Part shown: one piece after another, positions 1 through 64,000 of the stretch | How the letters are laid out: each line of letters begins with the position of its first letter | How positions within the stretch are numbered: position 1 is the stretch's first letter | NCBI RefSeq assembly: GCF_021134715.1 | Contig: NC_060022.1 | Location: 687,001-751,000, forward strand | Direction: 5' to 3' | Origin: Daphnia pulex | Lineage: Eukaryota > Arthropoda > Branchiopoda > Diplostraca > Daphniidae | Length of the DNA stretch: 64,000 bases | Notes under the pieces: generated by a model | Told to the model about the DNA's origin: nothing | What the model saw: the letters and a program-made list of their open reading frames with translations, nothing else | The model's database searches: none | Program-made: the position numbers and the translations under genes

Positions 1-474
1 AAAATAATCCATAATCTTTGTAGTATTGTCTGATGTTTTAAATGAATTTTGTACCAATTATATACTTTCTTGCTTACATTTACTTTCAGCATATTAGATG
101 TATCAGGGCTAATCCAAAGGCATTTACAGCAAGCAATAAGTTGTCTGAAACACCTTTATGTTAGCTGTTTGTATACTGAAGCTACACACCACCATGCAAT
201 TAATTTGTTGCATATGTAAAGAAGTGACAGATAGATGTCGTCCATGGGAAGCCGCGGCGATTTCAACACATCACCGTTACGGAAAGCGGAAAGAAAACGA
301 TCAATACTGGAAGCAGGTTCCTGTTTGCACACAGTCGCGCTCCGACAACCTTCGGGAAAAGATTGTACTCTTTTCGTATAACAGCTGTTTTTCTAACATT
401 TGAAAGTAGAAATTCTCTAAAGTAAACTGTGGAATATTTTTTTTTCAAGAAGTTTAGATTCTCAAATTGCGCAG
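1..474. other. 5' flank, no gene recognised
   Basis: AT-rich sequence upstream of the first gene. No exon with convincing splice signals was seen; the short open frames here look like chance. It presumably holds the promoter and 5' UTR of the gene starting at 475. Confidence 0.4.
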
Positions 475-2129
475 ATGGCGTTCATGATACCAGTGGTTCG
501 TAATGATTGGGACGTGTGGATGCGCTCCGGGAAGCCTCGTCCGTCGGGGAAAAGCTCACGTAATAATGGACAGGTAAGAGTTATTTTCGATCACTTGATA
601 TGGATTCCTTTTAAACATTGAGCGAAGCCAAGCAAATGCTGTTATTTCTACGTAAGTGCAAATTTTATCATAAGCGGAGGACGCATATTTGAAATTTACA
701 CTCGTACAAACTTGTTGATTTAGCAACGTTTATGCAATCTTTTCTGTTTTGAGATTTAAGCTACTCATTTTCTGACTGGAGGACGACAAGGTCGTATTGT
801 GCTTTTTCATCCATAGAAATTTTCGTACAATTAATTAAGGTTTCAATAGGGTTTAAAAATTAGTAATCATATTTGCAACAGAATTCAGCGGTGTAGTAAA
901 AATTTCTGCGCGTAACTGTTTCAACTAGTTATCACGTCAAGTCGTCAATTACCTAAAAATAGATCATCTCGGCGGTTGTCAATGCGCAGTATATCTTGTG
1001 AAGTGAATCGAGTCGCGGAACCTGTGTGATACAGTAAATCTGTTGCTGGTCGATCGTTTCAGCTTTATTGATTTTATCCTGTTAGACAAGGGGATTTTAC
1101 TGGTATTCTTATCATTCTTGTCATTCTTACAAATACAGACACAACGCGACTTATCGTGCGAAATTGCTGTATGACTCAATGTAAATGTGCCTAGCTGTGA
1201 AATGTAAAAGAAGACTATACCGATTTAATAGTTTCAATTGTGATATTTTTAGACCTTAATTGCCTCAAATGGTTGCATTTCACTAAAAATAGAATCTAAC
1301 TATTTTACAAATAAGTACTTGATTAACCACTAATTGTACGCAATGTCTCGTCGTTTTATTCTGTTTAACCACTTAGACAAATTAAGCCCTTTCATGAATT
1401 TTTTACGCTGATATTTTAAACTAGTCGCGTTCGCTTATTTAGTAGGGTTTATAATATTTCACAGTATATAAACCAACAGTAAGAATACTGAGACTTTATT
1501 GCCATGTTCGGTTATGTTGACTTCTGTTTTATATCGCACACAAGCAGACTACCGAAAGCCGCTCGGATGACACGAATTTATCGACCACCCCCAGCCGTAA
1601 CGGCATCATGGCGGATACCCACAGGAATAAAAGAAGTTTGGCCATTGAGATTCGTAACCAGCAACATTTAAGGATCAGCGGCGGTAGTCTTCCTTCCAAC
1701 TTCCAATCAGCCCATGTCACGCTGCCTCTCAGCGGATCTTCTTCGCGACATCGACGACCTCTGAACGGCACCTCACGTCTCCATTCGATGCATAGTAGTT
1801 ATCGCGTAGGGAAAAGTCGTGCTTTCGAACAGGAATCGGTGGTCGCCGAGGACGAAGCAACTGCTTCCCTACCTAACAGTTTTGAGGTGACTTCTTCAGT
1901 CGCCAACAGATGCGTGATAAGAAACTTTAACTAATCGAAAGTATGTTTGTTTTATTAATTTATTAAGGGAGTTTCCCCGCCTACGAAAGTTGGTTCACAA
2001 AATTCCTTGCAAAAGTTCCATACCCGCTTGGTTGATCGTCTCCGCCGTTCGCTACGACTTAATTCAACATCCGCTTCCGTCGAAAGAGATAACTGTGTTG
2101 GAGAAAACGGTAGCCGCACGTCGTCATAA
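475..2129 (+). CDS. Unidentified small protein, 200 aa, three exons
   Basis: Exons 475-573, 1545-1886 and 1968-2129 join in phase 0 with GT-AG introns (971 and 81 nt) and give a 200-residue protein. The N-terminus is hydrophobic then polar (MAFMIPVVRNDWDVW). The middle is Ser/Arg-rich and probably disordered. The last exon carries a basic amphipathic segment, FHTRLVDRLRRSLR, close to the C-terminus. The second intron follows from a GTGACT donor after Glu and an AAG acceptor; without it the second exon would read to a stop at 1934 and lose the basic helix. A NAGNAG acceptor at 1544/1547 could add or drop one Gln. I do not recognise the family. The two ends look conserved in style and the middle does not. 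No catalytic motif is visible. Confidence 0.6.
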
Positions 2130-3138
2130 AGAAAGTTGATGACGTAAAACTGTTTCAAATGTCTACGTAAGTCAGAAAACCAAGTACCGGATCCAAAAAC
2201 TTTTACGAATAATGGTGACGTCAAACGTTGTTATTCCCCAAATTTCATGCTCTTATACAATAATTCCGGTTTTCCATAGTTAGCCGGTTATGCTTAATGC
2301 ACGTCAATGTACATTTTTTCAAGCAAGTACTAAGTATACGTTTGTTCGTTTGTTGACTCAAAGCCGACAAATCGAGTGTATCTGACATGTCCAGAAATCA
2401 GAAATTTTTGCAGCGTTCGCACCCCTTTTTAAATGTGGCGCTTTTATTCTTGCCCGTGGCAATATACTAAGTCCTACATGTTCATACATATATATTAAAG
2501 AAGATTATAAGAAAAATGAAAAATATTATAATATATCCAAGTTATACTCATAGAGAAGAGGTAACTCATTCACTCTTTTTTATTTTATTACATAATATTT
2601 TAATCATCAAATATTATAGGATGAACCACATAAATTTTTATTACTGTTGCACGCTGTGAGCTAGGATAACAAGAAAACTGTAATTTCGTCTAAAACTGGT
2701 TCGTGTGATATCTAGGCAAAATACATGATTACATTTATTCAAAAATAAATAAAAAAAAAACGTATCGTACGACGCTGAAGGAAAAATGTCTGGCTTTATA
2801 TACCATATTTAGATAAATAAAATAAAACGAGAACAAAAGAGCTAGACATAATAATTTTCTAAAGATTACGTAATGAGTGATGAAAGGAGGTAGGGTTGTT
2901 CTTTTCCCTCCAATATACACACATGGGAAATTGGAAATGACGCTTAAGGCTTAACCTGCAAACTCTATAGGGTAGATGGCTTTCCGATCGTACGTTTCCG
3001 AAAATGCCGCCGCAAATGCACCGATGCCAGCGCCGCCGCTGCTGCGCCATCTTTTTTGATCACGGTTTTGACGGCTTGGTAAATTCAAACCCGGCAAAAG
3101 AGAATTCCCATCCTTGTTTCGATTGTCAGAGTGCGAAA
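2130..3138. other. Intergenic and 5' UTR region
   Basis: About 1 kb, strongly AT-rich from 2480 to 2860. It holds the 3' end of the preceding gene and the promoter/5' UTR of the hnRNP U-like gene. The frame of that gene is open upstream to an ATG at 3004, giving 45 extra residues rich in Cys/Arg/His. I treat that part as leader because the SAP domain begins at the 3139 ATG. No other gene is seen. Confidence 0.4.
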
Positions 3139-6100
3139 ATGCCGCTGAAAGACCTCGACAAGCTTACCGTTGTCAAGCTTCGTGCCGAGTTAATAGCCCG
3201 AGGTTTGGACTCGAAAGGTAATAAACCCTTTCTAGTGGAGCGACTACGCGACGCATTAGATCAAGAAGAGAAGCACGGTGTACCCAGACCTGCAATCAAA
3301 ATGTTCACCTCAGAGAATGAATTAGGTGACACGAGTATGGAGGATCAGGAACCCGAAATGGACGACGAGCCTGTCGATGATGCTGAAGCTGACGAAAGCG
3401 AGGACGTTTCATCGAACCCCAACCAAGTGGGCAATGGCTCCAATGGTACAACACAAGGTTTGCCCACATTTTACATTTTTTTAAAAGATAGTGTGAGTGT
3501 TAACTGATATTGTATGTATGATATCCCTTGTTCTGTTAAATATCCTCAGATGATTCATTGAATAATGGAACACACACCAGTTCTACTGAAAAGCCTTTGA
3601 AAACAGAAGAAACCTCAACGGTATCTGCACCTGAGCCTACGCCTGTTGAAAAATCCAAACAAATTTCTGCTGATGCACCTCCATTGAACGAGGAAGCTGT
3701 TAAAGTGGGAAATGCTGAAGAAGCTGATATCAGTACAAATTCTGCTCTAAATGATAGTGTAATGGCGGTTTACGGAGGAAAAGATGAGACTTTTATGGAG
3801 AACAGTACTTTAGAACAATCAGTAGACATGACAGCTGACCAAACTAATGATAGTGTAACAAACAATTTGACCTCAAATTCTAGTAATCCTAATATTAAAG
3901 TTGAGAAAGACAATATTAAAGATACTAGTTCAACACCACAAGACAACATGGAAGCTTCCAGTGTTGACGATGAAAAAGCATCATTGACTGCAAATCAAGA
4001 GAATGCTCCTGCTCAAGATGGAACTACTTCAACGGAGCAAACAAAAGAAGTAGCAACTCACATTGCAGAAGATTCAGTTGCTGACGTTGATGCAGATGCT
4101 GCACCATCCAAGGTTGAAGAAAAAGATGAGGCCAAAATGGAAACAGCTGTAGAAGGTGAAGCAGTTCAGGAAACCCCGTCAAAGGATGAAACATCAGAAG
4201 ACAAGACTGACAGAGGAGGCAAAAGACAAAGAGACAGGTAACTGAGATTTTTTTTTTGCCTCTTTTAAATTCATGTATTGCATACTTATGTGTGTTTTTC
4301 TTATTTGCAGATCATCAAGTCCAGCCAATGTAAATAAAGTAGCAGAAGGTCCACCTCCTGAAGATGAGCCCGAATATGATGGAAGTCTGGTCCTGCTTGA
4401 TTGGTATAATTCAGATCTCAACTTAACCATAAACAAAACTGATTTCGTTAGTGGAGCTCCGCTAACTGAAGCTGGATTTGCTTACATGTGGGCTGGTGCT
4501 CGCGCAACCTATGGCTTTGTAAACGGAAAAGTTTGCTATGAAGTGAAGGTATAAATCAGGTTATTTTGAAAACTTTCGTTATTGATGTACGACTATTTGT
4601 TAATTATTTTCAGGTTACGGAAAATTTAGCAGTTTCTCATCTAGAAGAATCAGAGCCCAATCACCACGTTGTTCGTGTTGGATGGTCGGTCGACTCTACT
4701 ACTTATCAATTGGGTAAAAGCAAAATATATTGTTGTTGCCATGTCACAGTCACTAAATATTTCTTGTATTAGGCGAAGATCCATTTTCTTACGGCTATGG
4801 AGGTACGGCAAAAATATCTCAGAACTGTGAATTCAAAGACTACGGGGTGCCTTTCCAATTGAACGACGTTGTTGGTGTTTACCTGGTAAGCAATCTCGTT
4901 TTCTCACGTTACGATGGATTAATTGTAATGTTTTGTTATTTCTAGGACGCTTCTGAAGAAAAAGAATCGGTTGAATTATCTTTTAGCGTCAACGGTGAGA
5001 CCCAAGGCGTAGCATTCACTCTGGCCCGAGAGGAATTGAATGGCCGAGCACTGTTCCCCCACATCTTGACCAAAAATTGTCGATTCGAGGTTAATTTTGG
5101 CCAAAAAGAAGAACCTTGGTTCCCACCAACGGAAGGCTACGAGTGGGCTAGCAAAATTCCAGTCGAAAATCGTGTCCGAGGAGCTATCACACCTGCTACT
5201 AGGGCTGATTGTCAGATGATCATGATGTGTGGTCTACCCGGTGCCGGGAAAACAACTTGGGCCAACAAATTCTCTGCGGAAAATCCCGATCGAAAGTTCA
5301 ATATTTTAGGCACAAATGCTTTCCTTGATAAAATGAAGGTAAATGGATTACCTCGTCGGAAAAACTACACTGGAAGGTATGTTGAAATAGTCTTATTTTG
5401 TAATTAAGAAACCTCAATAGTGATTTATTTCCGCTCTCGTTTAGGTGGGAAGTTTTGATCGAAAAGTGCACTCGCTGTCTGAATATTTTGCTCGAAATTG
5501 CTGCCAAACGGCGGAGGAACTATATCCTTGATCAGACTAACGTCTACCCTACAGCACAGAAGAGGAAAATGTCTTACTTTTCTGGATTCAAACGCAAAGC
5601 AGTTGTAATTGTTCCAACAGAAGAAGACGCCAAGGTTCGAGCAGAGAAGAGAATTCAAGAAGAGGGTAAAGATGTACCTGACTCTGCCGTCATGGAAATG
5701 AAAGCAAATTTCAAAATTCCATCAGTCGACGACACGTTTTCTGAAGTTGAATTTCCTGAATTGGCATTGGAAGAGGCACTGAAAGTCATTGAAAAGTACA
5801 GCACCGAAGCAAAGGCTGCTGGATACGGTCAGCCGTCACCGAAAAGACAACGTCAAAACCAAGGAAACCGCAATAAAAATGATCGCAATGACCGGCGCAG
5901 CAATCACAGTGGACGCGACAGAAATCGCGACTCAAGGGCATCAAACAGCCATCGCAGCTCGAGTTCACGCTCCTACAGAGACAGTCGAGATGATCGACAT
6001 CGTCCACCTCCACCTTCTCACTGGAGAGGCGGTGGCGGCGGTGGTGGTCCAGGACGTGGCGGTGGCTGGAGCAATCGCGGACCTCCACCTCCATTACCTA

Positions 6101-6888
6101 GAAATGGTCCTTACTCTCCTCGTCGCGGACCTCCTCTTCCTCCTTTACCTCCCGTTAACCGTGGAGGATGGAACGCACCGCTTCCTGATAGACCATATCC
6201 TGGAGCTAGATCTGGCGGTGGTGGTGGCGGCGGCGGCGGAGGCGGTGGTGGGAGAGGTTACGACGACAGACGCAACGATCGACCATCTTATTCTGCTCCA
6301 AGACGAGAAGGAGGTCCTTCTCCATGGATGAATGCTCCTTCAATGGCTGGTGCTGCTCCACAGAGAAGTTCATGGGGACATTCGCAAAGTGGTTGGAACA
6401 ACAGCAGTGGCGGCAGCAGTTCATCTTCGTCCTATGGTCAGCCCCAGCAGTCATCTTATGCTGGTTCTGCTTACGGCGGGTCAGCACTCTACGGATCGGC
6501 TGGAGCATCCAGACCAACTCCAAGCGGTGGTTACGGTACCCCTTCTGGTATTACCGCCAGACCTGCAAGTGGTAACTATGGATCATCGTCTGCAGCTGCA
6601 AGACCTGTTTCTACACCATACGGAGGTGCCGGAATCACAGGACTTGCTCGCCCCGCCAGCTACGGATCTAATGGCGGTCAACAAGCCAGACCGACCAGCT
6701 ATGGCCCCACTAGTTTACAAGGTAATCGGCCTACTAGTTATGGATCTGGTTCAGGAAGTGCTCGTCCAGCTTCAAATTACTCTAGCGCCTCAATCAACCA
6801 ATGGTCACAACAACAACAACCGCCGCAACAAACAGGATATCAGTATCCGTATAATCCCAATCATTCGACATACAGTGGTGGCAAGTAA
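3139..6888 (+). CDS. hnRNP U-like protein (SAP-SPRY-kinase-like-RGG), 1110 aa
   Basis: Seven exons: 3139-3457, 3550-4237, 4311-4548, 4614-4713, 4773-4885, 4946-5376 and 5445-6888. They join in frame to 1110 aa. Domains in order: an N-terminal SAP DNA-binding motif ([19 protein letters not shown], about residues 5-35); a long acidic Ser/Thr-rich segment; a SPRY domain (about 350-550); a P-loop kinase-like domain with [10 protein letters not shown] near residue 581 and the family hallmark [14 protein letters not shown]; then a Gly/Arg/Ser/Tyr-rich tail with RGG-like and poly-Gly stretches. This is the SAF-A/HNRNPU-HNRNPUL architecture: nuclear RNA and chromatin binding, RNA processing. It is longer than vertebrate HNRNPUL1/2 because of the acidic linker and the low-complexity tail. 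The start was chosen at the ATG next to the SAP domain. Identity at family level is secure; which vertebrate paralogue it matches is not resolved. Confidence 0.93.
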
Positions 6889-8053
6889 CATAGCACGTTT
6901 TTTTTTTTTTTTTTCTTGTGGTCTTCGTTTTAAACATTTTCCTCACTTGCAAAATGTTTCTTTTTTTTTTTCCTTTTTGTCAGTCTTTTCTTTAGTAATT
7001 TGAAGTCTCTTCTTCGTATTTGTATCTTTCATGAAACAAAAATATTCAGCCGTCGGCGAGTGAAATTCATTGTGAGAAACTTCATTTCAGGGTTTCCGTT
7101 CTTTTTTTTATTTTTTAAATTTGTTTCTTTCGACGCCATTAATGATGAAATACACGGACATTTAACTAAATTAGAGTTGGAGTAGGTACAACTTTGGCTT
7201 TAGTGTTCTGTATTGATACTTAATATAGTCATTGCGCGGAGCCATAGGAGACAAATTTGAATTTTATTTTAAAGTTGGTCGTATCAAATTAACTGAAGTA
7301 GACCTGGAATAATTCTGAAATGGTTTAATGGATTGGTTTGCCCTCCAGTCGCTTAGCTGAGAAAGTATTTCTTAATTATTGTCATAGCCGTTCGAATCCT
7401 GGTATCCCTATCCCTAGAGAAGCCCTCCGATTGCCTGTTGAATAATCTTTGCGGTGCCTGTGTTGCGAAACTGAACCATGTCTTATCCATTCTTGAAATC
7501 AAGTCTCAACTTCTCAACAAAACTTCTTAATTCATTACTTCTATTAAACTGATATCTACGTCAACAACTCTACTCAACTGATACTGGTATTTTTTTTTAA
7601 TTAGTCATACAAACTACGCACCATTTTTGAAAAAGCCGCAATTATTATTCTTCATCAGGCACCTAGTAAAGGAATTTCGTACTGCTTCATCGAATCATGG
7701 ATATTTTAGATTTGTGATGGCCCAAGAACGAAATCACAATTTCTATTCCATCGTCGGTCCGCGAGGAAAAGTCATTGAAAAAACCTAGACGATGCCTAGG
7801 TCGACCACGGCACCACGCAAGGTAAAGAAAACTTGGCGGGTAAAATACCTAAACTCCATTCGTGTTGCTTATATTAAGAACTCAATCTATTGAAGGTTGT
7901 TGACAAGCAGTGGCGCAGTGTTATTGTACGTGTTGACTTTGTTTTTTAAAATTCGAAATTAAGAGACCAAGTGTGATGCTGTCTATATTTTATAAGCACA
8001 CACAGGCTAGATATTTTAATTTGAAGTTTGAACTAAACCATGCTTAGACCATG
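6889..8053. other. 3' UTR and intergenic DNA before the palindrome
   Basis: It begins with T-rich 3' UTR of the hnRNP U-like gene (T tracts near 6900 and 6961). No exon is recognised further on. A B-box-like GTTCGAATCC at about 7390 has no matching tRNA body. The left arm of the palindrome begins at about 8054. Confidence 0.4.
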
Positions 8054-9038
8054 ATCGTGTTTTGAAAACAAATTTTATTTGGCTGTCGATTTTCATAAAA
8101 TGGCAACGCTGCTTGACAGTTTCCCCGAAAGTACGTCTGCTCGCTTGTTCCCCCAAAACGTCAGAATTTTCGTTCGTTCACCTTCATCGTTAGTTATAGT
8201 TATAGACAAGTTGGTTAATAGATGTTATTTCTGCATGTGCTAAAAAGTGAAAGAAACTAAATCGGTAATTGCGAAAATGCCCGTTCTCATTAAGTTTTCT
8301 CTTGTTTCTCGGTTGCCCACCTGAGCTGTACCACGCGTCAAGATTTGGATTTTTCTTCATTTAAACAGGTAAGAGCTTGTGAACCCAAAGAAAGAAATTT
8401 AATGTAACCAGTCACTGTTGGAAAAGGAAACCAGTGGCATCCTACAAATCATGACTGACTGTTTGTGTGTGTTCCAAGACTGATTGTGTAATAAAGATCA
8501 TGTGAGGACAGGAAACTTCTAGCTAAGAATCCAAATTAACTACTTTGTCCACATCTTTTGTTTATCATTTGTCTTCAGGTGTGACAAATTGAAATTATGC
8601 TGTTGTAGATAAAGTAAATATGCGAAAATTCCTGTGACTAAAACTTGCTTCTGGTGCATTCATTAAACACTTGACCTCTCTGTTGTAGAATTTTCAGTTA
8701 AGTGTACACGAGAAATGTGGTTTAACTTAGTTAATTATCCATTGGTTGGAACTACATTTTTGTAATATTCGAAAAGCTTGCCAACTGTGACTACTTTGTA
8801 ATATTTATGTAATATCTTCTTATAATCTTCAAACTTTGTGTCTGAGTAATAATTCCTAAATCAGGCCCTTCTTGCGAGTCGCAAGCGAAGTATTACTTAA
8901 ACGTTTCTTTTTCCTATCAACGCCTTTGACAATCTTCAGCTGTCAAATTAGTCAGTTTCAGTTACTTTGCACATCATTGTAAACGTTTGACGGTTGTGTG
9001 GTAATTTTTTAGTGATAACTGACGATAACTATTCCACC

Positions 9039-9448
9039 AACAAAGCTCACTTGTTAAATTTTCGATAACTGCTTTTGTGTCTACTTCCGGTTTCTAAATT
9101 CGTTAATAGTTGTGTAAATATTCGTCTGACGCCAAAAAGATCCAAATATTCGTGATTCTCATCAAATTTGGGGTCGATTTTAAGTATCAGTTCAAAATAT
9201 CGGAAAATCGTCCAAAATCGTAAATTTTCCTGAACTTATTACGAATACTGAACTATAATATAGTTCAGGAAAATTCTCGATTTTGATACAGTGTTGGATT
9301 TTGTTTAAAGTGTAGCCAATTGACCCCAAATTTTATGGAGATTACGAATTTTGGTTTAATTTGACGTCAGCTCAATGGTTGAGGCGCTATCGCGTACTTC
9401 CGGTTTACTTCCGGAAAATTTGCATGAAACTAGCAAGTGAGCTTTGTT
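9039..9448. mobile_element. Foldback (MITE-like) element 1, left arm
   Basis: Terminal inverted repeats AACAAAGCTCACTTG (9039-9053) and CAAGTGAGCTTTGTT (9434-9448) bound a 410-bp segment that is itself an imperfect palindrome. Its halves share matching blocks such as ACTTCCGGTTT, GGGGTC/GACCCC and TTTTCCTGAAC. The centre is a near-perfect short palindrome (CTGAACTATAATATAGTTCAG, with its middle near 9260). No open reading frame or clear target-site duplication was seen. A non-autonomous DNA element is the simplest reading, inferred from structure alone. Confidence 0.6.
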
Positions 9449-10874
9449 CTATGTACAGTTCTAAGGATTGAGTGCTAAGTTTTAGCAAACAAAAATGCAC
9501 TTTTCAAGTTTTGTGAGTATCTTAAGACCAGTCCTTCCTTCAAATACTGAGTTTTGAGACGTGTCAAATAGATGGCGTGTTGATTGTGTCAGTCCTGGGC
9601 TAATGTCGGTTTGCTGTCAAAAGTTACGCTATTTTTCTAAACAAATACCGAAATAAACAAATACCAATGAATTCATAGGTAAATTCGAGTGATTTTGTTT
9701 GTAACTTGTCGGTGATGTGTTCTTTTCCGTGTATATGTTGGATAACCTTAACGTTTCTCATCAACTTACAGGAGGAAACGTAAAAGAGTCGTGCAGCCTA
9801 CTGTCAACTATTTTGTTCAAAATCATTGTATTCTACTGAATGTGCCATCAACATGATGCAGGTAATGACCAACACTAGCTTTATTACAGAATTGCTGGAA
9901 CATATTCTTCTCATCTTTTATTAGGATTCAACATAATTATCTGCTGTGTGTATTAGACTTGCTAGATCACCAACCCCAGCATGGAACAATCTCTCATTCC
10001 ATCATCTAGAGAACCTTATCATCTGGATAACTGATCGATCAGGGGTTTCATGTGTAAGTTCACTTCTCATGTCACTGAACTTTTTCCCTTACAGTCTAAT
10101 AATCTAATATGTATTTTAAGTATTGATCCCCACTCCGTCTAATGTTTCAGAGACAATTTCAAGTGTATACTGATAACTGTTTAATTATTCTTAATTACAT
10201 CATAGACGTCAAGCACATTGAGGACACAAATTATAAACAAGGTGACTTGTTTTTCTTTATTTTTTTTGTTTACAGATTCTAAACTGTTGGTTTCTAAATT
10301 TGCATGGCAGACTTTATGAAAAGTCCTGTCATTTCAAGAAAGTCAACAAGGTCCGTTGCTTGCTGACCCGTTGGATGCTACCCTTGAATCCTCCTTATTG
10401 ACTTCTTTACGAGGTATTACTTTATGTCGCTACAATCTTGCTTGAATATTATTGCCATCCAAATAAATGTTCATTCTGCTTACAGAGTAATCCTTCGCTA
10501 CTGATCATGGACTTCATCCATTGGTGAAAACCGACGCGAGAATGCTGTAATTGAAGACTGATAAATTGTGTAGTTAGATTCAATTACAAGTGCATATTTG
10601 GGCTCCCTTCTTTTCTGTGGCCCCGTTTCCCTAACTAACCACTAACCAACGCCCGCCGGTGGTCACTCACCCGCTGTGAAACCAGGAGGAGGGGAGGGCT
10701 CTGGTCGAACGGGGACTTGGAAGGCGCATGATCCGATGAAAACTTTTGGAGGGTCATGAGTCTAACCCGGAAGCCTAGTATGACTACATCTCCCCAGTAA
10801 AACTTGCCTCGTACTTCTCTCTTCTTCTCGGTCCAGATAAATATCTCTGGGGGCCGTAGACATATCCTATAACA

Positions 10875-11312
10875 GCATGTGCGAGTTAAACAATGCAACC
10901 CACTACCCAATGAAACAAAAAGCCATGGTTTATTATTTGCGCAAATCTCCGTCAGTCAAGTTACAAATTTTTCTAATTCAACAACTCGCGAAGAATTTTG
11001 CACTAGTCTATTAGTGCAAATCGCGATTCCATGCGTTTGGTAGTTAAGAAAATGGTTGTTTAAAAACAAACAAGGGGTGTTTTGAGTAGCCAAAAAAACT
11101 CAACATTGTTTGTTTTTTAAACAACCATCTTCATAACTACCAAACACATAGGATCGCTATTTGCACCAGTAGACTAGATCCAAAATTCGACAGAAGTTGA
11201 TGAGTTTGAAAAACTTGACTGACGCAGATTTCCGCAAAACTTAACCATCGCTTTTTGTTTCATTGCCGCAGCGGTGGTGGCGGGTTGCGTTTAACTCGTA
11301 CAGAAGAAAAAC
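10875..11312. mobile_element. Foldback (MITE-like) element 2, left arm
   Basis: Imperfect inverted repeat of about 440 bp. The left half starts with a TGCGAGTTAAAC-like end followed by AATGAAACAAAAAGC and AGTCAAGTT; the right half is the complement, ending at GTTTAACTCGTAC (to about 11312). The centre (about 11075-11095) separates two AACAACCAT/ATGGTTGTT-bearing halves. The halves differ at scattered positions, so the element is older than the duplication of the arms. No coding capacity is seen. Confidence 0.55.
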
Positions 11313-11986
11313 GTCTTGAACCGAACGCTCTGTTAATTGAATTTTTTGAACATTTTAAAAATAAAATAAAAAATTGGTCCATATAACATTTATTTTTATT
11401 TATTACAGATATTACATGGTTAAGGTTTAACATTGGTTTTTAGGGTTATGGGTATAAATTTAAGGGTTAGTAGGTGTATGTTTTCGGGGTTTGAAGGATT
11501 GGAAGGTATATGTTTGTGGGGTTTGGAGATTATTTGGTAGGGTAATAGATTAACAGAATTTTTATCCAAACTTCAAATATCATCCCTCCCTCCTCCAACA
11601 TCCTCCACTTTCCTTTCCCAATCCCGGAAACATGTTTATTATTTGTTGAAATAAACGTCCCATATTTGTTTTTGTTGCTTCTGAACTCATAAACGTAAAC
11701 TGCAATAGTCACGATGACAATTTAACAAAATATGATGCAACTTCGGTAACACAACATCAGCACCAAAGAACGGCCAATTGAACTTGATGTAGAAAAATCT
11801 TTCACCATCATAGGCTGCAACAACGTCCCACATCAGACAGCAACTACGCGAATACAAACGCTTAACCTATAACCAAAATGAAATGAATTAAATAATCTTC
11901 AGCATCAATGGAAATGCTGTCAATGAAAAGACGAATAAATGTCACTTTATGTTATTTACAAGAATTAAAGCCCTCAGCTGGCTGTG

Positions 11987-13059
11987 TCAAATCCACGTGT
12001 AAGTTGGGCAGCAACAAAGAAGCTCAAACTCCACCAGGGTGTTAATCCTATTTAAAAAAAAAAAAAAAACAACTCAATTACTATCAAGCAACAATTTCTT
12101 AAATGACAAAACATTTTGATTGAAGTTAAGTTGAACTACAAAATCCTTCAGAATAAACGTTGCAAAGGAATGTACAGTTGGCAAGCTTTTCAAAGGTTCA
12201 ATTTCCACAACTGAAATAGGTTGAAGAGATAGGCACTAACTAAATCTGTAGTCTCACAGTTAGAAAGTTGAACATTATATTTACCTGAATTGTTCTGAAG
12301 TGTTTCTGACAAACGTGAAGCTGGTACAGGAAAAAGAGGCATTTTGGCAAAATGTTCAGGTGCTCAGGCCACATGATCAGATGAAATTGCCATGCAGAAA
12401 TTATAGGCTGTTACCAGATACCAGGGTGTTAATCCTATTTAAAAAAAAAAAAAAAAAAAACTCAATTACTATCAAGCAACAATTTTTCAAATGACAAAAC
12501 ATTTTGATCGAAGTTAAGTTAAACTACAAAATCCTTCAGAATAAATGTTGCAAAGGAATGTACAGTTGGCAAGCTTTTCAAAAGTTCAATTTCCACAACT
12601 GAAATAGGTTGAAGAGATAGGCACTAACTAAATCTGTAGTCACACAGTTAGAAAGTTGAACATTATATATACCCTGAAGTGTTTCTGACAATGTGAAGCT
12701 GGTACAGGAAAAAGAGACATTTTGGCAAAATGTTCAGCTGCTCAGGCCACACCGAGGCCACATGATCAGATAAAATTGCCATGTAGAAATTATAAGCTGT
12801 TACCAGATAAATACCTAAATTAACACAAAAATAATTATCACAGTCACATCTAAGAATCTTAAGAGAAATTACCATTATTACGAATAAAAATGTCAAGAAA
12901 GAAAAGTACGCCGTATTTACTTAATCCAATCCAACGATACGTTTTCAACATGTGGTTTCCAATCAGTGTTTTAAGAAATGGCGGAATTTCGTCTTGAGTA
13001 ACGAAGACACTCGCGCCATCTGGCAGACATAATTTTAGCCACCTAGTGATAGCCAACAT
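11987..13059 (-). CDS. Possible small gene in left arm, 113 aa, unidentified
   Basis: A candidate three-exon gene on the minus strand: 12921-13059, 12673-12814 and 11987-12047, with GT-AG junctions and phases that close to 114 codons including the stop. Exon 1 begins MLAITRWLKLCLPDG and exon 2 contains AYNFYMAILSDHV and LPKCLFFLYQLH, somewhat hydrophobic. Exon 2 is part of the 387-bp tandem duplication; the second copy of that exon has an in-frame stop and would have to be skipped. The one arm-to-arm difference, at 12669, lies in the intron-2 donor (GTATAT here, GTAAAT in the right arm). I recognise no family. The model may be a chance combination or the remnant of a longer gene. Confidence 0.3.
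12034..12809. repeat. 387-bp tandem duplication, left arm
   Basis: Two head-to-tail units start with CCAGGGTGTTAATCC at 12034 and 12421. Each contains a long A tract, the block ACAGTTGGCAAGCTTTT (12174 and 12562) and the sequence of one candidate exon. The units differ at several positions; the outer unit has an early stop where the inner unit is open. Confidence 0.85.
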
Positions 13060-13722
13060 ATTCCTTACTCCTTATGCACCCGGAAGACTGGACGAAACGG
13101 AAGGAAAATTTTTTTTTTCAAAAATACTTTAAAATCAATTTAGCAAACCTTTACATAATTGCGGAAAAATTGCCGAATTATTAATCCCTAAGGCCCCTAA
13201 GGTGAATATACTAGAGCCACCAATTTCTATTTCTTTTCCAGTTCTTCTACATTATCTACGACCTGTACCTGTGAATTTATATCAAATGTTGTAGTTAGCT
13301 CATATCTGTAAAGGATATGCTGTGCTGGAATGTGGCTGGAATGTTTTAAATTGTGATGATGCAAAGTAGTAGTTCTTCCAGGACGCTGTTGGACAAAGTG
13401 ACAACAGCCTCAAGACATCTTCCAGGATTTCATTTCGTCTTTAGAAAGAAGAGTGCTGAGTATGCTGACTGCACACTCTTGATTACCCAGTGTGATACAT
13501 AGTTCTATTTCAATAATATGTGTGGTTAGTTTTAGTCTGTGGTTGTATTGACTTAAACCATACCTGTTGTGATCTCCTGAAATCATTAATTGTTTATGTT
13601 TCTTCTTACATTGTTTTCTGGCTTTTTGCCAGGATTAGCAGCTGCTGCTGGTGAACTGACTGGTTCACATTCACTGAAATTTAACGGAGGAGTTCTTATG
13701 TCGTTGGAGTTCTCCTGTCGCA

Positions 13723-13792
13723 TACAAATGAGCTTAAGTATCGACTTAGACCTAATTGTCAGCGCCAACAGCGGCCATCTACTGAAAATTAC
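13723..13792. other. Left junction between arm and copy A
   Basis: About 70 bp with no counterpart on the right side. It lies between the end of the left arm and the start of homology to the gene C upstream region (ACCAACCCTCTGATC at about 13791). It marks one breakpoint of the rearrangement. Confidence 0.6.
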
Positions 13793-15848
13793 CAACCCTC
13801 TGATCAACAATGATGTAAATCCCGCGTCCTGCCAGGCGCCAGCTTAATAGTTAATATCGACTGTTACCATTTTCAATTTTGAGCATTTGTACAGTGTTCA
13901 CCAAGTTGACGTTTCAGTAAGATTTTATCTCTCGTCTTTACTTTTACACGTTTAAAACTCTATTTTAAATATCGAAAAATTCGGAGAAAACATATTTTCA
14001 ATTCCAAACACTGTCGTGCAGAACTCTCCTAGCCCTTCCTAGTCAAACTTAAGAATGTCGAACATGTCGAACACGAGACTATCTACTGCATCTTCGTACA
14101 GTAAAAATAAAGCCAAGTAAGACCTTTCATTATTCGACACATCTTCATCTGTCTTAATGTGTCTTTTTATAGGAAGGATCTGCATCCATTTCATGATTCA
14201 TCTGTCTCAATCAAGAAAGAAGAGATTCCTCTGGAGATGGTGAACTCGAAAATGATTTCATTGGATTCAGCCCCCAAGTGTCTCATACAAGTAAAAGATA
14301 ACACATTCCTTTGTTATTTTATTATATTTAATTACAGATTTTGTCGAGATTGTTATAATGAAAACTATGTCCTAGATACAAGATACTCAATCCAAAAAAC
14401 AGAGAATGTCAATCAGTGGCCAAGAAAATGCAGTAAAAATGAACAAGTCAGGTAAGCATTGTGATCACACTAAGTCTTTCTGTTTCAATGTTGCTTATTA
14501 AATTGCTTTATTGAATTTTATTTTTAGGAGACTGGGAGCACCAACTGAAAGGTTCTTTCTCAAGAAAAACTGCTACTACTACTAGACAAAGTAAATTTAA
14601 TCCTAAAAAGTTTTCAAGTTTTTTTTTTAATGAAAAATTTATGCTGTTACTAGCACCAGTTGAAAAGAAGAAAGAAGTCACCACAAACTTCGATTCGGAT
14701 GATTTTTTTCAAGAGCACGAATCCTTGTCGGGAAAAATTGATAAAAAAATGAAACCACCATCAGCTAGAAATACAGAAAAAACAACCACTCAAATTCCTC
14801 CATCGGCTAAGAAAAGAGGAACGAAAAATGATGAAAGCCCATCTACAGAAACTGGTGATTCACCTGAACCAGCCGCGAAACGGCCCATTGTTGCTTCAGA
14901 ACGGAAAACTATCTCAGCTGAAGAACCAGCCACATCATCCACCGAACATGTAGACAAAGGTATTTTGAACAATTAATTTGCATGTTTTCAAAATTCATCT
15001 AGCAGCTTCTTGAAATTTGAATTCTTTTTTTCTGTAGAAAACAATACGAAAAATAATCCGCACGGGAACAAAGTTTCAACGATTGTGGATGAAGTAGTGG
15101 AAATGGATTTATCTGCAGGAGGATCGAAGAGTAAACCCCCAAAGTCTGCGGGCAAGTTGATTTAGAAATTGTGGCTTAATTAAAAAAAGTCGATTTACTG
15201 AAACCGTCTCAACCATTATAGAAATTTGAATTGTTAGACCCAATATTACGTGAAAACAAGGGTCGCAGTCGTGGTTTCGGTCGCCCAAAGAGAGATGTTT
15301 CAGCTAAATGTGTACCTGGAACAAGTTCAAGTTCTCCTACCAAGTCCTTAGGCAAATAATTGTGAAACTTTAAATTTCGTTTAACATACTTATGTTCATT
15401 TTGTAATTATAGACCACCACAGTAGAGTGGGAACTAAAACGCCTGAAGCTAAAAATGACGAAGCGCATGAGATGACATTAAAAACCGCAGACAAATCCAA
15501 AGGTTGTTTAAAACTAAATTTTCGCGAATTAAGTTTTCATGTTCATTTGTATTTGTAGAAAGGAAGTACCGTTTCTTGAGCAGCTCAGAATCTGAAGTAG
15601 GAGACGAAGAGGACGACGAAGACGATAACAATTTCCTCAGTCGTCAGAAAACCAAAAGTCCAAAAATTGCGGTTCCTAAGCCCACTTTTAACACGCCAGC
15701 CACAGTCGTTAACAAAGTTTCAGAATTGGGTACACCCAAAACTTCGAAATTCCGTCTCCTACCTGAACCGGTACTACCGCCCCGGACTCCCAGGCGAACG
15801 CTTACTTTGGCCAAAGAATCTTCAGAGTTGAGCAGCCTATTAGCATTC
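13793..15848 (+). pseudogene. Copy A: truncated, frameshifted duplicate of gene C
   Basis: It matches gene C from its upstream region (about 13793) through the exon with the TP-rich segment (TPKTSKFRLLPEP, TPRRTLTLAKES), then stops abruptly at 15848, about two thirds into the gene. The N-terminal exon starts at ATG 14055 (two extra codons by a short repeat), the next at 14173. Exon 2 has lost one G (CTCAATC where B and C have CTCAGATC), which shifts the frame. The exon near 14370-14455 also carries a small duplication. Later exons, for example 14671-14959 (DSDDFFQEHESLSGK), remain open. The acidic stretch is short (EVGDEEDDEDDN), without the expansion seen in gene C. It includes about 260 bp of the gene C upstream region, so it could still be transcribed. 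It lacks the C-terminal domain. Calling it a pseudogene rests on the frameshift and truncation. Confidence 0.85.
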
Positions 15849-17415
15849 AAGAAACGGTACTTCCTTTCTACAAATAAAAATGAACATGAAAACTTTTAAT
15901 TCGCGAAAATTTAGTTTTAAACAACAACCTTTGGATTTGTCTGCGGTTTTTAATGTCATCTCATGCGCTTCGTCATTTTTAGCTTCAGGCGTTTTAGTTT
16001 CCACTCTACTGTATATTTGCCTAAGGACTTGGTAGGAGAACTTGAACTTGTTCCAGGTACACATTCAGCTGAAACATCTCTCTTCGAGCGACTGAAACCA
16101 CGACTGCGACCATTGTTTTCACGTAATGTTGGGTCTAACAATTCAAATTTGTATAATGGTTAATAAGACGGTTTCAGTAAATAAGACTTTTTTTTTAAAT
16201 TAAGCCACAATTTCTAAATTAACTTGCCCGCAGACTTTGGGGGTTTACTCTTCGATCCTCCTGCAGATAAATCCATTTCCACTACTTCATCCACAATCGT
16301 TGAAACTTTGTTCCCGCGCGGATTATTTTTCGTAATGTTATCTACAGAAAAAAAGAATACAAATTTCAAGAAGCTGCTAGATGAATTTTGAAAACATGCA
16401 AATTAATTGTTCAAAATACCTTTGTCTACATGTTCGGTGGATGATGTGGCTGGTTCTTCACTTGAGATAGCTTTTCGGGCCGAAGCAACCATGGGCCGTT
16501 TCGCGGCTGGTTCAGGTGAATCACCAGTTTCTGTAGATCGGCTTTCGGCATTTGTCTTTCGTCTTTTTTTAGCCGATGGAGGATTTTGAGTGGTTGTTTT
16601 TTCTGTATTTCTAGCTGATGGTGGTATCGTTTTTTTATCAATTTTTCCCGACAACGATTCGGGCTCTTGAAAAAAATCATCCGAATCGAAATTTGTTCTC
16701 ACTTCTTTCTTCTGTTCAACTGGTGCTAGTAACAGCATAAATTATTCAATAAAAAAAAACTTTATTAGCTTCTTAGAATAAGATTTACTTTGTCTAGTAG
16801 TAGTAGCAGGTTTTCTTGAGAAAGAACCTTTTCAGTTGGTGCTCCCAGTCTCCTAAAAAATAAAATTCAATAAAGCAATCAATAAGCAACATTGAAACAG
16901 AAAGACTAGTAGTGTGATCACAATGCTTACCCGTCTTGTTCAATTTTGCTGCATTTTCTTGGCCACTGATTGACATTCTCGGTTTTTTGGATTGAGTATC
17001 TAAGACATAGTTTTCATTATAACAATCTTGACCAAATCTGTATTTAAACATAAAATAACAAAGGATTGTGTTATCTTTTACTTGTATGAGACACTTGAGG
17101 GCTGAATCCAATGAAATCATCTTCGAGTTCACCATCTCCATAGGCATTCCTTCTTTCTTGATCTGAGGCAGATGAATCATGAAATGGATGCAGATCCTTC
17201 CTATAAAAAGACACACATTAAGACAGATGAAGATGTGTCGAATAATGAAAGGTCTTACTTGGCTTTTATTTTTACTGAACGAAGATGCAGTAGATCTAGT
17301 CTCGTGTTCGACATTCTTAAGTTTGACTAGGAAGGGCTAGGAAAGTTCTGCACGACAGTGTTTAGAATTTGAAATATGTTTTCTCCGAATTTTCCGATAT
17401 TTAAAGAGTTTTAAA
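15849..17415 (-). pseudogene. Copy B: truncated duplicate of gene C, antisense to copy A
   Basis: Reverse-strand copy of gene C that begins at 15849 inside the exon starting ERKYRF and runs to about 17415, just upstream of the start codon (ATG near 17314). Exon 2 is intact (SASDQERRNAYGDGELEDD), but the exon with DWEHQLK has one extra A (CTGAAAAGG against CTGAAAGG in A and C), giving a frameshift and an early stop. The next large exon (16439-16725, DSDDFFQEPESLSGK) is otherwise open. B is tail-to-tail with A; A carries about 280 bp more at its 3' end. B and A differ at many positions, unlike the arms around them. Confidence 0.85.
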
Positions 17416-17532
17416 GCATCCTTACGTTGTCTAATGGGGTTGCTGATGCTGACAGTAGAACTCCAAAGACAGAAGAACTCCACCGACAATAGAACCCCAA
17501 TATTTTAAATCATTTCTAACAATTTCTTTGTC
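17416..17532. repeat. Right junction with short AGAACTCC motif array
   Basis: Sequence between copy B and the right arm with no counterpart on the left. It contains repeated AGAACTCC units followed by GACA/GACAA at irregular spacing; two more units lie just inside the arm (near 17541 and 17560). It may be local slippage at the arm's inner edge. Confidence 0.5.
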
Positions 17533-18195
17533 TGCGACAGGAGAACTCCAACGACATAAGAACTCCTCCGTTAAATTTCAGTGAATGTGAACCAGTCAGT
17601 TCACCAGCAGCAGCTGCTAATCCTGGCAAAAAGCCAGAAAACAATGTAAGAAGAAACATAAACAATTAATGATTTCAGGAGATCACAACAGGTATGGTTT
17701 AAGTCAATACAACCACAGACTAAAACTAACCACACATATTATTGAAATAGAACTATGTATCACACTGGGTAATCAAGAGTGTGCAGTCAGCATACTCAGC
17801 ACTCTTCTTTCTAAAGACGAAATGAAATCCTGGAAGATGTCTTGAGGCTGTTGTCACTTTGTCCAACAGCGTCCTGGAAGAACTACTACTTTGCATCATC
17901 ACAATTTAAAACATTCCAGCCACATTCCAGCACAGCATATCCTTTACAGATATGAGCTAACTACAACATTTGATATAAATTCACAGGTACAGGTCGTAGA
18001 TAATGTAGAAGAACTGGAAAAGAAATAGAAATTGGTGGCTCTAGTATATTCACCTTAGGGGCCTTAGGGATTAATAATTCGGCAATTTTTCCGCAATTAT
18101 GTAAAGGTTTGCTAAATTGATTTTAAAGTATTTTTGAAAAAAAAAATTTTCCTTCCGTTTCGTCCAGTCTTCCGGGTGCATAAGGAGTAAGGAAT

Positions 18196-19268
18196 ATGTT
18201 GGCTATCACTAGGTGGCTAAAATTATGTCTGCCAGATGGCGCGAGTGTCTTCGTTACTCAAGACGAAATTCCGCCATTTCTTAAAACACTGATTGGAAAC
18301 CACATGTTGAAAACGTATCGTTGGATTGGATTAAGTAAATACGGCGTACTTTTCTTTCTTGACATTTTTATTCGTAATAATGGTAATTTCTCTTAAGATT
18401 CTTAGATGTGACTGTGATAATTATTTTTGTGTTAATTTAGGTATTTATCTGGTAACAGCTTATAATTTCTACATGGCAATTTTATCTGATCATGTGGCCT
18501 CGGTGTGGCCTGAGCAGCTGAACATTTTGCCAAAATGTCTCTTTTTCCTGTACCAGCTTCACATTGTCAGAAACACTTCAGGGTAAATATAATGTTCAAC
18601 TTTCTAACTGTGTGACTACAGATTTAGTTAGTGCCTATCTCTTCAACCTATTTCAGTTGTGGAAATTGAACTTTTGAAAAGCTTGCCAACTGTACATTCC
18701 TTTGCAACATTTATTCTGAAGGATTTTGTAGTTTAACTTAACTTCGATCAAAATGTTTTGTCATTTGAAAAATTGTTGCTTGATAGTAATTGAGTTTTTT
18801 TTTTTTTTTTTTTTAAATAGGATTAACACCCTGGTATCTGGTAACAGCCTATAATTTCTGCATGGCAATTTCATCTGATCATGTGGCCTGAGCACCTGAA
18901 CATTTTGCCAAAATGCCTCTTTTTCCTGTACCAGCTTCACGTTTGTCAGAAACACTTCAGAACAATTCAGGTAAATATAATGTTCAACTTTCTAACTGTG
19001 AGACTACAGATTTAGTTAGTGCCTATCTCTTCAACCTATTTCAGTTGTGGAAATTGAACCTTTGAAAAGCTTGCCAACTGTACATTCCTTTGCAACGTTT
19101 ATTCTGAAGGATTTTGTAGTTCAACTTAACTTCAATCAAAATGTTTTGTCATTTAAGAAATTGTTGCTTGATAGTAATTGAGTTGTTTTTTTTTTTTTTT
19201 TAAATAGGATTAACACCCTGGTGGAGTTTGAGCTTCTTTGTTGCTGCCCAACTTACACGTGGATTTGA
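18196..19268 (+). CDS. Possible small gene in right arm, identical to left-arm copy
   Basis: Mirror of the model at 11987-13059: exons 18196-18334, 18441-18582 and 19208-19268. Predicted protein and exon structure are the same, and the intron-2 donor here is the more usual GTAAAT. If real, it is a two-copy gene kept identical by the palindrome. The two genes point toward the outer ends of the palindrome. Confidence 0.3.
18446..19221. repeat. 387-bp tandem duplication, right-arm mirror
   Basis: Mirror of 12034-12809. The two units, each with its long T tract, appear in the same arrangement and lengths as in the left arm. Confidence 0.85.
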
Positions 19269-19942
19269 CACAGCCAGCTGAGGGCTTTAATTCTTGTAAA
19301 TAACATAAAGTGACATTTATTCGTCTTTTCATTGACAGCATTTCCATTGATGCTGAAGATTATTTAATTCATTTCATTTTGGTTATAGGTTAAGCGTTTG
19401 TATTCGCGTAGTTGCTGTCTGATGTGGGACGTTGTTGCAGCCTATGATGGTGAAAGATTTTTCTACATCAAGTTCAATTGGCCGTTCTTTGGTGCTGATG
19501 TTGTGTTACCGAAGTTGCATCATATTTTGTTAAATTGTCATCGTGACTATTGCAGTTTACGTTTATGAGTTCAGAAGCAACAAAAACAAATATGGGACGT
19601 TTATTTCAACAAATAATAAACATGTTTCCGGGATTGGGAAAGGAAAGTGGAGGATGTTGGAGGAGGGAGGGATGATATTTGAAGTTTGGATAAAAATTCT
19701 GTTAATCTATTACCCTACCAAATAATCTCCAAACCCCACAAACATATACCTTCCAATCCTTCAAACCCCGAAAACATACACCTACTAACCCTTAAATTTA
19801 TACCCATAACCCTAAAAACCAATGTTAAACCTTAACCATGTAATATCTGTAATAAATAAAAATAAATGTTATATGGACCAATTTTTTATTTTATTTTTAA
19901 AATGTTCAAAAAATTCAATTAACAGAGCGTTCGGTTCAAGAC

Positions 19943-20380
19943 GTTTTTCTTCTGTACGAGTTAAACGCAACCCGCCACCACCGCTGCGGCAATGAAACAA
20001 AAAGCGATGGTTAAGTTTTGCGGAAATCTGCGTCAGTCAAGTTTTTCAAACTCATCAACTTCTGTCGAATTTTGGATCTAGTCTACTGGTGCAAATAGCG
20101 ATCCTATGTGTTTGGTAGTTATGAAGATGGTTGTTTAAAAAACAAACAATGTTGAGTTTTTTTGGCTACTCAAAACACCCCTTGTTTGTTTTTAAACAAC
20201 CATTTTCTTAACTACCAAACGCATGGAATCGCGATTTGCACTAATAGACTAGTGCAAAATTCTTCGCGAGTTGTTGAATTAGAAAAATTTGTAACTTGAC
20301 TGACGGAGATTTGCGCAAATAATAAACCATGGCTTTTTGTTTCATTGGGTAGTGGGTTGCATTGTTTAACTCGCACATGC
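19943..20380. mobile_element. Foldback (MITE-like) element 2, right-arm mirror
   Basis: Mirror copy of 10875-11312 in the right arm, with the same imperfect internal symmetry. It is part of the arm duplication. Confidence 0.55.
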
Positions 20381-21806
20381 TGTTATAGGATATGTCTACG
20401 GCCCCCAGAGATATTTATCTGGACCGAGAAGAAGAGAGAAGTACGAGGCAAGTTTTACTGGGGAGATGTAGTCATACTAGGCTTCCGGGTTAGACTCATG
20501 ACCCTCCAAAAGTTTTCATCGGATCATGCGCCTTCCAAGTCCCCGTTCGACCAGAGCCCTCCCCTCCTCCTGGTTTCACAGCGGGTGAGTGACCACCGGC
20601 GGGCGTTGGTTAGTGGTTAGTTAGGGAAACGGGGCCACAGAAAAGAAGGGAGCCCAAATATGCACTTGTAATTGAATCTAACTACACAATTTATCAGTCT
20701 TCAATTACAGCATTCTCGCGTCGGTTTTCACCAATGGATGAAGTCCATGATCAGTAGCGAAGGATTACTCTGTAAGCAGAATGAACATTTATTTGGATGG
20801 CAATAATATTCAAGCAAGATTGTAGCGACATAAAGTAATACCTCGTAAAGAAGTCAATAAGGAGGATTCAAGGGTAGCATCCAACGGGTCAGCAAGCAAC
20901 GGACCTTGTTGACTTTCTTGAAATGACAGGACTTTTCATAAAGTCTGCCATGCAAATTTAGAAACCAACAGTTTAGAATCTGTAAACAAAAAAAATAAAG
21001 AAAAACAAGTCACCTTGTTTATAGTTTGTGTCCTCAATGTGCTTGACGTCTATGATGTAATTAAGAATAATTAAACAGTTATCAGTATACACTTGAAATT
21101 GTCTCTGAAACATTAGACGGAGTGGGGATCAATACTTAAAATACATATTAGATTATTAGACTGTAAGGGAAAAAGTTCAGTGACATGAGAAGTGAACTTA
21201 CACATGAAACCCCTGATCGATCAGTTATCCAGATGATAAGGTTCTCTAGATGATGGAATGAGAGATTGTTCCATGCTGGGGTTGGTGATCTAGCAAGTCT
21301 AATACACACAGCAGATAATTATGTTGAATCCTAATAAAAGATGAGAAGAATATGTTCCAGCAATTCTGTAATAAAGCTAGTGTTGGTCATTACCTGCATC
21401 ATGTTGATGGCACATTCAGTAGAATACAATGATTTTGAACAAAATAGTTGACAGTAGGCTGCACGACTCTTTTACGTTTCCTCCTGTAAGTTGATGAGAA
21501 ACGTTAAGGTTATCCAACATATACACGGAAAAGAACACATCACCGACAAGTTACAAACAAAATCACTCGAATTTACCTATGAATTCATTGGTATTTGTTT
21601 ATTTCGGTATTTGTTTAGAAAAATAGCGTAACTTTTGACAGCAAACCGACATTAGCCCAGGACTGACACAATCAACACGCCATCTATTTGACACGTCTCA
21701 AAACTCAGTATTTGAAGGAAGGACTGGTCTTAAGATACTCACAAAACTTGAAAAGTGCATTTTTGTTTGCTAAAACTTAGCACTCAATCCTTAGAACTGT
21801 ACATAG

Positions 21807-22216
21807 AACAAAGCTCACTTGCTAGTTTCATGCAAATTTTCCGGAAGTAAACCGGAAGTACGCGATAGCGCCTCAACCATTGAGCTGACGTCAAATTAAA
21901 CCAAAATTCGTAATCTCCATAAAATTTGGGGTCAATTGGCTACACTTTAAACAAAATCCAACACTGTATCAAAATCGAGAATTTTCCTGAACTATATTAT
22001 AGTTCAGTATTCGTAATAAGTTCAGGAAAATTTACGATTTTGGACGATTTTCCGATATTTTGAACTGATACTTAAAATCGACCCCAAATTTGATGAGAAT
22101 CACGAATATTTGGATCTTTTTGGCGTCAGACGAATATTTACACAACTATTAACGAATTTAGAAACCGGAAGTAGACACAAAAGCAGTTATCGAAAATTTA
22201 ACAAGTGAGCTTTGTT
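21807..22216. mobile_element. Foldback (MITE-like) element 1, right-arm mirror
   Basis: Mirror copy of the element at 9039-9448, with the same terminal repeats (21807-21821 and 22202-22216). It was carried along with the arm and is not an independent insertion. Confidence 0.6.
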
Positions 22217-23207
22217 GGTGGAATAGTTATCGTCAGTTATCACTAAAAAATTACCACACAACCGTCAAACGTTTACAATGATGTGCAAAGTAACTGAAAC
22301 TGACTAATTTGACAGCTGAAGATTGTCAAAGGCGTTGATAGGAAAAAGAAACGTTTAAGTAATACTTCGCTTGCGACTCGCAAGAAGGGCCTGATTTAGG
22401 AATTATTACTCAGACACAAAGTTTGAAGATTATAAGAAGATATTACATAAATATTACAAAGTAGTCACAGTTGGCAAGCTTTTCGAATATTACAAAAATG
22501 TAGTTCCAACCAATGGATAATTAACTAAGTTAAACCACATTTCTCGTGTACACTTAACTGAAAATTCTACAACAGAGAGGTCAAGTGTTTAATGAATGCA
22601 CCAGAAGCAAGTTTTAGTCACAGGAATTTTCGCATATTTACTTTATCTACAACAGCATAATTTCAATTTGTCACACCTGAAGACAAATGATAAACAAAAG
22701 ATGTGGACAAAGTAGTTAATTTGGATTCTTAGCTAGAAGTTTCCTGTCCTCACATGATCTTTATTACACAATCAGTCTTGGAACACACACAAACAGTCAG
22801 TCATGATTTGTAGGATGCCACTGGTTTCCTTTTCCAACAGTGACTGGTTACATTAAATTTCTTTCTTTGGGTTCACAAGCTCTTACCTGTTTAAATGAAG
22901 AAAAATCCAAATCTTGACGCGTGGTACAGCTCAGGTGGGCAACCGAGAAACAAGAGAAAACTTAATGAGAACGGGCATTTTCGCAATTACCGATTTAGTT
23001 TCTTTCACTTTTTAGCACATGCAGAAATAACATCTATTAACCAACTTGTCTATAACTATAACTAACGATGAAGGTGAACGAACGAAAATTCTGACGTTTT
23101 GGGGGAACAAGCGAGCAGACGTACTTTCGGGGAAACTGTCAAGCAGCGTTGCCATTTTATGAAAATCGACAGCCAAATAAAATGTTTTTTTTTTTTCAAA
23201 ACACGAT

Positions 23208-23430
23208 TAACACGTTAACAGAAAACACGATATAAAAACGTTAACAGAACACGAATTCCAAGAGAAATAAATCCATAGTCTTTATCTGTGATAGGAATAT
23301 AATCAATTAAAAATGCAAAGTAATACCCGAATATTTCCATATTTATTTAACAAACGGTAAAAACTAAATAAAAAAAGATGAAGAAATTAGGGCAAGCAGC
23401 AAAACAGCTTGAACAGCTTAGGGAATGCAG
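23208..23430. other. Gap between palindrome and aminopeptidase fragment
   Basis: AT-rich, about 220 bp, starting with repeated ACGTTAACAG motifs. No gene seen. Confidence 0.4.
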
Positions 23431-24169
23431 TTAGTCTTGGCGAGTGAATTTACGACGTGTCATTATCCCAGATTCGATAACCAAATAGACTTGTTCCAAA
23501 TTCTTCTCACCCCAGCGAATATTGTTGCGGATGACCTCCAGAATCCTGTCCGTGAAAGTTCGATTGAGTTTCTTGTCTTTATTTTCCAGGTCGGACAAAA
23601 TCCGGGACATCTTTTTCGTGACGAATAAATCACATAAAGAAAAGCGGAATTGGGTATATTTCAAACCAATCAGATGCTCAACTGAATGAACAATTTACCT
23701 CTTTCAGTTCGTCTGGTGTACTCAGAAATTTGGCGGCGGAGGTGAGAAGCTTCAAATTATCGCCAGACCTTCTAAAACCAAAACTAAAAGTCCACGTAAA
23801 TCGAAATTAAAAAAAAAAACCGACGTATTAAAATTCTAAAATTTAATGTGTTTCTACTGTCGCCCTAGGATCTCCCAGTTGGTCGCCAAAAAGTTCAACA
23901 CCATGGAACGAGCGACGTGATTTTCCGTCATTTTCTCAATGGTGGCGAACGTTTCGTGCGGGTCCTGTTCGATTGTCGGCGAAAACACGCGCGAAAGAAG
24001 CTGTTTCAAACGATCACGATCTTGACTGCAACTCATGGCCGATAAAATCTTTGTCCGCTGTGACGACCACATGTCGCAAAGACTAGCTCGCCACGCCCAG
24101 TTCCATTCTTCCTTACCACCGTAGCGAATCACCGCACACCAATTGCGCTCCAAATGTTCTGTCATTGCC
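23431..24169 (-). pseudogene. C-terminal fragment of an M1 aminopeptidase (APN/ERAP1-C domain)
   Basis: Exons 23858-24169, 23699-23771 and 23431-23610 join in frame. They read the end of the ERAP1-like C-terminal domain of M1 zinc aminopeptidases: NWCAVIRYGGKEEWNWAW, LSAMSCSQDRDRLKQLL, FLATNWEILG, and finally ILEVIRNNIRWGEKN near the C-terminus. The catalytic N-terminal part (GAMEN and HExxH) was not seen upstream on this strand. The 24169 acceptor implies a missing upstream exon, and the sequence just upstream ends in another frame with a stop (24211). It is either a truncated duplicate or the stranded end of a rearranged gene. It lies about 220 bp from the palindrome's outer edge, so the rearrangement may have removed the rest. 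Confidence 0.7.
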
Positions 24170-24210
24170 CTGAATTGTACGTAGGACCATTTTAAACGGT
24201 TCAATTCAAC

Positions 24211-24426
24211 TTAAATCATATCCAAGGATGATGGAGAACTAGAGCGACTTGGACATTTACGGTGTCTCTCCTCGAATGCCTGGTTCTTACTGAGCGCAAG
24301 TGGATTGCTCGTGTTTACATACGTGTTGTGTCGGCCATCCATAACCAACTTGAAAATGACGTCAGTTGGTAAAGGAGATTCTTGATTTGGTGGCGGTGCT
24401 TTCCTATGTGTAGCGTGGCTAGCAAT
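24211..24426 (-). other. Orphan open exon, 71 codons and stop
   Basis: After a possible acceptor (GATAG at 24427) there is an open frame of 71 codons ending at TAA 24211. It reads HRKAPPPNQESPLP, VMDGRHNTYVNTSNP and SRSSSPSSLDMI near the end. Composition looks coding (polar, Ser/Pro-rich C-terminal tail), but no upstream partner exon was found and the family is not recognised. It lies just upstream of the aminopeptidase fragment on the same strand and in a different frame. Confidence 0.3.
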
Positions 24427-25063
24427 CTATCATACTTAAAACCAGCGCTTCCGAAGACTTTACCTCCACGACAGTATACGTTTTACGAGCGTCAGTTTGT
24501 GGTTTAAAGTTCGTGAAAAAGGACTAACAGCGTTACACTTCTGTAACCACTTTTTTTTTTATAGTCTGGAGTTACGGGTAACTACTGCGCTAATATCGCC
24601 AAGGCATCGTTAATCAGTGTATAATTTTAAGTAGCAACATGATATTCATCACACCACATTACCAATAGACAAGACAAGTGGTTCAACCGGTGAGGGGGAA
24701 AAAGTTGGAAAAGGTAAACAATAAGACTGGAGAACGACTAGATCTATAACTGGCATCTTCTATACACTTTCCGAGCATGGTATGTAAAAAGACTTTTTTT
24801 TTAACGTGTCGGTGGCGTAGGCAAAACTGTACAAGTTTCATCTAGTTGAAGGTTATCGTGAGGAATTTAATGATGTGCGAAAAGCACTTTGGATCAACTT
24901 TACAGCTAAAAGATAACTATCCTTTGCCAAAAAAAAGGACAGCTTCAGTTGCCGCAGGAATGCCAATCCAGCAGGACAGGGAAATCAAAATATGAAAGAA
25001 AAACGTGAAATTGTTTCTGATTGGGTCATGACATTTTTTTAAGTATTTTTTCCATCGAGTTTG
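24427..25063. other. Intergenic and 3' UTR of the galactosyltransferase gene
   Basis: No exon recognised. The part near 25040 is probably 3' UTR of the minus-strand gene that ends at 25064. Confidence 0.4.
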
Positions 25064-26455
25064 TTACGAAGGTTTAATATCCACCAGGATGTGGATATAG
25101 AGCGGATTCATCTGTAAATCAAGGCGCTTGTACTTTAAGTTGCTTAGTCCGTCGACTTTCGAGCGTTTCGCTCCATTACGCATGACTCTGTAGCGATTGG
25201 GATTGGGCCGCGCTTTCTTGTGCGATAGCATGGTATAACGTGCGGTGCTGGGTGGGTATCGCGAGATGATCAATTTGTGATATTTTATCCGGCTCGACAT
25301 GTCGTCGTCCTCGCCACCCCAGCCCCAAAATAAATTGGAGAATCCGTTTACTTTAATAAAATGCTCGGTCGTCATCGCGCTCACTCCTCCAAACAAGCCT
25401 TCGTAAGGTAACCTTTATCAAATAACAAAGCTCAATCAATGATGTGACGACTGATTACAAGTTGGCATGGTTTATCTATAATAATACCGATATTTGAAGA
25501 CGTCAATCGCGACGGACATGTGACGTGGTTGTTCCGGACAAGAGTAGGTGTTGCGATCATCTTCCGGTAAGAGGTCTACATCGTGAAAGACGAAACACTG
25601 GAATCCATCTTGGCGTAAAGCCTCGGCAGCTCCAATGTTCATCAACATTGCGCGGTTGAACGGCGTCTCACCTTGAAATGAAAAGGACAAATTACAGCAA
25701 TTTAATTGGGAGAAGTGTTTTTAATCTATACCAGATTGTTCAACGACGAAAATGCCGTAGTCAATTTGCTGTCGTTGAAGGAACGGATGCATGTGCTGAA
25801 TAAATACTTGAAGGTGTTCCTCCCGCTTACGGTAAGGGATGATGATGGCGACTTTGTAATGAGCCTGACAATTAGGTGGATGGTATCTTCCGCCAGGCCC
25901 TAATAATGGACCATACTTTTCTTCAAACGTATTCATGGGCATCGCGACTTTGGACACGTTCATTCGCCCCACTTGAAATAGAAAACAGACCATGTTGTCA
26001 TTTGAGAAAGTACCTTGTCGAGACTTCATAATTCATAGTAAAAGTAAAATTTCGAAATAAGAAACCCGGTCGAAGAAACTCGACGAGAGAGAGAGAGAGT
26101 TATTTTAATGGTAAAACTCACCGAGTAATGGCGACACTAGAGGACACATTAAAGGCTTTCGCGTGAAATTGAGCGAGTCGGCCAACAAATCAAGCTGATA
26201 CGGATCAGAGCTGTTGCTGCTCTGAAGAGCGATCAATGTCATGTTAGCCGTGGCGGAGTAGTTGAAGTCGGTGTCGTTGTACGTTCCTGCCGCAGCGGAC
26301 AACCGAGGCGCCGTCAAATTGAAGGTGAAATAGGCCTCGTTGATTCTTCTATTTTCTTCATAGAAAACTCCGAAACCGTATTCAAAAAACACCAATACGG
26401 CCAAAGCCGTAATCGCTACTTTGTAGCAATGTGTCCGTATAAAGCCGCAGAACAT
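25064..26455 (-). CDS. Beta-1,4-galactosyltransferase family (GT7), 368 aa
   Basis: Four exons: 26122-26455, 25732-25971, 25488-25671 and 25064-25412. They join in frame to 368 aa. It is a type II Golgi membrane protein: a short cytosolic N-terminus, one membrane segment (VAITALAVLVFFEYG, about residues 12-28), a lumenal stem with N-glycosylation sequons, then the GT7 catalytic domain. Family motifs visible: IIPYRKREEHL, FNRAMLMNIG, the metal-binding FHDVDLLPEDDRN, and the donor/acceptor loop WGWGGEDDD. The family transfers galactose (or GalNAc in many invertebrate members) from UDP-sugar to GlcNAc or Glc. Which sugar this member uses cannot be told from these motifs. Length is normal for the family. 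The ATG at 26455 is the first in frame before the membrane segment. Confidence 0.93.
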
Positions 26456-29039
26456 GGCGTCGATATTTACATCTGATGTAGCCAGGTTCCAAAACCATTA
26501 AAGGAGAAAAGGAGCTAGTAAAGTAGAAACATGGCCAACGTCGTCGCCAACTTCCTGAGTCACTTGGCACCACAATGGATGGTGACGTTTGTCCCTTATC
26601 TGACTATCGATGCTATCAAGTAGAAAAAAACGGGAGATTCGGCGACTTCAGCTCAATTTGCAAATCAATAGAGCCAGAGATCGATTAAATCTATAAATGC
26701 AGAGTCTAGGAGATAGAGGCCGAAGAGCCGATGCTGAAAGAACACGTTCAATTCTCACAGCCGGTAGAATCCTGATGGCACCTAACTGACGCAATCATGG
26801 CAAGTCACGAACTACCGCATCATCTGTGAAAAAAAAAAGATGGAATAAAATAATAATAAAAGAATGACAATACAACACAAACATGGCGACAGAGAAGACG
26901 GTCAGTTTTCAAAATCTTAAGCACGTCGGCAAAAAGCTGCAACAGTATACCGTTGGTCGGTGGTTTCTATGACAACGAGCAAGCCTCTTTCAGCCTAGAC
27001 GTTTAGGGAAGCTGAAGTATTCAATGTACTGTAAAACTGAACTAGACTTTATCACACAGACTGTATTGAAAACTATGTTTACCGTTGATAACGATAAGAT
27101 ATACCATCTTTAAAAACACACAGCACAGATTGTTCTTTCTATTTCATTTGCTGTATTGACAGCAATTCAGTGTGTGTACGCCGTATGACAGGCAGTCGAG
27201 CGATATGGACGATGAACGGATGAACGAATCGATAAGCTGTTTTACCATGCACAACAGAGGTTTCACGAACGTAAGTTGAATTAAGCCGGGATAGCTGGCT
27301 AAATCTAGACTTTAACGACTACGACTAACTCGAAGAAGAAACGATGCCCAACACATATATACACAAACACACATACAGTTTACATTTGTGCAGTTACACA
27401 AGTGACGTGCTCGCCCCTGTACGACGCCTTTCGGTACTTTCCCTGTCAAACACACCTAACCCACTAACATCCTTCGTGAGAAAAAAATCCGCCCCTTTCT
27501 CCTCGACTGGTTCTGTCAGAGTACACACGTACGTAACCGAGGCCTAACACCAATATTCCATTTTGATATTCAACACCAAAAAATCTGAGGTGCTCCCAGG
27601 CCGGGTCTAATTACGAACTTCACACAAATTACCTTAGCTGTACAGGATCTGATTTGATGAATCCGTAAAACACATGGGGCAGAGTTAAGAAAGCTATACA
27701 ATATGTATGACAGGTAGCTCGTTCACCTGCTTTCACTCTTAACAACAGTCCCAGAACAACTGTTTTGTGTCACTTTTACCACTTTCTGAAGAGTTTCTCT
27801 GCAAGCAAACAGCTGATCGAACACAGCCATCTAGCGGCTAAGAGTTGCAATAAAAATGTAAAAATACCTTACGCAAGGCACGACACGGTACGAATAAAAA
27901 AGAGTTTAAACTTTAAACCAAATAAATACGTTGAAATATAATGATATTAAATAGTATTAAAAATACAATACATAAAAAAATATTTTTGGGGTTTCCTGCT
28001 ACATATTTCATGAGAAAAACCCAAAAAAAAGTCTGAAATAAAATAGATAAAAACACATTTGACATTCCGAGATAATTTCCCAACATTGGTAATCGAAACA
28101 GCAGGAAGCAAAATTTCGAAACCGTGCATTGTGCCGGATTATTTTCCTTAAAGACGCCAAAATGCTAACTGATTCAAATGAGGACGAAATAACCGAAAAA
28201 TGGTCTTGTAGTTTATTCCTAAATCATCACTGTTATACACTCATTTGTTGGGCGAGGTTCGCATCTAATTAGTTAAAAGTTTAGATATGAGTAAGTTGAA
28301 CAGACACGAAAGGATGGGAGTCAAAACACAGTGGGGGGGGGGGGGGGTGTACAGAAGCTACATTATATGCTAATTATTAATGGGAAGAGGGCAAGATTCG
28401 ATGCGAACAGGTTCAATCAGGTAAATAAAGAAGAGTGAACTTGCACATTGACAGAGAATACATGAAAAGATATGAAACGAAAGCAGAAATACACGAAAGC
28501 CCAGCTCCTGGCTGATGAATGAAGAAGAAGAAGAAGAAAAAAAAATGACGCTCAACTGTACAAATATTTGTTAAAGGGGTGTGTTGTCTTTTCTTTTTCT
28601 TTACTTTATTTTATAGAGGGAAATGGACGAGAAGGTAAGGGGGAAACAAGTGACTAACACTGCTGATAGTGTGTGTGTGTGTGTGTATTCTTCAAGGAAA
28701 TGCGATTGTTTTGTGCCATTTAGGAGATTTGGAATTTATGCTGGGAGGCCACGAAGATTGGATTTAACAACGCAATCGACAACCCATCGCCTTAAGTTTG
28801 TTGTTGTGTTTTCGCAAAATTGGTGAGTCTAAATATCATCTGCTCAATGGCGTTTATTTCTGTCTCATTCATGTCTCGTGGAAAAATGCATCATTCCACT
28901 CTTCTTCTTTCCATTCAAGTCCAAATGGAGGTTAATTGCACCAGAACGGAGCACCGTGTAAGGTATACAATCATCAAGCACTTGTGTTACAAAAGATCCA
29001 AAAATTAGTTGTGAACCGATAACCCACAAGAAGATATAT
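26456..29039. other. Long intergenic region with simple repeats
   Basis: About 2.6 kb between the galactosyltransferase and WAVE genes, holding the 5' flank of the former and the 3' UTR of the latter. Simple repeats seen: a GA run near 26085, a G tract (28332-28347) and a TG repeat (about 28669-28686). Short open frames have no splice or family support. Confidence 0.4.
28332..28347. repeat. Poly-G tract
   Basis: An uninterrupted run of about 16 G on the plus strand, followed by TGT. It could form a G-quadruplex or polymerase pause; length may be unreliable in an assembly. Confidence 0.8.
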
Positions 29040-32000
29040 TTAATCATACCTGGTCTCATCATCCCAATCTGACCCAGAACCAGAGTCAGAACCTGACTCG
29101 GAATCAGAAATCTCCATAGCCACTCGACGGGCTAGAATAGAGGCGACATCGTGAAGAGCATCCATTCGACCCTTTTCACCTTGCTGTTGCTGTCCCTTCT
29201 CTACTTTACGTAACGATATACCTACAAAAAAAAAAAGAGTAAACCAGTTTTTAGTTTCGTTTTGAGTCAATAACCGACTCAAATTTAAATTACCATCTCG
29301 AATGGCCTTAAGAAGGTCACTCCGTCCATCAAGCGCTGGAACAGGAATAGGAGGTCCACGGGGGGTCAATTTGGCCGCTTGCAACAACAGAGGCGATGAT
29401 TGAATCGCTTCAACCACTCCCCTTCCTGGTGATCCTTTGGGCGGCGAAGTGCTCGACAATTTGTTGATATCGCCATTAGCCACAACGTGACCATTGTCAC
29501 GCGGTGGGCTGCTGAGTGGCATCGGCGGCGGCGGTGGCGGCGGTGGAGGAGCCATTCGCATGTCGGGCGGGGCGGTATCAGGAAGCGGAGGAGGCGGTGG
29601 GAGCGGCAAATCAGATTCGGAAGAGCTTTCGCGGCTCTCACGCGGTGGCATCAGCATAGCGGAAGGTGGCAGAGGTGGTGGTGGAGGAGGAGGAGGAGTG
29701 CTTGATGGAGGACCCGAGTTGACCATGACGGACGAGATGTACGGCGGATTGGGCAGTTGCGACAGCCTATCAGCGCTGGAATAGGTCTCTGACGGTGGTG
29801 GAGGTGGTGGCGGAAGCGATTCTCTACCCATAGTTCCAACAATGGACGTCTGATGGCTCATGCGATTTCTGGTCGGTGTCGACCCACTCTGCTGCGTCGT
29901 GTTGGGCGAGTGATTCATTTGCCTGCCGGATTCAACCAGACTGTTAGTTCATGATTATTCAATATTTTTCATCAAAGCGTAAACGGTACGACATTAAGAA
30001 GACGCAGCTTAATCAATTAAGCGTAGCAAAGCAAAGCTCGACAGACAATATGAACAAATGATGAGACGACAAATTCGTGATGTAACGAGATCAATAAAGT
30101 GACACTGGAGTAATAATGAGTGAGTTATCTACAGTATCTCTTCTATTGGGTTATTTGGTTAGTTTACCCGGGTGGGGCTGGTGGAGGCTGCGTGGGCCTT
30201 CCTGATGTGGTCCGTTGCAACGTCCGGTTGTGGTGATTCATCATTCCAGGGCCATAGTGACTGGATGCTGCGGCAGCTGCGTGCTGGTGATATTGTGCCT
30301 GATGATGCAGTTGCTGCTGCTGCTGCTGCTGAAGCTGCAGCAGCGAATCGGCAGTGTAAGGCGGAGGCGGATACTGCGGGTAGCCGTCGTCGTAAGGCGG
30401 AGGCGGCAGAGAAATTCCGGCAGGTCTGTAAAAAGCGTCGGACGCCAGCGACAGATGGAGACAAGCCATGAAGCGACAACATTTTTAAAATGTGAAATTC
30501 CAAGCACACGATAGAGGCAAAGAGACCGATGACAATTGTTGGGAACAAATAAAATTGACGCCAACACCCTCTCACACGTTGACAACATCAATTTCATTTG
30601 ACAGACAGCCAACAAAAGTAAAAAAACGTGTGATTTAACCGACCTGTACACATTGTCTTGCGGATTACGCGAGTTCCTGGATGCGTAGATGGCCTCTTCG
30701 CTAGGGTAATTACGTTTCACTTCAATGCTGTTAGGGCGCGGGGGCCGTGATGTTGAACTGGGATCCGGTAACATGGTTCCATCCTCCAAATACAACGCCT
30801 GTGAAATTTAATTTGGCAAGACCACATTGGCAAAAGGCATTAGGAAAATAGTTGACAATTGTTTTGTACGGGCAGTATTACCTGAGGCGACTGATACAGC
30901 GCGTTCTGTGGGCTAATGTACTCGCCCTTGTTAATGGCCAGCTCACGGTGCTTTTCCCGAGTGTTGTGCGGTTGCCGGACCCGTTTCTTGTGGCGACCGC
31001 CTCCGCTGCTTCCGCCTCCGCCACCACCGCCGCCATCATTTCTGCCTCGATGCGGCTGTGAAACGGTACAAAATATCAGTTGTTGATCGCACAACATTTC
31101 AAAGCAAAAAAGAAAAAAAGAAAAAGAAAAAAAGGAAATTCGACGGTAGATGTGGGTTGAAAAGAGAACTTGCCTCGGACGGAGTGCCATCCGCATACTG
31201 AGAAGCATGTTCAAAGTCAAAATAATGATTTTTGTCGTTTTTTTTATTTAGTGTTACAGTTGTTTTGAAACCACAAGACAGCAATGATTTCTATTCGATA
31301 CTAATGCTAATGGCCAAACATTTGGATGTTGTAGCTCGTAAAAAATAAACGAGGGAAAGTACAGAATTATTCATTAACCTAATTTTAAGCTTGAATGATT
31401 CCATAACAGGAAAAATAAAACATTTTCTGTCTGTTATGTTTAGGACGTTATTGCAGAAAATATGTTACAGATATATAGCCCTCCCTCCGCTGTTACTAAA
31501 CGTGCGTTCCGCTGAGAACGGTCTGAGAATTCACGAACGTCACCGACCCAGATCGTTTATCGACTCTTCATCATTTCCCCCCTCAAGAAAAGAAAAAAAT
31601 TCTAATAAAGCAAAGAATGAACCGTTTATACGGCCCTCATTATTCCAACGACAAGATACATGTCGACCGGTTGGTGGAGGTTGAGTGGCAGGTGAATGTA
31701 AATTGGCAAGAGACCGGCTTTCTCTCTCTAGGTCACAATTGTATTTAAAATGAAAGACGAAATAAATGTCTATACCTTGCGTCCCTTGTCGTTGAGGATG
31801 CGCTCAGTGTCTTTGAGCATCTCCTGTCGCCACAAGTCAAAGAAGTAATCCGGGTCCGTGTAGAATTTGAGCCCGTCCTTTCCATCGTCCCTAAAAAAGG
31901 CAAAAGAGATATCATCATCAGAATATTTTAAATACCAGTTTGAGCTGAGAAACTGAAAAAAAGTTCATTGGAATAATATGGACCAGGTTGTCGGAACGGC

Positions 32001-34879
32001 GGTCGTAAAGGACGTTTGAAGGGGAGCTCGATGTGGGCTAACTTTGCGAAAGGCACGTCGGAATGTCGACGTCACGGCAGCCCAGCGTTTGACTCGTTGA
32101 ATCAAATCGCTGGCTATGCTGCCACCCCGGCTAAGCGTACGAGATTTGTTACATTCCTGTTGTCCACCAATTCCAACGTCCGGACGAACATCGGTAAATT
32201 CTCCGCCATGCCTGCCGCGGACTAACGGTGGCGGGGTAACTTTGACGGCCTGCAGAGAAACGGATCGCTGGAGACGACGCCGGCGGATGGGTGGAATGGG
32301 CTTTGCGGCTTCGATCGAGGATGTCGGAGGGGTTTCGATAACGGGCAAATCTGGGAGAACTGTATCATCTTCCTTTTCCACATCGACTTCAGCTAACCGC
32401 TTTTCGAGAAACTGCAGAAACTCATCAGTCAACCCTTCGATGGCACTGGTTTCCTTTGGTGGCTCTGCTTCCGCCGGCTCTGCTTCCGGCGGAGAGAGCG
32501 GAAAGAATTGGTCCTCCAGACCGAAAACCCACGAATCGCCTTGTTGTTGGTGTTGCGGCTGGATCGCCTGCCAATGGTACAGGCCCTCCTCTCCAAACCA
32601 GCAACAATTAGAGCTTCCGGCGTTTCGCTTATTATCGTCCGGATGGATCTGGGTCGATGGGCACAAACTGCAAGACATCACTCATTCACTCACTCAAGGC
32701 AGACTAGATTAAAGATGTGATTCAATTTCTTTCATTTCGCTTCCGCACATCCTCGGTATCAAAAACGCATCTGGGTCACCAACTTCTTTCGTCGTCGTCG
32801 GTCCAGTTCAATTGACCGACAAAAGTGTACAACAGGTGGCTCGGCGAACTTGCGTGCGTCCAGGTCTCACGGACGCCTTTTCTCAAGAGAAATTACGAGT
32901 AAATCGCGTCATAAAACGCCGAGTCTCTGGCACCGAGGACACAACCACCACATAAAAGCTAATCGCGATCCCTCCCCGCTGGGTTCTTGTTCGATATCCG
33001 TTTCGTAATGCCTTTTCGCTCGATTTCGCTTTAGGTTTCTCAATTTCGGGCAAAGATACACACGACACTGATTGCTTGTCCTTTTCCTTCACTGCTAGTA
33101 GTGGTAGATAATAGATGTCACACAGGACTTGCGAGTGGGACCAATCCGCTCGGCACGGCTGAAGACGATCGACTGAAGCACCGTAACAATGCGACCAATC
33201 GACGACTACAAGAACGGAAAGAGAGAGAAAGAAAAAACAAACTAACTAGAGATGGGAGGAGACCAAACATAACACGCCAGCTGGACTCGCGTAACAGCGC
33301 ATTTCTTCTCGGAGAACGGATTGGGTGGTGGTGTATTAGGTTTGTAGGTTGCTCCGGTTCAACTAGTAACTCCCGCAGGCACACTGGACCGGTCCGTGAA
33401 ATTTTTTTTTGGCCATAGCCACCCAGTCCAGTCCGGTCTGGACGACAAACGGGAGGATGCGGCAGAAACACCTATAATATTTTGCGTTTTGGGAATGAGG
33501 ACGAGACGGTTTTCCCTACCGGTATCCGCGGACTCGTCATACGCAAAACCAGTCCCATCTGGCAGCCATTCCATCAATTTACAAGAACCTTACACGAGGC
33601 GATTGCTTTACACACACACACACGAAAAAGAAAAGGGTAATAATAACAATAACACGTTGCTCGGACAACGACGTACTAGAGTCCCGAGTCCAACGCCCGG
33701 TTGGATAGTTGTTGGCCGGCAATGCAATCTGACTCGCATCCCGCCGGCAATGAGGCATCTATTATACATTCACACTGGCATACGCCCTGGTCGATATGAG
33801 ATTCCCCAGTCGGGCGTTAATAGAAACACAGAGCTCAAGGCCCGGCTACCGCGCCCTGGCTGCTCGCTCGCCTAACAAGTCGTCATAATCGAATCAACCT
33901 CCATTCGCTTCCCCCCTTATTATTATTATTTCTTTTTTTTTCTCTCTCTCTCAATATAGAACTTTCTCACCATCTCTATAGCACCAAGGAGAGAGAGAGA
34001 GACTTGGTGGCCGCAAGTGCTTTTAGATTACGGCAAAGCTGCAGGGGGAAAAAACATGATTCCACTCGACTGACGACGGCCGTTCGGAAATCTCACCAAC
34101 CGGCCGGTGTATCTCCCACAAGATAATACAACGCCGATACTCCCATCTTTTCGCTTTATCCCTCGCCTCGTTCACACGGACGATTTGCTAGCATAAGCGT
34201 AACCAACTTCCGGCTAGCGTATGCCCTGTACGCGTCCTGCAGCCATACCTCACGATTTGCGCCAACGATTCTTAACAAACGTATTAACAGCATTGGCTAT
34301 TACGTGTGATTTCATTATCTGGAATGATGACATTGCCAAGTTGGTCACGTTCTGCTTTATGGTCGGAGGCCTCGTGACCCCCTGCTGAGATTTCGGCTCC
34401 CGGCTAGGGTTCTATACATGCTAAAAATATCAAAGTAGTCATTATGCTTACCGGTATACATTGAGCTTGTCCAGAGGTGGGGGTTTATCACAGTGATGGT
34501 ATGTATCTGCCATCGCTGTGGGAATAGTCAGCTTAGAGACAACCTGCTGATCGAAAACCACACTGCTTTTGAAGGCTTTGCGAAGGTGGATGTCTTGCAG
34601 TGAGACTTCCTCCACGGTGCTGTCCAGTTGAGTGACTTTGACTGCCAGTCTATCTATCCTGGCCTGTAAGCTGGAAGAACGAATATGGAGGGCCTCGGTC
34701 TCCTTGTAAAGCTCACCAAACATGTCTTCGGCATGATGGCTAAGGCTTGAGAGTTGTCGGATAATATTGGCCAATGTTCCATTGGTGACTCCTTCCAAGT
34801 CATTTGGAAGTTGGAGGTGTTCAGGCAATGTGTCCCTTGACACATAAACGGGAGAAATGACTCTTTTTGGCAGAGGCAT
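29040..34879 (-). CDS. WASF: WAVE/SCAR actin nucleation-promoting factor, 654 aa
   Basis: Eight coding exons: 34452-34879, 31776-31890, 31174-31197, 30882-31055, 30644-30798, 30168-30425, 29294-29922 and 29040-29221. They close in frame to 654 aa. Domains: the WAVE/SCAR homology domain with coiled coil (residues 1-180, [19 protein letters not shown], then [20 protein letters not shown]); a basic segment ([17 protein letters not shown]); a Gln-rich and long Pro-rich region (about 330-560, several P7-P10 runs for profilin/SH3 binding); a WH2 motif ([19 protein letters not shown]); and an acidic C-terminus with Trp ([10 protein letters not shown]) for Arp2/3. It acts in the WAVE complex downstream of Rac. 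The 24-nt third exon ends at a GC donor (GAG|GCAAGT). The first intron shown is 2.56 kb and contains another open reading frame. A 5' UTR acceptor lies just upstream of the ATG. Confidence 0.93.
31174..31197 (-). other. WASF: 24-nt microexon of WAVE with GC-AG intron
   Basis: Acceptor TTCTCAG, then eight codons (YADGTPSE), then donor GAG|GCAAGT, the classic context for a GC-AG intron. The exon is phase 0 on both sides, so skipping or including it keeps the frame. It links the SCAR homology domain to the basic region. Confidence 0.65.
31965..32678 (-). CDS. Unidentified 237-aa reading frame nested in WAVE intron
   Basis: A single open frame from ATG 32678 to TGA 31965 on the same strand as WAVE, inside its 2.56-kb intron. 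The composition looks coding: [20 protein letters not shown], an amphipathic [17 protein letters not shown], a basic phospho-site-like [12 protein letters not shown], and a basic C-terminal half. No signal peptide or membrane segment is visible and no family is recognised. A TGCAG just after the ATG could instead be an acceptor, making this an alternative internal exon of WAVE; it might also splice further 3'. The region upstream (32.7-34.4 kb) has no recognised exon. Confidence 0.45.
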   Translation of the reverse strand: MSCSLCPSTQIHPDDNKRNAGSSNCCWFGEEGLYHWQAIQPQHQQQGDSWVFGLEDQFFPLSPPEAEPAEAEPPKETSAIEGLTDEFLQFLEKRLAEVDVEKEDDTVLPDLPVIETPPTSSIEAAKPIPPIRRRRLQRSVSLQAVKVTPPPLVRGRHGGEFTDVRPDVGIGGQQECNKSRTLSRGGSIASDLIQRVKRWAAVTSTFRRAFRKVSPHRAPLQTSFTTAVPTTWSILFQ

Positions 34880-35503
34880 TTTAAATCACTTCCTAAAAGA
34901 TTACAGATGGTTTAGTTCTTTGGGATAACTTGTCATAATCACTACACCCTAGACCCTACACTTGCAATATCTGATTTTAACACTCTTATCATGTTGTTAC
35001 TATAAATACTTGCACAGCTATTTACAACAGCTAAATAACTGTTTTTTTTTCTTCTAAAATTACACACCCAACCGTAATCAGTCGTAAATACAAACTAGCG
35101 TTTGACACCTAGAATGACGCATTTTCCTTCAAAACAACTTGAACGCAAAGCAACGTCAAAACCCACTGGTTGGTAAGAATTTGAAAGCGTGACATACCTA
35201 TCGTTCTATCCCGACGGAATTGCAATATTTCATCGTTTTAATCACTCCAAAGTATGAAAAACATCAAAAACAACATACACGCCCACAAGATGCTAGCCCA
35301 CCAAGCAAAGAGGACTAACACTAATCTCTAAATTTTGGCAGTGCAATGATGGCGTGTCGGCGTTGCCAAGCCACCAAAAAGAGAAGCATCGTTTGAAAAA
35401 AATAAAATAAAATCTTCACGCACGCAGGAAAATTACAAATATGTTTTATACTTTATTGAAATGGTTTTTCTTTTTCCCTACAATTAAGTACATTCATTTT
35501 AAA
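34880..35503. other. WAVE 5' UTR/promoter and NDUFAF4 3' UTR
   Basis: Gap between two minus-strand genes. A TTTTAG acceptor lies a few bases upstream of the WAVE ATG, so a non-coding first exon is likely in this gap or beyond. Near 35455 the sequence becomes the 3' UTR of NDUFAF4. No other gene seen. Confidence 0.4.
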
Positions 35504-36248
35504 TCAGCTCTTAATTTTATGGTCTTCTATTTGGGGTTGGACTGCTGTTTCATTTGCTGCTGGTAAAGATTTCAAATCTATATAATCTTTGACCTCTATT
35601 GCAGTTTTGACTTTTGGTGGCTTGTAGTATTCAAAAGTTTTAAAGTGTTTTAAAATGTTTCCTAAAATAAAAATTATTGCTTATAAATTATTTGAATAAA
35701 CTCATTGTTTTCTATACTATACCTGACACTATCGGGTGAATGGTGAATTCCTTTGCCAATGCCAGAGCATCATATTTAGCAGGATCCTGTTGATGTCTCC
35801 CGATAAGCACTAGTGCTTGGCGAATACTCAATTTCCCTCTTGTTACTCTGACAGGTTCTTGGTAACCAAATTCTGCTTGTTCAACACTTTTTCTGTGTGA
35901 TGGAAGGGGCTTTTCTGTGCTTATAGGTATTTCTGGTTTGTCATGTGAAGTTACATAAACTTCTTTCAGGCGACTGTTTAAGGTCTCATCTTTATTGTTG
36001 GATTGTTCCTCCATCAAATGTGGATTATCTAATAAACAATAACTATTTTTAGAATACGAATCACTATTAATAAAATCTCAAAAATACGTACTTTTCATGA
36101 TTTCGTCAATTCTCTTCTGTGTGGTAGGGTGCCATGGAGCCGATATTGGCTTTTCCTTTGCCAACACTCTTTCGGTACGCGCTTCCACAGCAAAATTCTT
36201 AAAGGGCCTCATAGCTCTTTTCGTAATTTTAGCAGTTATATTCCCCAT
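35504..36248 (-). CDS. NDUFAF4: NADH dehydrogenase (complex I) assembly factor 4, 206 aa
   Basis: Exons 36092-36248, 35723-36028 and 35504-35661 join in frame to 206 aa. The start MGNITAKITKRAMRPFKNF followed by ERVLAKEKPISAPWHP matches the NDUFAF4 N-terminus, including Gly2 for possible N-myristoylation. The core GKLSIRQALVLIGRHQQDP and LALAKEFTIHP fits the family. The protein helps assemble the membrane arm of mitochondrial complex I. It is somewhat longer than human NDUFAF4 (175 aa) because of an acidic middle and a C-terminal tail (NILKHFKTFEYYKPP). It is transcribed the same way as gene C, whose stop lies 222 bp upstream of this ATG. Confidence 0.85.
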
Positions 36249-36470
36249 TGCGATTGTGACGAACTTTTCAACTTTACAAATTCAAACGAATCTCGCAACT
36301 GAAAATATTAGGTAATACTAATACCAAAGGCAAATACCAAGTGCAAAAGCAGTCGACAATCAAAAGTGTATTTATTTCAGGTTGACGGCGAACGCCATCT
36401 CGTGTACATGAATGAAAATATAAACTTTGGAGGGAAGCAAAAAAAAATCAGATTGCCGGTAATGCCACTA

Positions 36471-39276
36471 TTAGAACGTTTCGAAAAGTACAAATGAGGC
36501 GACTTGTTCCCCTGTGTTGACCACGTGAAGAATACCCGCTTTAAGGTCAACAAGTCTCGTAGACGAGTTGAGTAAAATGCGACTTGGAACATGGGGATTG
36601 CTTCTAAATTCGACGCTTCCTTTGAGTCGCACGACCTGTATAACAAAAAATTTTTTAAATAAAGATTTAAATCAGTTACACCAGTTAAAGTTACCATTAT
36701 CGGGTTATTAATTTTCAGAGCAAAAACAATTTTTGGCAGTAGATGAACCAACGACATGCTGTGTTCAGCGTTAGACAGTTGCTGTACTCGTACAGGATCG
36801 CCGGGTGAGGCCAAATAAAGATTGAATTGCGTCCGTAGATGACTGCGGTTTGGCACCGGAAGTGTAGACGGATCAATGGCGGAACTTAATGGGGCTTGGT
36901 TCGTTGAATTCGCAGATCGGAGCATAGTTCTTTTCAGTACTTCTTCAATAAGTCCAGAATCTAAATCCAATGAATACTTTGACATACAATTCAAATTTTA
37001 AATGAACTATAAAAAAAAAATACCATCCCCATGGGCATAGATGTCGTTTTCGAGATCGTTCAACTGTTGCGAGGATTTTACAGGGGATTGGAGTCGTTTA
37101 GTTGACGACTGTTTCTTTGAAGAATCGGGGAATCTTCTTCTCTTTGACAAAGGAGTTTCCTCGCTTGATTCTTCTAAAGACAAAACAGTTTGTTTGTAAA
37201 TAAACAAAAGAGTGTGCACTGCGAGGCAAATTTTGTTTAAAATTCAGTTATCATTACCGTTTGCACGAGATGTTGAAGGCCTAATAAGTGGAGTTTCCTT
37301 TTGCGATCTCTTGTGCAGTTCTGCATTTGCAACATCTTCTGGAATGCTAATAGACTGCTCAACTCTATTCGGTGAAGATTCCTTGACCAAAGTAAGCGTT
37401 CGCCTGGGAGTCCGGGGCGGTGGTACCGGTTCGGGTAGGAAACGGAATTTCGAAGTTTTGGGTGTACCCAATTCTGAAACTTTGTTAGCGACTGAGGCTG
37501 GCGTTTTTAAAGTGGCAGAAGGAACCGAAATTTTATGACTTTTTGTTTTCTGAGGACTGAGAAAAATGTTATCGTCTTCGCCATCATCTTCGTCGTGCTC
37601 TTCGTCTTCCACTTTGTCGTCCTCTTCGTCTTCCACTTTGTCGTCCTCTTCGTCTTCCACTTTGTCGTCCTCTTCGTCCCCAACTTCGTCCCCAACTTCG
37701 TCCTCCACTTCGTCCTCCACTTCGTCCTCTACTTCGTCCTCTACTTCAGATTCTGAGCTGCTCAAGAAACGGTACTTCCTTTCTACAAATACAAATGAAC
37801 ATGAAAACTTTTAATTCGCGAAAATTTAGTTTTAAACAACAACCTTTGGATTTGTCTGCGGTTTTTAAGGTCATCCTATGCGCTTCGTCATTTTTAGCTT
37901 CAGACTTTTTAGTTTCCACTCTACTGTGGTTGTCTATGATTACAAAATAAACATAATTATGTAAAACGAAATTTAAAGTTTCACAAATATTTACCTAAGG
38001 ACTTGGTAGGAGAACTTGAACTTTGTCTCTTTGGTCGACCGATACCACGACTGCGACCCTTGTTTTCACGTAATGTTGGGTCTAACAATTCAAATTTGTA
38101 TAATGGTTAATAAGACAGTTTCAGTAAATAAGACTTTTTTTTTTAATTAAGCCACAATTTCTAAATTAACTTGCCCGTAGACTTTGTGGGTTTACTTTTC
38201 GATCCTCCTGCAGACAAATCCGTTTCCACTACTTCATCCACAATTGTTGAAACTTTGTTCCCGCGCGGATTTTTTTTCGTAATGTTATCTACAGAAAAAA
38301 AGAATTCAAATTTCAAGAAGCTGCTAGATGAATTTTGAAAACATGCAAATTAATTGTTCAAAATACCTTTGTCTAAATGTTCGGTGGATGACGTGGCTGG
38401 TTCTTCAGCTGAGATAGTTTTCCGTTCTGAAGCAACCATGGGCCGTTTCGCGGCTGGTTCAGGTGAATCACCAGTTTCTGTAGATCGGCTTTCGGCATTT
38501 GTCTTTCCTCTTTTTTTAGCCGATGGAGGATTTTTAGTGGTTGCTTTTACCTTATTTCTAGCTGATGGTCCTGGTTTCGTTTTTTTATCAATTTTTCCCG
38601 ACAAGGATTCGGGCTCTTGAAAAAAATCATCCGAATCGGAATTTGTTCTCAATTTTTTCTTCTTTTCAATTGGTGCTAGTAACAGCATAAATTTTTCAAT
38701 AAAAAAAAAACTTTATTAGCTTCTTAGAATAAGATTTACTTTGTCTAGTAGTAGTAGCAGGTTTTCTTGAGAAAGAACCTTTCAGTTGGTGCTCCCGGTC
38801 TCCTAAAAATAAAATTCGATAAAGCAATTCAATACGCAACATTGAAACAGAAACATTAGTGTGATCACAATTCACAATGATGCTTACCTGTCTTGTTCAA
38901 TTTTGCTGCATTTTCTTGGCCACTGATTGACATTCTCTGTTTTTGGGATTGAGTAGTATCTAAGAAATAGTTTTCATTATAACAATCTTGACAAAATCTG
39001 TATTTAAACATAATTAAATAACAAAGGAATGTGTTATCTTTTACTTGTATGAGACACTTGAGGGCTGAATCCAATGAAATCATCTTCGACTTCATCATCT
39101 CCAGAGGCATCACTTCTTTCTTGATCTGAGGCAGATGAATCATAAAATGGATGCAGATCCTTCCTATTAAAAGACACACACATTAAGACAGATGAAGATG
39201 TGTCGAATAATGAAAGGTCTTACTTGGCTTTATTTTTACTGTACGAAGATGCAGTAGATAGTCTCGTGTTCGACAT
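36471..39276 (-). CDS. Gene C: unidentified nuclear-type protein, 663 aa, probable parent of copies A and B
   Basis: Twelve exons close in frame: 39224-39276, 39045-39163, 38888-38959, 38740-38802, 38367-38675, 38196-38288, 37995-38081, 37844-37933, 37258-37782, 37024-37173, 36695-36960 and 36471-36635. Most of the protein is disordered, Ser/Thr/Lys-rich with many SP/TP sites and basic patches (SKRRRFPDSSKKQ), consistent with a nuclear protein. An acidic repeat tract lies near residues 310-360. The last two exons are ordered-looking: LYLASPGDPVRVQQL, LVHLLPKIVFALKINNPIM, and a beta-rich end, LKAGILHVVNTGEQVASFVL. That end resembles a cupin barrel such as the one closing CENP-C/Mif2, but no CENP-C motif (basic, then YW) was found, so this is a weak guess. 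The exon 6 donor (AAAA|GTAAAC) was chosen because it alone keeps the frame; copy A has an alternative acceptor that gene C lacks. Confidence 0.7.
37590..37748. repeat. In-frame acidic minisatellite in gene C
   Basis: Three tandem units of 24 nt (encoding EEDDKVED on the minus strand) followed by 12-nt units (EVED or EVGD). Copy A has only one short version here, so the array either expanded in gene C after the duplication or shrank in copy A. All unit lengths are multiples of three and keep the frame. Confidence 0.85.
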
Positions 39277-41417
39277 TCTTAAGTTTGACTAGGAAGGGCT
39301 AGGAAAGTTCTGCACGACAGTGTTTGGAATGTGAAATATGTTTTCTCCGAATTTTCCGATATTTAAAGAGTTTTAAAACGTGTAAAAGTAAAGACGAGAG
39401 ATGAAATCTTACTGAAACTTCCAACTTGGCGAACACTGTACAAATGCTCAAAAATTGCCAATGGTAACAGTTGACATTAACTATTATTAAGCTGTCACCT
39501 GGCGGGATTTATTTACATCCCGCTATTATTGTTCATTGTTGGGATCAGAGGGCTGGGATTGTGCTTTTTCGAATCGCGTAAGCAGCGCCACCACCTACCG
39601 CAACGTTGTGACTTGTGTCGTATTATATATTTAACGCTGATCTTCTGTCAGTGGTCAGCTCGGGTCAGCTTCTGTTATCCGAATTACGAAAAGCTAATAA
39701 ACTCCCAAGTCAACATTAAATATCGCCATAATATTTTTATTTTTTTTAGGATAGGTCACTGGCGACGTTACTTAATAACATCAAAAAGAAAATTGCCTGT
39801 GCTTCAATTTATGTATACGTCGAAGCAAAAAGATTTGTGTCTGTCAGACTGTCACTTTACATCCATCGGAAATCATTCTTAATAATAATGTGAAAGCGAA
39901 AAAAAAAGTAAACCAGAGACCCGAAACTAGGACTTGGCTACATCGATAACCTAGCTGCATCGAATTTTGGTTGACACAATCAGAATTTAGGACATCCAGC
40001 GCAACATTTGCCACACGAAATAATAAATTAAAAAAAACTCGTTTTGAAGCATCGGCGTAAATACAAGAGCATCTTTGTGACTGCAAAGTGCAATAACGTT
40101 GCCAATACATTTGTAAAGGATACTGTAATTGCGTCTAGTACAAGCGCGTCAACAAACTCTTGACGAGCACTTGTATATAGGGGATGAGTTCATTTAGGCT
40201 TATTCATTGAGACCACCACCTGTATGTTCAACAGCATCAGCATTTTTTTGTATTAGAAATTTGAAGCCACAAAAAGGATTTGTTGACGAAAGAAAAGAAA
40301 GCACGTCGACAATAAGAGAAAGTTCCAAGATGTGAAATGTTCCACATGTTTTTATAATCCAATAGCTATTATTTAAAAAGTCTGCATATTTTCGCACGCG
40401 AGAAATTCTTGTCTTTAAAAAAATATATTACATTTCCCATTTTTTCCCGTTCCGCCTTTAAAAATATACAGTTATGGAGGAAACGCAGCGAAGGAGAAGA
40501 ATTCGACAAGACACACACTTATGTAAATTCTGATGGTCTACCGTGTCGGATTTTTTTTTATGTGGTCGTAACGAATAGCTCATCAATCGGTATTTATTTA
40601 TTTATTTTATTTTTCTTTGACCCCTTTCATTCAATCAAAATCTAGGCCACATTCTCTATTTCGATGAATAGATTCTCAATCAGCGGCGATCACACACCTA
40701 GAAAGTCTTTGGACGACAGCAACAGGGTACCGGTATACTATTTTTCAATGCTTTTATATACTTAAACGACTATCGAGAACGAATATAATACAGGTCGCGC
40801 AATGAAGACTTGTTTTGCGCATTCGACCAACGAACGGATTTTTTTTTTTTTTTTTTTTTTGTTAGGCACATGTTATTTAGACGATTGTTTGGTTTTAAGG
40901 TCGTTGATTCAACTTCTGTGAACCTGTTTTTGTGTGTTCCAGTTTATATTTACAGGATATCATACTCGTCTAAATGCATCCGACCCACTAAATAATGCAG
41001 TTGTAATTTTTTTTCGTTTCGGGTTTCGCCAAGTACATTAGACACACGCGTATAGAAATTCTCCCAAATTCACGTTTTGTCGCTATGCATATTAGATGCG
41101 ATGATTTTCTGTATAGGTCAAGTTATTGTCATTATCGACAGCCCCCCCCCCCCCCCCCCAAAAAAAAAAAAAAAAAAACGTAATTTAGTTCATGGGTATT
41201 GTATTCACAGCCTAGTGCCAGGCATGACAGACGTCACGTCACATGAACGCCGCACACGGGCATATAACAACAACAACAAAAAAGTATAAAGAGCTACATT
41301 TAGGCATTGACGAGCTGGAAAGGTAAGGGTGTCGTATGCCTAAATCAAGTTCATTCAAAAACTGGTTGGCTCAGCCATCAACTAGGAAATGAAGCTTGCC
41401 AATGTGTTGCACGGCGT
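39277..41417. other. Intergenic region with homopolymer tracts
   Basis: The first 260 bp upstream of gene C (to about 39545) are shared with the upstream part of copy A, so they probably contain the gene C promoter. The rest has no recognised exon. It holds a T tract near 40840 and a C tract joined to an A tract at 41142-41178. The last part is 3' UTR of the collagen-like gene. Confidence 0.4.
41142..41178. repeat. Adjacent poly-C and poly-A tracts
   Basis: About 18 C followed directly by about 19 A. Such tracts are error-prone in sequencing, so the exact length is uncertain. Confidence 0.75.
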
Positions 41418-43202
<1,785 letters not shown>

Positions 43203-43403
43203 TGCTTGTTCTTGTATGAATGCTGCAGTTGTACAGTTGCAAATGTCTGGAGCTAGGACCTACCAAAGAATGTCGACTATAATTTCAATGGGGGGGAAAT
43301 GATGCAAAATAATTTTAAATGACAAATGTTAGACGAAGAAAGAATACGAATTTGAGGACTTACCTGTTCAAAGAATGACTTGTTATCGCCGTTCTCGGCT
43401 CAA

Positions 43404-43440
43404 CACTGACACCAAAGGGATGATGAGCGCCTTTTTATGC
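43404..43440 (-). promoter_or_regulatory. TATA box and initiator of the collagen-like gene
   Basis: On the minus strand GCATAAAAAG (43431-43440) is followed about 30 bp later by TCAGTG (43404-43409), the arthropod initiator consensus. Downstream comes a short non-coding exon ending at a GTAAGT donor near 43371, then a 5' UTR intron whose acceptor lies near 43260. The spacing fits a TATA-Inr core promoter. Confidence 0.7.
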
Positions 43441-44377
43441 TCGAACTCAAACAAGAAGGTTGAAGGGGGGCAAGCAGAAAGAAGAGGAATTGTATCTTGT
43501 CAATCGATCGAACGGAATAGTTGGTCAGTCGGTACACCTATAGGACGCACCTCTTTTTCAAACTTGTTTTTTTATAAAAGGGAAAGCTTTTGACAGCAGC
43601 AGTAGAAGGGAAAGAGAAAATGGGCGAGGAGAAAGGACAAAAAACTTTGAACGATTTTTGGCGTCATTTTCTCTGCGAGACAGAATTCCTGCAAGTTCTT
43701 GAGCAGGAAGAGTCCGACGAACGACGACCCACTTTGTCCAACTGTCCTAAAAGGAACAAGTCGAGCCGCTCTCCCTTACTCTAGATATTTGAATATGCGG
43801 AGCATTTTTCCTTTTACAGGCGAAAAAAAAACTGGCCTAAGCGAGTAATTATCATACGTGTTTGTTCAAGATATAGACGGACTTAACATACATTAACCAA
43901 TTATGTCACGTCCTAAATTTCAAAAAAAAAAAAAGGTTTCTTAATTTTAAGGCAATCTTTGTTCCCCTCGATAAATCACGCAATCATTTTTTAAAATATT
44001 CCCCGTGACATCGGTCAAATATAGCACAATTTCCCCCTACGTCGTCCATCAAAAATAATTAGTACACGCTGGCTAATTATTTAAAAAACAAACAAAAAAA
44101 AAAGAATGAGGGTTGTGGAGATGGGTGCGGCCACACTGAATAAACCTGATGGGTCAATAAGATAGTTCTTGAAAAAACGCCAGAGCTCTAGACGACATTC
44201 AAAAATTCGGTTGTTTTTTTTTTTTTTTTTGCTATTCATGATATCCGAAATGTGAATAAGGAATGGAGCCATAGTCAATTTTATAAATGTCACGAGTTCA
44301 TTTATTCCTTTTTTTTCCTTTCCCAAAAGAAAAAAAACTTGTGAATGTGTTTGATATAAAATGGAATTTCTTAAGCA
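43441..44377. other. Intergenic region between collagen-like gene and MANEA
   Basis: It contains the distal promoter of the collagen-like gene and the 3' flank of MANEA. Several A/T tracts; no exon recognised. Confidence 0.4.
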
Positions 44378-46162
44378 TCAAGTTTTTTTCAACAGGATTT
44401 CTCGATACTGGGACACAAACTGTCTAGTCAAGTTTAGGTAGAAATCTGGTTCACCGGGTGAATAATCATTGTAGACGTAACCTTTATTTGTTTTCGAAAC
44501 AGCCGGTTCTATCTGTGTTCCTTCATGCCACTCGTTGAAAGAGGTGATGGAAATTAACGGTGGACTAGTCTGGAGTGCCGTCGTCCAAGCTACTTTATAA
44601 TACTTCCCGCTTTTGCGTTCTCTGGTGGTCTTGGCATTCCACGGACGGACTTGAGTGTCTTTGTAACCGGGACCAACGGACGGAACGAACAAGAGCCCAT
44701 TCTTTCTAGCAAACGCAGACAAACTTTTCCAATTTTTCCACGAACTTCCATAGGAAAAGTCGTTGGCAGCAAAATATGTGTAAAATCCGTCAAACCCTCC
44801 AGACACAATATCTTGTCTAACGAGCAGTTTGACAAGCAAACATTGCAGCGGGGGAAAAAAAAGTTAGACGATAAACTAAAACTACGTAAATAGTATTTCT
44901 GAAAATTACTTGTGACGAAGTTCGACGACTAGTCCGAGGAAGATAGCGTCCATATCCGAATTTCTGATGGACTCCTTCCCGCCAATACTCAGCACGGAAC
45001 TCCAGCTATTGGGAGAGTTGAGATACGAGTCGTATACGTAAAAAACTGGTAGAGGTTTCTTTGAACGAGATTTTTGCATTTTGTACAAGGCAGAGTGATT
45101 GCCTGAGAGAGAGAGAAAAAAAAAGGTAGACACGCATTGGTAATTAGAGAAACTTTTAAATATTATTTTCGATAACGTACCATATTTGTTTATAATGTAC
45201 TCAATGTTTTTGCGTAAATTTTCAGGAGTTCTTCCTATATTGATATTGTTGGGGTTAATAAGATATAATAAAATCCATTTAAAATAAGCAAGTTTATCTT
45301 TAAACTAACCTTCATAAGGCTCAATGTGAAAAGAAATTTTCAGCCCATAAATTCTGGCAAAGTCCAAAAACATTGGGAAAAGTTGGTCAAATGGCTTTCC
45401 TTCTTTGTCACCTGTAAAGGAAATATTTGGAGCATTGAAACCTGTTTTTTTTGTTTTTTTCTTATTTTCATTTCTTTTCTCTATAAAGCTTATAAAACTT
45501 GTACAGAAATTTACTCAAGTCAGGTGGATACCAGGAAATAACAAGTACTCCTATTCCTGATTGCCTTATCCACTTCATATGCTGGGCCACAGTTGCAGGA
45601 TTTTTGGAACTGTAACAACCCAACAGGGGATAAAAATTTGCACCTAAAAGAAAAAGATTTAGTTGTACTGTAACTTGCAATGTAGTCACTAGTGTACACA
45701 CTAACCTATATCATCTGGAGGTGAATGCTTTCCGACAGGATAAATATTGGTGTCTTGTTTGTCCCAGTTTGGGATGTACTCGTGACTTTATAGCATAAAC
45801 AAATCAAAGTTTAATTATATGATTGCTTTTAGATATTAATTTAAATATTATTACTTCCAGTGCAGATATACTGAATCATCTTCTGGATTTCCATACCACG
45901 GGTAATAGAATACATGTGTTTCATGGGACAATAAAACTGCATTATCTGCATGTTGCACAGAAGAATCTTTATGCCAAATATCTGATGCAGACTGTGTCAC
46001 ATTTTTCTGTTCAAAAAAAAAGTGTTCTGGATGGCTTTTGCTGGACTCACTGGATGAATAACTGAAGTAATGGCGAATCAAAAAAAATAAAAAGGTACAA
46101 AACAACAGTGTAGCAATTACATTTTTGCACAAAAAGTAACAATTTCTCTTTGGAATCATCAT
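44378..46162 (-). CDS. MANEA: Glycoprotein endo-alpha-1,2-mannosidase (GH99), 434 aa
   Basis: Seven exons: 45855-46162, 45706-45785, 45515-45643, 45310-45411, 45181-45234, 44910-45102 and 44378-44816. They close in frame to 434 aa. It is a type II Golgi membrane protein with an N-terminal anchor (NVIATLLFCTFLFFLI, about residues 14-29) and a short stem. The GH99 domain has the expected motifs: YYPWYGNPEDD at its start, VLVISWYPPD, the catalytic-region FHIEPYEGR, GFDGFYTYFA and FNEWHEGTQIEPA. The enzyme cleaves within alpha-1,2-linked mannose and removes glucosylated mannose from N-glycans, bypassing the glucosidase route. Length is close to human MANEA (462 aa). It is divergent from the Ste24 gene. 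Confidence 0.94.
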
Positions 46163-46560
46163 TTAAAAATGTCTCGATTTACTAATAACATACAACATGT
46201 TCTTGTATGACCATTTTCAATTTGACAACCAACAATTCGAAAGCAGACGACAACCTTGCATGATTGCATCATTGAAAAATCTAGTAAAATAGAACAAATT
46301 ATTTCTGGAATAAAATTAATTTCTAGTGACATTTTATTTAATTAAGCAGAAAATTCATTTATTTTCATTCATTTCTTTTAACTTTTGTTGTTTGTAAAAA
46401 ATAAATTATTTGCATTTGTATTGCCGTGAAAAATCTGACATTTCCCTTCGTCTGCTCTCTTACAGTATTGAAAAGGCTTCTTCATCCTCAAGTTCTTAAC
46501 ACGTCGTAAGCCCGAAAGAGTAAAAAATAAATAAAATAATACGACTCAAAGATCCTCAAG
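46163..46560. promoter_or_regulatory. Shared head-to-head promoter region, MANEA / Ste24
   Basis: Only 398 bp separate the MANEA ATG (46162, minus strand) from the Ste24 ATG (46561, plus strand), so both promoters and 5' UTRs must lie in or near this interval. No TATA box stands out on either side; the region is AT-rich. Confidence 0.6.
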
Positions 46561-48244
46561 ATGTTTGAGATAAATAGTGAATTTATTTTTCAAAGTGTTT
46601 TTACATTTATATGGCTAGAGTTTAGCTGGGAAATGTACCTGTCATATCGTCAGGTAGGAAATAGTAGTAGACCATAGTTCACGCGGAGAACGCAGCCGGC
46701 TATTAGTTTATTGTTGACGTGTTTGCGTTGTTCGCCATGTGATTGCTGGAATTAATATTTCATTTTTGTTTTGTGCTTGTATTTCTAGCACCAAGTTTAC
46801 AAGAAGAGTAGCAAACCACCCCAGGAACTTGAGGAGCATTTCAACAACGAAACATTCCAGAAAGCCAGGCTTTATGGACTTGATAAGAGTGGATATGGCA
46901 TAGCACATGGATTATTCAATCAAATATTTTCCACAGTAAGTCAAAAATATTCATTGCAAAACATGTTCCAACTCAAGTTATTAATCATCTTGAATCATTT
47001 TTTCTAGGTACTGATTTTGCTGAACGGTCATGCCTATTTCTGGAACCTATCCCGCTCAGTTCTGTTGGCATCAGGTCTATCTGCTGATAGTGAAATTATT
47101 AGAAGTATGGTCTTCACCGTCATCTTGAGTACTTTTAGTACCCTTGTTGATATGCCATTCACCATTTACTACACCTTCTGGCTTGAAGAAAGGCATGGAT
47201 TCAACAAACAGGTATGGACAGTAGATAACTATATAAAGATTATAAAAATTAGTAATTAGTAATTGTATTTGTTTTCTCAAGACTCCTGGATTTTTCATCA
47301 AAGACACTATTAAAAAGTACATTCTTGGCATACTGATCTCATTACCCTTGGTTGCTGCTGTGATTTTCATTGTGCAAAGTGGTGGGGATTACTTCTTCCT
47401 CTACTTGTGGATCTTTGTCACTCTGGTGATTGTGCTGCTGATGACAGTCTATCCAGACTATATCGCACCTCTATTCGATAAATACAGCCCCCTACAGGAA
47501 GGCGAGCTAAAGTCACAGATTGAAAAATTGGCCGCCTCGATTGATTTCCCACTGAAAAAGCTTTACGTCGTAGAAGGTAATCGTTACTTATTATACCACT
47601 TCCTAGTACATTTAATAATTTGCAATTGTTCCTTTAAAAAAAAAGGTTCCAAACGTTCGTCCCACAGCAACGCCTATTTCTATGGCTTCTTCAATAACAA
47701 GCGAATTGTGTTGTTTGATACGCTCATTGAGGGATACGTCAAGGAGGAGTCGGAAACTACAGACAGCACTACAAAACCTCCCAAAAAGGGCTGTAATAAT
47801 CCTGAAATTCTAGCAGTGCTCGGTCATGAGTTGGGCCACTGGAAATTGAACCATGTTACCAAGAACATTGTCATCTCTGAGCTGAACATTCTATTCATGT
47901 TCACGGTTTTTAATATGCTCTTTCAATACCAACCTCTCTACGAGGCTTTTGGATTTCACGACAGCCAGCCCATCTTCATCGGCCTTTACATCGTAACATC
48001 GTACATTTTCTCACCGTACAACGCCATCCTCTCCTTTTTGACGACGTTGCTGAGCCGACATTTCGAGTTTGAAGCGGACCAATTTGCCAAAAAGCTCGGT
48101 CATGCCGTCAATCTCAAGTCTTCGCTAATCAAGCTCAACCTGGACAACCTGGGTTTCCCGATTTACGACTGGCTCTACTCCAGCTGGCACCACTCTCACC
48201 CGACACTTCTCCAGCGGTTGAACGCCCTAGAAAAAACCGAGTAA
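46561..48244 (+). CDS. ZMPSTE24: CAAX prenyl protease 1 (Ste24/ZMPSTE24), 445 aa
   Basis: Exons 46561-46653, 46789-46935, 47008-47211, 47282-47576 and 47646-48244 close in frame to 445 aa. It is a multi-pass ER/nuclear-envelope metalloprotease of family M48A. The zinc motif HELGH (about residue 306, in [12 protein letters not shown]) and the third ligand region [13 protein letters not shown] (about 388) are present. Hydrophobic segments are spaced along the protein, for example VLLASGLS and [18 protein letters not shown]. The C-terminus [18 protein letters not shown] matches the family. It removes the aaX tripeptide from prenylated CAAX proteins and cleaves prelamin A in species with lamin A. 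Length is slightly below human ZMPSTE24 (475 aa). Confidence 0.95.
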
Positions 48245-49206
48245 AAAAGCGATGGCTAGTGGATCATCTACGAAATTCCAACTACCCTACGTGCACAATT
48301 GCGACCTATACTAAAGTATCCCGACAAACATCATCATTCAACTTCTTGTCCGAGTGGCTTATTACAGCATTTTCGTCGTGATTGAGAAAGCATTTTCTTA
48401 TAACGTGTGACAGAACGGTAATATCATATTTGATAATTGACCACTTAACTTAGCAAAGAAAGAAAGAAAAAGTTGTGTGATGTCATAAATCTAGCTGAAA
48501 GTACCAAATTAATTTGCTGGCAAGTGTTGTATCATTCCGATTCTAGTCCACAAATGCATCAACACAGCTAGCACACAAATTTGCAACGAAATGTAGGCCA
48601 ATTGGACTCAAAATACAAATCATCAGAAGTTTTTAATCGCAAGTAGTTTGATGAATTCAGCGGGTTAACTACAAGTAAGAAATTATTCTTAGTGGCCGCC
48701 GCCGCCGTGTAATGGTACAGTAGAATACGTAGACTGGATTTCGAAATGCCTTTCATTTTTTTTTTTGTTTTGTTTTGTTTTATGTCCCTCTTGTTTAATT
48801 GATTAATTAGCAAAAAGGAAATGGCGTTTATTATATAAAGAGGGTAAATGATCAGTTGGAAGTCTCTGTTAGAACCGCAAATCCATGCATGAAGAAACTT
48901 AAAAAAAGGCTTAATGCGCTTGTTGAACTTTTCATAAATTGCTGCACATCCGGAATGTTTTTGGCCCGAAACTTGCTTTTCTTTTCTTATTTTTTTTTTT
49001 TTGAATGGGTTTTTCCACAGTTTTCAACTTTTTTTTTTTCAAAATCAACTGTTCAGTGGACGCACACACAAGATAGCTAGAAAAATGGAATAGTAGAATG
49101 GTAAAGACATGATTTAAAGCTGCCGGAGGGCCGAGATGATATTCCTAATTGATTGTGATGGATTCGACGTAGGGCACTCAAAGTTGAAAGAGCAATAAGT
49201 GCAAAT
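48245..49206. other. Convergent 3' flank region
   Basis: 3' flanks of Ste24 (plus) and of the small secreted gene (minus). T tracts near 48760, 48990 and 49030. No exon recognised. Confidence 0.4.
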
Positions 49207-51492
49207 TTAAAAGGTTTTCGTCTTTAGGAGCGCTGCCAGTTGTTGCTGCTGGGCTTCTCCCTGCATCGCAATCAACACTGGTGAATCCTTTGAGTTTTCG
49301 AATGGTGGTAAGAACATTATGGGGGGTTCACGCTGGTCGAACTCGTCCGGGAGCTGTCCACCAGTTGCTGGCTCTGAATAGACAAAAAGACGATAGGTTA
49401 GTTAGGTTAGGTTAGGTTGAAATTTAAATCGTAAATGTCGGGTGATTCGTTGCCTTTATTGCTGTTGGCGTCTACGATAATCGATTCCTGCGGCGCAGTC
49501 GGTGCGGGAGCCGAGACCACGGGATTGGATACGGATACCACTGTGGCGCCGTTCGGTTCCGAGTTCACGTTGACAGTGACAGAGACAGACGTGCCGGGGG
49601 GAACGGCCGACGGGACTGACAAAACCAGTTGAATTCCCTGAGGATTGCCGAAACGATCAGCAGCGTTGATTGCCGCCGGAGCGACGTATTTGGAGATAGG
49701 CTGTTGTTCCACGACGAAATCACCAGGTAGCCGCACAAACTGTTGCTCTGGCTGGCCAGGATAGTTTGCTCCCAAATAGGCCCCCGGATAGTAATAAGGT
49801 GATCCACCCAGACCATCAATACCGTATGCATTTGGAACGGGTCCAGCTGACGCGACGGCCAGAAAAATCGCCATAATCTGCATCCAACCAAACAGAGATA
49901 CTATATAGTTGCATATCAATCAGTCACATCTCTTCTTCCCACACACAAATGTTCCAGGTTCTTGGTGGAATGGCTCATGTCCTTTGTTCCGCAAGACCAA
50001 ATGAGAAGAAAAAAAAAGGTGACTATTGAGTTAAATTCGAGAACTGGTTATTCACCTGCCTAGCTCCTACCCAAAAAAGGTGATCTTTCTTTTTTATTTG
50101 TAATTTTACATTTCCAAGAGGAGAAAAGAAACAGAAAAAAAAATATATAAACACCAAAAAGTTCAACCGTGTCCTTGAAGCCTCGTTTGGCAGAGCCAGA
50201 AAAGGTTCTCTCTCTTTCGTTTCTTATTTAAAAAAATAAATAAAATACAATTGACTGGAGATCATTGGTTCGTGACGGTGAAGTTTTCCTTTCTATTCCG
50301 CAAATGACTCGGATGTTTTGAACCCTTTGACTGTGTGCCATTTGTTCTAAATCCCATCATCTTTTGTTGCAAGTTGCGGGGGGTAACGTTTAAGGTGAGG
50401 TGCGGGGGGAAAAAAGAAAATAAAATTGCCGAGCGGACAACAACACAAGACCACCGGCGGCCGTTGGACGACGATGATGAATATTCGACAAATGAAGGTC
50501 GAGGAGGGCGCAGATGGAAACCGGGCGGAATGCAAACTGCTGCTGAGCTTGCTGCTGCACTCGACTGCAAAAACTACCTAAACCTCGCCCAATCGACCTC
50601 TAGGAGCCCAGAGGCGATTATCGCGAAGAGTCCAAACGAGATCTCTTTCTGTCTTCTCCTTGTATGACCCTCGACTCTTTTACTTTTTCCGGAATTCAAG
50701 TGCTAAGATGTACCGGCCAGCCGCCAGCCAGCCTGAGTACGTCGTCTACAGACAACACCAGTCTCATCTCCTTTTCTTTAAATTTTTGTCTCAATTTTTA
50801 TTATTCCGCCACCGTCAAAGAATTAAAAAGGTAACGACCGCTTTTATCAAATAAGGCAACAATGCAAGTGAATTTGGCTGCTCCTATAGGACAACTCCAT
50901 TTCGACGACGATGGTGTCGTAATTCGGGTGTGACGAAGGCCGCGCTCAGATTTGGCGTGTCGTTGACATGACAAGGAAAGAAAGTTATTTCAATGAGAAG
51001 ATCCAAACGAGATTGCCCATGATAAGGAGAGTGACCGTGATATCAACTTATTCAATATTAATTGCCAATTAAACGCCCAAAATATGTCCCACGTACAAGT
51101 GGGAGCACTCTTCACTGCTGCCGCTACAATGCGCTCTTCACTTTCATCATCGCTCAATTTCTCCGAGCTCGGCGATCACCTGCACGCGTGAAAAATCGGT
51201 CCAGCCGCTGGCAGATGTCCAGCGTTGCTATATTCACCCAATTTTTGCATCGAATTTTGGTTCTTGTTGATCAAACGTGAAAACAAAATACGACACAAAT
51301 CACGACGACCAGCGAGAACAGTGTGCGATCATTCTCGACTTCAATCGAAATGTCAGAACGATATTATACAACAGCCCGGAAAAATCAATGAATAATTGTT
51401 ACAACTAAACACAGCCCGGTGAAAATATGTTGTTGGCTCCTAATTATTGATAACTAGTAAGAGAGTGTGAATAAACTTACAAAGATCTTCAT
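49207..51492 (-). CDS. Small secreted protein, 200 aa, unidentified
   Basis: Exons 51481-51492, 49454-49877 and 49207-49373 close in frame to 200 aa. The signal peptide is split after four codons (MKIF, then IMAIFLAVASAG), as in the collagen-like gene, with a 1.6-kb first intron. The mature part begins GPVPNAYGIDGLGG, has Tyr/Pro/Gly-rich sequence (SPYYYPGAYLGANYPGQPEQ), a beta-rich middle (GIQLVLSVPSAVPPGTSVSV) and a Gln-rich end (GEAQQQQLAALLKTKTF). It may be a cuticle or matrix protein; the family is not recognised. Intron 2 uses a GC donor (AAAG|GCAACG); the only alternative is a frame ending at a stop at 49407, which would leave the last exon unexplained. The GC-AG junction restores frame exactly. 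Confidence 0.7.
49395..49419. repeat. Short TTAGG-type array inside an intron
   Basis: About four units of GGTTA, the arthropod telomere repeat motif, lie in the 80-nt intron of the small secreted gene. Too short to be a telomere scar with certainty. Confidence 0.6.
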
Positions 51493-51563
51493 GGTTGGGG
51501 ATGAAGCTGCAGAAAGGCTGTGTGCGCTTGGTGTGTAAAGGTGGCGGAGCGAGACTAAACCGA

Positions 51564-51600
51564 CACTGAAGGTTTCAGATCTTCGAGACTTCAATTTATG
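51564..51600 (-). promoter_or_regulatory. TATA-like box and initiator of the small secreted gene
   Basis: On the minus strand CATAAATTGA (51591-51600) is followed about 30 bp later by TCAGTG (51564-51569), leaving a 5' UTR of about 75 nt before the ATG at 51492. The layout is the same as upstream of the collagen-like gene. Confidence 0.6.
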
Positions 51601-53834
51601 CCCAGTGAAACATGGGGCGAAGCAGCCAGTGCTGCTGCGGCAGCACTTCCAGCAGACGGGCGATAGTAGTGGAGCGTTGGGAAGAAAAAAACACACACAC
51701 TGGAGCTGAGCTTCCCATAGTCTGGCTTGACACTGAAAAAAGAATTGAGTAAGAGGCAAAATTAATTGAATAATTTTGAAAGACGTGAAGGTAAATTGAA
51801 AGAAAAAAAACGTACTGCTGATACGCACTGCGGGCATCATACATTTGTTTAGCGCAGCTGGCAAACATCTCTAAATTCGTTCCAGTGATCCATCACTAAA
51901 ATAGGCTGTCAACAAACATCTTAATAATTCACGAAATAACAGGGATGGGAAACTATCATCACTGTTAAATTTGGCGTTTCTAAACTTCTGTAAGACATCT
52001 AAATAATAATAACATTGTTTAAACCGTGCATTAAATCTAACATTGAAAAATAACACTTGATTTCGTTATAGGCGACCTTGATGAAGAATCTCACGCGGAG
52101 AGACCTTGAGGAGCGCAGCGCTCTTCTAACCACCGCTCGAATTATTTTCAGGTTAAATTTTTCAACTAATTCATAATCGGCTCACATTGAGAAAAAAGAA
52201 AAAAAAGGTCGTGACATCGCCATCAAATTCTTTGTGCAGGAGACGGTAGCGCTTTTTGTACGAGTTCATTACCCTGGCGAATAGCAACTTTGTTGATTGC
52301 AACGGAACACATTTGCGAGATGGAAATGGCCGTGGAGTCTTTAAGATTAAAAAAACCCCAAGAACGTGACTCAATGGCCAAAGTGACAAACTGTTGAAAA
52401 TATTGCGGCCACACCCGGATACAGAAAAACAGTATGTGGAAAAATATGATCAAAACGGTCGTACACGAATGGCGACAAGCGGATGCCGATTAGTCATCGA
52501 AATAAAAAAGAAAATCTTACGGCCACGGGCCGCTGATAATAAGTTGGCTCTATACACATCCACGCGACGGAGCAAAAATGACCGAAACCGGCATCTTGAA
52601 TGCACTCCCGGGGGCGCTCAAGGCAAACGGGCCAAAGGATGAGGGATATCGAGTTTTTTTCCTCGTCTTATTTTTTTTTTTCTTCTTTGGCTTTTCTACC
52701 AAACATTTTCTCTGATGCGCCACGCGTTTATGTGTGTAGTACCCACATCTCCATCTCCCTTCCCCTCTCGATATAGAGGCACGTATGAGAGAGTTTATAC
52801 CTGGTCGGTAATAATTGATCGTAACCTTGGCCATCGGAAGAGACAACTCTGTGTCATTTTAGTAACTCACATGTCCAGTGTTACTCCTATCATATTTTCG
52901 GCTGAGAACAAAAAAACGCCAGAAAATGGTTAAGGCGGGCAGCAGACAACAATGCGGAATGAATAGAAATCGGATGAATAGATACCTTTTCCGATTGCGG
53001 CTGACAGTTGATTTATCCTACCATCGTGAACGCTGTCTCAAAGGAATGTTATTCACCGCTCGAGTCAAGTGATGGTTATCTCACCTACGTGTGTAGCAAG
53101 TTCTCCAGCAGGTTGAGATGTTCTTGTAAATGGTTTCCACGCGGATGTACTTACAGCGTTTTAAGTTGCATATGGAGATACTAATGAACCAGCTTCTATA
53201 AAGGGACATGAATCAGGAATGAGTGGCACATTTTCTTTTTCTTTTTTCAGAACAATACGAACAGTTATTTTCTATGAATTGTTGCTCTTACCTGCTGATT
53301 TGCTGACCGTCATCATCAACAAAGTTGGTCGTTGCCAACCATCACCAACCAACCGCGCGCGGTCAGGAAATTCAACAGCGGTTTTGTACTTTTGCGTGTC
53401 GTGCGAATCGTTTTTTTTTTTAAGCAGTCGTGACACGTTCTTCTTGTTTCTCCTCTCCATCGTTTTCTTTACGTGTTTTTTTTTTCGCAACAATGACTAG
53501 TTTTTTTTTCTCTTCCGCCAACCGCTTGCGGCTTTATCCGATTTGTACTTACCATAATGCGATTCCAACCGCAAAATCTTCCGACAAATGACGATATACT
53601 ACCTTTTTTGGAATCCTTTTGGCAATCACTTGTTTATTTTTTGAAATGTAAATTATCAATATAGGAATCTCGATTGTTACTTCATCAATAGTGTTGTCCA
53701 CCTTTTGACATTTTCAAAATAATTTTCAACGTGAGCCATCGCAAAACAGCAAATAACGATTGGGGGGGGTTGAATTCTGGGGAGGAGATGGGGTCGGAGA
53801 AAAGTCATCACAGTCTCTTTCAATTGTTGTTGCC
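51601..53834. other. Intergenic region, no gene recognised
   Basis: About 2.2 kb between the small secreted gene and the 3' end of ASCC3. Several open frames, none with splice or family support. T tracts are common after 52660 and around 53410-53510. Confidence 0.4.
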
Positions 53835-56800
53835 TTAGAACTCGTTATTTGTCTCGTAATCGTCATCAAATTCCTTGGGTTTGGCTTTACAAACGTTGAG
53901 GTGGACATTATATTGCTGGTCCAGGCCTAGGTAGCTGTCCGACATGAAATACAATGTCAACATCATGCGGCCGAGTCTTGCGGGGGTCGTGAAACTCAGT
54001 TGTTGTGTGCACTTCACTCTAGGCAAAGTCACGCGTTTCAGCGCTAGCAATTCCTGTTTCTCGATCGATCCCAGGGTTAGAAACCAACCCTCGTCTTTGG
54101 GTTTGGGAAATTTGGGAGCGTAAACAGTCCGGTTACTGCGGCCGGATGGGTTGTTCCCTTGGCCTCCAGCGCCGCCACCCAGAGATGGCAAACTTGCGGA
54201 TTTTTTGGGTCGAGCTCCTCCAGTGGCGACAGGGGTTACCTCGAACAGGCTCTGGCGAGTGAAAGTGACATCCAGAAGGCACTCTTGATCTGCGGGTACG
54301 TCAATCCATACGGTCTCTTGAAGCCCGCAGTTGGGGATAATGGACAAGGGCACCGAGGTCGTTCCAAACTGGACAGACATTGCAATGTCGATGATGGGTA
54401 AATTTGAAAGAACTTGACGGACTTCCTGGATTTGATCCGGGCTGAAATCGGTGGCCAGGAGATTGCACATTTTCGCATAGTCGACAGCAAAGGCTTTTTG
54501 CAAGACGGGCAAGAACGTCAGAGGTTCTTGAGAAGATCGAAGGACGGGCAAGATGAAAGAATCAAAGTGTGGAAGCATGAGAATGGCTGGATCTTCAATC
54601 CACATCGCTTGAATCACCATCTGGAGTAACTGTTGGATACGCAAAGTGGTCGCCAGCCAACCGCCTTCGGCCGCCACATCCATCATGGCTTGCAAGATGC
54701 GGATCGCTTGATCCAGCACCGATTTGGTGTCCGTGACGTAGTCGGCGCAGGGCAAACTCAAGCGCGAAAAATGTGACTGGAAGAGCAAATGGGCCTTGGT
54801 GTGCGATGAATCGTACGTGTAAGGGTTGACGGGCAAAAGGCATTTCTTGGCCAATTCGGCATTGAGCAGGTCCTCGTTATGGCGAACGGGAAGTTCGTTA
54901 TATTCGTGAGCATCACTCAAAATGGATAAAAGATCTTCCAGTTTCGTTTCGTGACCCAATCGATCGCGAAACAACTGCAACGTGTGGTAGCTCAGGTAAT
55001 AATAGGAAGCGATCCGGCCGAGTGAAGTGGGTACAACGCGGCCACCTTCGTCCTCTATTTCAAGACAGGACGCGGCTTCCAGGACCGAGAGGGAGCGATG
55101 AATGAGCGACGTCAGATAATGGTTGACATCGGTAGGTTCCAGTTGTTCCAGTCCGTAATAGGCCGGGTTTTGGAGCAATCGCCGGAAGAAAAACGTCCAA
55201 GTCAGATAGTCAATTGCATCCTGTTTGGAGCAAATCGTGCCAGCCACAATTTCGGCGTTCAAATGTTCCGGCAGCACATCCAGCAAACTGGATTCGACAG
55301 GAAATGGCTCGTACAAAAATTTTTTGTAAAAATCTTTCTTGATGTCGTGCACAAGGACACAGGCGACTCCGTGATCATCATACTGTGGTCGTCCCGCGCG
55401 ACCCATCATCTGCAATACTGCAAACAACAACAACAACCGGTTTTTAATCGACCATTTTGAAAGAAATGAAGGACACGAAGGCATTCTTCTTCTTACCATC
55501 TGTGATTGGCATGTCGACGTAACGACGCGATTTTCCGTCGTAGTATTCCGTGCCCTTGATAACGACCAAATGGGCAGGAAAGTTGACACCCTATTCATCA
55601 AAATCGCAATCTGTTAAATCAACACAAACACTGTTTTCTACTTAAAATAAATAAAAAATCTTACCCAGGCTAAGGTAGCCGTCGCAATGAGAACTTGAAT
55701 TTTTTGGTTGACAAACAATTCCTCCACTAAACGGCGATCCTTCTCTGTCAGACCGGCGTGATGGATGCCGACACCGAAAGAGAGAGTCAACTTGAGATTT
55801 GGATCTCGGATGGAAATGGTGAGCTGCTCCATGTCTCGCTCTGGCATACGAACAAACTGTCGAGGGCTATCCTCTGCAGCTAGATAACCGATCAGGTCCA
55901 GGGCAGTCAACCGTGTTTGACGTCGAGACGAGACAAATACCAACACCGGCTTGTCTGGAGAATGCTGCTTGATAGCCTGGAACGTGGGTTTATTCATCGT
56001 GGCCATGCGGGGGCAATAGTGCTTACCGGGGAACCCGGAAATGTGAACTTCCAACGGAACGGGACGGACGGAGGGTCGAAAATTGAAGAGACCAACTTGG
56101 CCAATGTTGAGCCAATCGGCCAAATCGCGTGCATTGGCAACGGCAGTAGACAGGCCGATAAGGCGCAAAGAGCGACCAGTGTGTGACGCGATGAAGTTTG
56201 TACGGGACACGATGACCTCCAGGACTGGACCGCGATCTTCTCCCAGCAAATGGATTTCGTCGATGATGATTAGCGCTACAGCTCGAACGTAATCGCGAGT
56301 CTGCCAAGATCGACTAACACCATCCCATTTCTCGGGAGTCGTGACGATCACATCAGCCCGGCTGATGGCCCTGACGTCAGGTGTGACATCACCCGTCAAC
56401 TCGACAACATTTTTGCCCAATCGGCGGCCTAGGCGCTCTCGCCAATCATCCATCCGCTCCCGCACCAACGCTTTCATCGGGGCGATGTAAACCACTTTAG
56501 CTTTTGGGTATTCCCGAAAGACACGGAACATGGCGATTTCGGCAACAATGGTTTTTCCCGAACCAGTGGGTGCGCCCAGCAAGACATTATGGTCCGTGTG
56601 ATACAAGACGTGGAAAAGTTGCGTTTGAATGGGGTTGAAATAGGGAAACGAGTAGAGACTTTGCCACTCTGGATTCTTTAACGCAGCGACGGGCAACGGT
56701 TTCAGGTCCAACAGACCGGTGTGTGGCGGATGGCGTTCGGGTAGGATGAGATGCTGGAACGAAATGGGATAAGTGGTTTCGCAGCGAAGCCAACGGTCGC

Positions 56801-59800
56801 TGACAATGCGGATGTAGTACTGCGACGGCAGTGGCTCAAAGATTGGGATGGTGAAGACAATCACTTGCTCCTCCTTGCGTGTCACTTGTTTCTTTCCCAG
56901 CGAAATGGATTCGTAATGATATGTCGTGTTGTTTTCAGGGTCCTCCACCCACATCCATAACGGCTCCGACGAAAGACCGTGAATTCTGTCGTTCCAGCGA
57001 AAATCGGGTCGGATGCTGAGTCGAATTCGCAGCACCGTTCGCGTGATGGGTTGAACCGTAGCCTCTACATCCAGGTAAGGGAACTCGGATGCATTTCGCT
57101 TAACAATTGGGCCAGATCTTTGATTTTGAATCATAAATCCAATCTCTTTGCTGTCCATCTCGCGCAGTCGTTCAAGTGATAACTTTTTCTCTTCCAACTT
57201 GATGATAATATCTTGACCGAGAGTGCCAAATTGGCGCAACGGATGCTGCGAGTCCCAAACTCGTTGCTCAATCATACTAGTAGGACGAAATAAAAATTAG
57301 GTTAGGAAACTATAAATAGAAAATTATAACCTGTAAAATTATCTTACTTGGAAACCCGAAGAACTCTACCGGACATTAATGGCCAATTTTTGCGCAAAAC
57401 AATCTCGAAAAGAGCTCGAGCAATACGAGACGAATTTTGGGCGATGAATGACTGATCGGAAATTAAACTAAACGAGTTGACGGATCCACGTGAAACGTAA
57501 GTCTGCATCAAAATGTTGACTTTGCCGTGAATATTCTCGCTACCGCCGCTGACAGGCAATTCGCAGTAAGTATGGAGATAATCGTCAAGCTCATCCAGCT
57601 CGTCATCACGCACTTTGAGCTGGTCAAACTCAGTTGCCATGGAGATGAGAGCGAAAATTTCGGCATCGTTCATAGCTTGATGCATTTGCTCGTTGAAGAT
57701 CTCGACTGTGTCGTATTTGATGTAAAAGTGGCTAGCGGTTCGACCCAAATCGGTGGCGTGCAACAATCCAGTCTTTTCTTCGAAGCGGATCATTCGGGCT
57801 TTGTCCAAGGATCGGGCAGCCATAACGATCAATTCTCGGCGTTTTCCTCCCAAGTGGGGATCGTCAAATATCTGTTCCAGGTTGATGCCGTAAGCGATAG
57901 GGTTTTTCCTCATCCGAATGAACAAGTAGGTGTAACTTAGCCACTGGACGGCTTCGTCAACATTTGCAACCGTTCCGAGCGTAATTTCAGCGTTTAGGTT
58001 GTCTGTCATGGATTTTTCAAAGCTGCTCTCGATGGGATATTGGCACGTCAGCAACGAGAGGTAGTGGGCTAACTTGTCGTGGGATGTGATGATAGTTCCG
58101 TGTCCTGATTTGTCAAATTGGGGTCGACCAGCTCTACCAAAGATCTGCAGAACATCCAAGATGCCGATATCGACAAAGGCTCCGTGTTTAGCGTCGTAGA
58201 TCTCGGTTCCTTTGATGATGACTGCGTGAGCAGGCAAGTTTACACCCCTAATTTTACACAATTGAATGAAATCATTGTGGAATTTGGATTAATATTGCCC
58301 TGGCATGCCAAATTTTATGAATTAAGAAAAGTGAATTCACTTACCATGCCAAAGTAGCTGTGCAAACCAGGACTCGCGCCATTCCGTCGGCAAACATTTT
58401 CTCCACAAGGTTTCGATCACCCCTCAGCATTCCGGCGTGATGAATTGCGAATCTACGAGACATTTAAAATATTAGCAAACATAAACAGAACAAATACAAG
58501 GACCTACTCACCCGTCTTTGAACAAGTCGACAAGATGCCTATTCCTCGATTTCCCTGCCGTTCTCATGGCGGTGCTGAATCCACTATTATCTTCTGGCTG
58601 GAATAAATGCAGCTGATTTTTTTCCTGCGCGATCATCCTTAAAGTCTAAAATATGCAAACAAATTGTTAAAACAGGAAGTTGCACAAAACATTTGACAAG
58701 GTGTGATACCTGGGCTGTCTTTAGAGTGGCGTTACGGGCATGGACAAAAACCATTACTTGATGTCCCTGTTGTACCATGGCGGCGACCTTATCATAACAG
58801 ACGAAATCCATCTGTTGCATTTGTCGCATGGGATTAACCTCCTTCACACCGATGAATGTTTGAGATAAAGGCACAGGTCGGAAGCGCGAATCAAAGTAAA
58901 AGAGCCCCTTGTATGGATTGACGTGCAGAAATTGCGCTACGTCAACGTAATTGGGCAATGTGGCCGAAAGACCCAAGATTCGAATCATCATCTGGGACGA
59001 TTCAACCTGGCGCAGCGTGCGGGCCACAAGAGCTTCAACTACGGGACCACGATCGCCGTGAAGTAAGTGAACTTCGTCGATAATTAGTAATTTTACCAAC
59101 TGCGTCAATGCAATGTCACCTGGAATCAGAACATAAATCAATTATCGACCATAGAAAAATGAGACCAAAGTCAAGTTTCAACAAACCAGTGCTTTTCCTG
59201 GTAATAACATCCCACTTTTCGGGTGTTGTGATGAGCATCTGAGTGGCCATGATTTCGGCCTTGGTCAACTGCATGTCACCCGTCAACTCACGCACTAGCA
59301 GACCCAGTGGGGCCAAGCGTTTCCCGAAATTCTCTGCCATCTCGGCTGCTAAAGCTTTCATGGGGGCCACATACACAATCTACAAGTAAAACTGTGAGGG
59401 TAAATTTTAAAAGAATTTGTGAATGTACTTTTACCTTAAACTGATCTTTTCTTTCAAGGACTCCGTTAGTGATGTACTGCTTGATTTGATGCAAAATTGT
59501 CAACATAGCAATGTTCGTTTTACCGGCTCCGGTCGGAGCGCAAACTAACATGTTCTAAAGATAGAAAATAATTCTATGAAATTCTGTGTGGTGCGGAATT
59601 TGCTGGCGTTTTCCTTCTTACTTCATTAGTTCGGTAAGCGGTTTCAAATACTACGCTCTGAATCTTGTTCAGATTTTTGCAGTTGCCGAATGCTTTTCGA
59701 CTTATGTCATCCAGTGAAGCGATGGGGATTAATTGGTTTCCTACTTCAGTTGGTGCTGGTTCTGATAGAGGAATGTTGATTTCCTCATATTTTGCGGTGT

Positions 59801-61487
59801 TGGTACGCACCGCAGACTCTGGCAACGCCATTTTCTTCCCACCAACGAAAGCTACCAGTAAAAGGTCAAGTAATGAATCATCTTAAAAATGGATTAAATG
59901 ATATTCAGCATACATGAAGATTGTTTCGCCTCTGCTATTGAATCGTAAACGTTGGGATATTTGATTGCTTTACTAGCGGAATGTTTCATAATTGGAAGCG
60001 TCGAAGCCATGACCAACTGTTGCTCTCTACAAGAAAGAAAGTTTTATCAATTAACAATAGACAGCCCAAGAACGATGTAGTTATAATAAAGTTACTTACT
60101 GAAACATTTTCATCGATGACGCCTCTTCTACGTCATTCTCGTATCCTTGACGTAACTTCTGAAATCGCTTTTCCTCTCTTCGAACCTGCTTCATCAAATC
60201 CTTTTCCTGGGCAGATTGAACAAGCACTTGCCCACTGATAATGGGGCCAGCAGGATAAGGTTTTGGTTTGGATGAGGCCATGGCAACTATAGAAATTCAT
60301 TTAAATAAAAAGTACTTTGGCGAGGTGAATTATTTTGATTTACCCTGAGTGGCAATCGATTTTTCTGCTTTCTTCATTTCCTTCCTATGTTCCAAGAGCT
60401 CTTGTATCAGTTCAAATCGTTCAAATCCCAGCAAATCAAAGAACTAAAGCCAAGACAACACAATGAACTTGATTCATTTGAATTTACACTGCAAAGCACG
60501 ATGGAGAATATATCACCTCCGTTTGTAATTCATCGTCCGATTTACTGGAGCACAAAACGTTCATGATGGAATCAACGAGATCCGTAATGGGAATACTGAG
60601 AGCATTGCAATTAGAAAGAGCTAGCTGCTGCTCAAGCCAACCACGACCATGGGCTTTGCGCTGTGATTAAAGAGAAAAATGTTTCTCATTTTCAAAAAAT
60701 AATAAAATAAATGGTACTCATTCAAATACCTCATATACTCTGGTCTCATTAGTTTTCGCTTCTTCCCATTTGAAACTAATAATATCTTTTTTTGTAAGTC
60801 CATCAAAATTGCTAGTGGGACTTCCCCAATCTATAAGCACTTCAACTCCACTGACAGAAACTTCATCTACTGGGTATATCTTCACATCTTTGCCAAATTC
60901 GGCTACACATTCTTCTGGGTTTTCATTCTTGAGGTACTTCATCACATTCTCAGGCAACTTGTTTGCCAAGTTTCTTACGTGCTATTTTTTAAAAATGATT
61001 AGCAAATAGCAAGTTTTATAGCGAAAAATAAAATCTGAAATACTTTGAGTGCTTCTTTTCCGAGTGAAAGATCAATTATTCCAAAGCCCAAAGAGGAGAG
61101 GTTTTTGGAGGTGACATCTTCCTTCTCCAAAAAGTACAAAAGTAGACCAATAGAACAATCCTCTACCACCTGTGCCCCACACTCATCTCCAACTATTTTA
61201 TGGGCAACCTGTCTAAGAGGATTCAGCAGTGCTCTGGTATCTGCTGTATTTTTCCCCGATTTCTCCAATTCCCCAACCAAACTCACCCATGTGATCCTGT
61301 AAAAAAAAACTTTGTTTAAGAAGACAATTTGAAGATTGCACAGTTCTTACTTGTTGCTTTCTTCCTGATGTTTTATCCTAAGCTCACTTAAATGACAAGA
61401 TGATGTCTCTGTCAATTTACCACATGTGGGAGAACCTAGATTTGTAAAAGCTCTCAGTGCTCTGGATAAACGAGGAGTAGGTTTCAT
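53835..61487 (-). CDS. ASCC3: ASCC3, Ski2-like tandem helicase, 2189 aa
   Basis: Seventeen exons close in frame to 2189 aa: 61351-61487, 61044-61296, 60730-60981, 60517-60660, 60344-60443, 60100-60286, 59914-60026, 59622-59851, 59435-59554, 59187-59379, 58710-59119, 58512-58645, 58345-58452, 57348-58247, 55665-57276, 55497-55590 and 53835-55417. It has two helicase cassettes, each followed by a Sec63/Brl-type module. Cassette 1: APTGAGKTN (about residue 478) and [12 protein letters not shown]. Cassette 2: APTGSGKT (about 1330) and [12 protein letters not shown]. The N-terminus ([13 protein letters not shown]) resembles human ASCC3, and the length (human 2202) separates it from Brr2. ASCC3 is the motor of the ASC-1 complex: splitting of collided ribosomes, and DNA unwinding for ALKBH3 repair. 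The last residues ([11 protein letters not shown]) are acidic. Confidence 0.95.
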
Positions 61488-62477
61488 TCTAGTTGTGAAT
61501 TGATGGAATATATTACACCATTTAAGGTTTAATTAACCCTACTGAGAAAACAAAATTTCAATTGAAATTTAATTCACGAACTGCATGCAATATTTGATTT
61601 TACCGATTCCAAGGATTGAACTTGTGAATAACTTCCTGCTTTACAAAAACACACACAAATATTTTATAATACGTAATTGACAAATTTAATTGACTACGGG
61701 AATGCAAGGATGGACGATAAGACATAAGACAAGAGGCACCGGTAAATGATTCCTTCTTTCCAGCAATCGGTTCGTCTGCTTTGTTTTTTTCGCTTTCGTT
61801 TTCAAGTGACAACGCTAGGTGGTGTGGTCGTAGCCCCAGCTGGTTCAATTTAATTCAAACTGATTCTGCTCACACGGCACAGCCATTAAAAATAGGGAAA
61901 GATACCGATACCTTTATTTAGAATCCCGACACAAAATTTAAAATTAATTGTCGATTGTTTTAAATGCATAATAAAACAATCGTCCAAAAATCGGATATAC
62001 GTACGTATCTAACATTGTCTTACATAGTAACATTACATCAGCAAATGTTCTATCTATCTAAAAGAGTAGCAGATTTTTATTTGTATCTAATGCCAAGGTG
62101 CCAAACCAGGCCAAACAATGATTGTTTACCCTTACACCAATGTTTCATGGAGCAATAAGTTATTATTGCACATGATAATGCCCAGATGTATAGAATAAAA
62201 ACGTAGAAGATATCGATTGAATTTTTATTGAGGCTTCGCAAAATACACGAATGTACGTTCGGCAATTTCGTGTTTATAAAAAAATCTGGAACTTCTCCAA
62301 GCCAATCAGCTAGGTGACGACTCCATCAAAACAAATGAATTCGATTTTAAATGATCGACTGAACGAAAAGGTTAGACGTACGGACAAACAAGATGGGGAA
62401 AAATTTGCGTGACATCAAACAGCCTCCGTTCTTGGTTCAACCCGCTGTTTCTGAGCATCCCGACCTAGGTATTTTAC
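61488..62477. other. ASCC3 5' flank and TER94 3' UTR
   Basis: Gap between two minus-strand genes. The part near 61500-61860 is the ASCC3 promoter region; the part near 62170-62477 is TER94 3' UTR. No other gene seen. Confidence 0.45.

Positions 62478-64000
<1,523 letters not shown>

Follow-up and report, generated by a model that had tools for sequence, protein, structure and literature searches.

Does a pair of partial gene copies lying tail to tail in the genome of Daphnia pulex constitute a source of hairpin RNA directed against the gene from which both were copied, as a first-pass annotation of the locus had proposed? The window analyzed here is a stretch of 64,000 nucleotides on contig C6 (7,255,302 bases) of a 133.19-Mb genome assembled in 13 contigs. 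It contains the two copies, A and B, and about 20 kb away from them the parent gene, C.

Gene C and its inverted partial copies

13827..15848, + strand: copy A, covering gene C from exon 1 into part of exon 9, introns included, plus 228 bases 5′ of the ATG
15849..17415, − strand: copy B, inverted, covering gene C exons 1 to the start of 9, with a +1 frameshift in exon 4
15580..15846, + strand: loop, the portion of A exon 9 that is absent from B; the A–B alignment stops at 15579 and resumes at 15847
36471..39276, − strand: gene C, the parent copy, with 12 coding exons in our own model, 676 aa without a stop, and 95% identity to the D. pulex NCBI protein P0001

BLASTN alignment of A with B at 91.8% identity over 1425 columns, with a further 166 columns at 95.8%, bears out the proposed tail-to-tail arrangement, in which A (+) and B (−) meet at 15848/15849. 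A 1.4-kb inverted repeat at 92% identity is not a product of chance. The claimed homology of both copies to gene C also holds, as A matches C at 89.6% over 1832 columns (C 39507–37720 at 89.6% and C 37594–37337 at 87.6%) and B matches it at 90.4% over 1628 columns (C 37762–39377; all BLASTN). The loop described between the two copies is present, but its size is about 267 nt instead of the 280 nt first given, and the upstream region said to be retained by A was recovered as the 228 bases before its ATG, which match C. No part of the window matches an Rfam family at gathering scores.

About 2 bases, read by eye, are common to both sides of the join, which is consistent with a template switch; the pair, an inverted partial duplication of C, probably arose by copying with a switch of template at exon 9. 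Origin of B by simple doubling of an “arm + A” unit was considered and rejected, since the outer ends of the copies differ (C 39507 vs. C 39377) and the grouping of A with B is unclear.

The parent gene contains no domain detected in a Pfam search, and the six relatives among the matches listed come exclusively from Daphnia. The sole D. pulicaria protein listed is 97.6% identical to a relative of C on contig C10 (538 columns), compared with 59.9% to C itself (484 columns). Exact splicing failed for NCBI protein P0001 in the window and for P0004 in the C10 stretch; comparisons of C with the C10 gene were made with our own 12-exon model and P0003. An acidic repeat array in C exon 9 (37575–37747) is expanded relative to A and the C10 gene. 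The C10 relative (L040 5812–8074) contains tandem units approximately 417 bases apart that hold exons and give rise to repeated protein blocks.

A predicted transcript across the join and its capacity to fold

14055..16032, + strand: coding exons of NCBI protein P0006, an exact spliced translation of the window in ten exons, followed by TAG
14055–14116, 14173–14290, 14376–14451, 14528–14590, 14654–14959, + strand: P0006 exons 1–5, from the spliced translation
15038–15151, 15238–15351, 15413–15502, 15559–15856, 15915–16032, + strand: P0006 exons 6–10, from the spliced translation

The transcript that had been envisaged, running from sense A through the join into antisense B, exists as a predicted NCBI gene model, P0006, whose ten-exon translation is reproduced exactly across the join; a junction-crossing transcript is therefore already predicted, and copy A is not plainly dead. 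P0006 is a protein of 453 aa named “nucleolar and coiled-body phosphoprotein 1-like isoform X2” and belongs to a cluster of 2 sequences. Its exon 9 spans the A/B join, and its last intron (15857–15914) and exon 10 are located in antisense B, with canonical splice signals used in the model. Labels of the “isoform X2” kind denote computed models that are often aided by RNA-seq. The promoter region copied along with A would, as the gene model predicts, drive transcription of sense A, the join, and antisense B in that order.

This model bears on two further claims of the first-pass annotation, namely that both copies are frameshifted and that protein is not the likely product. The first is correct only in part: in B the +1 shift in exon 4 leads to a stop, but A, which carries a 1-base deletion in exon 2 relative to C, retains a 453-aa frame open through its exons, corresponds to an NCBI protein, and may encode one. 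NCBI protein searches, which return 90%-identity clusters inside which a member could be hidden, yielded no separate protein for B.

In computed folds of the native sequence, 1479 of 1601 base pairs in the unspliced region form between A and B, with a longest helix of 119, and 662 of 917 do so in an assumed spliced precursor (13900–16880). The inverted repeat required for a long RNA stem is thus present, and the stem of about 1.4 kb first suggested is possible given both the unspliced fold and the 1425 aligned columns; computation predicts that the RNA would fold back into a stem of approximately 1.4–1.6 kb containing mismatches.

The stem also matches gene C sufficiently for siRNAs. Distinct 21-mers shared with the C coding model number 243 of 2002 in A and 226 of 1547 in B, 82 being common to all three, and those of A and B together span 796 of approximately 2065 nt in that model, a length that takes exon 3 as longer than in the 12-exon model. 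The 10-kb C10 stretch containing the relative of C shares only 14 (A) and 40 (B) 21-mers, which would leave gene C as the principal target. Machinery for siRNAs is present: the genome contains 20 RNase III domain matches and 35 Piwi domain matches, 32 of the latter above the cut-off, counted exon by exon and not as genes, and Dicer-2 is described as duplicated in Daphnia in passages of PMC4833078. Daphnia Dicer-2 should be able to cut the stem RNA into siRNAs, many of them perfectly matching gene C. In known hpRNA precursors the duplexed arms are depleted of reads, according to parts of PMC10317233.

Sequence change in the copies and in gene C

In order to place the copies relative to each other and to the parent, differences were counted at 1529 sites present in all three sequences. 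They are near-star in pattern (A–B 90, A–C 97, B–C 76), with A the odd one out at 55 sites, B at 34, and C at 41, and with all three differing at 1, as if C had been copied into both arms at about one time. With the C10 gene as outgroup, derived states at 1344 sites are shared by B and C at 12, by A and B at 6, and by A and C at 5. The two pieces of the alignment give different counts for these pairs in the same order (12, 2, and 4 in the 5′ piece; 0, 4, and 1 in the 3′ piece). Maintenance of A–B pairing would be expected to leave an excess of derived changes common to A and B, and none is observed at these 1344 sites (6 vs. 12 and 5).

Estimates of dN/dS, with the shifted stretch of A read in the frame of C, are 0.99 (0.61–1.71) for A–C, 0.87 (0.49–1.8) for B–C, and 0.73 for A–B, compared with 0.71 (0.57–0.90) for C and the C10 gene. 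The match to C is no better conserved in exons than in introns for either copy: differences between B and C amount to 61/955 in exons and 13/488 in introns (p = 0.002, exons more divergent), and those between A and C to 89/1227 and 35/531 (p = 0.69). On the C branch, exon changes exceed intron changes (32/946 vs. 7/474, p = 0.04), while the A branch leans in the opposite direction (28/946 vs. 23/474, p = 0.09) and the B branch is not significant. These counts give at most a weak hint that gene C may be evolving fast. The supporting, although not defining, sign of an hpRNA locus, selection on pairing or on target match, was not seen in these comparisons. If siRNAs are made, gene C would be a by-product target, with no sign of selection keeping the locus for silencing.

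We tentatively favor, at somewhat less than even confidence, the reading that this is a young inverted duplication of C, probably transcribed across the join, whose fold-back RNA could serve as a Dicer substrate, with gene C possibly affected. On paper the locus would work like an hpRNA locus and is a candidate for one. As a prediction the hairpin itself is fair; it gains from the NCBI model and loses from the absent selective signature.

A quite plausible competing account, to which we assign the second place, is that the pair is inert debris, two pseudogenes caught within a palindrome's loop, transcribed little or not at all and without a role. It agrees with dN/dS values near 0.9 to 1 against C, with exons conserved no more than introns, with the lack of excess A–B derived sites, and with the frameshift in B, but it leaves the open 453-aa frame of A, its usable splice sites, and the predicted NCBI gene unaccounted for. 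If the locus is inert, it remains a warning that the gene predicted there by NCBI results from reading through an inverted duplication.

That A is instead a new chimeric protein gene, with the hairpin incidental, appears unlikely. Its product would be a shortened C with approximately 28 residues in another frame and approximately 39 residues from antisense B; the exactly reproduced frame, the named isoform, and the cluster of 2 sequences argue for such a gene, and the A–C dN/dS near 1 argues against it, although this test of A is weak because C and its C10 relative also reach only 0.71.

A Drosophila setting for the candidate hairpin locus was considered and rejected, as the organism is Daphnia pulex. 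The locus resembles hp-Nmy, hp-Tmy, and hp-ODox1 of Drosophila simulans, as presented in portions of PMC10317233, in its gene-homologous inverted repeat, its spliced precursor (predicted here), and its young, fast-changing setting; the arms of hp-ODox1 are reported there to match a parent-gene exon over about 200 bp. Unlike those loci, it is situated approximately 20 kb from its parent, inside a larger palindrome and without a known sex-chromosome conflict, and is known here from sequence alone. Mu killer of maize, as described in sections of PMC3440606, is likewise a partial inverted gene duplication for which a long hairpin RNA from read-through transcription was proposed, but it is a plant locus that silences a transposase gene, whereas the Daphnia parent is devoid of Pfam domains and copy A took the promoter region along with it. 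If the predicted transcript is produced and processed by Dicer, the locus would count as a candidate source of hairpin siRNAs in a crustacean, lying very near its parent gene, and would offer a chance to watch the beginnings of such loci.

The enclosing palindrome and its relatives in the genome

8054..13728, + strand: left arm of the outer palindrome, 99.8% identical to the right arm over 5681 columns, with 5664 bases identical
17527..23207, − strand: right arm of the outer palindrome, from the alignment to the left arm
13729..13790, + strand: 62-base dispersed repeat between the left arm and A, with at least 26 further copies aligning to all 62 bases of the query or most of them
17446..17576, + strand: another dispersed repeat, on the right-arm side of B and extending into that arm; known from the best 40 of 166 candidates scored
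9003..11968, + strand: core of the arm repeat, with matches on at least 10 contigs

Mirror symmetry had been thought to be bounded at 13.8 and 17.4 kb, but further arms start approximately 100 bases outside these limits, and the A/B pair occupies the loop of this outer palindrome. The outer arms are identical or nearly so, in contrast to the 8% difference between A and B, which indicates that the process homogenizing the arms does not maintain pairing inside the loop. Copies of the 62-base repeat are found on many contigs, one of them (C10:5436155–5436216) a short way upstream of the relative of C on C10, whose model starts near 5436244.

Searches with two short probes and the whole arm, in which 40 of 641, 40 of 308, and 27 of 1206 candidates, respectively, were scored, give repeat counts that are lower bounds biased to copies resembling those of the window. 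A family confined to C6 was considered and rejected: 25 of the 27 scored whole-arm candidates (30 of 32 hits compiled) lie on C6, but the short probes reach nine other contigs. Among 77 merged loci, 17 pairs of opposite-strand neighbors lie within 16 kb of each other, all in the order + then − and none − then +, where the merging of same-strand neighbors closer than 4.5 kb leaves that class undercounted (the whole-arm search has one). The two probes gave 9 and 6 pairs in the + then − order, against means of 0.2 and 0.45 under random placement, in which some contig sizes were assumed and the controls are the two single probes, not the merged set.

Ten palindromes were read, some of them partly covered. 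Their arms are 92.1–99.98% alike, with nine of the ten at 97.7% or above, their spacers range from about 160 bases to 3.8 kb, and only the palindrome described here contains gene C sequence in its spacer. The window's arm is at most 93% identical to other loci for matches over 1 kb, and arms are more alike within palindromes than between them, as expected under conversion, with the exception of P3129 and P3280, whose arms are 97.8–100% alike between the two palindromes. No transposase was detected in a Pfam search of ten ORFs, and the repeat unit may either be a transposon or have arisen by segmental duplication accompanied by arm-to-arm conversion.

An artefact of assembly, in which fold-back reads or arm-equalizing polishing produced a false palindrome, is highly improbable: although mis-mapped polishing reads could yield 100% identity over 5664 bases, A and B are about 8% apart with different outer ends and so are not a product of fold-back reads, and the ten palindromes range from 92.1 to 99.98% without being uniformly at 100%.

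A broader proposal can be made for the family, improbable on present evidence: that in D. pulex palindromes of fixed polarity are seeded by a dispersed repeat of approximately 3 kb, are kept near-identical in their arms, and trap genes and gene pieces, thereby supplying hairpin RNA loci naturally against nearby genes, A/B against a fast-evolving gene C having been caught early, before selection. Arms of kilobase length and very high identity that flank a spacer are likewise known from Caenorhabditis, where long near-perfect inverted repeats occur with pairs of homologous genes (PMC1803023), and from Y-chromosome palindromes (PMC7953838). The Daphnia case differs in that many palindromes share one dispersed repeat in their arms, with constant polarity. 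PMC7953838 presents a palindrome screen that omitted D. pulex, and among titles and abstract openings in the literature we found no description of such a locus or of palindromes in Daphnia. The family would make the formation of palindromes and arm-to-arm conversion open to study in an animal for which both clonal and sexual culture are possible.

Arms of different palindromes extend outward into different gene pieces. The outward piece of C4_2012 contains a frame matching DUF4789 slightly below the Pfam cut-off, and that of P1138 contains an aminopeptidase-like frame near-identical to one in the window's right flank, where a neighboring frame matches ERAP1_C at 2e-14. These aminopeptidase-like exons (ERAP1_C; 23431–24210, − strand) are absent from the left flank, so the arm ends differ from those of P1138. 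Each arm of the window's palindrome also carries a tandem 388-base unit (12033–12751 and 18504–19222) that resembles, by eye, a duplicated exon between splice signals, as well as a shorter inverted repeat of approximately 425 bases (10878–11302) that is present in the other repeat copies read.
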